Below, piece after piece: positions 1-64,000 of a DNA stretch of 64,000 nt. Numbering within the stretch: position 1 is the first letter of the stretch; each line of letters begins with the position of its first letter. The position numbers were made by a program, and so were the translations under genes. The DNA is from Sorex araneus (taxonomy: Eukaryota > Chordata > Mammalia > Eulipotyphla > Soricidae): the NCBI RefSeq assembly GCF_027595985.1, contig NC_073304.1:217746000-217809999 (forward strand). Reading direction: 5' to 3'. A model generated the notes under the pieces. It worked only from the letters and a program-made list of their open reading frames with translations. It had not been told where the DNA came from and ran no database searches.

Positions 1-121
1 GATCCTGGTTCAATGGCAGGCATCAAATAGTGGCCCAACACTCCCCAAGCTATGAAGTCTAGCTAAAAAAGTTTTTACTTCTGTCTCCTAACACTGTTAT
101 CAATGACAATTTTAGTTTGCT

Positions 122-292
122 TTTTGTTTTGGCTTTTAGGCAACATCCACTGATGGGGCTCAGGGGCTGTTCTTGGCTTAGTGCTTGAGGGTGGCTCCTG
201 ACTGTGTGTGTGGGACTAAGTGGTGCAGGGGATCAAAGCCAGTCCTCTTCTATGCAAAGCACTCAGCCTATTGAGCTATCTCTCCGAACCCC
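122..292 (-). mobile_element. Old Sor-type SINE
   Basis: A diverged antisense copy: the GATCAAAGCC B-box region and the TTGAGCTATCTCTCC head are recognisable. Confidence 0.6.
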
Positions 293-906
293 TAAAAATA
301 TTTAAGCAAAGGCTAATGAAGACTCAATACTTTTTTTTTTTACAGTGAACTCTCATCATGGTCACTGTTCTGGGACATTCTAAGGGACACTGACCCTACG
401 TTTAAGGTATCTTGTGTTGGGGAACTGTTTTTCCCCCAAGGGTGTCCAGACATGTTGCACACCGGGTCCAGGCAGACGCAGAGCAAAGGATGATGGGTGT
501 GCAGAGAAACCATTCTGGGAGACAGCTGATGGCTGCTCACTTTATTGCCAAATATACACATATTTTATAGAGGGTCTTGGCTTAAGAGGATGGTCCAATC
601 ACATAAAGTTTAGCATCAGTGACCTTTCCCGCTCTGCTTTGCCCTGGCCCAGTCCCAGATAAGGCTAGATGCTGCAGTTAGGAATGCAGTTAGGTGATAA
701 TTCTTGGGAGATGGGACTCAACACCAGATACCTGGTGCTTGTAAAATGTACCCAGACACTGTCTACTGGGTCACTATGCAGGGACAGGTCTTATCTGCTC
801 TGGCGCCTGTTGCCATGTTCCACATTGTTCAAATGGGTGTATTATGCAAATTCACTTTCCTGTAACTCTTTTGAAAGATTAGAGACCCCCAAGAATATGT
901 GGAAGT
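293..906. other. TOP2A intron 10 sequence, no gene seen
   Basis: I see no exon and no clear repeat here apart from the end of the SINE to its left. Open frames on both strands show no family signature. Confidence 0.5.
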
Positions 907-1082
907 GGGGGGCTGGAGAGATAGCACAGCGGATAGGGCGTTTGCCTTGCATGCAGCCGACCCGGGTTCAAATCCCAGCATCCCATATGGTCCCCTGAGC
1001 ACGGCCAGGGGTAATTCCTGAGTGCAGAGCCAGGAGTAACCCCTGTGCATCACCAGGTGTGACCCAAAAAAAAGAAAAAAAA
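907..1082 (+). mobile_element. Sor SINE, intact reference copy
   Basis: The 5' part is tRNA-like, with an A-box-like TAGCACAGCGG and a B box GGGTTCAAATCCC. The body follows (CATCCCATATGGTCCCCTGAGC, AGTGCAGAGCCAGGAGTAACC), then GTGTGACCC and an A-rich tail. It is flanked by the perfect 16-bp target-site duplication AAGAATATGTGGAAGT at 891-906 and 1083-1098. Transcription of such elements is by RNA polymerase III and mobility depends on LINE enzymes. Confidence 0.95.
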
Positions 1083-1098
1083 AAGAATATGTGGAAGT

Positions 1099-1770
1099 AA
1101 AACATGACAAACTGGAAAGATTTGTTGGTGCTGTGAGTCTAGGATCTGCCAGTTTTGGCTTCTGCCTGATAGTGTGGAGCTAGAGAAGCCTTGATGGGAA
1201 GCATTTGATTGGGATGTAAAAGGAGCCCTGGGTTTTAGAATGAGATGAATTAGAGTTTATGATTTTTTTTTCCCTGGTTCTTGGTCTCTAGAGAAAGATG
1301 GCTACTAGCCTGTAGCTGAGTTAACTAGGACCAACAAAAGTTAATCAAGAGCAAAGATTGGGCTGAGAAGTCTAGAGTTATGGAGATTTCTTTAGAAAAG
1401 AAGCAGAGTTGCCTTCACTTTGTAGGAATGGCCTTAGGTTTGGATAGGCAGTTCTCAAACTGCAGCTTCCATCAGAATCACCTGGAAGGTAGTACAGAGA
1501 TTACTGCACTCTTTCCTGGGAATTTCTGATTCAGGTATAAGGTGGAACTTGAAAATTTACATTTCTAACAAGCTCCTTGGGAAACTGACGTTATGGTCTA
1601 AGGGACTAAGTTTTGAGGACTATTAGTTGTTGTAACTATTAATAACTAATAATACCATTAGTATTACAACCAGAGGTTGCAATGTCTAGGAATTATATTG
1701 TTTGTTGTAACTAAGGATGGTGATGATAGTGGTATGAGAATAGGGATAAAGTTATCTAGTATTTAATCTT
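1099..1770. other. TOP2A intron 10 sequence, no gene seen
   Basis: AT-rich intronic DNA. I recognise no exon, RNA gene or clear repeat. Confidence 0.5.
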
Positions 1771-1910
1771 GCCTGCATGGCAGAGCCTGGCAAACTACCT
1801 GTGGTGTATTCGATATGCCAAAAACAGTAACAAGTCTTATAATGGAGATGTTACTGGTGCCTGCTTGAGCAAATAGATGAACAACGGGATGACAGTGACA
1901 GACAGTGCCA
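1771..1910 (+). mobile_element. Second SINE family (alternate body), fragment
   Basis: It carries the body ACTACCTGTGGTGTATTCGA, AAAACAGTAACAAGTC and GCAAATAGATGAACAA shared with the fuller copies at 14899 and 23040. The tRNA-like head is missing. Confidence 0.7.
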
Positions 1911-2130
1911 GCGAACACTCACCAAACACAAACCTCCACCCAGTACTATGGGGTGTGGCCATGTTTCCCCCACACCCAAAGAAATACAAAATGAGGGCTT
2001 TTGATACAAAAATGTCCTAAAGAGGGAAATGTGCATTCTGATGGAGGCTGTGGTGTTGGAACATTCTACGTATGAAACCCTATCATTGACAGTACTGTAA
2101 ATAACAAGGACTAAAATAAAATTTAAAAAC
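1911..2130 (+). mobile_element. Probable retroelement 3' end
   Basis: A stretch ending CCCTATCATTGACAGTACTG, then AATAACAAGGAC and AAATAAAA, resembles the 3' end of an interspersed element. The family assignment (possibly LINE) is from memory and unproven. Confidence 0.35.
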
Positions 2131-2134
2131 AATA

Positions 2135-2284
2135 GGGGGGCAGAGCAATAGTACAGTGGGGCGGTGTTTGCTTTGCACATGAACTAGGGTTCGATCCCTG
2201 GCATCTCATATATATATATATATAGTCCCCTGAGCACTGCCAGGAGTAATCCTGAGCATTGCTGGGTGAAACAAAAAACAAAAA
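2135..2284 (+). mobile_element. Sor SINE with internal TA expansion
   Basis: Head and B box (GGGTTCGATCCCTGG) are present. The CATATGGTCCCC segment is replaced by a (TA)n run of about 16 bases. Confidence 0.75.
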
Positions 2285-2421
2285 TTTTAAATGATTATTT
2301 GATTTGCTTATTTACATACCACATGGGGAAGTGTAAAAAAATTTCAAGCAAAAAGCAGTTTTGAGTGGGAAGATTTTTAAGAAGTCCTGATCTAAAACAA
2401 AACAAAACAAACAAACAAACA

Positions 2422-2567
2422 AGGTGGGATGGGGGTGCATACTGGAATTCTTGTTGGTGGAACATGTGCACTGGTGAAGGGATGGATGTTTGATCATTGT
2501 ATGACTGAGACTTAAACCTGAAAGCTTTGTAACTGTTCTCAAGGTGATTCAATAAAAAAAATTTCCT
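2422..2567 (+). mobile_element. Retroelement 3' end with AATAAA
   Basis: It contains TGACTGAGACTTAAACCTGA, then GTAACTGTTCTC and GTGATTCAATAAAA, with a poly(A) signal at 2551-2556. The same ending recurs at 23692-23785, so this is a dispersed family, probably the 3' end of a LINE. Confidence 0.6.
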
Positions 2568-2568
2568 G

Positions 2569-2742
2569 GGGCTGGAGAGATAACACAGCGGGTAGGGCAT
2601 TTGCCTTGCACGCGGCCGACCCGGGTTCAAATCCCAGCATCCCATATGGTCCCCTGAGCATGGCCAGGGGTAATTCCTGAGTGCAGAGCCAAGAGTAACC
2701 CCTGTGCATTGCCAAGTGTGACCCAAAAAGAAAAAAAAAAAA
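2569..2742 (+). mobile_element. Sor SINE, intact
   Basis: A near-consensus copy inserted in the A-rich tail of the preceding element. The duplicated target includes AAAATTTCCT on both sides. Confidence 0.9.
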
Positions 2743-2882
2743 ATTTCCTTCCTGGTTAGAAAGTGAGGTAAGCTGTGCCTCTTTACGCCCCCAAGTAAAA
2801 GCATAGGGGAATAAGAAAGAGTATTCTGCAGGACTGAGAAGACAATGAAAAATTATGTGCTTTGACTTTTATCTCTACTCAC

Positions 2883-3020
2883 AGCTTTAATGAATTTTTC
2901 ACTTAGTTGGCATGTTGATCCAAAACTCTTGACTTGTAAAGTCATGTTTTCTTTTGTCTGAGAGTCAAAGGTTGGATTTTCAATTAAGGAATTCACAAAA
3001 ATCCACATGTGATTTTTCAC
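2883..3020 (-). CDS. TOP2A: TOP2A coding exon 10
   Basis: It encodes residues 356-401, VKNHMWIFVN to SEKFIKA, including Gln376-Thr377-Lys378, whose lysine contacts the ATP gamma-phosphate. The donor is GTGAGT. It is the last TOP2A exon inside the window. Confidence 0.95.
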
Positions 3021-3814
3021 CTGCAATAAAAGTTGACATCAAATCACTAAATACTCACACCTTATTTATAGCTTTTCCCTTCTTGACTTCTGAAAGAGAA
3101 ACTTGTGCTAAAACACAATACCTGATGTGCTTTTACTGCAATACCACCTTTGTTTTTCTTCTTGACAACTTCAACAAGTTTAGCCACAATCTGATCAGCG
3201 ATATAGTCTACATGTCTGCCACCCTAAAGAGAAAAAAATATCAGATTGTAGAACTCTGATTCCTCAAAATTATAACAACCAAAAATCCAGTCTAGAAAAG
3301 GGGATGTTACCCAGTGGTATCATATATATGTGAAGCCCTGGCTTTGATTCCCCAGAGTAAGGGTGGAATTCTAATTAAGCTTCCTTGTAGCCAAGATTTC
3401 CAGTTCATTTTATATTAAAAACAATAAGAACAGGGTAGGTTGTGTCTGGGGATGGCTCAGTGACAGAAGTAGCTGCCTAACAAGCTATAAGGTTGTAAGT
3501 TCATCCATCCATATGTGTGGAGTGTGGAACCAATCTCGGTGGCTCTGCCGCTTAGAACCATCGTATGGCAACAGAACTCAGTCTCTAGCATCACAGACAG
3601 GAAGGTGAGAGCACTGTAAGTAACAGGCGCAACCCCCAATTAAGTTCACTGCCAGTTCAATCCCCCAGTGAACACAACAACTAGAATGTAAGCACCACAA
3701 CCAGGCATGTGACCTCCATGAGCACTACAACTAAGTGTCTAAGCATCACTAAGTGTGTGAGTGACCCCCAGTGATTCCAACAACAAAGGAAAGGGGAAAA
3801 ACCCAGAAAGAATG

Positions 3815-3874
<60 letters not shown>

Positions 3875-6800
3875 AACGCAATTATTTAAGAAATGCGTTT
3901 CTGGGTGGCTGTAGAGATAGTTCAGTGGGTGAGGCCCTTGCACACTGCAGGGAGTGACCCCTCAGCACTGTGCTGAATAGATTCTGAAACATATGTGGGA
4001 AACAGTAAGCAAAATATATGGGAGAGGAAAAATAAATTTGCCCTTGAAATAAATGACCATAGAGTTCCTTATCTATATATAAGCTTGTGAAAAAAAAATA
4101 CCCTTATAATTCAAGACAATTTATGAATAAAATTACCTTGGAAGTAGCAATGCTATTGACGAAGCTAATTTGCTGAAAGCCTTTTTCACTCATTGTTAAG
4201 CACACTTCCCACCGGTGATTTACTTGTTCATGAATAATTTTCAGTGGATTGCCAGTTTCATCTACCTTATCCTTCAAATACATATCCACATAGCTACGGA
4301 ATCCTTTTATCTATACAGGAATGAAAAGGCATTAAAAAAAGTTATATAAAAATAAAAATATTCAGTGATATAAGAATTTTTCAAAACAATGGAATGGGGC
4401 TAGAGGCTGAGGAGCTAGCTTAATGGACGGGAGCATATGCCTTATAGATCAAGGACCAGACTTCAATTCCCAGGCACAGCATGGGCTCTGCCCCGCCCCG
4501 CCCCACCCAACCCCACCCCACCCCAGTTCCCCCGGCCCCCCACTATTGGATATGCTTCCAATGGCCCCTGAAAAATGCCATCCTGGTTGAACAAATATCC
4601 AAAGAATGGCTCTCAGGCCCCTTGAGTATCGCTTGAGATAAAAAAAAAAAAATTCAAAAAATTCAGTGTTGGGGCCGGAGCGATAGCACAGCGGGTAGGG
4701 CGTTTGCCTTGCACTCGGCCGACCCGGGTTCAATCCCCGGCATCCCATATGGTCTCCCAAGCACGCCAGGAGTAATTCCTGACTGCAAAGCCAGGAGTAA
4801 CCCCTGAGCATCGCTGGGTATGACCGGAAAAAAAAAAAAAGCAAAAAAAAAAATTTCAGTGTTGCCTGATGAACCCAAGAGAATGGTCATGAAAGGGCAC
4901 AAAAAGGGGCTGGAGAGATAGCTCAATGGGCTGAGCTCATGTTTTGCATGTGGCAAGCCCAGGTTCAATCCCTGGAACTATGGGGTCCCCAAAACTGCTG
5001 GAGCTGATCCCTGTGTAATGTTGGGAATAGCTCTCCAGCACAGCCTGGTATAGCCCCTGCACAACCCCAATAAAAAGGGCACAAAAGAGGCACAGGGTTG
5101 TATAGCAGTAACAGTTGTCTGCCTTGCATTTATGAGGCTGCAGTTCTGATCCCTAGCACTTCCCCACATGACTAAGTATCCTGGCATACATGTGTGACAC
5201 TCCAACTAAATCACTGTCACAACAATGACAATGAAGGGAAGGGGAAGAAAAGGCCATCCCAAAAGGTTTATTTAAGAAAGGCACTCTGGGGGCTGGAGTG
5301 GTAGCACAGTGGGTAGGGCATTTGCCTTGTACGCGGCCGACCCAGGTTCGATTCCCAGCATCCCTGAGCACCACCAGGGGTAATTGCTGAGTGCAGAGCC
5401 AGGAGTGACCCCTGCGCATCGCCAGGTGTGACCCAAAAAAGCAAACAAAAAAAAGAAAAAAAGAAAGGCACTGTGGAGGGCTGGAGCTATAGTACAGTGG
5501 GTAGGGTGTTTGCCTTGCACACGGCCGACCCAGGTTAGATCCCCCGCATCTCATATGGCCCCGTGAGCACTGCCAGGAGTAATTCCTGAATGCAGAGCCA
5601 GGAGTAAGCCCTGAGCATCTCCGGGTGTGACCCAATAAAAGCAAAAATAGTCCAGTGGGTGTGGTGTTGGCACACTGCAGGGAGTGACCCCTCAGCATTG
5701 TGCTGAATAGCCTCTGAAACATATGTGGGAAACGGTAAGCAAAATATATAGCAAGGGAAAAATAAATTTGCCTTGAAATAAATGATCACAAAGTTCCTAT
5801 TGTCTCTAGTACCCAAAAAGTACCTACTGGTAGCTTATTTCCATTGAGGAAGACTTTGACATCTTTAGTGGATCCAGCAATATCGTATGCTCTTCTAACC
5901 ATAAGTGCAACAATATCTTTGTCTAGGCTTTGCATTTTAAACTTAGCCAAATCAGGCTGAAAGGTAATACATGTATAATCTTCTCCATTAAAGGGCTTGA
6001 GTTCCATGTCACCAGCTTTCCCCATGTTATTCATCCATGTCTGTGGAAATAAAGAGTAAGAAAGATAAAACAACTCAAGAAATGTCACAAGTTAGGACTG
6101 AGTAACATAAATGATAATGTTTTAGCAAATAACCTATTACATAACCCTGATTAATTTTCTGATGTAAGAACTTGTAAATTAAATACTATAAATTACTATT
6201 GTATAATTTATTACCAAGGAACAACACTTATTTATTTACTTACCTGTTTGAACATTTTCTTGTATTCTCTACTGGCTGTTTCCACGGTAAATTTGGTACT
6301 GAATATATTACACAACTTGGCTCCATAGCCATTTCGGCCACCTAGGCAAATAAATACAAAATGTTGTTTGATTGAAATCTTGGTATCAGCCTTCTTTTCG
6401 TTTAGCTTTTGGGCCACAGCTGGCTGTGCTAAGGGGTCGCTCCCAACAGTGCCCAGGAAACCAGCAGTGCTGAGAATCCAACCCAAGGTATCACACATGG
6501 AAGGTGAGTTCTCTACCACTAAGTCATATGCCCAGCCCAAAGCTTTAGTTCTTAATAAAATTATTGTTATTTTATAGGGATTCAGTCCTATACTTCTGTG
6601 TGTGTGGGGAGGTGATGTTGAGGATCAAACCCAGCTCATATGCATACATGTACTTTACTACTGAGGTATATCCCAGGCGCAAAAAGTGCTGGTATTTTTG
6701 TTATTTGTTTCGTGCTGTCAGGGCTCCGTGCCAAGGTCTCACACATGCATGGGTAGTGTCATTACCACTGAACTATATGTCCATGGCCCTTTTCTCTTTC

Positions 6801-7853
6801 TGTATCTTTAACTTTATACTAAAGACATATCATTAAAAAAAGATTACATAGATGGGGGTAGGGGAGTTGACAGACAATACAGTGGATAGAGTGCTTGCCT
6901 TGCTTGAGGCTGACCTAGATTCAATAGATACAATCCCCAGCACCCCATATGGTCCCTGGCAGGAGTGATTTCTAAATGCAGAACCAGGAATAATCACTAA
7001 GTACCACCAACTGTGGCCCTTCAAAACTAAACAACAACAACAAAATGTGCTAGGGCTGGGGTTGGAGAGATAGTACAGTGGGTAGGGCACTTGCTTTGCA
7101 TAAGGCCAACCCAGGTTCAACCTCCAGTATCCCATCTGATCCCCCAGCCCACCAGAACCGGATTACTGGGCGCAGACCCAGGAGTAACCTGAGCATTGCC
7201 TGTGTGGCCCAAAAACAAAAGCTTAACGGGGAGGTGTTTAAATAACTCAATGGGCTGAGAGCATGCTGGCATTGCATGGTCTCCCTGAGCACAAAGCAAG
7301 GAGTAGCCCCTGAGCACTGCCAGTGTGGTTCCAAAGAATAAATAAAATATGTATTTAGGTAGGAGGGGAGATAGCTCAGGGGACAGGGATGTGCAAGGAC
7401 CTGAGTCTGATCCATGATACTGCAGCATGATACCACCCTGCAACATGCAGGACCCAAACACCAAACTATCTGGCTAGGTTGCTAGAAATGGCCCTGGAAC
7501 CCTTTGGGGATTGCTTAGGAGCCCCTTCCACAAAACAAAACAAAATAAAACAAAACAATGTATTTAGGGGCTCAAAATGTGGCTCAGTGGTAGAATATAT
7601 ACCTTGTATATACAAGACACAACAATTATGTAGTTTTCCTTAATACTTTACCTGTTACTTTCTTCTCATCATCGTCATAGTTGCTAGAGGTTAGAAGTTG
7701 TCCAAAGATGAGAGCTGGGACATACATCTTCTCAACTTTGTGTTCAACAACAGGAATACCTTTTCCATTATTCCATATACTAATTAAATTGTTTTCTCTA
7801 AGAAAAGGTGGAAAGTTTTATTATAACACACATTAATACTTGAAATTATTTAG

Positions 7854-7907
<54 letters not shown>

Positions 7908-10900
7908 CTTTTTGGGTCACACCCTGCGATGCACAGGGGTCACTCCTGGCTCATGCACGCAGGAATCACCCCTGGCAGTGCTCAGGGAACCATATGGGAT
8001 GCTGGGATTCGAACCTGGGTTGGCCGCGTGCAAGGCAAACAGCCTACCCGCTGTGCTATCACTCCAGCCCTTAGAAGCATATTTCTAAATTAAAATTTAT
8101 TATTAAAATATTTGGAACCTTCACTATTTCTAAAATATATAAATTTTACAAGTCTTAATTTCTTTTATTCTTTTTTAAAAATATTTTTCTAAAAATTTTT
8201 CTAAAAATTCAGAATGAACTACTTTTCCTACCATGCACAGTTCCTGAAATAGAAGCAAAAATTAAAAAGTAATCTTTTGTTGGGGCCAGAGATAATAACA
8301 ACAGGTAGGCTGCTTGCCTCACATGTGACCAACCCAGTTTCAATCCCCAGCATTCCATATGGTCCCCAATCAGTGCCAGAAGTGATTCCTGAGTGCAGCA
8401 TCAGGAGTAAGCACTGAGCATTGATAGGCGTGGCTCAAAAACTTAAAGCTTTGTTGACACATGGGCAGACACATAATGGGGAAAAAATACGAAAGTTAAA
8501 CATGTTAGGAAATGGGAATGGGAAATGATTATGTCCAAAGTACAAAAATTGGAAACATTATTATATTGATTTTATTTACTTACATGTTTATTTACCTATT
8601 TATTTATGCAGGGCCTGGGATAAAACCTAGAGCTTTACACATGCAAGGCAACTACTACTACTACTACTCAACTACTCAACTACTGAGTTACAACCCAGGT
8701 TCTTGTAATACCAAAAAAATTTATTTTGGCTTTTTGGTCACACCAGGTGATATCAGAGGTTACTCCTGGCTCTGCACTCAGGAATGGGTGTTGCTTAAAG
8801 GACCATATGGGATGCTGTGGATTGAACCCAGGTTGGTTGCATACAAGGCAAACACCCTCTCCACTGTGCTATTGCTCCGGCCTCTGTTATACCAATTATA
8901 AGAGGATAACCTATTAAGTCCTAGGCTCTTTAGCTTTTCCAGTCAGCAAAATACATTGCAAATCAAACATAAAAGGGCAAAACATCAGTTACAAAACTTC
9001 TTTGCCTGTTAATAAAGTGCAAAAACGTGAACTTACTCATTTTACGTTAATTTGAAGAATACATAGATGATTATATATTTTATCTGGACTATGCACTATG
9101 GTTCAGATTATAGATAGTAGTATCTGTTATTGACATTAAGGGGCCGGAGACATAGTATAGCTGGTTTGGTGCTTTGCCTTCCATGAACCACATCTGGTTA
9201 CCTAAGCCCTGACAGGAGTGATCTGAGAAGGGCCAAGAGTAAGCCAGTAAACCCTGACCATAACTAGATGTGGTACCTCCCCCCTGCGTCGAAATTAAAA
9301 GTAGCCTGTCCCCACCCCTGCCTTTTTATGGTATTTAGGTCAGCTCGCCGATGCTCCGGGTGACTCCTGTCTCTGCACTTAGGCATTATTCCTGGCAGGG
9401 CTCAGAGGTCCATATGAGATGCCGGGATCAAACTGGGTTGGTCACATGCAAGGCAAGTGCCCTACCTGTTATGCTATAGCTCTGGTCCTTAATATTGTCT
9501 TCCTTTCTTTTTTGGGGAGGGCCACATGCAGCAGTGCCTAAGGGTCTTTGTGGAGTGCTGGGAGGAATCAAACCTGGGTTGGCTGCATGCAAGGTAGACA
9601 CCTTGTCTCCTATACTATCTCTCAGGTTAAATCAATCTTTATGAGGGGGTTGTGTCATAGCCAGCTGTGATCAGGGAAACATATGTAATGATGGGGGCAG
9701 AGTTGCCCCCACACCTGGTGGTGCTCAGGGATCACTTCTGGCTGGACTTGAGGGACCATATGCAGTGCTGGGGATTGAGCCTTGGTTGACTTTGTGTAAG
9801 ACAATTACCTGATGCACTGTCCTGTCTCTCTAGTACCCCCCATCAATATTCTTTAAAAGAATACTATACCAAGTCCATGGGACTGTAGCGATAGTACATT
9901 GAGTAAGGCCTTGCATGTGGCCACCGCAGGTCTGATTCCCCAGCACCCATATGGTCCCCCAAGCGCCACTAGAAACAATTCAGGAGTGGTCCAACATTAC
10001 CCCTAAGGACAAATTATAAGGACAAGTATTCCAATAATAGTTATATTTCTCCTAAAAGAGCCCAAGGTCTAGTTCATCTAATGAATGATAAAAGTCAAAG
10101 AAGCATCCGGACAACTCAATTAAGGAACACTCAGCATTTATGATCAGAAATATCATATTTGAAAGGTCAAATTGATCTTTATCACCACCTGCTGGTTTAT
10201 TACTTGAATGACATCAGAAAGCAGCTCTAGATTCTTAAATCGCTAGGGCATTTATTGAAGATACTTATCAGAGGGATTTAGAATAATAACGATAATTTAC
10301 CATGAAATGATCAAAAATATAGACAGAGTAAATATATTAAAGAGTCTGGTAACTGTTAGATCTAGGTAGCAGGTATCACAGAATTGTTCTTTTTAATATT
10401 CGACCTTAACTTTACAAAATTTCACTCAGAAAAAAAGATCAACTTTGCTATATAAAAAAGTAAATGCAAGTAATAATAACAATGAACAATAACAAAAGAC
10501 TGAGCAGGAGACTTACGGGTCAATTGTGACTCTAATGCAAGACATTTTTGGGTCCCTTTGTTTGTTGTCAGCAGCATTAACTGAAAGAAAGTAAAATACA
10601 CACTTGTAAAAAATTGGAGTATTAAAAAAAATTTTCAAGAAACAACACAAAGCCCCATTAAAAAAAAGTTAATTTAGCTTTTTTTTTTTTTTTTTTTTTT
10701 TTGCGGGGGGTTGGCACCAGGGATCAAACCCAGTGCTCAGAGGCCGGAAAGATAGCACAGCAGGTAGGGCTGCTGTACGCACTGTCTGCCTTTCACACAG
10801 CAGACTGAATTCTAATCCCCAGCATCCCATATGGTCTCCCAAGCACCACCAGGAGTAATTCCTGAGTGCAGAGCCAGGAGTAGCCCCTGAGCATCACTGG

Positions 10901-13325
10901 TTGTGACCCAAAAAGCAAAAAATAACAGTAATACTGTAGCACTGTAGTCCCATTCTTCATCGATTTGCACCAGTAACATCTCCATTGTGAGACTTGTTAC
11001 TGTTTTTGGCATATCAAACATGCCAGCCACTGGTAGATCGCCAGGCTTCCCAAGATAATAAAAATAAATAAATAAATAAACCCAGTGCTCAAGGACTGGA
11101 GTGATAATACCATGGGTAGGGTACTTGTATGCGGCCAACCTGGGTTTAATCCCTGACATTCCATATGGTCTACCACCAGGAGTAATTCCTGAGTGCAGAG
11201 CCAGAAGTAAGCTCTGAGTATTGCTGGGTATTGTCCCAAAACCAAAACCACGCCCCCCCCAAAAACACCCCAAATTAAAACAATTAACAAAAACAAAAAC
11301 ATAAACTCATGCAAGCAAGACATGGAGCTGTTAGTTTATTCTTTTTTCCCCTTTTTGGGTTACACCTGGCAATGGACAGGGGTTATTCCTGGCTCACACA
11401 CTCACGGTGACCATATGGGATGCTGGGAATCGAACCCGGGTCGGCTGCGTGCAAGGCAAACGCCCCACCCGCTGTGCTATCACTCCAGCCCCGCGTTTGT
11501 TTATTCTTGAGCCACATCTCCAGCTGCCTTGGCAATTTTTGATCACAGTACTGACTTGAAAAAAAACAATGTGAATTTGACTTCCTAGGCTCCAATCGAC
11601 TGCCTCACCTTTGCCTGCTATTGTTTTAAATGAAAGGAGCTCCAAATTTGCTAGAAATGAGCCTTTACAGGAAGGATCTGACTAGTTGATCTTCATGTGC
11701 TAGAACTTACCTAGAATCTCATCAAAGATTTTGTACAAGCCAGGAACAAAAGTGACTTCCCTGTAGTTGATGCCAACGTCTTCATCGTAAACCCACATTT
11801 GCTAGAAATAAGGCAAAGAAACACATTAATTTCTTTTTCTTCTTTTTTGCCTTTTTGGGTCACACCCAGCAATGCACAGGGGTTACTCCTGGCTCATGCA
11901 CTCAGGAATTACTCCTGGCAGTGCTCAGGGGACCATATGAGATGCTGGGAATCGAACCCGGGGGTAGCCGCATGCAAGGCAAACGCCCTACCCGCTGTGC
12001 TATCCATCCAGCCCAAAACACATTACTTTCCAGCAGCATTTATCCTATTGTTCTGATCACTTCCAGACAAGCCAGAAACAGAGGGGCGTCCCTGTAGCGG
12101 ATGTCTATGCCTTCTTCATAAAGCCACATTCACTAGAAACAGCAAAGAAAACTATTCCATCTACCCTGCAGGGATTCTGTTTTATTATTACATGATCACT
12201 GTATGGAAGCTATTTCACGGGCACCCTAGCTTAGGTCCGTTCTCATGAAGCCACGCACAAAGCAGAGAGAAAACGAAAACAGGAAAAAGCACACAGGGGC
12301 ACTCGGTGGTCTCAACCCAAATTAAGTGCAGTTCCCCAGCGGGGCTTTTACCTGGGTCACTAGCTCCACGGAGCCAATGTATGTGTCTGGCCGGAGCAAA
12401 ATGTGCTCCAGTTGTGTTTTCTTTTGATATATTCTTTCAATGGACAATCTTTTCTTGGCATCGTCATTTTTCTTGGTCTTGCTGATCTGCATATTTTCAT
12501 CCACGGGCTAGCAAGTTTTTAAATAAAAAGCAAAGGTGAGATTTTTTTTTTTTTAATAGCAGAGGTTCAAGCAGAAACTAGAAACACTACTCCACCCCCT
12601 TAAAGATCCGCAGAGGCCACTGTCCTGCACCCTGCAGGGGCTGACCTGCAGGCACCAGACCGCAGCGCCCCCCCTCCCCCACCCCTCCGGGTTCGGAAAC
12701 CGGCGGGTCCCCTGGGAGCGGGCGGGGTGGGGGTGGGGGGCGCCCACTTCTCCGGCTCCGCAAGGCACCACGCCGCCTCAGTCCCGCGCACACACTCGAT
12801 TCTAGCGGTTTGAGGGGGCTGAGGGGACCCACCCCTCGGCGGCATTAACGTTTTTGAGCCCCGAAAGGGGACAGACAGACAGACACCCAGCGCCCGCCGC
12901 CCGTCAAGAACCCCGTGCAGGCGCGGTCCCCTCCAAGGTCAGCGCCCTCCAAGTCTCCCTGGCCACTCGGAGGGCCCCCACCTCACCGCGCCCCCCCCCC
13001 CACACACACACCCCGAGAAGCTGACCCCATCGCCGCCACCCACCACAGGGCGATTCTAGAAATAAGAAACGAACCGCGGCTCCCCGCCCCCCTCACCGGA
13101 AGTCACTTTAGTCCCCCCCAGACTTCAACATCGGTGCCCTCAGCAGGGGTCCCTCCCTCTCCTCACGGGAAACGAGGCCCCGCGCCGCCGCGGCCGCGCA
13201 CCACAGTTGCTGGCTCCCCCGCCTCCTCTCTCTCAGCCTCAGCCCCAGAAGCGACCGGCCGCGCTGAGGGTCCCACAGCCCCTGGTCCCTTTCGCGAGCC
13301 GTACCTGCAGGGGTGACACCTCCAT
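2883..13325 (-). CDS. TOP2A: DNA topoisomerase II alpha, N-terminal 401 codons (coding exons 1-10)
   Basis: TOP2A is the nuclear ATP-dependent enzyme that passes one DNA duplex through a double-strand break in another during replication and chromosome segregation. Joining the ten exons gives 1203 bases with no stop and consistent splice phases. The translation is nearly identical to mammalian TOP2A and falls in register with human numbering. ATP-binding residues are all present: Asn91, Asn120, Ser148-Ser149-Asn150, the GRNGYGAK loop at 161-168 and Gln376-Thr377-Lys378 of the transducer QTK loop. The start ATG sits in a strong Kozak context (GTCACCATGG). The gene is cut by the window edge: the following exon, which should begin AIGCGIVES, is not seen between 1 and 2882, so intron 10 runs off the end. 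TOP2B is excluded because the N-terminus MEVSPLQ is specific to TOP2A. Confidence 0.97.
3122..3223 (-). CDS. TOP2A: TOP2A coding exon 9
   Basis: It encodes 34 residues, 322-355, from GGRHVDYIADQIV to AVKAHQ. The acceptor is TTCTCTTTAG and the donor GTATTG. Confidence 0.95.
3441..3800. repeat. Degenerate repeat tract in TOP2A intron 8
   Basis: It starts like a SINE head (GGGGATGGCTCAGTGACAG) and continues with repeated short phrases about AAGCACCACAACC and AGCATCACTAAG. It is too diverged to assign. Confidence 0.4.
3818..3869. repeat. (AC)26 microsatellite
   Basis: An uninterrupted dinucleotide run in TOP2A intron 8. Confidence 0.98.
3914..4070. repeat. Intronic duplicate A, just 3' of TOP2A exon 8
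   Basis: About 155 bases match 5644-5799 at roughly 85-90 percent by eye, including shared CACACTGCAGGGAGTGACC and GAAACATATGTGGGAAAC. It lies within about 70 bases of the exon 8 donor. Confidence 0.85.
4137..4310 (-). CDS. TOP2A: TOP2A coding exon 8
   Basis: It encodes residues 264-321, IKGFRSYVDM to NSIATSK, the start of the transducer domain. It ends exactly at Lys321. As I recall, vertebrate TOP2A splice forms with an insert have been described at this junction. Confidence 0.95.
4393..4552 (+). repeat. Old SINE head followed by a C-rich tract
   Basis: GGGGCTAGAGGCTGAGGAGC to TTCAATTCCCAGGC looks like a diverged SINE head. It runs into C-rich simple sequence (CCCCGCCCCGCCCCACCC) at 4491-4552. 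Confidence 0.5.
4671..4852 (+). mobile_element. Sor SINE, intact
   Basis: A near-consensus copy. ATTCAGTGTT before it and TTTCAGTGTT after it mark the target duplication. Confidence 0.9.
4906..5073 (+). mobile_element. SINE of a divergent subfamily
   Basis: The head is GATAGCTCAATGGGCTGAGC and the B box GGTTCAATCCCTGG, but the body differs from the main family. The target duplication AAAGGGCACAAAA flanks it. Confidence 0.8.
5090..5250 (+). mobile_element. Degenerate SINE
   Basis: GTCTGCCTTGCATTTATGAG and TTCTGATCCCTAGCAC recall the tRNA-like head. The remainder is unclear. Confidence 0.45.
5288..5460 (+). mobile_element. Sor SINE with small internal deletion
   Basis: The CATATGGTCC segment is lost after CAGCATCC. 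AGAAAGGCACT on both sides is the target duplication. Confidence 0.88.
5477..5645 (+). mobile_element. Sor SINE
   Basis: It follows the previous copy almost directly and abuts intronic duplicate B. Confidence 0.85.
5644..5799. repeat. Intronic duplicate B, just 3' of TOP2A exon 7
   Basis: This is the partner of 3914-4070 in the same orientation, about 28 bases past the exon 7 donor. A Sor SINE abuts its left edge at 5477-5645. Confidence 0.85.
5828..6040 (-). CDS. TOP2A: TOP2A coding exon 7
   Basis: It encodes residues 193-263, from TWMNNMGKAG to FLNGNKLP. I end it after CCA with the donor GTAGGT, because that joins in phase to exon 8. The alternative GTACTT four bases downstream would shift the frame. 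Confidence 0.94.
6244..6341 (-). CDS. TOP2A: TOP2A coding exon 6
   Basis: It encodes residues 160-192, beginning with the glycine-rich ATP loop GGRNGYGAK and ending REYKKMFKQ. The acceptor is TTTGCCTAG and the donor GTAAGT. Confidence 0.96.
6401..6790 (-). repeat. Cluster of degenerate antisense SINE fragments
   Basis: Three diverged fragments (about 6401-6540, 6597-6680 and 6700-6788) each show the sequence GGATCAAACC or a relative, then TACCACTGA, the complement of a SINE head. Confidence 0.5.
6858..7620 (+). repeat. Cluster of sense SINE copies in TOP2A intron 5
   Basis: Copies at about 6858-7022, 7056-7212, 7225-7345 and 7361-7540, with a fragment at 7566-7620, all in the same orientation and increasingly diverged. 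Only the first two keep a full head and body. Confidence 0.65.
7652..7797 (-). CDS. TOP2A: TOP2A coding exon 5
   Basis: It encodes residues 111-159. Asn120 in the WNNGKG motif and the Ser-Ser-Asn ATP contacts at 148-150 are visible. The acceptor is TTTTCTTAG and the donor GTAAAG. Confidence 0.96.
7857..7906. repeat. (AT)n microsatellite
   Basis: About 25 TA units directly join the following SINE, which suggests expansion at its former A-rich tail. Confidence 0.97.
7907..8070 (-). mobile_element. Sor SINE, intact
   Basis: An antisense near-consensus copy ending CTATCACTCCAGCCC. It lies in TOP2A intron 4, upstream of exon 5 in the gene's direction. Confidence 0.9.
8281..8445 (+). mobile_element. 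Diverged SINE
   Basis: The phrases CATTCCATATGGTCCCC and GTGATTCCTGAGTGCAGC are recognisable. The head is worn. Confidence 0.65.
8608..8882 (-). mobile_element. Two antisense SINEs
   Basis: A worn fragment at 8608-8700 with a (TAC)n run, then a better copy at 8721-8882 ending GTGCTATTGCTCCGGCC. Confidence 0.7.
9140..10020. repeat. SINE cluster in TOP2A intron 4
   Basis: A sense copy at 9140-9295, antisense copies at 9325-9489, 9508-9628 and 9640-9838, and a sense copy at 9880-10020. All are diverged by eye by 15 percent or more from the intact copies, so these are old insertions. Confidence 0.65.
10021..10516. other. TOP2A intron 4 sequence, no repeat recognised
   Basis: AT-rich unique-looking DNA next to exon 4. 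I see no exon or RNA gene. Confidence 0.5.
10517..10580 (-). CDS. TOP2A: TOP2A coding exon 4
   Basis: It encodes residues 90-110, VNAADNKQRDPKMS to VTID, including the ATP and magnesium ligand Asn91 of the GHKL N-box. The acceptor is TTTCTTTCAG and the donor GTAAGT. Confidence 0.96.
10740..10925 (+). mobile_element. Sor SINE with head insertion
   Basis: About 15 extra bases split the tRNA-like head. The body is near consensus. Confidence 0.75.
10926..11072 (-). mobile_element. Second SINE family, antisense fragment
   Basis: It shows the complement of the alternate body (CATCGATTTGCACCAGTAAC, TTACTGTTTTTGGCATATC) and then an (AAAT)n run. Confidence 0.75.
11092..11250 (+). mobile_element. Sor SINE, moderately diverged
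   Basis: The head is worn (GATAATACCATGGGTAGG). The body AGTAATTCCTGAGTGCAGAG is intact. Confidence 0.7.
11346..11493 (-). mobile_element. Sor SINE
   Basis: An antisense copy with a deletion in the body (ACTCACGGTGACCATATGG). The head region is near consensus. Confidence 0.85.
11711..11801 (-). CDS. TOP2A: TOP2A coding exon 3
   Basis: It encodes QMWVYDEDVGINYREV through IFDEIL, residues 60-89, and leaves one base for residue 90. A SINE ends only about 27 bases upstream of its acceptor, and a decayed copy of this exon lies further upstream at about 12055-12150. Confidence 0.96.
11828..12014 (-). mobile_element. Sor SINE next to TOP2A exon 3
   Basis: Near-consensus. ACACATTA on both sides (11819 region and 12017 region) suggests the target duplication. 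It separates exon 3 from the exon-3 relic. Confidence 0.88.
12055..12150 (-). pseudogene. Decayed duplicate of TOP2A exon 3
   Basis: Reversed, this stretch reads an acceptor-like TTTCTAG, then TGA ATG TGG, then codons giving MWLYEEGIDIRYRD. Real exon 3 gives MWVYDEDVGINYRE. Similarity extends into the flanking intron (ACTAGAAACAGCAAAG against GCTAGAAATAAGGCAAAG). It cannot code in place of exon 3. The first codon is TGA instead of CAA, a one-base gap follows, and no donor corresponds to GTAAGT. Confidence 0.75.
12352..12507 (-). CDS. TOP2A: TOP2A coding exon 2
   Basis: It encodes residues 8-59, from PVDENMQISK to GSVELVTQ, at the entry of the ATPase domain. The acceptor is CTTGCTAG and the donor GTAAAA. 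Both junctions are phase 0. Confidence 0.96.
13305..13325 (-). CDS. TOP2A: TOP2A coding exon 1
   Basis: It encodes only MEVSPLQ, residues 1-7, and ends in phase 0 at the donor GTACGG. The start codon is at 13325-13323, preceded by GTCACC. The 5' untranslated region extends from about 13326 to roughly 13440. Confidence 0.95.
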
Positions 13326-13479
13326 GGTGACGGGGCGTGAAGGGGCGCGAGAACCCTGCAAGCGACTACACCGGCGGGACCCACGAGACGGATCACGGAA
13401 CAAGCCGCTTCTCCGCAGACTCGTCGGTTAGGCGAGCGACTAAGGTTCTATTTGGACCTTCGTCTAGCCCGCCCAAAAT

Positions 13480-13685
13480 CTCTAAGCCAATCCCGGACTC
13501 GTGCTCATCGGCTCCGCCCCGCAGAGCCAATCACAACTGGCGTCTCATAGCCACTGAAAGAGCGCCGTTTCGATGAGCCTGTTCGAGTCAACCAATTAGG
13601 TAGGGGAGGCGGGACTAGAAAGTTTTCAAAAAGGCACCACTGGCAGCCCTGGGGGAGAGATAGACAAGGAGTCTGGCCAATGACG
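13480..13685 (-). promoter_or_regulatory. TOP2A: TOP2A proximal promoter with inverted CCAAT boxes
   Basis: Reading + strand, CCAAT occurs at 13487, 13527, 13592 and 13677, which are inverted CCAAT boxes (ATTGG) in the gene's orientation. GC boxes lie at 13512-13521 and 13603-13612. No TATA box is seen. This matches the known mammalian TOP2A promoter, where NF-Y on inverted CCAAT boxes and Sp factors give cell-cycle control. The transcription start is inferred near 13440. Confidence 0.8.
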
Positions 13686-13900
13686 GGCGCCGGCTCGTTC
13701 CATCTCGCGCAGTTACCCTGGGGAGGCGCGCTGAGGTAGCGGGAGGGGTGGGGGGGGGTTCTGAGGGGCCTCCTGGAGGAGAAAGATAGACTCTGAGGAG
13801 CGGTTAACTTAGGTCGGGGCGCCGAAACCGGAAAACCGTCCAGTGTCCTGAAGTGTTTCGAGTGGGAGTCACGGGGTCGGGGGAAATCCTAGCTGCATTT

Positions 13901-14898
13901 TCCTGAGGGAACAGCGAACTGGCGTCTGAGGCAACCGATCCCCCTCACAACGCCCCTCACACAACCCCCCCGCACCCCCCCCCCGAGAATTTGTTCGCGA
14001 AGAAACGTGCTACTGTCTTGGTTTCGCCCGGGCAGGGAACTCCCGCCCTGTCCCTTGTCGAGAGGCGACGCGCCGGATCGGGTCCGCCTCAGAGAGTAAC
14101 TGGGAGACGCGGCCCCGAGCCCAGGCTGGTTTTCGGGGCCCGCCTGGCTTCTCGCTCCCCACGGCCTGGTCCTCGCCGTGCCCCACAGTCGCCACCGGCC
14201 CCTACGGCTCTGATCCTGCGCCCCCAGGGGCTGGGTGGGTGTCTCTAGTTTCATTCCTGCCTTCAGGCCAGTCCTCAGTGTGAAAAGCGACCCCAAATGT
14301 TGCCCAAAGAAGATGCTAGAACAAATCCAAGAACTCTGCCATTTGACAATTTCACGTGTCCCATTTGACAATTTCACGTATCCAGGGGATAATGATAGCG
14401 GTCATTATCCCCTGCCCCCGCGGGTCACCCCGGCTCAGCCCTAGAGAGGACGATTTGGGGGGCTTTTGCTTCCTCTGCTGGGAAGCGGGGGTGGGGGGGT
14501 GGGGGGAGGGGAATGAAGGAGGTGGTAAGGGCTGTGCCAGTTTCAGCAAAGAAGCTCCCGCACCCGCTGCCTGGCACTTGGAGCTGTTAGAAATCCCCAT
14601 AAAAGGAAAAAAGGGAAAGAAATCGTGATGCATACACCACCGGGCTCGGCTGGCAGGACAATTTGTGGACTTGCAATTTTTTTTATTTTAATTTGATTTT
14701 TTTTTTCCACTTTGTGTAAACAGCGTGGTTTACAAAGTTGTTCATGAAGATTTGTTACAGGCATTCACTATTCCAACACCAATTCTACCACTACTGTCAC
14801 CTTTCCTGCACCACTGTCCCCGTTTTTCCAGCCACCCTTCAAGCCTGCCCCTGTAGCAGGACCATAATAATTTATTTCATATTGCTTGTTATCTACGA
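13901..14898. other. SINE-free intergenic stretch upstream of TOP2A
   Basis: It holds a tandem 22-base pair of repeats (14339-14382), a 13-bp hairpin (14383-14414) and a G-rich run (14487-14511). I see no gene. Confidence 0.6.
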
Positions 14899-15135
14899 TT
14901 GGAGCACAGCGGGTAGGGCGTTTGCCTTGCACGCCGGCGACCCGGGTTCAATTCCTACGTCCCTCTCAGAGAGCCCATCAAGCTACCGAGAGTATCCCAC
15001 CGTAACAGCAGAGTCTGGCAAGCTACCCGTGGTGTATTCTATATGCCAAAAACAGTAACAAGTCTCACAATGGAGACGTTACTGGTTCCCGCTAGAGCAA
15101 ATCGATGAACAATGGGAGGACAGTGCTATAGTGCT
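14899..15135 (+). mobile_element. Second SINE family, nearly full length
   Basis: The tRNA-like head is that of the Sor SINE (GGGTAGGGCGTTTGCCTTGC, GGGTTCAATTCC). The body switches after it to CAAGCTACCGAGAGTATCCC, AAAACAGTAACAAGTC and ATCGATGAACAATGGGAGGA. Confidence 0.8.
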
Positions 15136-15148
15136 TGTTATGTGTACT

Positions 15149-15315
15149 CATTTTTTTATTATTAGGTTTTTGGGCCATATCAGGATGTGTTCAGGTTCTA
15201 TGCTCAGGGATCACTGCTGGCAGGGCTCAAGAGACCGCATGCAGTGCCAGGGATTCAACCTGGATTGGCCATATTCAAGGCAAACCCCACCCTCTGTACT
15301 GTCTCTCCCACCCCA
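15149..15315 (-). mobile_element. Diverged SINE
   Basis: The antisense phrases CTCAGGGATCACTGCTGGCA and GATTCAACCTGGATTGGCC are recognisable. Confidence 0.7.
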
Positions 15316-15907
15316 GATGCCACAGGGATTAACTAGCAGTTCTGACCCCATTTTCCAGGACCAGCTTTAAATCATATTAGTTTATGGGTTGGGTCTTAGT
15401 TTCAAAGACCCAGACGTAGAAGTGCAGAGTCAAAAGGACTGTAGAATCAGAAATTTCCCTGAGCCTATTTCCCTCTTGAAGGCACAGAGAGGTGAGTACA
15501 GAGAGAAGTAACTCAGTAATAGAGCATGTGCTTTGCATATGTGGATTTGATCTCCCATCCACAAAAAAAGTACAGAGGGCAAATAATATGCATAAAGGAA
15601 GCACCTAGGATAATCTTCCGTCCCTCTAGCATAGAAAGATCTTACTGGGGGGAGGTGGGACTCAAGGTGGAAGCTTCTTTTCAGATGAGCTATTTCTTCT
15701 GAACCCCCGCCCCCCAATCTTTCCCCCAACCTACAGCAGTCCGAGGCTTGGGGACAGCAAAGGACAGCAAAGGGGTGGCAGGATAGCAAAATAGTCTGGC
15801 TGAACCTGAGCAGCACTAATATGAGAAAATCCTCAATCCTTGCTCATCCCCCAAACAAGAACAACAAAACCAAAATTTTCTCCTTCTGGGAGTCTTCTCA
15901 GATGGCT
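15316..15907. other. Intergenic DNA with one SINE head remnant
   Basis: A short sense SINE head is seen at about 15500-15560. The rest shows nothing I can name. Confidence 0.5.
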
Positions 15908-16541
15908 TTTTTGGGGGGGTGGTGTGGGGGATGAGGCGTGGGAACCAGAGGATTTGGGCCAAGTCAGCAGTGCTCAGGATTTACCTCTGGGTCTGTGCTC
16001 AGGAGTCACTCCTGGCACTGCTCCCAAGCACATTTGTAGTACTGGGGATCAAACCAGGCCTGTGAGTACAGGCTTTACTCCCTGTACTATCTCTTGGCAC
16101 CCCTCAAGTTGTTTGGAGGGTATTTGCAAGTGCAAATGAGTTTCTTTGATAAGTTTTCTTTTCTCCTCCTCCTCCTCCTCCTTTTCCATTTTTAAAAAAA
16201 TTTGGTTTTGTTTTGTTTTCAGGCCTTATTTGTCAGTGCTGGGGTGAGGGCTACTCAGGGCTCTATGCTGAGTAGGATAGGACCTGGGCTTCCTGCATGC
16301 AAAGCGTTGTACTCCAGCCCTTTGAACTCTGGCCTGGACATGCTTTATTTTAATTTTTTTAAAGTTTGGTTTCTTTTGGGGGGCTCATACCTAGCAATGA
16401 GCTAGGTCTGTTCCAGGCTCTGCTCAGGAGTGGCCACTTGTGGTTCTTGGGAAACCATTTATGGTGCTGATGATTTGAACTGTGGTTGATCACTTGCAAG
16501 ACAAGGGGACCTAATCTCCTGTACTATCTCTCTTGGCCCCC
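15908..16541 (-). repeat. Three diverged antisense SINEs
   Basis: Copies at about 15908-16103, 16203-16322 and 16371-16541, identified by CAGGAGTCACTCCTGGCACT and related phrases. Confidence 0.6.
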
Positions 16542-16613
16542 AAGTATTATTAAAATTCTCAAAATGTAAAAACTTAATTTAACTAAATAAAATTAAAAAA
16601 ATTTTCCTCAGTG

Positions 16614-16783
16614 GGGGCTGGAACGAGCACAGCGGGTAGGGCGTTTGCCTTGCATGTGGCCGACCCAGGTTTGATCCCCAGCATCCCATATAGTCCCCTG
16701 AGCACCGCTAGGGGTAATTCCTGAGTGCAGAGCCAGGACTAACCCCTGTGCACCGCTGGGTGTGACCCAAAAAACAAACAAAT
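16614..16783 (+). mobile_element. Sor SINE, intact
   Basis: Near-consensus. AAATTTTCCTCAGT before and AAATTTCCCTCAGT after it mark the target duplication. Confidence 0.9.
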
Positions 16784-16890
16784 TTCCCTCAGTAATTGTG
16801 GGTTGTGATAACTTCCTTTTTTGTTCTTTTTACCAGTGTGTGACTTTCTTGGTGTTCCTTTTCATCCATGCCCTACTCCTGTGGTGGAAA

Positions 16891-17071
16891 TTCTTTTTTT
16901 TTTTTTTCCTTTTTGGGTCACACCTGGCAATGCACAGAGGTTACTCCTGACTCTGCTCTCAGGAATCACCCCTGGCAGTGCTCAGGGGACCATATGGGAT
17001 GCTGGGAATCGAACCCGGGTCGGCCGCGTGCAAGGCAAACGCCCTACCCGCTGTGCTATCACTCCAGCCCC
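16891..17071 (-). mobile_element. Sor SINE, intact
   Basis: A very close match to consensus. GAAATTCTT before and after it is the target duplication, so this is a young insertion. Confidence 0.93.
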
Positions 17072-17177
17072 TTTGGTAGAAATTCTTACCAAGAGCCACC
17101 AAAGAAATCAAGCAGCATACTCTGAGAAGTGAGAGAGTTTAATTACTCCAAAGACTGGGCCCTGAACAAAGGTGAGA

Positions 17178-17352
17178 GCTGGGGCTGGAGCAATAGCACA
17201 GTGGGTAGGGCATTTGCCTTGCATGTGTCCGACCTGGTTCGATTCCCAGCATCCCATATGGTCCCCTGAGCACCGCCAGGAGTAATTCCTGAGAACATGA
17301 GCCAGGAATAACCCCTGTGCATTGCTGGGTGTGACCCCCCCCCAAAAAAAAG
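17178..17352 (+). mobile_element. Sor SINE, intact
   Basis: GTGAGAGCT occurs before and after the element as the target duplication. Confidence 0.92.
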
Positions 17353-17801
17353 TGAGAGCTGCTTTAGAGACTAATAGGATATGGGGTATTTGCAGCATCT
17401 GGCAAAACAGTGCAGAAGAGGAAATTTTCAAACATGTTATTCTGCAAAACAGGGTCTAGACCCCCTCAAGGACACGAGCACATTTGGCGTACATCCCAGG
17501 TTACCACGGTTACAAAGTGAGACTGTGACCATCTCAAGGACATCCTTGAATGCTTTCTATGGTTATGCCGTGTTGCCCAGATTCAGCTGCCCGTTGGCAG
17601 CTCCTGCTCCCTGGTGTTAGCCTGCTGGAAGTGAGCCTGTTTGAAATGTGGGCAGGGGTCCACTTTCCTCATTAATTCCTTCTGTCCCCTGTTCTTTTCC
17701 CCTTGTGAAGGCAGATGTTACCGATCTAAATACGTTTGTGTGAGAATAGATATTTTATAACTGGAGATAGATTCTTAATACTTGGGGGAACTTAGAAGTC
17801 T
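17353..17801. other. Intergenic DNA, no repeat recognised
   Basis: Mixed-composition sequence without a recognisable gene. Confidence 0.5.
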
Positions 17802-17975
17802 AACTGGAGCAATAGCACAGCAGGTAGGGCTTTTGCCTTGCATGCGGCCGGCCGACCCAGGTTCAATTCCCAGCATCCCATATGGTTCCCTGAGCACCGC
17901 CAGGAGTAATTCCTGAGCGCAGAGCCAGGAGTAACCCCTGTGCATTGCCAGGTATGACCCAAAAAGCAAAAATTA
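17802..17975 (+). mobile_element. Sor SINE
   Basis: It carries a small duplication in the head (GCGGCCGGCCGACC). Confidence 0.9.
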
Positions 17976-18304
17976 AAATTAAAATAACCTAAAACATAAA
18001 TAAATGAACCCACTGGAGAGGACTCTGCAGAAAAATTTATCTTTGGACCAAACCAAGGTGTGCAGTATGTCATAGTGCAAAGTCTAGCCTGTACTCCTGC
18101 CTCTTGTGGTCTTGGGTGGTTAAAGTCCCTGTTCTTCCCAGGTCTTCGTTTCTCCACTATAAACTGAAGTCTGGGAAACGCAGTTAGCCGATTGGCTTGT
18201 AAAATTACCTCCCAGCATCTAAGATGGTGGTGAACAGATGGAAAGGACGGGCCTGGGAGCTCAGGCCCAGGTTCTCCATCCCAGTCAAGCTCCACCTTCA
18301 TCTT

Positions 18305-18737
18305 TTTTGTTTTGTCTTGGGGCCATACCTGGCAGTGCTCAAGGCTTTATCCTGGCTCTGTACTTAGATATTACTCTTGGCAGTGCTCAGGGGGCCATGT
18401 GCAGTGCCAGGAATCAAAACCGGTCTTTTGCAAAACAAGTTCCCTCCCCAAATTCCCTCCCCACTATACTATCTCTGGCTCCTCCACCTTCATGTTTTGA
18501 GGTCCTATGAAAGATGCCAGCTCTCTGCAAGATTTCTTTTGAAAATGGGGATCCACTACTTGTATTTGTTGTTGTTTTTGGCTATACCTAGCAATGCTCA
18601 GGGCTTACTCCTAGCCCTGTGCTCAGGGATCACTCCTGGTGGTGCTTGGTGGACCATATGGCATACTGGTGATCAAACCTGGGTCAGTCGTATGCAAGGC
18701 AAGCATCCTACCAGCTATGCTATCTCTCCAACCCCAC
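18305..18737 (-). repeat. Two antisense SINEs
   Basis: A diverged copy at 18305-18486 and a better one at 18567-18737 (CTCAGGGATCACTCCTGGTG). Confidence 0.75.
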
Positions 18738-19154
18738 TACTGACATTATTTAAAAAAAAACAAACAAACCAAAATATTGTTCATGGATTGATTTAAATCA
18801 GGGGTGATAGCTCAAAGGGGTATATTGCAAGCCTTGCATGTGTGAGGCTCCAGAACAACATGGACCCAGGTATCCCCAAGTGTGGTGCTGGTGGCTCCCA
18901 ATACTGCAGTCTGAGAAGCAGCAACAGAACTAGGTGCTAGCAAAGAGCCATCAGGCCAGTGCCATTGGACCAAGTATTGTGTGAAGTTCCCAGAATAGCT
19001 AAGGGGCCCCACTCCCCTAATCAGGGAAGACCATGCACATCTTTGTTTTCCCCTTTTCTGTCAGTGCCTGGGCAGACTTGGACGGAGCTCAAACCCTCTG
19101 GAGAGGCAGATAGTGGTTTTTGATTCTTTCTTCACACCCCTCTCTCCCACAGCT

Positions 19155-19331
19155 TTTTTTTTTTTTTTGCTTTTTGGGTCTACCTGGCAATGCACAGGGG
19201 TTACTCCTGGCTCTGCATTCAGGAATTGCCTCTGGCGGTGTTCAGGGGACCCTATGGGATGCCAGGAATCAAACCCGGGTCAGCCGCGTGCAAGGCAAAT
19301 GCCCAACCCCTGTGCTATTGCTCCAGCCCCT
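19155..19331 (-). mobile_element. Sor SINE
   Basis: Near-consensus antisense copy with a T-run at the left, the complement of its A tail. Confidence 0.9.
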
Positions 19332-20284
19332 CATCCCCAACTTCTTGATCCTGTGTCCTGACTATTGTGACCTTAGGTCTCTGCCAGTCCCCGGGACTGC
19401 CCAGCTGCCTCTTTAGCATGGTGACTGCTGATGGCAGCTGCTGGATGTGGAGTTGGAGCTGATGTCCGTGCTGCTGGAGGCTTGGTCGGCAAAACCTCGG
19501 CCCATACAGCTGAGGACACTTCCCTACTTCCTCAACCCTAGACGCTCCAGCTCCCCACATCCTTCCTCTAGTACCCCCTAGAGTGGAAGTGGTGAAAGGA
19601 GCAGGGCAGGGAAGTCCTCACATTTGACAAAGGCTGGGCCCCTGTGCTCTGGTTCTTGCTGGCAAAGGGAGACTTGAAACTGGCTTGAGTACCGCCTTCT
19701 GGTGCTCCTTCTCCATGGGTGTCTCAGCACTCTGCCTGGAAGAGGGGTTGCTGAAGAACTCTATGCCAAAATCACCTAGAGAGGACCCTAAATATACATC
19801 TCAGCTGGGAGATAGCTTAGTGGCTAGGAGGGCAGGCTTTGTATGTGCCCAAACCTGAATTTGACCCTGGGTACTATGTAGTCCAGAAACACCACTGAGG
19901 TGGTCCTGGTGGTGCCCTGAACCTCAAGATCTAAGCAACTCCCCGTCCTGGGCTCCTAGCATTGAGTTATCTGATCTGGTTGGCTCAAAGGGGTCACCCC
20001 CTTTAGTCACTATGCTCACAGCTGCTATGCAGCTGGAAATCACCTGTGGTGCCCAGGACCACATAGGACAGAGCTGTCAGGATTATGCCTAGACCTACAG
20101 AGGCACCAGAGATCAAAGGCACGAGGGTTCAGATTTACAACCTCTGTGAGCGAGCAAGTGCGTTAGCCCCTGAGCCACTTCCAGCCTCCTGACCTCCATC
20201 TTGCCCCTGAGAGGAAAGAAGCCAGTTCTGCTGAGTACAGGGAAGGCTCTGTCAGAGCAGTGAATCTCTCTCACTTTCCTTCTT
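19332..20284. other. Intergenic DNA with two worn SINE remnants
   Basis: A sense remnant is seen at about 19800-19930 and an antisense one at 19975-20190. I see no gene between them. Confidence 0.5.
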
Positions 20285-20910
20285 CCTTTTTTTTGGGTTA
20301 CACCCATGCTCAGGGATTACTCCTGCCTCTGCACTCAGGAATCACTCCTGGTGGTGCTCAGGGGACCATATGGGATGCTGGGAATCGAACCCGGGTCGGC
20401 TGTGTGCAAGGCAAACGCCCTCCCCGCTGTGCCATCACCCCTTCTTCCTTTTTTTAAGCTAATGAAGTTGGAACCTGCAGTAGAAGAAAACTATATGGGC
20501 TTTCTCTCCAGACCCCCTAGTTATTTTTACTAAAAGTAATGCAATTTACAACAGTTTCTATAGTATTGCTGCTTTTTGTGGTGGTGATTTGTTTTTTGGG
20601 CCACACCCAGCAATGTTCAGGGCTTACCCCTGGCTCTGAGCTCAGGGGATTACACTTAGTGAGCTCATATGGGATGCCTGGGATTGAACCGGGGTCGGCC
20701 TCATGTAAGGTAGTCTTCTACCCATTGTATTATCACTCTGACCCTCTACAGTATTGTTTTATTTATTTATTTATTGCTTTTTGGGTCACATCCAGCAATT
20801 CTCAGGGGTTACTCTTGGCAGTGTGTGGGGAACCATATGGGATGCCTTAGAACCCAAGTCCGCCGTGAGCAAGGCAAATGCCCTACCCACTGTACTATCG
20901 CTCCGGCCCC
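20285..20910 (-). repeat. Three antisense SINEs
   Basis: Copies at 20285-20440 (close to consensus), 20575-20745 and 20757-20910 (internally deleted). Confidence 0.8.
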
Positions 20911-20996
20911 TATAATATTGTTTAATACTTGCATTGCTACTATACCACCCCCACCATCAGAGGGTCTTGAGACAGGGATTTTTTAAATCATGCTCC

Positions 20997-21165
20997 TGGC
21001 TGAGAGATAGTCTAGGAGTTAAGGTGCTTGCCTGGCACCCTACTAACTTTGGTTCAATCCCTGGCACTGTGTATGGTCTGATGAGTACTACTAGGAATAA
21101 CCCCAAAGCAGAATAAGGAGTACCTCCTGTTTAGGAGTAGCACCACTGGGTGTGGCCCAAATTAC
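20997..21165 (+). mobile_element. Diverged SINE
   Basis: Worn head and B box (TTGGTTCAATCCCTGGC) with an abnormal body. Confidence 0.55.
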
Positions 21166-21265
21166 CTCCCTTCCCCACCCCTGCACCAACAACAACAACA
21201 AAAAAAGCAGTTTTGAAGCCCTCTGAATGTTCAAGAAGAGAATTCTGGCTTGATAAATTTGGGGG

Positions 21266-21425
21266 GATGGGGCTGGAACAATAGCACAGCGGGTAGGGTG
21301 CTTGCCTTGCACGTGGCCAACCCGGGTTTGATTCCCAGCATCCCATATGGTCCCCTGAGCACTGCCAGGAGTAACCCCTGAGCATCTCTGGGTGTGACCC
21401 AAAAAGCAAAAAAGAAAAAGAAAAG
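21266..21425 (+). mobile_element. Sor SINE with body deletion
   Basis: The AATTCCTGAGTGCAGAGCC block is missing. AAATTTGGGGGGA before and AAATTGGGGGGA after it are the target duplication. Confidence 0.88.
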
Positions 21426-21601
21426 AAAAATTGGGGGGAAATATTAGGAAATATTCTATTTGAAGTTAGGGGAAAATAAAACAGGATAGATTAGTTTTTG
21501 ATAGGTAAGAAGGAATAGGACAATAGAAGAGGTGTTCATATAAAAATGTGCCACATAAAGAAAAAGTCTCTAAACAAAGCTGCTCAAGAATGGACATTTT
21601 A

Positions 21602-21780
21602 GGGCTGGAGAGATAGCACAGCGGGTAGGGCGTTTGCCTTGCACGCGGCCGACCCGGGTTCAAATCCCAGCATCCCATATGGTCCCCTGAGCACGGCCAG
21701 GGGTAATTCCTGAGTGCAGAGCCAGGAGTAACCCCTGTGCATCGCCAGGTGTGACCCAAAAAGCAAAAAAAAAAAAAAAA
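21602..21780 (+). mobile_element. Sor SINE, intact
   Basis: The perfect 15-bp target duplication AGAATGGACATTTTA lies at 21587-21601 and 21781-21795. It is one of the youngest copies here. Confidence 0.96.
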
Positions 21781-21967
21781 AGAATGGACATTTTAGGAGA
21801 CAGGAACTTCTCTCACTGGAAAGTTCGAGAAGTAGAGATGAGAATTTTTCAGGCGTGTTGTGAGAAGTGTCTCTTGAGGGTATGTATTAGACTCTAAGAG
21901 CTGGTGTCACTTACTTTGAGACAGGGCATAGTGATTTTACCCAGGAGTTTACACTTAACAAATTATG

Positions 21968-22575
21968 AGGGTGGAGAGATAGTAGAGCAGATAAGGAGCT
22001 TGCCTTGCATGTGGCGGACCAGGGTTCAGCCCTTGGCATCCCATATGGTCCCTGGAGCACCACCAGGAGTAATTCCTGAGCGCAGAACCAGGACTAACCC
22101 CTGAGCACTGCCGGGTGTGGCCCCAAACCCAAACCCAACCAACAAATTATACTATATACCTGCAAGATGACCCGATGGCATCAAGGCCTTGCCTGGCAAG
22201 CGTGAGGCCTAGAGTTTATGCTCAGAGGTGATCTGACAGCCCCGAAGTCTGGGATCTCTGGTGAGGGGGTGGAAATTGTGCTATAAATTATTTCTAGGAG
22301 CACAAGCAATAACTTATCAAAGTAGACCACATGCTTTGATGTTGGCCTGACTTCAATCCGCAGCACTGCATGGTCCCCTGAGCCCCACCAAGAGTGACCC
22401 CTGAGCACCAGCGGGCATGGCCCCCAAACAAACACAGTCATCTGGAGACTGGAGAGTTAACTCAAAGGACTAGTACACACGCTTGGCACGGGGAGGCCCT
22501 GGTTTGATCCTATGTACCGCGTGATCTTATAAGCACCCCTGGGAGAGACCCCTGAACACAGGGCTGGGTCTGGCT
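21968..22575 (+). repeat. Three sense SINEs of decreasing quality
   Basis: Copies at 21968-22130 (good), 22285-22432 (diverged) and 22441-22575 (very diverged). Confidence 0.65.
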
Positions 22576-23039
22576 CTCAAGCTCTGCCCTGTGTGGCCCA
22601 TGTTCCCTAACGCCTTCTCCCCAAAAGGGAACAGATTGTGAACCGACTTCAAGTCTCAGTCCAGTGTCACTCCCTTTGAAGCCCTCCCACTACGCGGGCT
22701 CCTCGCTCTTTTCCTGATACCTGCGCATCTCTCTCTTACACAGCTGGTGTGCTGGCCTCAAGGTCTTCCTCTGCCACCACAAGCTCTTCTGAAGGCATTA
22801 TTTGCCTGTACCCAAAGCCCTTGCCTCTCAGGGCAGTGCCCACTCAGGAGGCCCTTGCTCATGACAGTACTCTCATTGTCCACCTGGGGGCAGCATATCC
22901 AGTGCTAGATCCCCAGCAAGAGCCTGCTACACCCCATTTTGCTCTGTGTCTAGGGAACTCTGTGAAAGAGATGGTGCCTGTGTTGCCATTGCCAGCTGGG
23001 GCTACTGGGGCTGTCTTACTGCTTTGTCCCTCGTTCTTG
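22576..23039. other. Unique-looking intergenic block
   Basis: It has an open plus-strand frame of 118 codons at 22749-23105, but that frame runs into the adjoining SINE and shows no known domain, so I do not call a gene. Confidence 0.5.
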
Positions 23040-23280
23040 ACCCAGCACTGTCGCACTGCAGTACTGTCGTCCCATTCATCGATTTGCTTGAGCGGGCACC
23101 AGTAACATCTCCATCGCGAGACTTGTTACTGTTTTTGGCATATCGAATACGCCACAGGTAGCTTGCCAGGCTTTGCCATGCGGGTGGGATACTCTCGGTA
23201 GCTTGCCAGGCTCTCCGAGAGGGAACGGAGGAATCGAACCCGGATCAGCCATGTGCAATGCCCTACCCGCTGTGCTAATG
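23040..23280 (-). mobile_element. Second SINE family, full length
   Basis: Antisense copy including both the alternate body (CATCGATTTGCTTGAGCGGG, TACTGTTTTTGGCATATCGA) and the tRNA-like head (GAATCGAACCCGGATCAGCC). Confidence 0.85.
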
Positions 23281-23305
23281 AAAATACAGAAGTGGTGGGG
23301 TGGGG

Positions 23306-23640
23306 GCAGGGACAGAGGGACAGATAGTATAGCAGGCAGGGCACTTGCCTTGTGTGCACCTGACCCGGGAACAATCCCCAGCACCACATTTGGTCCCCCA
23401 AGCACCTCCAAGAATGATCTGAGGGGTGGAGCGATAGTACAACAGGTAGAGTTCGACCCGGGTTCGATTCCCAGCATCCCATATGGTCCCCTGAGCACTG
23501 CCAGGCATAATTCCTGAGTGCACAATCAGGAGTAACCCCTGTGCATCGCCGAGTGTGACCCAAAAAGGAAAAGAAAGATCTCTGAGTGCACAGCCAGGAG
23601 TAAACCCTACGCTCTTGCCAGGCACTGCTCAAAACCCAAA
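23306..23640 (+). repeat. Sense SINEs, partly nested
   Basis: A diverged copy (from 23306) is interrupted by a better, head-deleted copy at about 23421-23570, after which the first appears to resume to about 23640. Confidence 0.65.
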
Positions 23641-23691
23641 ACCAAATAAAGAACACCCCCACCACCACCAAATATAACTAAACTTCTACAG

Positions 23692-23785
23692 TGTTTGAGC
23701 ATTGTATAACTGAGACTTAAACCTGAAACTTTTGTAACTTTCCACAAAGTGATTCAATAAAAAAATAAAATAAAATAAAAAAATA
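23692..23785 (+). mobile_element. Retroelement 3' end with AATAAA
   Basis: The same ending as at 2422-2567: CATTGTATAACTGAGACTTA, then GTGATTCAATAAAA. The poly(A) signal is at 23756-23761, followed by an (AAAAT)n tail. Confidence 0.65.
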
Positions 23786-23825
23786 AACTTCTAAATAAAG
23801 ACCACAATCTAACAATCATTTGTTG

Positions 23826-23993
23826 ATTTTTTTTTTTTTGGTTTGTTTGTTCTGGGCCACACTCAGCAGAATTCAGAGCCTACTCCTGACTCTGTGTCAG
23901 AGATCACTCCTGGTGGTATTTGGGAACCATACGTAGTCAGATAGGCTACATGCAAGGCAACCACCCTATCCACTATACTATCACTCTCGCCCT
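23826..23993 (-). mobile_element. Diverged SINE
   Basis: The antisense phrases AGATCACTCCTGGTGGTATT and ACTATACTATCACTC are recognisable. Confidence 0.65.
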
Positions 23994-24611
23994 CTCAAAC
24001 AATTTGCATTCACTCAGTTTCCAACCAGCTTACTCTAGTCGGAGTCATGTAGAGGGAGATTCCAGCAGCTCAGGCACATGGAGGACCCCACCGTGGGCAG
24101 GATGCCTGCTTGGCAGACTCACAGGACATCTATGGAATGTGGCAGAAACAGGAGCACAGGAGCAAACCCGGGCAGAGGTGGAGAGAAGGGCCAAGCTCTC
24201 AGATAGCGGCTCCCACGAGAGAGGTGACTGGTATTTTTTTCTCAATGAGATCTTGAAATGAAAGACACCCCCCCCCCCTTAAGACAACTGTCATCCGGGA
24301 TTCTGCTCTGTCGCCGGCTATCTCCCGTCTACTAGGATGCCCGTGCTTGGCTAGCATGTGTAATGCTGCTACTAACACTCTTACACTTGTGCTTGGGCAG
24401 ACATCTGTGCTCAGGCTGTGTGGGCTGATGGAGAGTGGGGGAGCAGGCAGCCAGGGAAGTGGGACCTGGGCTATGGCTACTGGGGATTTCACTGAATGCC
24501 AGGCCCTTTCTCCGTGGGTTTGATGGAATCAGAGACCCCCGCTCTGTGGAATATCTTTAAACCTAGAGGCCACTGGTGGGTTAATCTCCTTGGGTTCAGG
24601 GTTCCCATAGG
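23994..24611. other. Intergenic DNA, no repeat recognised
   Basis: Mixed-composition sequence with a C run at 24270-24278. No gene seen. Confidence 0.5.
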
Positions 24612-24810
24612 GAACCTTTTCTTTTTTCTTTTTCTTTTTGCTTTCTGGGTCACACCCAGCAATGCACAGGGGTTACTCCTGGCTCTGCACTCAGGAATTA
24701 CTCCTGGCGGTGCTCAGGAGACCATATGGGATGATGGGAATTGAACCCAGGGTTGGCCGTGTGCAAGGCAAACCCCTACCCGCTGTGCTGTCGCTCCACT
24801 CCAGCCCCAT
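24612..24810 (-). mobile_element. Sor SINE
   Basis: A good copy with a short repeat at its end (CTCCACTCCAGCCCC). AGGAAACC after and GGGAACCTT before suggest the target site. Confidence 0.88.
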
Positions 24811-25039
24811 AGGAAACCTTTTCAAAGAGCTAGGAAAGCAGGAGGCCTTAGTGGAGACCCAAAATGGAGATCCTGAGGTCAAAGGGGTCAGCTCTGAGGC
24901 AGGACTTCTGATTCATCAGGTCCGAAGGTGGACTGGCCACTAGGTATCCTAATTTTCAGAGATCAGAGTTTCAGAGATCAAACTCTGGTCAGCTGCATGC
25001 AAAGCAAGTGTCCTACCACTGTACTACTGCTCCAGCCCT

Positions 25040-26101
25040 AACCTTCTGTGTTATGTGCATTATATGATTCCATCAAAATGAGCCACTCTCCCAGGCAGGC
25101 CCTCAGCTCAGGTGCGGGGCGTGCTAGTGCAGGGCTGCATCCTTCCCCTGGGATGCGAGCTGGCTTTCTTCCTCTGGATCCTCTAAGAGGGACTGAAATG
25201 GAACAAAGAAGGCAGTTGATGAGTTTCTGTGTCTTTCTGAGCAACCACCCAGCAAGAGAGTGGGTGGAAGCAGCTGGGAAGAGGGGCGATTTTCTTTCCC
25301 TCAGCAGAAGCATCTTCTTGCATCCCTACCCCTCACTGAATCACTCCCTGTCCCCAGGGAGGTTTGGGACTGGCAGGAATGCTGAGTGAGGAGAGGAAGG
25401 ACTTCTTTCTCTGCTTGTGTCCAAGGAAGATGGCAGGAAAGGAAGGGATCCTGTCAGTAGGGGGCTCCATTCCACGCATCCCGTCCACCGGGTGGCTGCA
25501 GTCAAGTGTAGAAAATCCATAAGCAGCATCCGCACCCCACTCCGCAGGTTCCAATGCCCTTTTCTGTGTGACCACATTTTTAGCTTGCCACCCGTCTGCA
25601 GGGGCGATTCTAATGCACTATTTTTTTGTTTGTTTGTTTGTTTGTTTCTGCTCAAAGCATACCGTGTTATAAGGAATCTGTATCCTCTTCGGAATTCTAA
25701 GGTGTTCGGGAGACATTTCCTCATAACTTTGGAACAAACGGACGGAAACATTAGTCATGAATGAATGCAGCTTTTCTGAGTTTGATAATGGTATCAGGGC
25801 TACAGAGAAAGTTATGTGGACAAAGACAAATGCTTGGCGTTAACAACTTTCTTTCAAATGCTCTTTGTTTATTTCCCCCGGAATGAAAAGGACCCCTGGG
25901 GCTGGAGAGAATGCAGGGGTTAAGTGCACTTCCAAGGTCTTATAGCGCTGAATTGGCTCTGCTTGCAACTTGAACTCCACCCTCCCCACCCCTTCCAAAC
26001 CCTATGCCCTGATAGCCTCCGTCTGAGATGAAAGCAGACCGTGTATGTGTGTGTGTGTGTGTGTGTGATGACAGCAGACTGTGTGTGTGTTAAGACAGAA
26101 G

Positions 26102-26133
<32 letters not shown>

Positions 26134-26590
26134 GTGGTGGTGGAGGTGGAGGTTTGATCGATCATCAGACCTGTCCTCCAAGTGGGGAAGCCCCAAGGTC
26201 TGCCAAGAGGAGGGCCCCTCCAGCTGCCAGCTGCATGCGTCAGTTTCCACCAGGAGGGAACAAATATTTGTTTGGTGCCTGCTCTATGTTGGGCATTTTG
26301 CACAGGCCACCCTCTCTGCTCCCTACTGCAGAGTCCCATTCTCCAGCTCACCCAGATTAGAACCAGGACCATGGGAGCTGTTTTCTCTTTCACAGTAGAC
26401 CCCTGGCACAAGGCCGCCTCCTCCAAGATGTCTTCCCTTGCCCTCCATATAGAGCTGTCCCTCACAGAGTCCCCCCTCCACCCCCCCGCCCCGGGTATCT
26501 GCACACTTCTCAGGCTTATTAGGGGATGGGGCTCCCCTAATAAGCCTGAGAAGCATCTCTCTCACCTGGTGTGGGAGGAAAGGGGAAAAC
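25040..26590. other. SINE-poor intergenic block
   Basis: It contains only a SINE scrap to its left, three (TG)n runs (26046-26068, 26080-26090, 26106-26132) and the hairpin at 26506-26553. A unique AT-rich stretch at 25730-25890 could be a conserved element. I see no gene. Confidence 0.5.
26506..26553. repeat. Perfect 21-bp inverted repeat (hairpin)
   Basis: Arms at 26506-26526 and 26533-26553 are exact reverse complements, separated by the six-base loop TGGGGC. The left arm begins CTTCTCAGG and ends TTAGGGGA. Confidence 0.97.
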
Positions 26591-26830
26591 ATACCTGACA
26601 GTGCTCAGGGCTTACTCTTGGCTCTGTGCTCAGAGATCACTCCCAACAGTGTTCAGGGGTGCTAGAGATTGAGTCCTAATTGGCAGTGTACAAGGCAAAC
26701 CCCCTGCTGACTGTCCTCTTGCTTTGGCCCTTCCCAGGAGTGTTTGGGGGACTATATGTGATGTGTGTGTGTGTGGGGGAACAGAACCAGGTTTGGCGGG
26801 GTGCAAGGCAAGCACCTTACTTTGACTCAG
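26590..26830 (-). repeat. Two diverged antisense SINE fragments
   Basis: AGTGCTCAGGGCTTACTC and GTGCAAGGCAAGCACC are recognisable. Confidence 0.55.
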
Positions 26831-27149
26831 AGATCTAAGACAGGCTGTACTCTCTCCACCTCTCTAGCCATTTCTCCCGGCAAGCAGTGGGGGTGGGGGT
26901 GAGGGAGGCAGACTGCTCAGCCCTCTCTGCTTGCCCTGAGGCTCACCGGAAGCTGAGCTGGTCCAAAGCTCACTGGAAGGGGATTGCAGGAAGGGTAGGA
27001 GGCGCATGACCCTTTCCTGACTGTTTGAGATTATCCCAGTAGGGGAGGGCGCTCCAGGGAATGGACGGGGATGGGGTGCTGGGGTAGGTGTATCTCTCTC
27101 ACTTGGGGCCTTTGTGTATTGCCCACCTGCACACAGACTTTATTTATGA

Positions 27150-28033
27150 CTTCTCTTGGCTGCAGCTGCCTCTCCTGCCTTCCCCCACCCCTCACCCCGG
27201 GGTCCAGCCCTCTTTCCTGCTTCCACTTTATTCGAAGAGTATGAGGAGGTAGAAGGGGTGGAGATGACCCACCTTCAGTTTCTAGCCAGGGAGCCTGGGG
27301 GGTCCAGGGGCAGCATTCAAAGCTTACACACGGTGGTGGCTAGAAGGGGGCTCAGTGATGAAGAAGAATCAGAAGGTTGGGAGCACTTTTATGAATCGGG
27401 GCAGGTGGGTTCCCCACTCCCCACCCTCAGGGACTTGGAGAACTTGGCTCCAGGATTCGGTTCGCTCTTCTCCCAAGTGGAGACCCAGGTTGATCTGTGG
27501 GCGCGCCTGGTGCGCGGACTCTTCACCCTCTGCACTCCTCAGGGTGGCCACTAGGGGCCGTCAGTGCGCAACTTTTGGGTTGGCCTCTCGGTCCGGCGGG
27601 CAGCCTGGGACCGAGTGCCCAACTCGGTAGAGGCTCCTGCACCCGCAGAGGAAGCAGGAAGGTCTGCACTTGGGCTGGGCCAACCTGCAGCTGTCCAGGC
27701 CAACAACCCCACCCCTTCGGTCCCCGCTCCAGCTCCCCAAAATATCCTCCGTAGGTCACCCAGGTCACCTAGAAGGCTCAGATGGGAGGCCCCAGACAGC
27801 TGCAGGCTTTGTAGGGGAGGATGGGTGACTATTAGGAGGCCCAAGAAGAAAGTTAGAGGGGCCCCTTCTCAAGCTGTTTAGGGGTCCTCCCAATGCCAGC
27901 GTGGCTCAGAGGGTCCCCGCAGGATTTAACAGAGGCCGTGCAAGCTTGGGTGAATCGGAGAAGAGGGACCCCCTTCCTCAAAACCCTCGACTGCCACCTG
28001 CTGGAAAAATGCCACAGCAACCGCCACCGATGA
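27150..28033 (+). other. Unrecognised protein-like open stretch upstream of IGFBP4
   Basis: The frame from 27150 to the TAG at 27552-27554 is open for 134 codons. Its composition looks coding: acidic and aromatic residues such as TLFEEYEEVEGVEMTHLQF and LSDEEESEGWEHFYESGQ. A plausible acceptor (TTGGCTGCAG) precedes 27166 and a donor (CAGGTGGGT) follows 27404 in phase 0. A second phase-0 acceptor (GTCCCCGCAG) leads to 27923-28033, which would encode DLTEAVQAWVNRRRGTPFLK and end at TGA 28031-28033. I recognise no family. It could be an uncharacterised small gene, a decayed gene, or chance in GC-rich DNA. Confidence 0.3.
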
Positions 28034-28691
28034 CAGGGACAGAGAAATGGCGCCCCCTGGAGTTGTGCGCGGCGCAGTGGCACAGTGCGGGGGTGGGGGG
28101 TGGGGGGCGTCCATGTCGACCCCAGCTCCACCCAGGGCGGAGGAAGAGGCTGGCACGTCCCTCCACGGGAGGCGGGGTGGCTTCCCCCCAGCGGGGCATG
28201 ACTGAGCCCCGGGGAGATTGGGGACGGGGGTGGCGGGGAGAGGGGGCGTGGAGGGCGCTGCGAGGGCAAGTGTGGCAAGAGGCCCTCCGCGGCCCTGGTG
28301 GGGTGCCCTCCCGCCTGGCTCTCCCGCGCAGAGTCTGGAAGCACCGAGCTGGGGGTGGGAGAGAAGCCCGAGGGGGACGGAACCCGCGGAGCGGGAAGTC
28401 GGGGCGAGGAGGGAGGAGGGCCGGGGGGCCTGGGCGGGGAGAGGGGGGCGGGGCTGGGGGCCCAGGGCCAGGCCTGTCGCTTCTCCCTCCCTCGCGTCCC
28501 TTCCCGGGTTCGGGCTCTGCGCTCGCGGCTTCCAAACTGCGCCGCCCCTAGGACTTGGCGGTGGAGTCGCGGCGGCGGCGCCTCCGGACAGCGCCCCCCT
28601 CCCCGTCCCGGCCGCCCCTCCCGCTCCCCTCGGCGCCCCCGCCCGGTGCCCCCACCCCGGGGAAGGCGCCGGGGGTGTGGCCAGGGGCCCG

Positions 28692-28697
28692 TATAAA
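28692..28697 (+). promoter_or_regulatory. IGFBP4: TATA box of IGFBP4
   Basis: TATAAA in the context CCCGTATAAAGTCC lies 289 bases before the start codon. Transcription should start near 28722, leaving a 5' untranslated region of about 265 bases. Confidence 0.85.
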
Positions 28698-28985
28698 GTC
28701 CGGGGGAGTCGGTCCCGGGCAGCCGCTCAGCCCCCTGCCCCCGCCCGCCCGCCCGCCCTCCCTCCGCCTGGGCCGGGCCGAGGATGCGGCGCTGCGTCTC
28801 GGCGGCCAGGCTCGCTCCCCTCCAGCCCGCTTGCTAACTTCCCCGGCTCGGTTCCTGCGCGCCCGCCGGACCGCCCCGTCTCCCCGCGCCCGCCTCCGGC
28901 TCGGGTCCTCCAGGCGCGTGTCTCCGGCCAGGCCCTGCGCGCCCGCACTCCCCGCCCGCGCCCCGCGCCCCGTCCTCGCGCGGTC

Positions 28986-29334
28986 ATGCTGCCCCTCTGC
29001 CTCGTGGCCGCGCTGCTGCTGGCCGCCGGGCCCGGGCCGAGCCGGGCCGACGAAGCCATCCACTGCCCGCCCTGCTCCGAGGAGAAGCTGGCGCGCTGCC
29101 GCCCCCCGGTGGGCTGCGAGGAGCTGGTGCGGGAGCCCGGCTGCGGCTGTTGCGCCACTTGCGCCCTGGCCAAGGGGATGCCCTGCGGCGTGTACACCCC
29201 GCGCTGCGGCACGGGCCTGCGCTGCTACCCGCCCCGGGGGGTGGAGAAGCCCCTACACACGCTGATGCACGGGCAGGGCGTGTGCATGGAGCTGGCGGAG
29301 ATCGAGGCCATCCAAGAAAGCCTGCAGCCCTCTG
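28986..29334 (+). CDS. IGFBP4: IGFBP4 exon 1, coding part
   Basis: It encodes residues 1-116: the signal peptide and the N-terminal IGF-binding domain. The ATG has a purine at -3. The exon ends one base into codon 117 at the donor GTAAGG. Confidence 0.97.
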
Positions 29335-32300
29335 GTAAGGTGGCCCCGCCTGGCCCTCCCTTCCGCGGGGCCCCCCCTCCTAGAAGCCCCTTCTCCATTC
29401 CCACCGGGCCTGGAAGGTCCGTCCCCTACCAGTGGGGTGGGGGGTGGGGGCGAAGGGCCCGGCTGGGGTGGGTGGGGGGAACAGACTCATCCCTGGCCAC
29501 GAGTCCCAGCAGCCTGTTGCCACCATCTCAGAGGACTCTGCCCCATCTGTCCATCCGAAACCTCCCAAGGTGGGGGCCAGACGGAGGGGGACAGTGTCAG
29601 AACCAGCTCCAGGGCCCTTACACATGCAAGACAAGTAAGTGCTTCCCCCCCCCCCCCCCCGCCTCCCCCCTCCCCGCGGCCCCTCAGAGTGCCTATTTGG
29701 GGAAAAATGGTGCGGGAGTAGCCCTGGAAGCTGGACAATTAAGTGATGGGGTCAGCCTGCAGTCCACGAGGGGGTGGGGTGCCCAGGCCAGAAAAGTAGA
29801 GGAGGTGGGGGGGCTTCTGTTCCTCTGGCGCCACAGTGAAATTCTGGGCTGGGGAAGCCAGGCTGGACCTGGGGTGGGGGGTGTGCAGTGGGACAGGCCT
29901 ATTCTAGGGACTTTGGGGGGGGGGAGGGCGTCACAGGTCTCCCGTGTGACTCTGAGAGGTGCTAGGAGGTGGGCTCTCCCCTCTGGCGGGCCTGGGCACC
30001 CCCACCCATGCCTTTCTCCCACACGTGCCAGTCGAGGTGCCGAAGAGGAGTGAGTCTTGGCTTCCAGCCCAGAGCTGCAGAATCCTAAGTGGTGCGAGAG
30101 AGACAAAGACAGAGACAGGCTCCGAAGGCCTTTGCCAAACTTATTCTTTTCCCGCGTGGCGGGGGCGGGGGGGGCACAACGCTCACCTCTGGGCTCTGTT
30201 CTTAGCAATCTGAGCACATCAAGTGGGCTCAGGGGACCACAGGGGGTGCTGGGGGTCAAACCCAGGTAGCCCCACGCAAGGCAAATGCCTTACCCACTGT
30301 GCTATCCCTCGGCCCCGCACTCCCAACTCATCCTTAGCTTCTTCTCTTTTCTCCTCTTTCTCAGCGAGCGTCTAGATCTTGCCTGAGAACCTCTCTTCTC
30401 CCCCCCACTTCTCTTTCTCTTTGTTCTTTCCTGCTGTCTCTTTCCCTCAAGTCTCTGCAAAGGCATTCTCGAGTTCTCCTTTCCTGGCGGCCTTCAGCCC
30501 CTCCCCAGCTGCTCCCCTGCCCCCCACCCCTCACCCCCCTTTGCTATTTCTGCTGCCTCTCCCGCCTTCTGGCACTTTCATCTCCCAGGGCTCTCTGGCT
30601 CACGGCTCACGACTGGCTTTGTCTGGCTTTGTCGTCTGTATTTCTGTCTTCTGGGCCACTCTTAGAAGCTCTGTCTGCTCTCTGGGTGGCTGCCTGTGTC
30701 TCAGCCCCTCGCTGTGCCCTCCCCGTGCCTCTGTGGGCGTCTGTCTCCTTTCCTGGGCCTTGAAGCTGCCATTGTTGGGGCCCGGATGCCGGGACTCTGG
30801 CCCCAAGCTTCCTGCCCTGGGTCCCAGACGGCTGGCTCCACTTCCTCTCTCCGCCACATGTTCACGGGAGGAGAGCAGGATGCAGGGAAAACAGGAAGGA
30901 GGTGGACCCCAGGGGTCTGGGGCCTCCATGCCCTTCCGGCAAAGGGGCTGGCCGGGCGGCGAGAGATGGCTCAGCAGAAAACATCCCAGGAGAAATGCCA
31001 GCCTGCACCATCTTAAAAGGGGGTCCTGGGAGAGGCAGGGCTCCATGCCAGCGGGAGGAGAGGGCTGGCATCAGACAAACTGGGACCGTGGGCTCCCCAG
31101 GTATGAGCCGGGGCACGCTCCCTTTGTTTCTCCTCGACTGGCCAGAGGGAGCCTGCCCCAAATTAGGGTGGCCTCGGGCGGAGGAGGGGATTCCGAGTTG
31201 CTGGCACATCATGCACTCAGCCCTGAAAAGATGTGCTGGGTCCCTGCAGAGGGACAGGCCTAGGTGGTCCCTATCACCCCTCCTCCCCCCTTTCATTCTC
31301 CACCCCTGCAGAGTATCCAGGTGCCTGGAGAGGGAAGGAGGAAGCCTAGAGGACCCTCAGGAAATGTGGCGCCTGCTTGGTCAAAGCCGCTCTGCCGTGA
31401 GGCATCCTAGTAACGCTGGGCCCAGGGGCAGCAACTCTGGGAGAGCGCCCCCTTGAGTTGTGCGGCGGCCCTGTTTGGTTTCTGTGGGACCGGCTGGCCG
31501 GAACTGGGCCCTGGGCCTGTTCTCCACCGCTCATGTCAGCCTCCCCTGCACCAGGGCCAGGGGCTAAGTGTGGCCGCCTGGGTCCTGAGTATGGCCGTCC
31601 TGCCTGGTGTCGCTGGGTAGAGGGACCAGGTCTTCCTGACTTTTCTTCTCAGGGCTGAGCCTCTGCAGGTGACTGGGCCCAGCAGCCACTTGGCTGCCCC
31701 GTCCCCGGCCTCTGGCCTAGCGGCTCGCCAAGTGCCCCAAGGGAGTGTCCCCCTTTCACCTCCAGCCCTTGCCCCACCCCTAGCCCCAATCCTCCGTGCC
31801 AGCTTTCAGCGCCAGGAAAAGTGCCGAGAGCTCCTGAGGTCCGCAAAATGCATCAGAGAACCGGCCCCCAGCTCCTGTGATCAGGGATGGGGGTCCGAGG
31901 GGGAGGGTATGTGGGTGTCTGGGGAGGTCTCGCATTGTGCTCTGGGTCCCCGGGGGCAGCGCAGGGGCACTTGAAGGCTGGGTTAATTTTTAGTCAACAC
32001 AGCAAATATCATGCCCCGACTTCAATACTGGGAATCGCTTCATGTCATGGGAACAGAAATTCCCAGAATGTCTCTGCTGGGGGAAGGGAGGGAGCTTTGC
32101 TTTAGCTGGCAGGACTCTTTCCCTTCACAGACCCGGAGCGGAGGGTGGCTCTACTCACTGCCCCTCCACCCCTTTCCTGCTGGCTTCACTCCCCCTCTGT
32201 CTAGGGTGGGGGTGATGCCAGGACCCGCCTCACAGAGTTGGAGGCGTCTCTCTCGTGTGGAGTCAGAACCCACTAGATCAGATGGAGGGGGCGGGGTGCG

Positions 32301-35300
32301 AGGAGGCTGAGAAGATCGAATCGAAGCTTTAGTCCTCTCTGATGCTGGGATTTGAGGGCACATGGGGCTCCCTTAAGCAAAGCCGGGACATTCAGAGGCA
32401 TGGTGGGTGGGTGGACTTTGGACCCTTTTGCTGCCGTAAACATTGGGAGGACAGGTCAGCTGTCCTGTCTGCAGTCTGGGCCAGCAGCATGGCATGGGGT
32501 GAAGGGCCAAACCCCAGTGGCAGGGCTGGGCTGGGCTTCTCCAATCCAAATAGCAGACGGAGGGGCCAGAGAGACAGTCCAGGGGCCAAGGCGCTTGCCT
32601 TAATTGTGGCTGACCTGGGTTGATCCCTGGCACCCCATAATAGTCCACCAAATCTACCCCCCCTCCCCCACCGAAAGAGTGATCCCTGAGTACAGAGCCA
32701 GGAGCAAGCACTCCTCCCTGAAAATAAAGTCTTACTAGGATAGGATGTGTAAGTCTAAGAAAAATCCCTTTCCTGAATTCATAATACAGAGCACCTAAGT
32801 CCCGCCGAGTTCTGGGTTCACAGAAAGCAGGTGAACCAAGGTCTGGAGACCCACTGAGGCAGCTTTCAGGTGTGAGCCTGCACTCACCAATTCCCACTTC
32901 CTGAGGGGCCCCGCCTATCCATCTCGGTACCCCTCCTCAGGGCCTGTCCAGGCCTGTGTCTAAAGTATGAGCGGGACTGAAAGAAATTCTGCTTTAACGA
33001 GCTCACGGAACCGCGGCTGGGAAGATGGTACAGTGGGCAGGACTGATCCCGGAGCGCCGAGCCCAGAGTAAGAAGCCCCAAGCACAGCCGGGTGTGGTCC
33101 AGAAAACAACAAAAAACAAGTAGCAGATGGAAAAGGTCTTTATTTTTTTCTTGCTCTAAAAATCCCTTATGACCACAAGCAAATTCCAGATGGGCACCAG
33201 CTGCCGCCTACAAAGTGGAGGACAGATGCAGTGCTGGGGCTGGGGGTGGGGGTTCTCCCAACGCGGGGCTGGCGATCTTACCCAGACGTGCTGGGGGACC
33301 GTGTGGAGCTGAGGGAGAACGTGGGCCTCCCACGTGCCATGCATGTGCTCTAGCCCCTTGAGCCATGTCCCTGGCCCCCAAATGCTTTTCTTTCTTTCTT
33401 TTTTCTTTTTTTTTTTTTTTTGGGTCACACCCGGCGATGCACAGGGGTTATTCCTGGCTCATGCACTCAGGAGTTACTCCTGGCAGTGCTTAGGGGACCA
33501 TATGGGATGCTGGGAATTGAACCCGGGTCGGCCACATGCGAGGCAAACTCCCTACCCCGCTGTGCTATCGATCCAGCCGCCCCCCCCCAAGAAAAAAAAG
33601 CTTTTCTTGCTGGGCAAATAGGTGCCCCTTCAAATCCTAGGTGGCACACATGTCTCTGCTCCTGGCCTCACTCTGGGTGTCTTTTTTGTTTTGGTTTGGT
33701 TTGGTTTTGGGGACACACCCGGCAAGGGCTCAGGGCTTACTCCTGGCCCTGCACTCTGGTGGAGTTCGGAGAACCGCATGTGGCGCCGGGTACCTAACCG
33801 GAGTTGTCCACGCACGAGGCGAGCGCCTACCTGCTGAATCACCACTCTAGCTCTCCCTCTGGGTGTCTTGATGGAGGGGGTGACCAGAGCTGAGGAGAAG
33901 TCAGGCCCATCAAACCAGGCTGCAAGGAAGGGGAAGGTGTCTTGTTTTGTCCATGACCCTTGCTGCCAGCGATGCCCTAGCTGGCTCTCGGGATGCTTCC
34001 CTCCCCCTGTGCCTGGGTGTCGCTGGCCTAGCTCCAAGCAGGGACTGGGGTGGGTGACCTGGTCTCCCTCAACAGCCCCTGCTCCCAAACAGGCCTTCCC
34101 CAGGCCCGAAAGTTAGCCCATGGGGAGGGGATTTTTCTGGAAGACGCCCCCGAGGAAGCAGCACCAGGGAGCTGAAACTCTCCTGTGTGCAGGGAGGAAA
34201 CCAGGTGAAGATGCCAGGTCGGAGATACGAGGCTGCGACCCTCCCCCTCCCGCGCTCAGGCCTGGGGGGAGGATCCTGGGGTGGGTCCCCCCATCTGCCA
34301 GTGAAGCGAGGCTGGGCAAGGCCAAGTTACAGATTAAAGGGAGAATCAACAAGCTGCTGTCCCCCCCCACCCCTCCCCGGCTGTGTCTGGGCCAGGCCAG
34401 TCCCCAGTGCCCAAGGGCACGGGCACCGCGGCCCTACGTGTTGGCCCAGCATGTTGGTGCCTGAGCGGGCAGATCCGTGGTCCTGAGGCCCCATAAACAG
34501 GAAGCTTCTCCCACCTGGTGCATTCCACACGGAGCTCATCCCTCAGCTGAGAAACCAGAGTGCTGGACGGCCGGGTGGGGGGGTGGAGGGGAGAAGGGAG
34601 AGGGGAGAGGTAAATCAGGAAGGGGGGCTCCAGGCTGGCTGTCTTCTCAGCTCTCTGCAGATCACCCCCTGTAGATGGCCTGGGGTCCTGCCCCCCAAGA
34701 AAGTAAAGGTGTGTTTCCAGGCTCCTCGTGGGCCCCGGGGAGCCCCAGGTCCAGTCGGGGAGTGGGTCCAGTTGGCCTTCTTGAGACCTCCTGAGCGAAA
34801 GGCTAACCCCCACCTCGAGCCTTTGCCACTGGTGAACTTTCGCTCAGAGAAACTCAGTGTGCAAAGTCCAGTTGCGGTGGGACTTGTCCTTCCCATCTCG
34901 GGATTCCTGAGGCCTCGACCAGTCTGGGCGCGCCCGCCCTCCAGCGCGGGCTGTCCCATTGCTTTAGAAATCCCTCCCGGACTCCCTCAATCTCGCACCG
35001 GCAGAGCCTTTGCCAAGAGGAACAAGTGTCAGTGTGCAAAGCAGCGCTGGCTCTTGGCTCTTGGCCCGCAGCAATTTCACGAGAAGACCTGGCATGTCGG
35101 GAGGGTGTCCCTCAGTCAGCGCCGTGGGCTGTGGCCCGCGTGTCCCCACACTCCCTTCCAGCCTTTCCCTGGCCCAGTGCGCTTGCCTGCTCCCACTCAG
35201 CCTCCATGGAGCTCTAGTCTGGATTCTTTTAGGGTTTCCACTTCCTCTTCCTCTCATTCTCCAGCTCCAATCTAACCCCCCCTTCCCCGGAAATACAGCA

Positions 35301-35357
35301 TGAGCCCCGGCATGAGGGTCCCAGCTTCTGGCAAGGTGAACACGGTGTGCATGCGCA

Positions 35358-35388
<31 letters not shown>

Positions 35389-36970
35389 CCATGTTTATAT
35401 ATGTGCATGTGTGTATGCATGTATATGTAGGCGTGAATGAGACTGGCTAATCTTAACTTTGGGGGCCAGAATGTTTCCTTGGGAGGGTTTTTAGGGAAAA
35501 ACCTGTATCCTTCATTTTTTTGGCAAGGGATGGGAAGGAAAGGCCATTTCTGGCAGTGCTCAGGGACTACTCCAGACTCTGCTTAGGGATCGCTCCTGGA
35601 AGTGCTCAGGGAACCATGTGTGGTACCTGGGATAAAACTGGGCTTGGCTGTGTGCCACGCAAGCACTTTCCCCTCTGTACTGTGTCTTCAGCTCTTAAGG
35701 ATTTTCCTAACGCACCTCGTTGGCACAGCCCTGGTCTTCTGTAATTCACGCCCCACTTTGGCCCCCAAGACTGCCATGAAGGTCTTCCTTGGTGTCTTTT
35801 TTTGCTTTTTGGGTCACACCCGGCGTTGCTCAGGGGTTACTCCTGGCTCTGCACTCAGGAATTACTCCTGGCGGTGCTCAGGGGACCATACAGGATGCTG
35901 GGAATCAAGCCCTGGTTGGCCGCGTGCAAGGCAAACGCCCTACCTGCTGTGCTGTCGCTCCAGCCCCAGCCTTGGTGTCTTCTTGACTGACCCTTGGGGA
36001 CTTGATGTCACCTGTGAGGCAGTAATCCCTTGGGGACAGTCCTTGGACGCATAGGGTGGTGTCTGTCTCTGCTTCTTTCCTTGGTTTCCTTTTCTCACCT
36101 TCTTCCCAGCCTTAGAGACTCAGTTCTAGAAGCCACTTTGCTGTAGGACCCTGACAATGACTGTCTGCACAAGGCCTGGCTTCCCCGCCCTGTACCCCAA
36201 GAACTAGGTGAATATAAAGAGTGCCCCTCCCCCCGCAACTCACTCCGGCTCGGCGGAAAATAATACCGTTTGACCCAGAGACAGCTCCGGGATGGCTGCC
36301 ATGTGTGAGGGAACCTGCTAACTCCTCAGGAAAAGAGCCTTGACGCAAACCAGATGCAGCCTTCTGTCTGGCTGCCAACATCTGGAATGCTGGCAGGACC
36401 TTCGGCCCGGCCCGCCGTGAGCTGCCCAGCCCGACCCGGCAGCTCAGCCCTGCAGTGTGGACCCTCCCGCAGGAGCGAGCCCCCAGCACTCCAGACGGGG
36501 TTCTTCTCTACCCTTTATTTTATTGTTGTTTTGCTTTGTTTTGGGGTGGCACCTGGTGGTGCTTGGGGGACCATGCGGTGTGGAGGGTTGAACCTGGCAC
36601 TCTGGCATGTGAAGCTGTTCCTGCCCACTACCCACTGCCTTTCTCCCCCGCCGCTGCTAGTTTGTCTTGTGGTACCAAGGATCCAACTCAGGGCCTCACA
36701 CAGGGAGTCATATCTCCTACACTGGCCACCTCCCTGGCCCCGGGACGGCTTTCTTAAGTTCAGGGAGCAGTTTCCAGGTGATCCCAGGGAGAGGGTATGG
36801 CCTCAGTGCACCCCCCCCAACCTCCAGACCCCACCATCTCGGAGCACAGCTACAGATGGACTTTGCAGCACATCTGAATCTCGGGATGCGGGGTTTGGGG
36901 GTGGGGCTCTGACAAGGTGTGTGAGGGCGTTCTCTTTTTCCCTGGGGCCACGCAGGATGTTCCCACACAT

Positions 36971-37035
<65 letters not shown>

Positions 37036-38344
37036 GCATGTGCAAGTATTAACAGACACCCCTCTCCCCCTTTCTCCAGTCCAACCAATGGGGAGTGCCT
37101 TGGGGACAGAATCTCATCACTCATGGCGATGATTCTGGCCTTCTGGAGAAGGGTCAGCAGCGCCTCGGACCTGGGGAGCCTGGTCTGGCTCAGCCAGACA
37201 CTGCAGAGAGCAGGAAAGGAGACAGGATGGGGAAGCAGACGGGGCTGAGGAGAGGAGCTGTAGTGGAGGGGTGCATCATCCCTCCTGCACCCCCGCCTGC
37301 GCCTGCCTTAGACCTCCCTGAAGGGCCCAGGGGACTCTCCTGCCATCTGGCAGCTCCAGGACTTGACTCATCTGAGGGCTGGACTGGGTGGGGTGACGGA
37401 CAAATCAAGAACTTCAAGAATATTCTCCTGTGGAAATGCAGGGGGCTGGGAGTGGGCCGAAGGTTGATCTCTCTGCAGGTTTTCTTCCCAGGAAGAAGAA
37501 CGCAGGAGTGAGCTGGGCCGGTGTGCTGAGCCCTCCCCCCACTGACCTCTCCCCTTTCCCCCCACTGCAGATAAGGATGAGGGGGATCACCCCAACAACA
37601 GCTTCAGCCCTTGCAGCGCCAATGACCGCAAATGCTTGCAGAAACACATGGCCAAGATCCGAGACCGGAGCAGCGGCGGGAGCAAGATGAAGGTCAACGG
37701 GGTCCCCCGGGAAGACGTGAGGCCTGTGGTGAGGACCTCTGCGGCCTGTGGTCATGGGCAGGCGGACACACACGTGTGCATGGCCCCCCCCGCACATGCA
37801 CACATGCACATGTGCACGCTCGCACACGCGCACACACACTATTGGCACTCTCTGCTCGGGACATGTTCAAAGGTGCTCCTTCCTTGGACGTGCCTCCTCT
37901 GTCATCAGGACGGGAGGTGCCTTTACCCCCTTCATGAGAGGCCGTCTGGTTCATCCTCCCGCTAAGTTTGAACATGGCCCTGGGTGACTGCCAGCAGAGC
38001 TTGTCTTGACCCCCGATGGGTCCTGTCCCTTCCCTTGGGTTCTTCCCAACCATCTCAAGAGCTGAAGGGCTCTGCCAGCCATGGCGGGGTCACTGGGCTG
38101 TGCTGTCCTTTCTGAGGGATCTTGCAACCGAATTTGGTGGTTTTTCTCCCTCGACTTAGAAATCCCCTCCTTCCTGTCCTGTCCCCTCCCTCCCTCCCTC
38201 TCTCCCTTCTTCCTTTCTTCCCTTTTGTTCCCTCCCTCCCTCCTCCTTCCCTCCCTCTCTCCCTCCCCTCCCTCCCTCCCTCCCTCTCAGGGGCTAGTCT
38301 CAGCTTTGCTTTGCTTGGGGGTGCTCCTAGCTCTGTGTGTGTGT

Positions 38345-38394
<50 letters not shown>

Positions 38395-41300
38395 CCTGCC
38401 TCTGCCCTTTGCTGAGCAGTTTCCTCCTCTCCCAGCCCCAGGGTTCCTGCCAGAGTGAACTGCATCGGGCCCTGGAGCGGCTGGCCGCCTCGCAGAGCCG
38501 CACGCATGAGGACCTCTACATCATCCCCATCCCCAACTGCGACCGCAACGGCAACTTCCACCCCAAGCAGGTGAATCTCCTTCTCCTTCACCCCCACTGG
38601 CCCTGGCTTCAGCTTGGGGGCGTTCCCAGTATGGGGATCCTCAGGGTGGGGAGGCTCTCCAACCCCAGCCTGAACCCCTGACACCCTGGCCCACCCCTCC
38701 CCTACTCCCAGAGGGAAGGTGGGTCCCAGATCACAGATTCGGGTTAATGTGGTTCATGGTAGACCAGTTACCCCACCTCCCGGTCTGGGCCACTGCCCTC
38801 AGAATTCAGCCTCTGAGAGTCTCGAGTCTGTATTCCTACCAACATGCGCCCTCCAACCCTTCTCTGCTCCTCTTCTCCCTGAGTGTCTGAGGATTCACCT
38901 GGGAATGGCGGGCCTGAGTCCGGAGGAGTTAAGGGGGAAACCCAGCCCTCTAGTTCCCCCCTGTTGATCAGCCAGGCCACCTGGCATTGTGGCCGCTGCG
39001 GGAGGGAGCATAGGCAGAGGAAGGAGAGGGCAGGAGGGACAGTGAAGGGAGTCACCCAGGTCCTGCTTGGAAGGTGATGGAGATGAGCTGGGAATGGGCT
39101 GGATTCCCTTCTCCAACCCTGGGGCATCAACACACATTCCTCCATGCCGTGCTCTGGAGACAAAGAAGCCAGTGCCAAACCTAGCTCCGGTCATTAGCCC
39201 GACACCATTTTATTATTTTATTTTATTTTTGTTGTGTTTCGGGAGTCACACCTGCTGTGCTCAGGGCTACCTCCTAGCTCTGCACTCAGGAGTCACTCCT
39301 GGCAGTGCTCAGAAGACCGTGTGGGATGCCAGGGATTGAACCTGGGTTGGCCGCATGCAAGGCAAACGCCCTACCCACTGGACTATCACTCTGACCCCTT
39401 TATTGTTTTATTAAATTTTGGGGTTTTTTTTTTTCAGTTTTTGTGCCACACCCTGTGGTGCTGGGGCTGCTTCAGGCTCTGCACTCAGGGGTCGCTTCCA
39501 GTAAGCCCCCAGCTCAAAGGACCAAGTGGTGCTGTTGATCAGACCCAGGCCCCCGCCTGCAAAGTATGGCCTCAGCCACTTGAGCACTGTCTTAAGCCTC
39601 CCTACTGGATCTTTGTCTCAATCAAAGAAGTGCTCCAGGGGCTGGAGTGATAGCACAGTGGGTAGGGCATTTGCCTTGCATGCGGCCAACCCGGGTTCGA
39701 ATCCCAGCATCCCATATGGTCCCCTGAGCACCGCCAGGAGTGATTCCTGAGTGCAGAGCCAGGAGTAACCCCTGTGCATCACCGGGTGTAACCCAAAAAG
39801 CAAAAAAAAAAAAAAAAGTGCTCCTAATTAAAAGAATTATTAGACTTGATCTTTTAAAACAGTTTTTGTTTGACAGAAAATTTGTAGAATCTCCACAGCT
39901 TTCTCAGATTTCCTTTGTTCCTATTTAATGTTAGTGTGGAATGTTGGTTACATTGCAGGAATGAGTATGGCTACATCACTATTATTATTATCACTGTTAT
40001 TGTTGTTTGGTTTGGGGGCCACTCCCAGCAGGGCTCTGGGACCATACACTGCTGGGAATTGAACCTGGCTTCCCAAGTACAGAGCTAGTGCTACAGCCTT
40101 TTGGGTTTTCCATGTTTTTGGAAATTTTTTTTTTTACCAAAACATATGGAAAATGTTTTCCAAAACATTAGAAAATGTTTTCCAAGACATATGGGTTTTC
40201 CATATGTTTTCCTCCCCCAGTTTTTATTTCACTGGGAGTTCTTACTCTTAATCATGTATTCCTAGGCCAACTCTCACTCTCAAGACTCTTCACTCCAATT
40301 TCATTATTTTTGGTTTTTGTTTGTTTGTTTGGGGGCCACCCCTGGTGATGCTCAGGGCTTACTCCTGGCACAGTGCTGAGGGATCGATCACTCCTGGTGG
40401 GGCTCTGCGGGCCATATGGAGTGCCGGGGCTCAAACCTGGGTCTGCTGTGTGCAAGGCAAATGTCCTATCTGTTGTACTATCACTCCAGCCTCTTCACTC
40501 CAGTTTTAGTTCTGACTCTCATGGACACCTTTGCTTTTCCTGCCCTCCCCTCTTCTACGGTCTGCCCCAACCCACACGTTAGCCTAGCTGCATTTTCAGA
40601 AAATTATTTCTGGGCTTCTCAAGCAGTGCTCAGGGTCAGTTCCCAGAGATTCTCTGATAACTGGGCTGGCTCAGGGCAAGGACCTGAGGATGCTGTCCTG
40701 TTCAGGCCCTGCTGTGGGGGGGACCCCAGGGTGACCCCTGCAGTGCCCAGGGGCCACCAGGACCACACTCAGCAGTGCTGGCAGCCTCCAGGCTGACACC
40801 AGGTGATGCTTATGGCGGGGCATGTGGTGCTAAAGATGGAACCAAGTATGCCCTATTATATATGCCTGTACTCTCTCCCTTGAGTTCCTTCATTGTTCTC
40901 ACCTGGACTTTTTTGCTGTTGTTTGGGAGCCACACCCATAGATGCTCAGGGGTTACTCCTGGCTCTACACTCAGGAATTACTCCTGGTGGTGCTCAGGGG
41001 ACTATATGGGATGCCGGGGATCAAACCTGGGTTGTCCGCGTACAAGGCAAATACCTTCTCTGCTGTACTATTATTTCATCCCTGATCTTGACCTTAATTT
41101 TACACAAATTTCCTCTCTGATCTGGGCTCTCATCTCACCCAACTCAAGCTTTAGTCGTATTTCCCAACCCAACTAAAACTCTTATCCTGGCCTTACCCCA
41201 ACTCTAACTTGGACCCTGCTCTTACCAATACTCTCATACTCTCATTCTTTTCTGTTGCTCCCTGGAGGCCCCATGCCATGGGGAGTCAGGGTGGCCTGAG

Positions 41301-42812
41301 TACAGGTGCGGCCCCTGGGATCGAGCTCAGGACCTCATGCTTGCCCTGGGGGCTTTCTAAGCTGCTGCGCTCTCTTTGGGATCCTTCTTGCTGAACAGAA
41401 CTCTCAGATCATTTCAGCACTTGCAGGTGGCACTGGGGTTTCAATGGCATGAAAACCACCAAGCCAACTTCAGTGGCATGAAAACAACCAAGCCTGTTCT
41501 TTAAGTTCTTAAAGTCCCAACTCAATCAGACACACACACACACCGAAAGCATCTTTCGCCTAGGTGGGGTAGCCTAGCTTAAGTGGTAGGACACACGTCT
41601 AGTGTGCCCAAGTCCCTGAGTTCAGGCCCAGGAACCACGTATGGCCTGTTGGGTGTGGCTCCTAGTAGGAGAGACAGAGAGACAGACAGAGAGAGAGTTC
41701 TGTTCATCTCATCAGATCCCTAGCCTCCCTAACCTAGCAATACCTTCAGAGTCTATGGATGCAGAAATTGAACTGGGTTTAAGATGTTTGTCTTGGTTTG
41801 AGCCCTAGAACCTCATAAAGTCCCTCCAAGCATGGCTAGGAGTGGCCCCTAAGCACAGAGCCAGTATTATCCCCTGAGCACAGAGACATGTGTCCAATAC
41901 AAACCCTAAATTTATATATATATATATAAATATATATATATATATTATATATATATGGTTCAGAGCAAGGACCTGAGGATGCTGTACTGTTCAGGCCCTG
42001 CAGTGCGGGGGACCCCAGGGTGTCCCCTGCAGTGCCCAGGGGCCACCAGGACCACACCCAGCAGTGCTGGCAGCCTCCAGGCTGACACCAGGTGATGTCA
42101 TATATATATATAACATATATATAACATATATATAACATATATATATATATATATATATCTCCAGGGAGCTAGAGAGATATATAGTGGTGCTTCTCAGTGC
42201 AGAATCATGAGTAACTGGGACCCGAGCAGTAGTCCCATGGGGAGGGCGTTTTTCCTTGCATGCTGCCAACCCTGGTTCAGTCCCCAGCATCCTATATGGT
42301 CTCCCGAGTATCACGAGGAGTAATTCCTGAGTGCAGAGCTAGGAGTAACCCCTGAACATTGCCAGGTGTGACCCTCAAAGACAAAAAAATGAATCTAGTA
42401 ACCTCTGACTGAGCATTGCTGGGTGTACCCACCAACCACCAAAAAAGACGGATCTAGTCTTGCCCGGGCAGACAGGACTTCCTCAGAACTCTGTCTTCTC
42501 TGACCCTTCGTTAGAGCCAGGTTCTCTCTATGCCAGTGGGCTCAGAGGGTCTGTACCTCAGAAAGAGTGTCAGTCCTCAGGGCCATATGGGGCAGCTGCC
42601 CATCTCGGGGGCTAGGCTGGGCTTGGGCTTGGGGCACGGAGCCTGGGAACTGACCTCTCTTACCCTTGTCTTGGCAGTGCCACCCAGCCCTGGACGGGCA
42701 GCGCGGCAAGTGCTGGTGTGTGGACCGGAAGACAGGAGTGAAGCTTCCGGGGGGCTTGGAGCCCAAGGGGGAGCTGGACTGCCACCAGCTGGCGGACAGC
42801 TTCCGAGAGTGA
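28986..42812 (+). CDS. IGFBP4: Insulin-like growth factor-binding protein 4, complete
   Basis: IGFBP4 is a secreted protein that binds IGF-I and IGF-II and keeps them from their receptor until the protease PAPP-A cuts it. Four exons (28986-29334, 37571-37728, 38436-38570, 42678-42812) join in phase to encode 258 residues, the human length. Residues 1-21 form a signal peptide ([17 protein letters not shown]). The cysteine-rich N-terminal IGF-binding domain follows, with the family motif GCGCCATC. The linker carries an N-glycosylation site (NNS) and the KMKVNG segment where PAPP-A cleaves human IGFBP4. The C-terminal thyroglobulin type-1 domain has the CWCV motif and ends ADSFRE. IGFBP5 and the other members are excluded by the linker and C-terminus. 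No break or missing cysteine is seen. Confidence 0.98.
30170..30316 (-). mobile_element. SINE remnant in IGFBP4 intron 1
   Basis: Diverged antisense copy ending CTGTGCTATCCCTCGGCCCC. Confidence 0.7.
32558..32725 (+). mobile_element. Diverged SINE
   Basis: Head GGGGCCAGAGAGACAGTCC with a disrupted body. Confidence 0.6.
33010..33110 (+). mobile_element. Truncated SINE
   Basis: The head joins directly to the body; the B box and centre are deleted. Confidence 0.55.
33400..33853 (-). repeat. Two antisense SINEs
   Basis: A near-consensus copy at 33400-33580 and a diverged one at 33682-33853. Confidence 0.85.
35360..35440. repeat. (GT)n and TG-rich simple repeat
   Basis: A GT run at 35361-35388 is followed by imperfect TATG repeats. 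Confidence 0.95.
35545..35968 (-). repeat. Two antisense SINEs
   Basis: A diverged copy at 35545-35697 and a near-consensus one at 35797-35968. Confidence 0.85.
36508..36740 (-). repeat. Degenerate antisense SINE material
   Basis: GGTGGCACCTGGTGGTGCTT and CTCCTACACTGGCCACCTC point to one or two old copies. Confidence 0.45.
36972..37034. repeat. (CA)31 microsatellite
   Basis: A long uninterrupted dinucleotide run about 540 bases before IGFBP4 exon 2. Confidence 0.98.
37571..37728 (+). CDS. IGFBP4: IGFBP4 exon 2
   Basis: It encodes the central linker, [13 protein letters not shown] to REDVRPV, with the glycosylation and PAPP-A sites. The acceptor is CCCACTGCAG and the donor GTGAGG. Confidence 0.97.
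38155..38392. repeat. Polypyrimidine tract followed by (GT)n
   Basis: An almost pure C/T stretch with CCCTCCCT units covers 38160-38289. A GT run with one TATG interruption fills 38334-38392 and ends 43 bases before exon 3. Confidence 0.95.
38436..38570 (+). CDS. IGFBP4: IGFBP4 exon 3
   Basis: It encodes 45 residues, [16 protein letters not shown] to GNFHPKQ, the first half of the thyroglobulin type-1 domain. Both junctions are phase 0. A pyrimidine tract and a GT run lie just upstream. Confidence 0.97.
39215..39600 (-). repeat. Two antisense SINEs in IGFBP4 intron 3
   Basis: A good copy at 39215-39398 and a diverged one at 39418-39600. Confidence 0.75.
39638..39820 (+). mobile_element. Sor SINE, intact
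   Basis: AAAGAAGTGCTCC before and AAAAAAGTGCTCC after it are the target duplication. Confidence 0.94.
40005..40492 (-). repeat. Antisense SINE copies around an AT palindrome
   Basis: A fragment at 40005-40100 and a fuller copy at 40308-40492. Between them lies the inverted repeat with arms 40139-40153 and 40196-40210. Confidence 0.65.
40668..40808. repeat. 140-bp duplication, copy A
   Basis: It matches 41957-42098 in the same orientation with about eight to ten differences by eye. Shared blocks include CAAGGACCTGAGGATGCTGT and GCAGCCTCCAGGCTGACACC. Confidence 0.93.
40915..41083 (-). mobile_element. Sor SINE
   Basis: Moderately diverged antisense copy. Confidence 0.8.
41565..41912 (+). repeat. 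Degenerate sense SINEs
   Basis: A worn head at 41565-41640 with a GACA run (about 41672-41695), then a diverged copy at about 41735-41912. Confidence 0.5.
41910..41956. repeat. (TA)n microsatellite, left part
   Basis: AT-only DNA up to the start of duplication copy B. Confidence 0.95.
41957..42098. repeat. 140-bp duplication, copy B
   Basis: The partner of 40668-40808, sitting between two TA microsatellite blocks as if inserted into one. Confidence 0.93.
42099..42160. repeat. (TA)n microsatellite, right part
   Basis: ATATAACATATATAACATAT pattern continuing the TA run beyond copy B. Confidence 0.95.
42210..42400 (+). mobile_element. Sor SINE, diverged
   Basis: The last SINE before IGFBP4 exon 4, with recognisable CAGAGCTAGGAGTAACCCCT. 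Confidence 0.7.
42678..42812 (+). CDS. IGFBP4: IGFBP4 exon 4, coding part
   Basis: It encodes 44 residues, [16 protein letters not shown] to ADSFRE, then TGA at 42810-42812. The acceptor is GTCTTGGCAG. Confidence 0.97.
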
Positions 42813-43835
42813 TCTCTGCCCACAGACGGGGAACTCCGCGCCCCCAGCTCCCCCCACCCCCTTCCCCTGGAGGCCGCAGAGCGGACTCGGAGCCCACATC
42901 TGAGTCCTGGTTCTGCCTCTGGCCCAGAAGTTTCCCTCTGGTGTGCATGTGGGTGTGGATGAGCACGAGTGTGCCCTCGGAGTTAGAGTGAGCCCAAGCC
43001 TAGGGGTGTCCTCCCAGGTCCGAGCGCGCCTGCGTGGTGCCCTAGGATGTTCCCCATTTGATCCCTGTTTCCTCTCCGCCTCCCGCCATCTAAAACCATT
43101 TATTGACTACATAGTACAGGCCAGCCCCGGGGTTCTTCCTCCTTCTTCCTCTGACTTGGGCAGGCTGGTTCCTGGGGGCAAGCACGGGCTCGTGGGAGAG
43201 GAGAAGACCCATGGGCAGTGAGCAAGAAGAAAGTAGGGGCGTGTCGGGGCCCAGTCCCCACCCTGCAGCCAGCTCTGAGGTGCAGGTGGAGGGGAGGAGG
43301 TGGGTGGCTCGACCATCAGACGCCACAGTCCGCCTTGACGGCTCTGGACTGCGTTGGGGGGGGGAGCATTCCTGCTGCCTAGATCCCATCGGGAGGAGGA
43401 GGTGCAAAGGCAAGCCCACCTTGGGGTCAGACGCTGCGCCCTCCGCTTGGCTGCCTGACACTCCTGCTAAGGGAGAGGGAAGTGGGTCCAGGAAGGTTTG
43501 CACAAGGACAGAAGGAACGAATGGGGCTGTCAGTCGAACTGCATACGGGAGATGGAGATGAGGACCCCCCTGCTGTGGGGGGTGACTTCTCCTTCTCCCC
43601 CGACCCCCTGCACAGCCCCCAGGCTCACCCTTCTTTAGGGGTTCACTGCCAGGCTCCCTCCTCGCATCTCCTGCATACCCCCTCCCTCCCCGCCTCTGCC
43701 CAGGCCTTCTCCAGCCTGATGGATGGAAGGAGACCTAGAGCCCCACCCGCTGGCCATGATGTCTTAGTCTTTTTTTTTTTTTTAACAAAATAGAAGAAAA
43801 TAATAATAAAAAAAAGAGGAAAAAACCAAGACAAT
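42813..43835 (+). other. IGFBP4: IGFBP4 3' untranslated region
   Basis: SINE-free DNA between the stop codon and the poly(A) signal, about 1 kb. The cleavage site is inferred at roughly 43825-43845. Confidence 0.75.
43805..43810 (+). terminator. IGFBP4: IGFBP4 poly(A) signal
   Basis: AATAAA within an A-rich stretch, followed by a GT-rich stretch (TTCGGTGATTTTC). It is the first canonical signal I found after the stop. Confidence 0.75.
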
Positions 43836-43937
43836 TGCATTCGGTGATTTTCTTTCCAGTTACAAAAAGGCATGCTCTGGGGAACTTTGGTGGAAACACT
43901 CGGCCCAGTCAGACAAGGTAAAGGACTAGGAGGTTTT

Positions 43938-44112
43938 GGGGGCTGGAGCGATAGCACAGCGGGTAGGGCGTTTGCCTTGCACACGGCCAACCCGGGTTCG
44001 AATCCCAGCATCCCATATGGTCCCCCAAGCACCGCCAGGAGTAATTCCTGAGTGCAGAGCCAGGAGTAACCTTGTGCATCACTGAGTGTGACCCAAAAAG
44101 CAAAAAAAAAAA
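43938..44112 (+). mobile_element. Sor SINE, intact
   Basis: Close to consensus. It lies about 100 bases after the inferred IGFBP4 cleavage site. Confidence 0.93.
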
Positions 44113-44229
44113 GACTGAGGCTTAGCCAGCCCTCCTCATCCTTAGAGCCTCTTCCTGGGGCGAGTGTCTCGCTGTCCCCCAAGCCGAGTTCTCTGTTGTC
44201 AGACTCCTGGTGGGTAAACAGTGGTTTCG

Positions 44230-44935
44230 GGGATGATTGCATTTAGGATCACATCCAGTGGTTCTCAGGCCTTGCTCCCAGCTCTGCTCAGGGCTCCCTC
44301 CCTCCTTGTGGTGCTGGGAATCGATCTCGAGGTAACTGCATAGAAGGCAGGTGCCTTAGCCCTGTGCTGTCTCTGTAGCCATGGAACAATTCCTTAAATC
44401 TTTTTGGTATTGTCTTTTTTTTTTTTTTTTTTGCTTTTTGGGTCACACCAAGTGATGCTCAGGGGATTACTCCTGGCTCTGCACTCAGGAATTACTCCTG
44501 GTGGTGCTGGGGGACCATATGGAACGTTGGGAATTGAACCCGGGTAGGCTGCATGCAAGGCGAATGCCCAACCTGCTGTGCTATCTCTCTAGCCCCCCCC
44601 TTTTTTTGGTGGTGGTTTTTGAGAGCAAGCACAGACCTCATGCATCAGGCATGTCCTTATTTATTCGGGGACCACTCCCAGTATATTCAAGGGTTACTCC
44701 TGGCTCTGTACTCAGGAATTACCCTGGCAGGCTTGGGAGATGCCAGGATTGAAGCTGGGTCAGCCACATACAAGGCAAACACTGTACCTGTTGTACTGCT
44801 GTACAACAAAAGGAGATGCTGTTGCCCAGGCATCTCCTTTGTTACTGAGTTGCAACTTCAGCCCCAGACAATGTCTTTTTCCTACCTGCAAAGTGGCCTA
44901 CCTGCTGTACTATCTCTGTACTATCTCTCTGGCCC
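44230..44935 (-). repeat. Antisense SINE cluster
   Basis: A worn copy at 44230-44385, a good one at 44412-44596 and degenerate material at 44612-44935. Confidence 0.65.
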
Positions 44936-44952
44936 CTCAGACAAGATTTTTT

Positions 44953-45117
44953 TTTTTTTTTTTTTTTTGCTTTTGGGTCACACCTGGCTCTGCAGAGGGG
45001 TTACTCCTGGCTCTGCACTCAGGAATTATCCCTGGCGGTGCTCAGGGGGTCGGCCTGAGCACCTGGGTCGGCCGCCTGCAAGGCAAACGCCCTACCCGCT
45101 GTACTATCACTCCAGCC
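44953..45117 (-). mobile_element. Sor SINE with internal deletion
   Basis: The CATATGGGATGCTGGGAATC block is missing. The long target duplication CCTCAGACAAGATTTTTT flanks it at 44935-44952 and 45118-45135. Confidence 0.93.
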
Positions 45118-45479
45118 CCTCAGACAAGATTTTTTGAAGCTCAGGAGTAAACAAGGGCTGATCAGGACCAGAGCTGCTGCAGGATGTCCTGGGGCATCAG
45201 GAGACTGGCTTTGTGTAATTTAGTGCCGGGAGCAATTGCCCTACAGTTGGGGAAAGAGGGAAACTGTCCAGCACATTCCACAGGTCTGATTCCTAGATTC
45301 CTGATGCGCATGCATGCATTTTGATGTGTGCCTGATGTGTTTTGGGGCTGAAAGGTCGGGAATCTTGGGGCCTACAATCCGGCTTTACCAGGCTTCCCTG
45401 CCCAGTCCTGGAAATGCTATCCACATGGGTGTGGCTGACTTCCGGCTCATCCCCATCTGCATGCTGTGTATCTGTGTGC

Positions 45480-45960
45480 ATGGTGTGAGAGTGTGTGCAT
45501 GTGTGCGTGCATGTGGATGGTATGCACATTGTGTGTGTGCATGTGTGTGTGCATGTGTGAACATAAAATGTATGGTGTGTCTGCATGTGTGTGTGCATAT
45601 GCATGTGTGGATGGTATGCACATTGTGTGCATGTGTGTGTGCACGTGTGAACGTAGTGTGTATGGTGTGTGTGCATGCATGTGTGTGAATGTGCATGTGT
45701 GGTTGGTATGCACATTGTGTGTGTACATGTGTGTGCATGTGTGAACATAGTGTGTATGGTGTGTGTGCATGTATGTGTGTGAATGTGCATGTGTGGATGG
45801 TATGCACATTGTGTGTGTACATGTGTGTGCATGTGTGAACATAGTGTGTATGATGTGTGTGCATGTATGTGTGTGAATGTGCATGTGTGGATAGTATGCA
45901 CATTGTGTGTGTGTGTGTGTGTGTGTCTGTGTGTGTGTGTCTGTGTGTCTGTGTGTCTGT
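45480..45960. repeat. 94-bp minisatellite of TG-rich units
   Basis: The marker TATGCACATT (with one variant) recurs at 45521, 45615, 45707, 45801 and 45895, spacings of 94, 92, 94 and 94. Each unit also holds GTGTGAACATA or a relative. The array ends in a plain GT run. Confidence 0.92.
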
Positions 45961-46445
45961 GTAGCTGATCTCCTGGAGCCAGACCCCTTCCTGGGAAGTG
46001 ACTGTCAGCCTGCAGATCCCTGCACACTAGTTCAGTGCATCCGGGAAGCCTCCTCCTGTCTGGCTGTCTATGAGGACCCCTGATGCACTGAATCTTCTGC
46101 CCACCTGGGGAGCTAGTACCTGGCTGCTGATCTGGTGCCATCTGCATCTTCAAGAGGGGGCTGCAAGCTTGTGCCAGCTTGGCCCCAGTGTGGTACTCAC
46201 AGCTCTCTGCTCTCCCAAGGCACAGGTCAGAGCACCAGCATCGGCAAGGGACAATGGGCAGTTACATGCTGGACTTCGCGCCTCCACAGTTCCAAGGTTT
46301 CTCACAATGCCTTGCCCTGGGCCCCAATTTCTGGGGGAGAAGGCAAATGCGTGGACGCTGAGGATTAAACTTTAGGTTCCTAAACCAAATGCAAGGAGAC
46401 TGCCTCTTTGCTTAAAGCATCTCTATTCTGATAAGAAAGATGATG
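45961..46445. other. Intergenic DNA, no repeat recognised
   Basis: Mixed composition with no gene I can support. Confidence 0.5.
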
Positions 46446-46632
46446 AGGGGCTGGAGTCATAGCACAGCAGGTAGGGCATTTGCCTTGCATGCGGCCGACC
46501 TGGGTTCGATTCCCAGCATCCCATATGGTCCTCTGAGCACCTCCAGGAGTAATTCCTGAATGCATGAGCCAGGAGTAACCCCTGTGCATTGCCGGGTGTA
46601 ACCCAAAAAGCAACAAACAAACAAACAAAAAC
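46446..46632 (+). mobile_element. Sor SINE, intact
   Basis: Near-consensus copy with an (AAAC)n tail. AAGAAAGATGATGA before and AAAGAATGATGATGA after it suggest the target site. Confidence 0.9.
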
Positions 46633-46646
46633 AAAGAATGATGATG

Positions 46647-46806
46647 ATGTTTTTGGGCCAAACCCAACAGTGCTCGGGCTCTACTCCTGTTCGTGTTTGG
46701 GGGGGTCACTACCAGCAGTTCTTGGGGGATCATGTGATGCTGGGGATTGAACCTGTGCCTCCTACATGCAAAGCATGCATTCAATCCTTTGAGCATCTCT
46801 TTAGCC
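46647..46806 (-). mobile_element. Diverged SINE
   Basis: Antisense copy with a shortened head. Confidence 0.6.
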
Positions 46807-46840
46807 CTAACAGGTTTTCTTTAATTATATTTACTTATTT

Positions 46841-47126
46841 GGGACTAGAGTGATAGCACAACGTGTAGGGCGTTTGCCTTGCACATGTGCCTTGCATGCG
46901 GCTGACCTGGGTTCAATTCCTCCATCCCTCTCGGAGATCCGGCAAGCTACCAAGAGATTTTATTGCCTTTTGGGTCACACCTGGCAATACTCAGGGTTAC
47001 TCCTGGCTCTGTACTTAGGGATTACTCTTGGTGGTGCTCGGAGGACCATATGGAATGCCAGGGATTGAACCCAAGTCAGCTGTGTGCAAGGCAAATGCCC
47101 TACCCACTATCTATCACTCTGGCCCT
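46841..47126. mobile_element. Second-family SINE joined to an antisense Sor SINE
   Basis: A sense head of the second family at 46841-46957 (ending CGGCAAGCTACCAAGAGA, with a small duplication in the head) stops at an antisense Sor SINE at 46958-47126. Confidence 0.75.
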
Positions 47127-47139
47127 CTTTAATTATTTC

Positions 47140-47292
47140 TTTTCTTGGATTTCGGCCACAGTTGGTGGTGCTCAGGAACTCTTTCTGGTTCTGGACTTGG
47201 AGATCGCTCCCAGAGTGCTCAGGGGCTCATGTGGTGCTGGGAACTAATCCCGGTTAAATGCCTGAACCTCTGTACTATCTCTCTGTCTCCCT
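47140..47292 (-). mobile_element. Diverged SINE
   Basis: GTTGGTGGTGCTCAGGAACT and CTGTACTATCTCTCTGTC are recognisable. Confidence 0.55.
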
Positions 47293-47614
47293 ACATGACC
47301 TCTTTAAATCCCCCTTGTTCTCCGGCGCCCCTTACCAGTGTACTCCCCTTGCACCCTGGGCCTGGGGGTGGGAGGGCCATTTCATGAGCCTTCAAAGAAA
47401 GCAGGATGTGCCTGGGAAGCAACTGCATGGATGGGCCGAATAGGACCTTTGTGGGTTGGCATACATTTGTGCGTGCATATGTGGATGAATGCAACCACGC
47501 GGCACTTTTATGGCTTCTACCGGCAGGGCTGCCTGTCTGGCGCCAGGGCTGATTCTCCTCTGTGTTGTGTGTCTGTGCAGGAGGGATGACCCGAGCATGA
47601 AGGTGTGAGGTGGG

Positions 47615-47775
47615 CTGAGGCCAAGACACAGCACAGTGGGTCGGGCACTTGCTTTGGACAAACTGGGGTTCGATCCCTCCCAGCGCCACATATAGTCACC
47701 TGGGTCCCTCCCTGAGCACAGAGCCAGGAGATAACCCCTGAGCACAGCTGGGTGTGGCCCCCAAACCGAATAAGA
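47615..47775 (+). mobile_element. Diverged SINE
   Basis: B box GGGGTTCGATCCCTCC with a partly deleted body. Confidence 0.65.
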
Positions 47776-48427
47776 ATGCGAATAATGAAGGATCCAAGGA
47801 CGACGGAGGCCGGGAGACGTGGCAGAGGACCTCCACCCATGTTTGCTGTGGCTGAGTGGGCAGCTCTCTCGGGCGGCAGGCCTCGGGGAGACCGGAAAAG
47901 GGCAGAGAGCACGTGCAGCTTCGGAGGGGTGGAATTCTGTACCCCACAGAAGCAGGCACCTCCCACCTCCCTTACTGCTTCTTGCCAACCTCCAGCCCCG
48001 CCAGGATTAGGAACCAGGTTCTGTGCATGGAAAAGGCAAAGAAATAACACCGCACTGGGGCACACGGACATGCTTTACAAGGTCAGACCAGCAAAGTGAA
48101 CTGGCCGGGCTGGGGCAGGGGGCGGGTGTCCCAACGGAGAACAGGGTGCAGAGAGGGCTTGCTGGTCTCAAGGCCTTCCAGTGCGGCCACCAACCTTGGC
48201 GCCTCTTCTCAACTGTTATGGGTGGCATCCGCGTTCTGGGAGACTGAGAAGCGAGAGGAGGTGGCACAGACCAAGCCTGGGCCCCCAGACCTAGAGGAAC
48301 TGTAAGTTCCCCCTGTGCCTCACTGGCTCCCCTGGTTTCCCCCGCCCCGCCCACTGTGGCCTGGTGCAGGGGGCAGCCTGCCAGCGTCCCTGGGCCCTGC
48401 TGGTGTGGACACTCCATGTCTACTTCT
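47776..48427. other. Intergenic DNA, no repeat recognised
   Basis: GC-rich and apparently unique. Several short open frames exist, none with a recognisable domain. Confidence 0.5.
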
Positions 48428-48608
48428 TTCTTTTTTTTTGCTTTTGCTTTTTGGGTCACACCTGGCGATGCACAGGGGTTACTCCTGGCTCTGCACTCAG
48501 GAACCACCCCTGGCCGTGCTCAGGGGACCATATGGGATGCTGGGAATCGAACCCAGGTTGGCCGAGTGCAAGGCAAACACCCTATCTGCTGTGCTATGGC
48601 TCCAGCCC
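48428..48608 (-). mobile_element. Sor SINE, intact
   Basis: Near-consensus antisense copy. Confidence 0.92.
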
Positions 48609-48732
48609 CCATGCCTTCTTGGCTCCTTTCTGCAGCTTCAACCCTGAGGGCAGCGAACTGGCAGGAACTGGTTTTCAAGACAGGGTGGGAGCGAGGGTTG
48701 GTGGAGGAGGTGGAAGGAATGGAAACTCTGAT

Positions 48733-48788
48733 CTCCTCCTCCTCCTCCTCCTCCTCCTCCTCCTCCTCCTCCTCCTCCTCCTCCTCCC
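48733..48788. repeat. (TCC)18 trinucleotide repeat
   Basis: An uninterrupted run that produces serine, leucine and glutamate tracts in the various open frames. Confidence 0.97.
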
Positions 48789-50967
48789 AGAACTGGATTG
48801 AGGAAACTGGGTTTGGGGGGAATGGGGCCCTTCCTCCTGCCACCTCTTTCACCCCTTCCAGGAAGAGACTGATCCCAGCCCCGGTGCCCTCGGGGACACA
48901 TTCCATTAGAGCTACTCCTGGAATGTGAGGGCCTTGGCAGGACTTGGGGCGCCTTTGGGGGGGCCCCACTGCAGAGGGTGGAGAGGGAGTCATTCTGTGT
49001 GGTTAAGACCCTGAAGCATTCCTGGTCCAAGTCACTCCCCACTGCATTCCGGGGCCCCTCCAGCAGCGTCGTCGTGACCTCTGACCTAGCTGGGGAATGA
49101 GGTTGCAGCCGGCTGGGGTTGGCAGCTGTGATGGGGGGTGGTCAGGAGGAGGAGGAGGAGGGGATGGGTCCCCAGGACTCAAGGGGGAGGCAGGAATGAA
49201 GGGGAACAGTGAGAGACAAAGAGGAGTCCTGAGGGCACAGGGTGGGGGTGGGGAGACACCCCCCAACTCCAGTCGGCCAAGGGGCTAATTAGATCCCCCT
49301 GTTCGTGGGGGAAGCAGCCTTTGCTAGGTCTGGGGCCCAGGTTTGGGGGCTGGGGGTCAGGCGTGGAGGCTGGGGCAGGCGTGTGGGCTGCAGATAATTA
49401 GCAACATGATCCACTGAGCTGGCCGGCGCCACCAGGACCCCTCTCTTCCCAGGTCCCCAGCCCCCTTCCCCAGGCCCAAACAATTCCAGCCAGACTTGGG
49501 GAGGGGCTGGCGGAGGATGCTGGGGAGGTGGGTCAGAGCCTGGAGGGATTAGCTTCCCTGGCCCGGACAAGGTCTCTAAAGTGCAAACAACATTTTTTCG
49601 CCCTGCAGTGATATTTAATTACACATAAAAACAGAGCCATTACGCTGAAACCGAGCCCGTTTGGAATCGCTTAATTCAGGGCATGACAAATTGCTTTCCG
49701 AGGAGGCTGCCTGGAGGGCCCCCCAACCCCCCCACCCAGGGAGAGATGGAGATTAGCAGCTTCCAAACTGACCCTGTTCCCTCCTGCTCCAGGCCCCCTA
49801 GCCAGCTCTGAATGCCGAAACTGGGGTCGCAAACTTCTTCCTAAAGACAACCCAAGCCCAGATGGGGGGGAATGGAGGCTTGGGGCATCCTGGAGTCTCT
49901 GTCCTGCCCAGTACCTGACAGTTGCTCTGTTTTCCCAGGGGGAAGCCGAGGCCATGCAGAACCCGATGAGGACCAGGGCTTCCGGCCGTGTACTACGACG
50001 AGACTGAGCGTGGAGATAGAGGCCCCGGGGAGTAGGAGGAGGGCTGGAGCATCAGAGATACTCCGGGCCTGGGAGGGTAGAATTCTCCAGAACCTTCCTG
50101 GTCAACCTATGGAGAGAGCATAGACTGCCTGGGACTTCTGGGGGCAACCGGCGGCCTAGTCTCAATCCCACAGACCTGGGTGAGGGCCGACCTCTTGACT
50201 TTCACTCCTGTGAGCCTCGGTTTTTCCTTCTGTGCTACGGGGGTGGGTCATTCCTAGCTAAGAGAGGTCCCGCAGAGCCTGCCCAGCAGGACGGATGCCT
50301 GATGAAGCCTGGCCCAGGGCGGTCAGTGTTTCTAGTAACTTTCTTCCCAGGACCTGACGCCCCTTTTGTAATGAGATCCAGCCGGAACCTGGGGATTCTA
50401 GAACTTTCTGCGCTCTGAGTCTGTATTTACTGCCGTCCTGCCTCTTCTCTCTAGGTCCTTCCTTCCCTGCTGTTTCTCTTCTCTCCTCTGAAGTCAGGCC
50501 ATCTAAGCACATCTTCGAGGCCACCACATCGGGGATGCCATGTGGGCCTGGGACTTAGACACATGGGTGGGAAGAGGCAGGCCGGGCTTGGGAGGGTGTG
50601 TGCCCTAAACATTTCTTGCTTCACCTCATCTTTTAGCAACTAGCTGCAATTCGAGGCCCATGGGCTGGGGTAGGTCCATGTGCTGGGGAAGGGGTGCCCG
50701 GTGTCCTCTCTTACCTGGGGTGCAGACGCGCCTTGCAGAGACCAGAGAGCTGGCCAGGACCCCCTCTTCCGGGGGAGGAGAGGAGAGACGCTAAGGGGAT
50801 GTGGGGTGCTCCTGAGTGCTGGGCTGCAGGGAACACCTTCTTTCTCTTCTGACTCTCAAGGGTTTCTTTTGCTCTTCCACTCACGACCCCTTTATACCCG
50901 AGAAGCACTCTGGTCAGTGTGGCCAGGAGCACCTCAGATTCACACCGTGGTTGAGTTTGAACTAATT
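48789..50967. other. SINE-free intergenic block
   Basis: About 2.2 kb without SINEs. It includes an AT-rich island at 49385-49700 with TAAT motifs, treated as a candidate regulatory element. I see no gene. Confidence 0.55.
49385..49700. promoter_or_regulatory. Candidate conserved regulatory element
   Basis: GATAATTAGCAAC at about 49391 and then GATATTTAATTACACATAAA at about 49610 carry homeodomain-type TAAT cores inside GC-rich, SINE-free DNA. Conservation cannot be tested here. Confidence 0.35.
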
Positions 50968-50970
50968 CTT

Positions 50971-51125
50971 TTTTTTTTTTTTTTTTTGCTTTTTGGGTCA
51001 CACCCGGCAATGCACAGGGGTTACTCCTGGCGGTGCTCAGGGGACCATATGGGATGCTGGGAATCGAAACCGGGTCGGCCGAGTGCAAGGCAAATGCCCC
51101 ACCCACTGTGCTATCTCTCCAGCCC
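50971..51125 (-). mobile_element. Sor SINE with body deletion
   Basis: The CTCTGCACTCAGGAATTAC block is missing. The target duplication TGAACTAATTCTT lies at 50958-50970 and 51130-51142. Confidence 0.94.
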
Positions 51126-51429
51126 CACCTGAACTAATTCTTGTTGTTGTTCATTCCAAAAACTTTCACCATTGCCAAAGTTTCTGGGACCCCCACATTC
51201 AGTGACACATTCCATATGGGGGTCACAATCCCCACTTTCAGTGCTGGTCCAGTGGCCTGGACACTTTTCTGTAGGAGGGTGCTAGGGGTTGGACACTTGA
51301 GAACAGATTCTCACTGGGGCCTGGGTGGGCACCTCCTCTGGAAGCAGCACCCCACCCTGCCCTGCAGTAGGGTTCAGCTGCAGGCTCACCACACCTATTC
51401 TCCAGGCTCCCGCAAGGCTCGTTTTCTTT

Positions 51430-51597
51430 CCCCCTTCTTTTGGAGCTACGCCCGGATACGCTCAGGGCTTGTGCTTGGCTCTGCACTCAGGGATCACTCC
51501 TGGAGGTGCTCGAGGGATCACAGGGGATGCAGAAGACAGGACCCAGATCAGCCATACGCAAGGCAAGAGCTGCCCCTGCTGCCTTATTGCTTTGGCT
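51430..51597 (-). mobile_element. Diverged SINE
   Basis: CTCAGGGATCACTCCTGGAG is recognisable. Confidence 0.7.
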
Positions 51598-52756
51598 GGT
51601 CCCACAAGGGTCCTGAGAGTTTTCCCCCCTCCCTGGTCTTCCCAGGGTAAAAAAGAGTTTCCAGCCGGGGGATTGGGGTGGGAGGGTTCCCGTCATTTCA
51701 GGCCTGGCAACTCCCCCGCTGCAGATGGTTCTCCCGCCAGCCTGGCGGCCAGCGCAAATGCGTTACAGCTGTACCTCTATGCTCTGGCCTTCGAGAGGCC
51801 GCTGCAGCCTTGGGAGGGGGTGGGGGGGGTGGGGGGAGCTCAGGGCAGGGGCTGGATAGAGAACCAGAGCTGGGGGCTGGGGGGTGGAAAGGATTTGGAA
51901 CAGAAGACAGCTGCTCCAACCCAGGTGGCTGAGTGACAACAAGGAAACCTGACCCTCTGCAAAGGGGGGCTGCGGGTGTCTCCAGGGGCACCCAACCTCC
52001 CCCAGCCCCTTCCCGCCCCGCTCCTTTCCCAGTTCCTCTGAAAGGGGCCAGGAGCTCCTCAGTCGGGCAGCAGGGAGGGGCAGGCAGCTTTGTCCCCACC
52101 CAGGGGAAACTGGATCTGACTGCTCAGGAAATAAATTCTATTTTCCAGCACCATGGAAGGTTAGTCTGACAATAGAAGTCTCTTTTTCGCCCCCCCTCTT
52201 CCCCTTAAAAAAAAAAAAAAAAACCCCCAAAAAAAAACATGAAGAAAAAAGCCTTCGGTCTAATTCCCTTTGGCAGGACCGTTTCCCAACTTCATTTCTC
52301 GGCCTCTGTTCCAGACCGCTCATTCAAAGTGACATGTGACTGCTGGGTGACCCTGGCCTGATCGCTGGCAGCCAGGGTCAGACCAGGCCAGCCCCAGTTG
52401 TGCTCCCAGGACCTGTGACCGCTCCCACTTCCAAAGCTTTCATGAAGAGAGATTCAGACATTTAGAGACAGGGCACCCCTACAGCCCAGACCCTGGGCCT
52501 GGAAGGGTTACATAAGTAAAAATGATCCTAAAGGGTTTTGAAAGATCTTATGTGGGCGGGTGGAAGCAGTCTTCAAAAAGAGAAAAAGGCCCTCCAAATC
52601 TGGGTTGGGAAGGGGCCTCCTCTGTAAGGATGGGGGCGGGAAGAAGGACAGTGCTCCATGGAGATGGTGGTCACTGGGAGCCACTCTGGTGGTCTCTGGG
52701 GGAGTCAGGGCACTGGCAGAGAAAGGGAGAGTCAGTACAATTCAAAATGGAAGGCA
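51598..52756. other. SINE-free intergenic block
   Basis: It holds G-rich runs (51813-51840) and an A run (52208-52236). No gene seen. Confidence 0.5.
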
Positions 52757-53166
52757 GGGGGCTGGAGCCATAGTGCAAGGGGTAGGGCGTTTGCCTTACA
52801 GGCGGCTGACCCGAGTTTCACCCCAGGCACTCCATGTGGTCCCGTGGAACCCGCGAACCCGCCAGGAGTGCTCCCTGAGAATAGAGCCAGGAGTAAGCCC
52901 TGAGAACCGCCGGGTGTGGCCCCCAAACAAAACAATGCAAAAGTAGGGGAGATCCTGGGGTGGTAATGAACCAAGGCTGTTAAAGGATGGAAGATAGGAG
53001 GGAGTTGGATTGGGGCCAGAGCGCCTTGTACGCGGCCGACCCGGGGTCAATCCTCGGCATCCCATATGGTCCCCCAAGCACTGCCAGGAGTGATTCCTGA
53101 GTGCAGAGCGAGGAGTAACCCCTGAGCATTGCTGTGTGACCCAAAAAGAAAAAAGAAAAAAAAAGA
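52757..53166 (+). repeat. Two sense SINEs
   Basis: A diverged copy at 52757-52940 and a head-deleted, otherwise good copy at 53011-53166. GAGGGAGTTGGAT before and after the second marks its target site. Confidence 0.85.
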
Positions 53167-53189
53167 GGGAGTTGGATCATCCAGGGGAG

Positions 53190-53385
53190 TGGGCAGGGCT
53201 GGAGAGTGGGCGGGACTGAAGAGTGGGCTGGGCTGGGCTGGAGAGTGGGCGGGGCAGGGTTGGGGTGGGCGGGGCGGGCTGGAGAGTGGGCGGGGCTGGG
53301 GAGTGGGAGGGGCTGTGCTGGAGAGGAGGCGGGATTGGAGAGGGGGCGGGGCGGGGCTGGAGAGGGGGCGGGGCGTGAAGAGTGG
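53190..53385. repeat. GC-rich minisatellite
   Basis: About ten imperfect units around GGCTGGAGAGTGGGCGGG, many containing GGGCGGG boxes. Confidence 0.9.
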
Positions 53386-53837
53386 GACCATACCCTGCAG
53401 TGCCTATTAATTACGTAGATAGAAGCGGAGGCACGAGGGTAGTGGTGAGTGGTTTGACTTACATAGGCACAAATGAGGAGGTGGCAGAAGTGAACTCAGG
53501 CGAATGTTCTTTTTGCCCCTCCTCCCCATGGTGGGAGGGGGGTGGGATGGGAGTGGTGTCTTTGAGTCCCGGCATGGACTGGGGATCCTCAGGCACCGGG
53601 AAGAGGTTAAGTAATGGGGTATCTTGTGAGTAGAAGGAAGAAGGTCTTGATGGGAGGGTAGGGTGGCAGATTCCGGGAAGAACGGTCTGTGCCCTCCAGA
53701 ATGAGGGAGGGAGAGCGTTAGCATGTTATCATAGCCGGTTGAGCGCAGGCTTTGCAGGCGGGAGGCCCGGGCTTGTGCAGAAGCACCCCTGGGTATGACC
53801 CCCCAGACCTTAAACCAAACAGAAAGACCAGAAGAGG

Positions 53838-54015
53838 AGCTGGAGCGATAGCACAGAGGGTAGGGCGTTTGCCTTGCACGCGGCCGACCTGGGTTCTAAT
53901 CCCAGCATCCCATATGGTCCCCTGAGCACCGCCAGGGGTAATTCCTGAGTGAAGAGCCAGGAGTAACCCCTGTGCATCGCCGGCTGTGACCCAAAAACCA
54001 AAAAAAAAAAAAAGA
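53838..54015 (+). mobile_element. Sor SINE, intact
   Basis: AAGACCAGAAGA before and after it is the target duplication. Confidence 0.93.
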
Positions 54016-54635
54016 AAGACCAGAAGAAGAAGAGCAGCCTGGGTGAGGGGTACGTGTGTGAGTGTGTGCTGAGACAGAATCAGTGGTGGGAGAGAGAGAT
54101 TGTGTCAGGGGCATAGTGAGCAGACACTGGGAAGCTGTGGATGTCCGTGACCACTGTCACCATGTAGGTGGGTTCCCTGCGCCCCTTCCTAAGGCTGTGG
54201 TGGGGCAGCTTACTTCACCTCCTAATCCACATTCCAAGGCCCCAACAGAGGGTTAATAAGGGCACTTATTCAGGTCCCCAGGGGTCAGGAGTCAGGAGAT
54301 ACCATCTGGGAAGGCTTCCAACACCTCCTTGCAGGGGCCTGCCATGTGCCTGGCACCATTTCTGGGGAGGGGGTGAATAAGACAAGTTGTTTTTTCATGG
54401 CCAGGTCCTCCCCCCGTGGTGCTGGCCTGACTCTGGGCAGGCAGGGTCTCCTGGTCTCCTAATGAACACATGGACGCCATCAGCCACATGCTGCCTTCAG
54501 GGAGACTGTGTCCTGAGCCTCCCCACAGCCTCGCTTTTGTGGCTGGGAAACCGAGTGTCCCTGAGGAAAGGCCACTGTCCTAATCTCGCTCATCGGAGGC
54601 AGCTGCCACCCAGTGGGGCCCGACTACCTGGACTG

Positions 54636-54981
54636 TTTTTTTTTCTCTTTGGGTCACACCTGGCAATGCAAAGGAGTTACTCCTGGCTCATGCACTCAGG
54701 AATCACTCCTGGCAATGCTTGGGGGACCATATGGGATGCTGCGGATCGAACCCAGGTTGGCTGTGTGCAAAGCAAACACCCTACCCGCTGTACTATCGCT
54801 CTAGCCCTACCCAGAATTTTAAATTTTGATTTCTTTGCTTTGGGTTTTGGACCATACCCAGAAGTACTTCGGGGCTCCTCCCAGCTCGGTGCTCAAGGGG
54901 CAGTGAAGTGTTGGGCACCAAACCTGGGCCATCTACATGCAAAGCCTGTGTTCTAGTCATCTGAGTCATCTCCTTGGCCCT
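54636..54981 (-). repeat. Two antisense SINEs
   Basis: A good copy at 54636-54807 and a diverged one at 54825-54981. Confidence 0.8.
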
Positions 54982-55015
54982 GTGATTTCTAATTTTTGAT
55001 TCAGAAGAGGAAAGA

Positions 55016-55212
55016 GAGTGTGTGTGTGTGTATGTGTATGAGTGTATATGCGTGTGTACACGTGTTTATGTGAATGTGTATGAATATATGTATGTGAATG
55101 TATATGAAGGTATGTGTGTGTATGTGTGTATTTATGTGAATGTGTATACATGTGTGTTTATGTGAATGTTTATGAGTGTATGTGTGTGTCTGTGTGAGTG
55201 TATGTGTGTGTG
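55016..55212. repeat. TG-rich simple repeat
   Basis: Imperfect TGTG/TATG/AATG mixture over about 200 bases. Confidence 0.92.
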
Positions 55213-55312
55213 GTGTCAAAGCTGAAGGCTGTGGAAATAACATCTCTCTTGGGACACACACAGACCTTTCTCCCATCTCACACTCCAGTGCTCCAGGTTC
55301 TGTGCTGTTTAT

Positions 55313-55531
55313 TTTTGTTTATTTATTTATTTTTGCTTTTTGGGTCAGACCTGGCAATGCACAGGGGTTATTCCTGGCTCTGCACTCAGGAATTACTCCT
55401 GGCAGTGCTCAGGGGACCATATGGGATGCTGGGAATCAAACCTGGGTTGGCCGCGTGTAAGGGTTAGGGTTAGGGTTAGGGTTAGGGTTAGGGTTAGCCC
55501 TACCCGCTGTGCTATCTATTACTCCAGACCC
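55313..55531 (-). mobile_element. Sor SINE carrying a telomeric insertion
   Basis: A good antisense copy bounded by the 17-bp target duplication GGTTCTGTGCTGTTTAT at 55296-55312 and 55532-55548. Its head is interrupted at 55459-55497 by telomeric hexamers. Confidence 0.96.
55459..55497 (+). repeat. Interstitial telomeric array (GGGTTA)6
   Basis: Six perfect GGGTTA units at 55461-55496 with a partial unit on each side. The array replaces about seven bases of the SINE head between GCCGCGTG and CCCTACCCGC. Confidence 0.98.
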
Positions 55532-56384
55532 GGTTCTGTGCTGTTTATATGAGAACTCAGCCCAAGTTTGGTGAATGAATGAGTGAATAAATGAATGAAT
55601 AAGTGACATTCTCCCCTCTTCGCCCTCGTCCCGTTCCCCTCCTTTGGTTTCCCCCTTCTGTGGCCCCCCTGCCTTCTCAGGCCTGCTGGACCTTTCCCTG
55701 TTGGCAAGCCGGGGCTGGGGAGAGGGCGCATGCCTGAGACTCCTTCCAGGAAACAGTTGTAAAGTCAGTCTCTGCTGGCTCCAAGGGAGCAGGGCTGGGA
55801 AAGGGACTAGTTTTACTGGCGCAGAGGGACACTGCCTGGCCAGGACTCAGGTGGCAAGGTACACATTTGGGGCAGGGTCCTACGTGAAGGCGAGCTATGA
55901 ATATGATTGCACCCCCTTGTTCACACACTGAAGCCCCCGATCACCGCGTGACTGTGTCTGAAAACGGAACCGTTCGAAGGTAAGAAGGTCCCAAGTGTGG
56001 GGTTCCACCTCGACAGGATGGGTGACCTTATAAGAAGGGGTAAGAGATCTCGCGCATGCCCCGAGGAGAGGCCGTCTGAGGACACAGTGAGGTGGTGGCC
56101 GTCCAGAGCCCTCACCGGAACCCAACCAGGCTGGCATCCTCCTCTCAGACTTCCAGGCTCCAAAGCAGGAGGGAACAAATGTCTGTTGTTAACCCATGGA
56201 GTCTATGGTATTATTAGTTCTTTAATGGTAACCGGAGAGGACTAGTGGGGGTGGGGGGTGGGGGAGGGTCCCTGATCCATCCTACCCTTTGCCATAGTCC
56301 TTCAAAGCTCAGTGTACCAAGGCCCAGGCCCAGTCGGTTCTGGCCGCAGCCTGTCTTGGTTTGAGAGCTCTTCTTCTTAGACTT

Positions 56385-56547
56385 TTTAGCTTATTCGGAG
56401 GCCACACGTGGCAGTCCTCAGGGGCTACTCTCTCTGTGCTCTGGGGTCACTCATGGCGGTGTTTACGGGACCCTGTGCTGTGATGATGGGACCCGGGCCT
56501 CTGGCACACAGACACATGCTCCAGCCCATTGAACCATCTCTCCAGAC
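56385..56547 (-). mobile_element. Diverged SINE
   Basis: Antisense copy ending GAACCATCTCTCCAGACTC. Confidence 0.65.
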
Positions 56548-56874
56548 TCTCATTTCTTTCCTCTTCGGAACGCTCAAGCATCCTTTCTCCCTGTTCCCAC
56601 CCCAAAGCTGTGGTTCTAAAGCACAAATCTGTCAGGAAGCCCCAGGCTGAAACGCCACCCGTGTTCCTCTGTTCTCTGTGGGATAAAGCCCAGGCAGGCT
56701 GCCATGTGTCCACCTGGATGGCTAGACAGTGGTCCTGAATCTCACTTCACTCCTCTATGGACCCAAGAAGCATTTATTCACCCAGAGACTCTTAACTTGG
56801 CACCACCCCAGACTCCAGAGCCCGACTCCTGCCTTTCTTCTCTCACCCTCTCCTTTGGGCACCATGTTAGTTTC

Positions 56875-57228
56875 TGTGATTTGGGTCACATCCGGCTGTG
56901 CTTAGGAATGACTCCCGGCTCTGTTACCTGGGGAGTTGCTCTTGATGCTTGTGGGACCATGCAGTGATGGGGACCAAACTGGGATTGGCTGAATGCCAAA
57001 CAAGTGCCTTAACCCCTGTAACCATTTCTCAGGTCCAACACATCTATTTTTATTTTTTTGGCTTTTTTGGGTTCTGCCCGGCAATGCTCAGGGCTTACTC
57101 CTGGTTCTACGCTCAGGAATCACTCCTGGCAGTGCTCGAGGGACCATATAGGATGCTGGGGAGCGAATCTGGGTTGGCCGCGTGCAAGGCACCAAACGCT
57201 CTCCCTGCTATACCATCACACCCTGGTC
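56875..57228 (-). repeat. Two antisense SINEs
   Basis: A worn copy at 56875-57034 and a better one at 57045-57228. Confidence 0.75.
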
Positions 57229-58121
57229 CCAGGTCCACCCAAGTAGTGCTCAGAGGGCTCCGGGCTCACTACTAGTGACATCAAACCAATCAGGCCGATG
57301 GTTCAGTGCAGGGGCTGGAGGATGTGGTGCTTGGGCACCACAGTCCTGGGGACCACCAGTGCTGGGTAGGGGCTTCCAGTTTCCAGGGCCAACCCAGTGG
57401 CACTCGGAGGCCTCAGGGCAGCACCTAGCGGTGCTCAGTGGGGATGGCATTCGGTACTGGGGTTGAATTGGGGGTCTGCGCATACTCTTCCCTGTGCCTG
57501 GGCACAGACCCCCAGGCTGTGGGGGACTCTCTGGAACTGCAGGGGAGGGCGGGGGGCAGCTATGCTCAGGTTCCTCAAGGACTCAGTCCCACATTCTCAG
57601 CTCCACCCATCGCCCTGTCTTGGGCCTCAGAGCTTTGTCCAAAGCCAGGGACACATTGGTCCCTCTCCACGACTCTGTGGGAACATGGGGGCTTGGAGCC
57701 CCTCTACTTCACGGCAACCCCACCTCGAATCCCTGCTGCAGATGGATCTGGAGAAGGGGGGGGGTCTGCTTCCACCCTGGAGCTGGGAACAGCTGCTAGT
57801 TCTGTTCCCTCGGCCTGGGGTGGAGTGGAGGGGCCACGATGGGCTCAGGAAGAGAGCCTTCCTCTTGTCCCTTACATGAGAGGCAGGACATCCTATGGGC
57901 GCCGAGTGACGTGTGTGTGTGTGTGTGTGTGTGTGTCTGTTGGGGGGTAGGTGGGGTAGGTGGTAGCTATGGTCTGGTCTGTTAAGTCAGTGCCCAAGTA
58001 GGCTGTCTGCTGCAGGTGGGGGAGGGGCTGGGAAGGGTGTTGCCCTGCTAGGACACAGCCACTCCCTGCCACGTCCAAGCCTTCTTTGTTCAGGGACACC
58101 CTTGTGTGAAGACAGAAACTA
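57229..58121. other. Intergenic DNA with worn repeat traces
   Basis: Faint SINE-like phrases occur up to about 57480. A GT run is at 57910-57934. No gene seen, although this may include the TNS4 3' untranslated region. Confidence 0.45.
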
Positions 58122-58262
58122 TTTTCGGTTTTGAGGGGGCCACACATGGCAGTGCTCAGGAGTTCCTCCCGACTCTCCACTCACTTCCTGCTGGTGCTTA
58201 GGGGACCATCTGGGGTGTTGGGGATTGAGCCCCACCCGTCTGTGTGCAAGCACTCTGGCCCA
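58122..58262 (-). mobile_element. Diverged SINE
   Basis: GGCAGTGCTCAGGAGTTCCT and GGGATTGAGCCCCACC are recognisable. Confidence 0.6.
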
Positions 58263-58711
58263 GACACTCTATTCTTCGTGCTACACAGGCCTGTGGTATG
58301 GAGCGGGCTCTCTGCTAGCCCCCCTCTGTGACCATGAGAAGCCTATCTAGATCTTGCAGTTTGTGCCAGCCCTCAGGTCCCGTGGGCTGGTCTCAGCAGG
58401 CCCTACTAGGCCAGAACTGCTTCAGTCGGTTTGCTTTTCTGGCTCCAGATCACAGCAGGGCGGGCAGTGGGAGCAGGCAGGCATGGGCTTTGTACTGGGA
58501 AGGCGGCTTCCTCTGGGGCCCACCAGGGCCATTGCAGTAGGGCCCAGGCCTGCAGAACAAGAGACTCCAGCCTCAGCAGCGGGAAAGGCAGAGAAATTTC
58601 TGGGGTGGGGCTGGGGGGCTCCTGGGGCCGCCTGGCAGCCTGTTTGCATTCTTGACTCTCTGCTGCCCCCGTGTGGTCAGGAGACTAATTCATACAGCTG
58701 GGGTTAGGGGG

Positions 58712-58745
58712 TCGGTGGTGGTGGTGGTGGTGGTGGTGGTGGTGG
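58712..58745. repeat. (GGT)n trinucleotide repeat
   Basis: About eleven units. Confidence 0.95.
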
Positions 58746-58798
58746 GGTGTGGGTGTGTATGAAATAAGATGAGGGCAACTGTGATTCCACCAGAGAAC

Positions 58799-58975
58799 CT
58801 TTTTTTTTTTGCTTTTTGGGTCACATCCGGTGGTGCACAGGAGCTTACTCCTGGCTCATGCACTCAGGAATCACTCCTGGTGGTGCTCGGGGGACCCTAT
58901 GGGATGTTGGGAATCGAACCCGGGTCGGCCACGCGCAAGGCAAATGCCCTACCCGCTGTGTTATTACTCCAGCCC
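58799..58975 (-). mobile_element. Sor SINE, intact
   Basis: CCAGAGAAC at 58790-58798 and 58976-58984 is the target duplication. Confidence 0.92.
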
Positions 58976-59549
58976 CCAGAGAACTCTTAATTACCAAGAA
59001 AACTCGGGGCTGATACTCTTTTGCTAAGAAGGAGGTTAGACATGGGCTGGGAGGAAGGTGGGTCCCCTGGCCCCCAGAGCAATCTCCTTCCTGCTGAGCT
59101 GTCTCTGGCAGGCAGGCAGGGCCATGGCATCTTTGTCCTGGGAAAGCTTCCCAAGGGGCTGTCAGGAAAGCAGCTCTGGCGGGAACGTGCTGGTCCACCC
59201 CCAGTCCTGCCTGTGCCCTCGTTGCTGGGACAGACCCCCTGGGCTGCCAGGTGCAGTGTCCAGAGCAGGGCAGTTAGGGGACCTCAGAAGTGGTTTCCAT
59301 ATTTGGGGGGAGGTGTCCTGAGATGGGGACGTGATTGAGAATCACAAGGGGCTTGATAAGATGCCGAGCAGAGTCCAGGGCAGTTGCTCCTTTAGGGCTT
59401 GAGGAAACTGAGTCCCGGGCGAGGGTCTTCCTGACGAAGGTCAGCCCTGAAGGGACAACGGTCTCTCCTCCATTCAATAGACAGGGTCCCTGGGGTGGCT
59501 GCCCCCCTGTTCAAGGGGGGAGGAGTGTGCTCGGGCCGTGGAGGCGTGC

Positions 59550-59691
59550 CTAGGCCCTCTCCGGGCCCCGCAGCAGGGCGTCCACCAGGCCCAGCACCTG
59601 CGTGGCCGGCTGCACCGCATCGTACTCCGTGAAGAGGTGACACACATTCTCCTGGGACTCGGTCTGACTCTTGGCGACAAACCCAAAGATC
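59550..59691 (-). CDS. TNS4: TNS4 terminal coding exon
   Basis: It encodes IFGFVAKSQTESQENVCHLF to LLRGPERA, then TAG at 59552-59550. I could not place the poly(A) signal with confidence; AATAAA on the minus strand occurs at 56774-56779, which would give a long 3' untranslated region. Confidence 0.95.
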
Positions 59692-62600
59692 CTGGAGGGA
59701 GAGGGCAGCCAGAGTGAGGGGGGACAATCTGTCGGAGGGCATGGGTTTAAGAGCTGGGTTTCGTGGTGCAGCGGGGAGGGTGCTTGCCTTGCACGCGCCT
59801 GACCAGGGTTCGAGCCCCAGCATCCCATATGGTCTCCCATATCGTCTCCTGAGCCCACCAGCCAAAAGTAATTCCTGAGGGAGTAACCCTTGAGCACCAC
59901 TGGGTATGGCCCCCATACTAACAACCCCCCCCAAAAAAAAACACCCAATCTGGGTTTCTCTCCATCTGAGTTGGAGGTTCCCAAAATCAAGCGGTCAGCA
60001 TGGAAACTTCATGAAGGCAAGGACAGGTCCCCATAGTCTGACTGGGGCATCTATAGAGATCAAGACTCCCCCCCCAAAAAAAAATAAAAAAGACTCCCCC
60101 ACCACAGTGGAGGGCCCCCGAGGGCTTGTGTCTGTGCCCCTCATCAGAGCCCGAGCATCCTTCCTCCCGAGCATCCTTCCTCCCGAGCAACCTTCCTCCC
60201 GGCCTTCCCCAGTGGGGCCTTACCTGGAGGGCTTGCAGTATTTCTGCCACCTGCAGGAGAGGAGGGATCAGGGCAGGGATGAGCAGGGAGGCTGGGCTCC
60301 GTCCCCTTCTCAGGAGGGGCAAGCACACCCCCATGCACCCTGCTTCCAGCACCCCTCCCGGTGGGTTCTGTTCACAGACTGTCTATGGGATCCCAGCTCA
60401 AGTCAACCAGATGCCCCCCCGGACATACTTGCGCTGCTCAGGGTCCAGGCCGCAGAAGCGCAGGGTGGCAAGGGGGTAATGGCGCCGGAAGAAGACCCTG
60501 GGAGGAGGCAGAGTGAAGGGGAGCTGGTGAGAGTCCGTGCTGGTGTCCCGAGGCCCCTCAGTGTCCCCCACGCAGATGCTGAGGCTCCTTCAGCCTCAGC
60601 CCTCCCTTCCCCTCCAGCAAGCCCCAGGGAGCAGCGAGGTCCTTACTTCCGCTGGACATCAGTCAGGGTGATGCCCTGCTCAGTGACTCTGAAGTGGACC
60701 ACGGTGGGCGTGGGGAGGACGTCTCTCTCCAGGGTGGTGGACACGGCCTTGCGCACGGCCAGCTCTCCCGTCAGAGTCTCCACACTCACGGAACTCAGGT
60801 ACAGTGCGTGACAGCCTGTAGGGTGGGGGGGGGGGCAAGGATCCACGGGATGAGGGGTGACCCCTGACCCCTGTCCTCCCTCTGCCCTGGTCAGGCGCCT
60901 TCAGGAATAGGGGAGAGGAGACATTCCTTTCAAAGCTGTGAGTGATTCCTTTGTGGGCAACACGCGTGCATGTGCGTGCGCGCGCATGCGTGCGCACGCG
61001 CAATTGGGGGCATAGCCCAGAGGATTCTGGAGTGTCTTTTGCTTTGCATTACTCCAGGGCAGGGCTGGAAGAGATGCTGGCCTGTGGGGAGGGGCTGCTT
61101 CTAGGCAAATGTTCCATCTGCCCACACCCTGGCTGGCTCGATCTGTCTCTAGCCAGCTTGGCCCTCCTCCACTCATTGTTGAGAGAAAAGAGAGGAGAGT
61201 GGGGAGAAGGCCCCCCTCCACTCAGGGGCCAGTGGGAGATGTCTGGGGTCAAGGGATGCCCCGCACTCAGACCTCCTGCAGTGCATCCCAGACCTGGAGG
61301 CCAGGGCTGGTCCCATCCTCTGCACCGTGGTGTGTAAGTCTGCCTCCCCCCTCCTTGGCCCCTCTCCCCAGCCCCCTGCCTGCACCGTCTCTCTCCAGCT
61401 GCCTGTTTATGGGAGGGGAGGAATGTGGCACCTTGTTAAAGATGAAGCTATGCAGCTCTGATGGGAAACATGTGTGGACCTGCGTGTGTGCATGCGTGCG
61501 TGCAGTGCGCGCGCGTTTTGGGCTCAGGGGTGGTACAGCCAAACCGGGGAGGGTCCTGTCCCACCTTTGCTCACTCACCGGCCGATTTTTTCAGGCTGGA
61601 CGCCAGGCCATCTGTGGAGGGGTCGGAGGTCCCGCCTCCACCTCCTAATTCTGTGCCAAAGCAAAGGAACAGGCCCCCAGGCGGGGGCGGGGAGAGTGAA
61701 CAACAGCGCCCACTCCCTTAGGCACCGCCCCCCCATTCCCTTTGAACATCCCCCACCTCCACCGCCAGCTCCAGCTCCGGAAGTGACTGCTGTGAAGCCA
61801 GGTGTGATTACAGTAATGAGGCAAAAGGGGTTTTGGTTTCCCCAAAGGACTAGCTGGAGCCAGCCTGGGCTCTTTGATCTCTCCTCCCCCCCCCCATCAG
61901 ACCTCAGGCTCTGGATCCTGAACTTTGTGCAGGGGTAGGGAGAGAAGGGAGGGAGCGGCTCCCCATCACCTCGTGGGGGCTCCGGGGGCCCTCATGCCTC
62001 ACCCTGGTTCCTCTCAGAGGTGATTCACTGTGGGGGGAGGCTGGGCTGTGCACTGCAGAGGGAACTTCACTCTTCAGAGAGTGACTTCACTCCTCCAACC
62101 CTCTTTCTTTATTTTTTTTTCTTTTTGGGTCACACCTGGCGATGCACAGGGGTTACTCCTGGCTCTGCATTCAGGAATCACCCCTGGTGGTGCTCAGGGG
62201 ACCATATGGGATGCTGAGGATCGAACTCGGGTCAGCTGCATGCAAGGCAAACACCCTACCTGCTGTGCTATTGCTCCAGCCCCCCAACCCTCTTTCTATT
62301 CCTTGGTTTGTTTGGGGGCCACACCAGGTGATGCTCAAGGCTTACTCCAGGCTCTGAGCTCAGAAACTCCTCCTGGCCGTGCTCGGAGGACCACACGGGA
62401 TGCTGGGGATCCAACCCAGACTGGCCGTGTGCAAGGCAAGTGCCCTCCCCGCTGGACTGTGGCCCTGGCCCCATCTCCAACCCCCTTTGGGTAGCTACAC
62501 CCCGAGGTGTGGAGGGACCATGCAGCCCTGGGCTCTTCCACACGCAGAGTCTGTGCTCCAGTCCCCTGGGCCATCCCCACCCCAATCCTGAACGTTCCTT

Positions 62601-63229
62601 CTCTTCTCAGGAATGGGGGTGATCAGCAGTAACTGCCTCCCCGGGTTGCGGTGAGGACGCGTGAGTGAACGAAGCAAAGGCCCAATGCAAGTGGGGCCTG
62701 GAGCGGAAACAAGGTAGATTGCCGTTCCTTCTGTGCGCCCAGACAAGACTAGCACGGGCCCAGGCCTTCCCGCCAAGCACAGGCGGCACCCTCTTCACAG
62801 ATGCGGAGACTGAGGTGAGGTCACAGAGCAGTGACCGGTCTCCAGCCGCACGGGGGAAGTGGAACTGGAGAGGGACCCCAGAGCATGTTCTTATCCCCAG
62901 GACCCCAAACTCTGGCCCCAGTACATGAGACACACCTTTCTGTGGGATGGTGAGCTTGCAGGGCAGGGCGAGCGCCATGATGGAGTGTTGGCACACGAAG
63001 GCAGAGAGGCTCCCTGCGGGAGAACAAGCAACTAGGTGTGATGGGGCTGCCCTCAGCCCTCCATTCCCAGCTCAGGGGTGGGGTGGGGGAGATGGGGGTC
63101 CACTCAGGGAGGTGGTGGAGTGGGGCAGAGGCTCACCAAAGTAGGGCTCCTCGTCTGCTCCTTTGAGGCGCACTCCTTTGGCAGAAGACTCAATGAGAAA
63201 GTGGCGGATGAGGTCATTGCTGTCTTGGC
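59550..63229 (-). CDS. TNS4: Tensin-4 (Cten), C-terminal part, seven exons
   Basis: TNS4 is a short tensin that sits at focal adhesions and binds integrin tails through its PTB domain. It lacks the actin-binding region of larger tensins. Seven exons on the minus strand (63137-63229, 62936-63013, 61579-61611, 60647-60815, 60429-60497, 60224-60250, 59550-59691) join in phase to 203 full codons, counting the stop. They encode the last part of the SH2 domain (HFLIESSAKGVRLKGADEEP, FVCQHSIMALALPCKLTIPQ), a short linker and the whole PTB domain (HALYLSSVSVETLTGELAVR, VTEQGITLTDVQRK, FFRRHYPLATLRFCGLDPEQ, IFGFVAKSQTESQENVCHLF). The protein ends LRGPERA. The 5' exons lie beyond the right edge. Synteny next to IGFBP4 and the PTB wording favour TNS4 over TNS1-3. 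Confidence 0.95.
59753..59940 (+). mobile_element. Diverged SINE in the last TNS4 intron
   Basis: It contains GGGTTCGAGCCCCAGCATCC and a short internal duplication of the ATATGGTCTCC segment. Confidence 0.8.
60153..60200. repeat. Three tandem 16-base units
   Basis: GAGCATCCTTCCTCCC is repeated at 60153, 60169 and, with one change, 60185. It lies 24 bases past the donor of the TNS4 microexon. Confidence 0.95.
60224..60250 (-). CDS. TNS4: TNS4 27-base microexon, PTB domain
   Basis: It encodes WQKYCKPS with split codons at both ends. The acceptor is CTCTCCTGCAG and the donor GTAAGG. Confidence 0.93.
60429..60497 (-). CDS. TNS4: TNS4 exon, PTB domain
   Basis: It encodes VFFRRHYPLATLRFCGLDPE then QR. 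The donor is GTATGT. Confidence 0.95.
60647..60815 (-). CDS. TNS4: TNS4 exon, start of PTB domain
   Basis: It encodes CHALYLSSVSVETLTGELAV to GITLTDVQR. The acceptor is CACCCTACAG and the donor GTAAGG. Confidence 0.95.
60959..61003. repeat. Alternating purine-pyrimidine tract
   Basis: A GC/GT alternating run, including GTGCGTGCGCGCGCATGCG, in a TNS4 intron. Confidence 0.92.
61579..61611 (-). CDS. TNS4: TNS4 33-base exon, SH2-PTB linker
   Basis: It encodes DGLASSLKKSA plus one base. The acceptor is CTCCACAG and the donor GTGAGT. Phases on both sides fit, which supports this very short exon. Confidence 0.85.
61612..62104 (-). other. TNS4: TNS4 intron sequence, no repeat recognised
   Basis: A SINE-free intronic stretch between the linker exon and the next SINE pair. 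Nothing further seen. Confidence 0.5.
62105..62471 (-). repeat. Two antisense SINEs in a TNS4 intron
   Basis: A near-consensus copy at 62105-62281 with CCAACCCTCTTTCT on both sides as target duplication, then a diverged copy at 62300-62471. Confidence 0.88.
62936..63013 (-). CDS. TNS4: TNS4 exon, end of SH2 domain
   Basis: It encodes SLSAFVCQHSIMALALPCKL to TIPQK. The donor is GTGTGT. Confidence 0.94.
63137..63229 (-). CDS. TNS4: TNS4 exon, SH2 domain part
   Basis: It encodes QDSNDLIRHFLIESSAKGVR to ADEEPYF. The acceptor is CCCCCAG and the donor GTGAGC. It is the most 5' TNS4 exon seen here. Confidence 0.94.
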
Positions 63230-64000
63230 CTGGGGGTAAGGGGAGGAAGAGCAGAGATGGGGAGCCCCAGAGGTCAACAAGGTGCCAGCTTTGCTTGTGG
63301 GCTGTCCCCTGGAATGGTCCCTGCTGGAGTCTCTCTGGGCTCTGAGCTATGATGGATGGTTCTGAGCCAGTTTAGATCAGACCCTGGTCGGGGTCTGGGG
63401 TCTGGAGTGATAGTACAGTGGGGAGGGTGTTTGCCTTGCACACGGCCGACCCGGCGTCCCTTATGGTCCCCCGAGCACCACCAGCAGTAATTCCTGAGTG
63501 CAGATCCAGGAGCAAGCCCTGAGCATCACCGGGTATGACCCAAAATGCCAAAACAAGGGCAACAAATTAGACCTTGGTTCTGCAGCCCGCTATCTCTTCC
63601 CCTGCTACCACCTCAGGGGCTACTGTCTGCCACTGGGAGGTCCCGCTGGCTGTGGGAGGTAGACAGTACAGTTCTGCCTCTTTTCCACCAGCCCATTGAG
63701 GGATCCTATGGTATGGAGGATGGGAGCTGGGGTTCCAGTTTGCAAAGCATACATTCCAGCTCTTTGTACCTTCTGCCAGACCCTGGGCCCCTGTTCTGGT
63801 TTTTGCTAGAGGCCAGGTGTTACTTCTGATTCTGAGCTGGATGGAGGGTCACCTCCAGTGGTGCTCAGGGGATGCTGCAATGCTGGGAATTGAACCCGAG
63901 CCTCCTGCATGCTCTGTGTGTGCTTAGCCCATTCAGCTCTCTCTCCAGCCCCCCCAGGGTCAGAGAGATGAGCTGAGAACAGGGGCTTGAGTTTGCATGC
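63230..64000. other. TNS4: TNS4 intron at the right edge
   Basis: It contains a sense SINE at 63395-63552 (head joined to CCGGCGTCCC by a deletion) and an antisense one at 63830-63953. I found no further TNS4 exon up to the edge. Confidence 0.7.

Follow-up and report, generated by a model that had tools for sequence, protein, structure and literature searches.

A short interstitial telomeric sequence inside a Sor-type SINE of Sorex araneus

Genomic Context of the Locus

We analyzed a 64,000 nt stretch of the Sorex araneus genome, hereafter the window (C3:217746000–217809999), together with the complete assembly of 2,405,902,106 bases in 65 contigs. An Rfam scan of the window produced no matches, and a Pfam scan produced a single one among 10 of the 166 stop-to-stop frames of at least 110 aa. 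An IGFBP domain is found at positions 28950–29460 (+ strand; frame near 29.05–29.33 kb), nearest to that of insulin-like growth factor-binding protein 4 (IGFBP4) and matching PDB entry 2dsp with an E value of 3.2e-57; this region is probably an IGFBP4-like first exon, which fits a mammalian genome. The window also contains a complex, TG-rich long minisatellite at 45491–45962, best described by a period of 94 with 4.5 copies, and a G-rich minisatellite at 53187–53387, with nested periods that include 17, 22, 39, and 80.

Structure of the Telomeric Array and Its Host SINE

The locus studied here is a SINE on the − strand (positions 55313–55531), matched by many other copies dispersed in the window, with its T-rich tail at the left and its 5′ end at the right in the orientation of the window. 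The element is presumably a Sor SINE; Sor is described as a shrew SINE in PMC11240701 and PMC7279448. The 17-bp target-site duplication that the sequence-only reading had placed around this copy was confirmed, with GGTTCTGTGCTGTTTAT at 55296–55312 matching exactly the right copy at 55532–55548. Comparison with other copies assigns positions 55498–55531, which begin with CCCTACCCGCTGTGCTATC on the + strand, to the 5′ part of the SINE (− strand). This part carries a 4-bp insertion, TATT (55517–55520), which is private to the host SINE among the window copies, being absent from 40 of 40 other window matches to the neighboring SINE letters.

Tandem Repeats Finder delimited a perfect telomeric array (100% matches, 6-bp period, 6.3 copies) at positions 55460–55497, with the G-strand on the + strand. 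These 38 nt in phase comprise six GGGTTA units (55461–55496), plus partial units that include an extra G at 55497, in agreement with the six perfect hexamers and partial units noted from the sequence alone. The 12-mer TTAGGGTTAGGG, allowing up to one mismatch, occurs five times in the window and always within the array; the mean count in 100 shuffles was 0.49, with a maximum of 3, and none attained the observed 5, which dismisses a chance origin of these letters. The array is also the sole perfect hexamer array of at least three units that was detected in the window by a simple pattern scan, from which shorter units were omitted. In the assembly, (TTAGGG)4 was counted 1931 times in the forward and 3853 times in the reverse orientation, although these counts lump terminal arrays with overlapping matches, and the places listed are all within the first 715 bases of C1.

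The Array Replaces the Usual Slot of the SINE

In the other window copies, the usual arrangement at this point is ...GTGCAAGG-CAAACG-CCCTACCCGCTGTG..., whereas the host SINE shows AAGG followed by five GTTAGG units, GTTAG, and then CCCTACCC. The AGG at 55460–55462 (+ strand) is common to the AAGG of the SINE and to the telomeric phase. Because it fits the SINE equally well, we took as inserted only the 35 nt at 55463–55497 (+ strand), which replace 6 nt and whose final G possibly belongs to the SINE. The AGG is thus 3 nt in register, situated at the 3′ end of the putative break. The replacement of SINE letters that had been proposed from the sequence alone therefore stands, while its size is 6 nt, or 5 nt if the last G is from the SINE, and not about seven.

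To examine other copies we used as a probe the host SINE with its array swapped for the usual slot, which retrieved 81 matches in the window. Two of these are the halves of the host SINE itself, and 53 of the remaining 79 cross the slot. The six slot letters are kept in 49 of the 53 crossing matches (CAAACG in 15, CAAATG in 12, and close variants in the others), with gains or losses of +3, +13, −1, and −2 nt in the other four; telomeric letters in the slot were found in none of the 53. The T preceding the array at 55458 is present in two of these 53 copies too, and need not belong to the insertion event. The ancestral letters of the slot are putative, as they are read from other copies of the SINE.

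The search was extended to the 2.4-Gb assembly using patterns spanning the junctions of the array, with match counts that are lower bounds and for which the best candidates alone were scored. When up to three mismatches were allowed, the left junction was found in a single place, its own site, with zero mismatches. Since the reversed control yields as many places (1 and 1, vs. 1 and 0 for the pattern itself), only this exact match is meaningful. The right junction, also with up to three mismatches, was found in two places, its own site and, with three mismatches, C12:305841678, with none in the controls; at the latter, the SINE has a small deletion, and TTAGGG units are absent from the whole 3-kb locus. 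No second copy with an array in the same slot was found among the window copies or with the junction patterns across the assembly. The sequence-only reading had proposed that hexamers in many Sor copies would point to a trait of a subfamily; neither the window matches nor the assembly patterns revealed any such copies. Because array-bearing junction patterns were found only at this locus, we rejected this origin, and on the available copies it is unlikely that the array is a Sor subfamily trait.

Other Telomeric Gains in Sor SINEs

A partial census of telomeric arrays in Sor SINEs was done with exact anchors, which miss diverged copies, and covered the three arrangements of anchor and telomeric units given below. 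The anchor CCATATGGGATG followed by TTAGGGTTAGGG at 32–62 bases was found in two places in the assembly, the window locus and C3:117190631 (locus L012), whereas CCATATGGGATG preceded at 1–31 bases by TTAGGGTTAGGG was found in none; the controls were zero in both cases. L012 contains nine perfect TTAGGG units close to the 5′ end of a Sor SINE (locus positions 1555–1647), located between two exact copies of TTACAAATGCTATACTATG that form 19-bp direct duplications, and it resembles the “duplication” class of insertions in a table of PMC2246262. We take L012 as an independent event because its array sits elsewhere in the SINE and is of this duplication-like class.

The same anchor followed at 32–62 bases by the opposite-orientation sequence CCCTAACCCTAA was found in four places (L014–L017), with zero in the controls. 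L014 is a decayed copy, in which a pair of units is followed by one that has diverged. L015, L016, and L017 retain the CAAAC(G/A) slot, and in them the SINE's own CCCTACCC has turned into about CCCTAACCCTAACC. L016 and L017, separated by about 0.5 Mb on C11, share 94.7% identity over 3 kb and are therefore copies of one duplicated region; the gains at these three loci probably correspond to two events, judging from this identity. These three loci show a gain of units from the telomere-like letters of the SINE that is short, on the opposite strand, and with the slot intact.

It could be speculated, although we consider it improbable, that telomeric repeats are recurrently gained in the 5′ region of the Sor SINE, where the SINE strand carries the telomere-like GGGTAGGG. 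If true, the repair of breaks would add repeats in one orientation and the gain of units would add them in the opposite one, making a large SINE family a source of telomere-like sites across shrew chromosomes.

Origin of the Array

It is very probable that the array is a short interstitial telomeric sequence originated in a single repair event, comprising a break in the SINE, extension by telomerase, and rejoining. A double-strand break would have occurred within the already inserted Sor SINE, with the loss of around 6 bp; the left end, ...AAGG-3′, in register over AGG, would have been lengthened by around six repeats, most likely through the copying of the RNA template of telomerase by the enzyme, and the new end, ...GGTTAG, would then have been rejoined to the opposite side of the same break. 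The insertion of telomeric DNA at a break within the SINE, already advanced in the sequence-only reading, is supported by the replaced slot, by the 53 other crossing matches without telomeric letters, and by the array-bearing junctions, found only here; the flanks are intact and nothing indicates a host function for the array. A randomly phased insert would have at least 3 nt in register at 1.8% of the cut points of the host SINE, considering both strands, and 10.8% of these cut points offer it when the best phase is allowed; three nt in register at one locus are suggestive rather than conclusive. The end of the inserted strand, GGTTAG, presumably agrees with the end of the template of vertebrate telomerase, an agreement of little weight as six phases are possible. 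Three (TTAGGG)n insertions at breaks induced by a nuclease in human cell culture are reported in a review (PMC5110952), whose account of human insertion polymorphisms of that kind includes none with telomere sequence.

The repeats could also have been captured at the break by end joining, as a preformed telomeric fragment and without telomerase at the site. The product would be identical, and this is one of the two routes in an earlier proposal by the authors of PMC2246262. However, the 3 nt in register lie at the end available for extension by telomerase, and such register is in excess at the loci published in that work, so that we consider capture of a fragment rather unlikely.

Alternatively, the array might have arrived with the SINE, either present in its source copy or formed during retrotransposition. 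The 17-bp duplication encloses both the SINE and the array, and both the array and the duplications are unmutated, so their decay cannot separate the two events. Against this, the other SINE array, at L012, is located at a different position, and no amplified source was seen, because both junctions were found with the array only at this locus; arrival with the SINE therefore appears very improbable.

Replication slippage that locally expanded telomere-like letters of the SINE is a still weaker candidate. The array is adjoined by CCCTACCC, itself telomere-like, where about one C-strand unit has been gained in some copies, and CCCTAACCCTAA is found there at three loci. Nevertheless, these known gains amount to around two units in the opposite orientation and leave the CAAAC(G/A) slot in place. 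The window array, by contrast, has six units, with the G-strand on the other strand and the slot gone, and this argues against slippage; moreover, the usual slot provides just AGG as a seed. Slippage from CCCTACCC was thus rejected, as the loci that do show such a gain (L015–L017) look different, and we see very little chance of it. Finally, an assembly or sequencing artefact is hardly credible, as ordinary SINE sequence, collinear on both sides, and then unremarkable DNA surround the array in an assembly of 65 contigs and, as L012 shows, arrays of this kind recur.

Age of the Array and Chromosome Rearrangement

The greater youth of the array, claimed from the sequence alone, is likely but unproven, as the array may have formed while the SINE itself was integrating. 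This order is suggested not by decay but by the failure to find these junctions in any further copy. Compared to a consensus of 15 window copies, the host SINE differs at 5 of 148 non-CpG sites and at 5 of 16 CpG sites, with 2 of the 15 copies being less diverged and 13 more diverged. At this divergence, a 38-nt array as old as the SINE should have accumulated about 1.3 changes, with a probability of 0.28 of seeing none; likewise, 1.15 changes would be expected in the 34 nt of the target duplication, also unmutated, with a probability of 0.32 of seeing none. The perfection of the array therefore does not show it to be much younger than the SINE, and was discarded as uninformative for dating; repeat arrays may be homogenized anyway. 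The host SINE, which is among the less diverged copies, gives a maximum age only. Accordingly, the description of the event as recent and as precisely datable by the interrupted SINE was not borne out: an unmutated array is to be expected 28% of the time even at the age of the SINE, which sets only an upper limit.

The two halves of the SINE and the two target duplications have kept their places and their order, which indicates that the break was closed locally. This collinearity gives no support to the connection that had been drawn with the chromosome rearrangements of Sorex, and nothing here bears on shrew chromosome fusions.

Comparison with Known Interstitial Telomeric Sequences

Short interstitial telomeric sequences (ITS) are defined by at least four TTAGGG units with less than one mismatch per unit. 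The array, perfect and with 6.3 copies, falls within this definition, and its position is internal, with ordinary DNA extending 55.4 kb to the left and 8.5 kb to the right within the window. It is also inserted into a recognizable older sequence with a change of the flank typical of end joining, in that a 6-nt slot is replaced when compared to other copies. Among the matches listed, we found no published account of this locus in the literature on interstitial telomeric sequences of Sorex or shrews.

ITS loci from mouse, rat, human, and chimpanzee were compared in PMC2246262 (Nergadze et al., 2007). As given in that paper, a deletion accompanies 50% of the informative insertions in rodents and 52% in primates, at least 1 nt is in register at 67–80% of the loci, and at least 3 nt are in register at 33–40% of the loci, vs. 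at most 1.56% expected by chance. The same source reports 16 primate cases inside repeats, interpreted through the consensus of the repeat, and one chimpanzee case with a 7-bp deletion and AGG in register. The shrew array resembles these short ITS in having a small deletion and 3 nt in register, namely AGG, in lying within a repeat, so that the ancestral letters can be taken from its other copies, and in its length of less than 50 bp, as in most of the primate cases described there. It differs from them in belonging to another lineage. Some of the ITS loci described in horse are polymorphic (PMC7215372); according to this source, a deletion is the commonest modification (about 30%) and 31 of 40 informative loci have nucleotides in register, both being features shared with the shrew array.

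A different class, the TERC-ITS, is exemplified by a mouse lemur locus inside a SINE (PMC8537989), which resembles the shrew locus in that a SINE is interrupted by telomeric repeats. However, the shrew array lacks the telomerase-RNA-like flank described for that class, and has SINE on both sides, with both flanks aligning to other SINE copies right up to the array.

The array is thus a real and ordinary short interstitial telomeric sequence. It sets an upper age limit on one event of this type and could readily serve as a marker of presence or absence and of variation in repeat number, although it opens no new question. To a repair scar that has already been described in primates, rodents, and horses, it adds a shrew example, with ancestral letters that can be read from the sister copies of the SINE.
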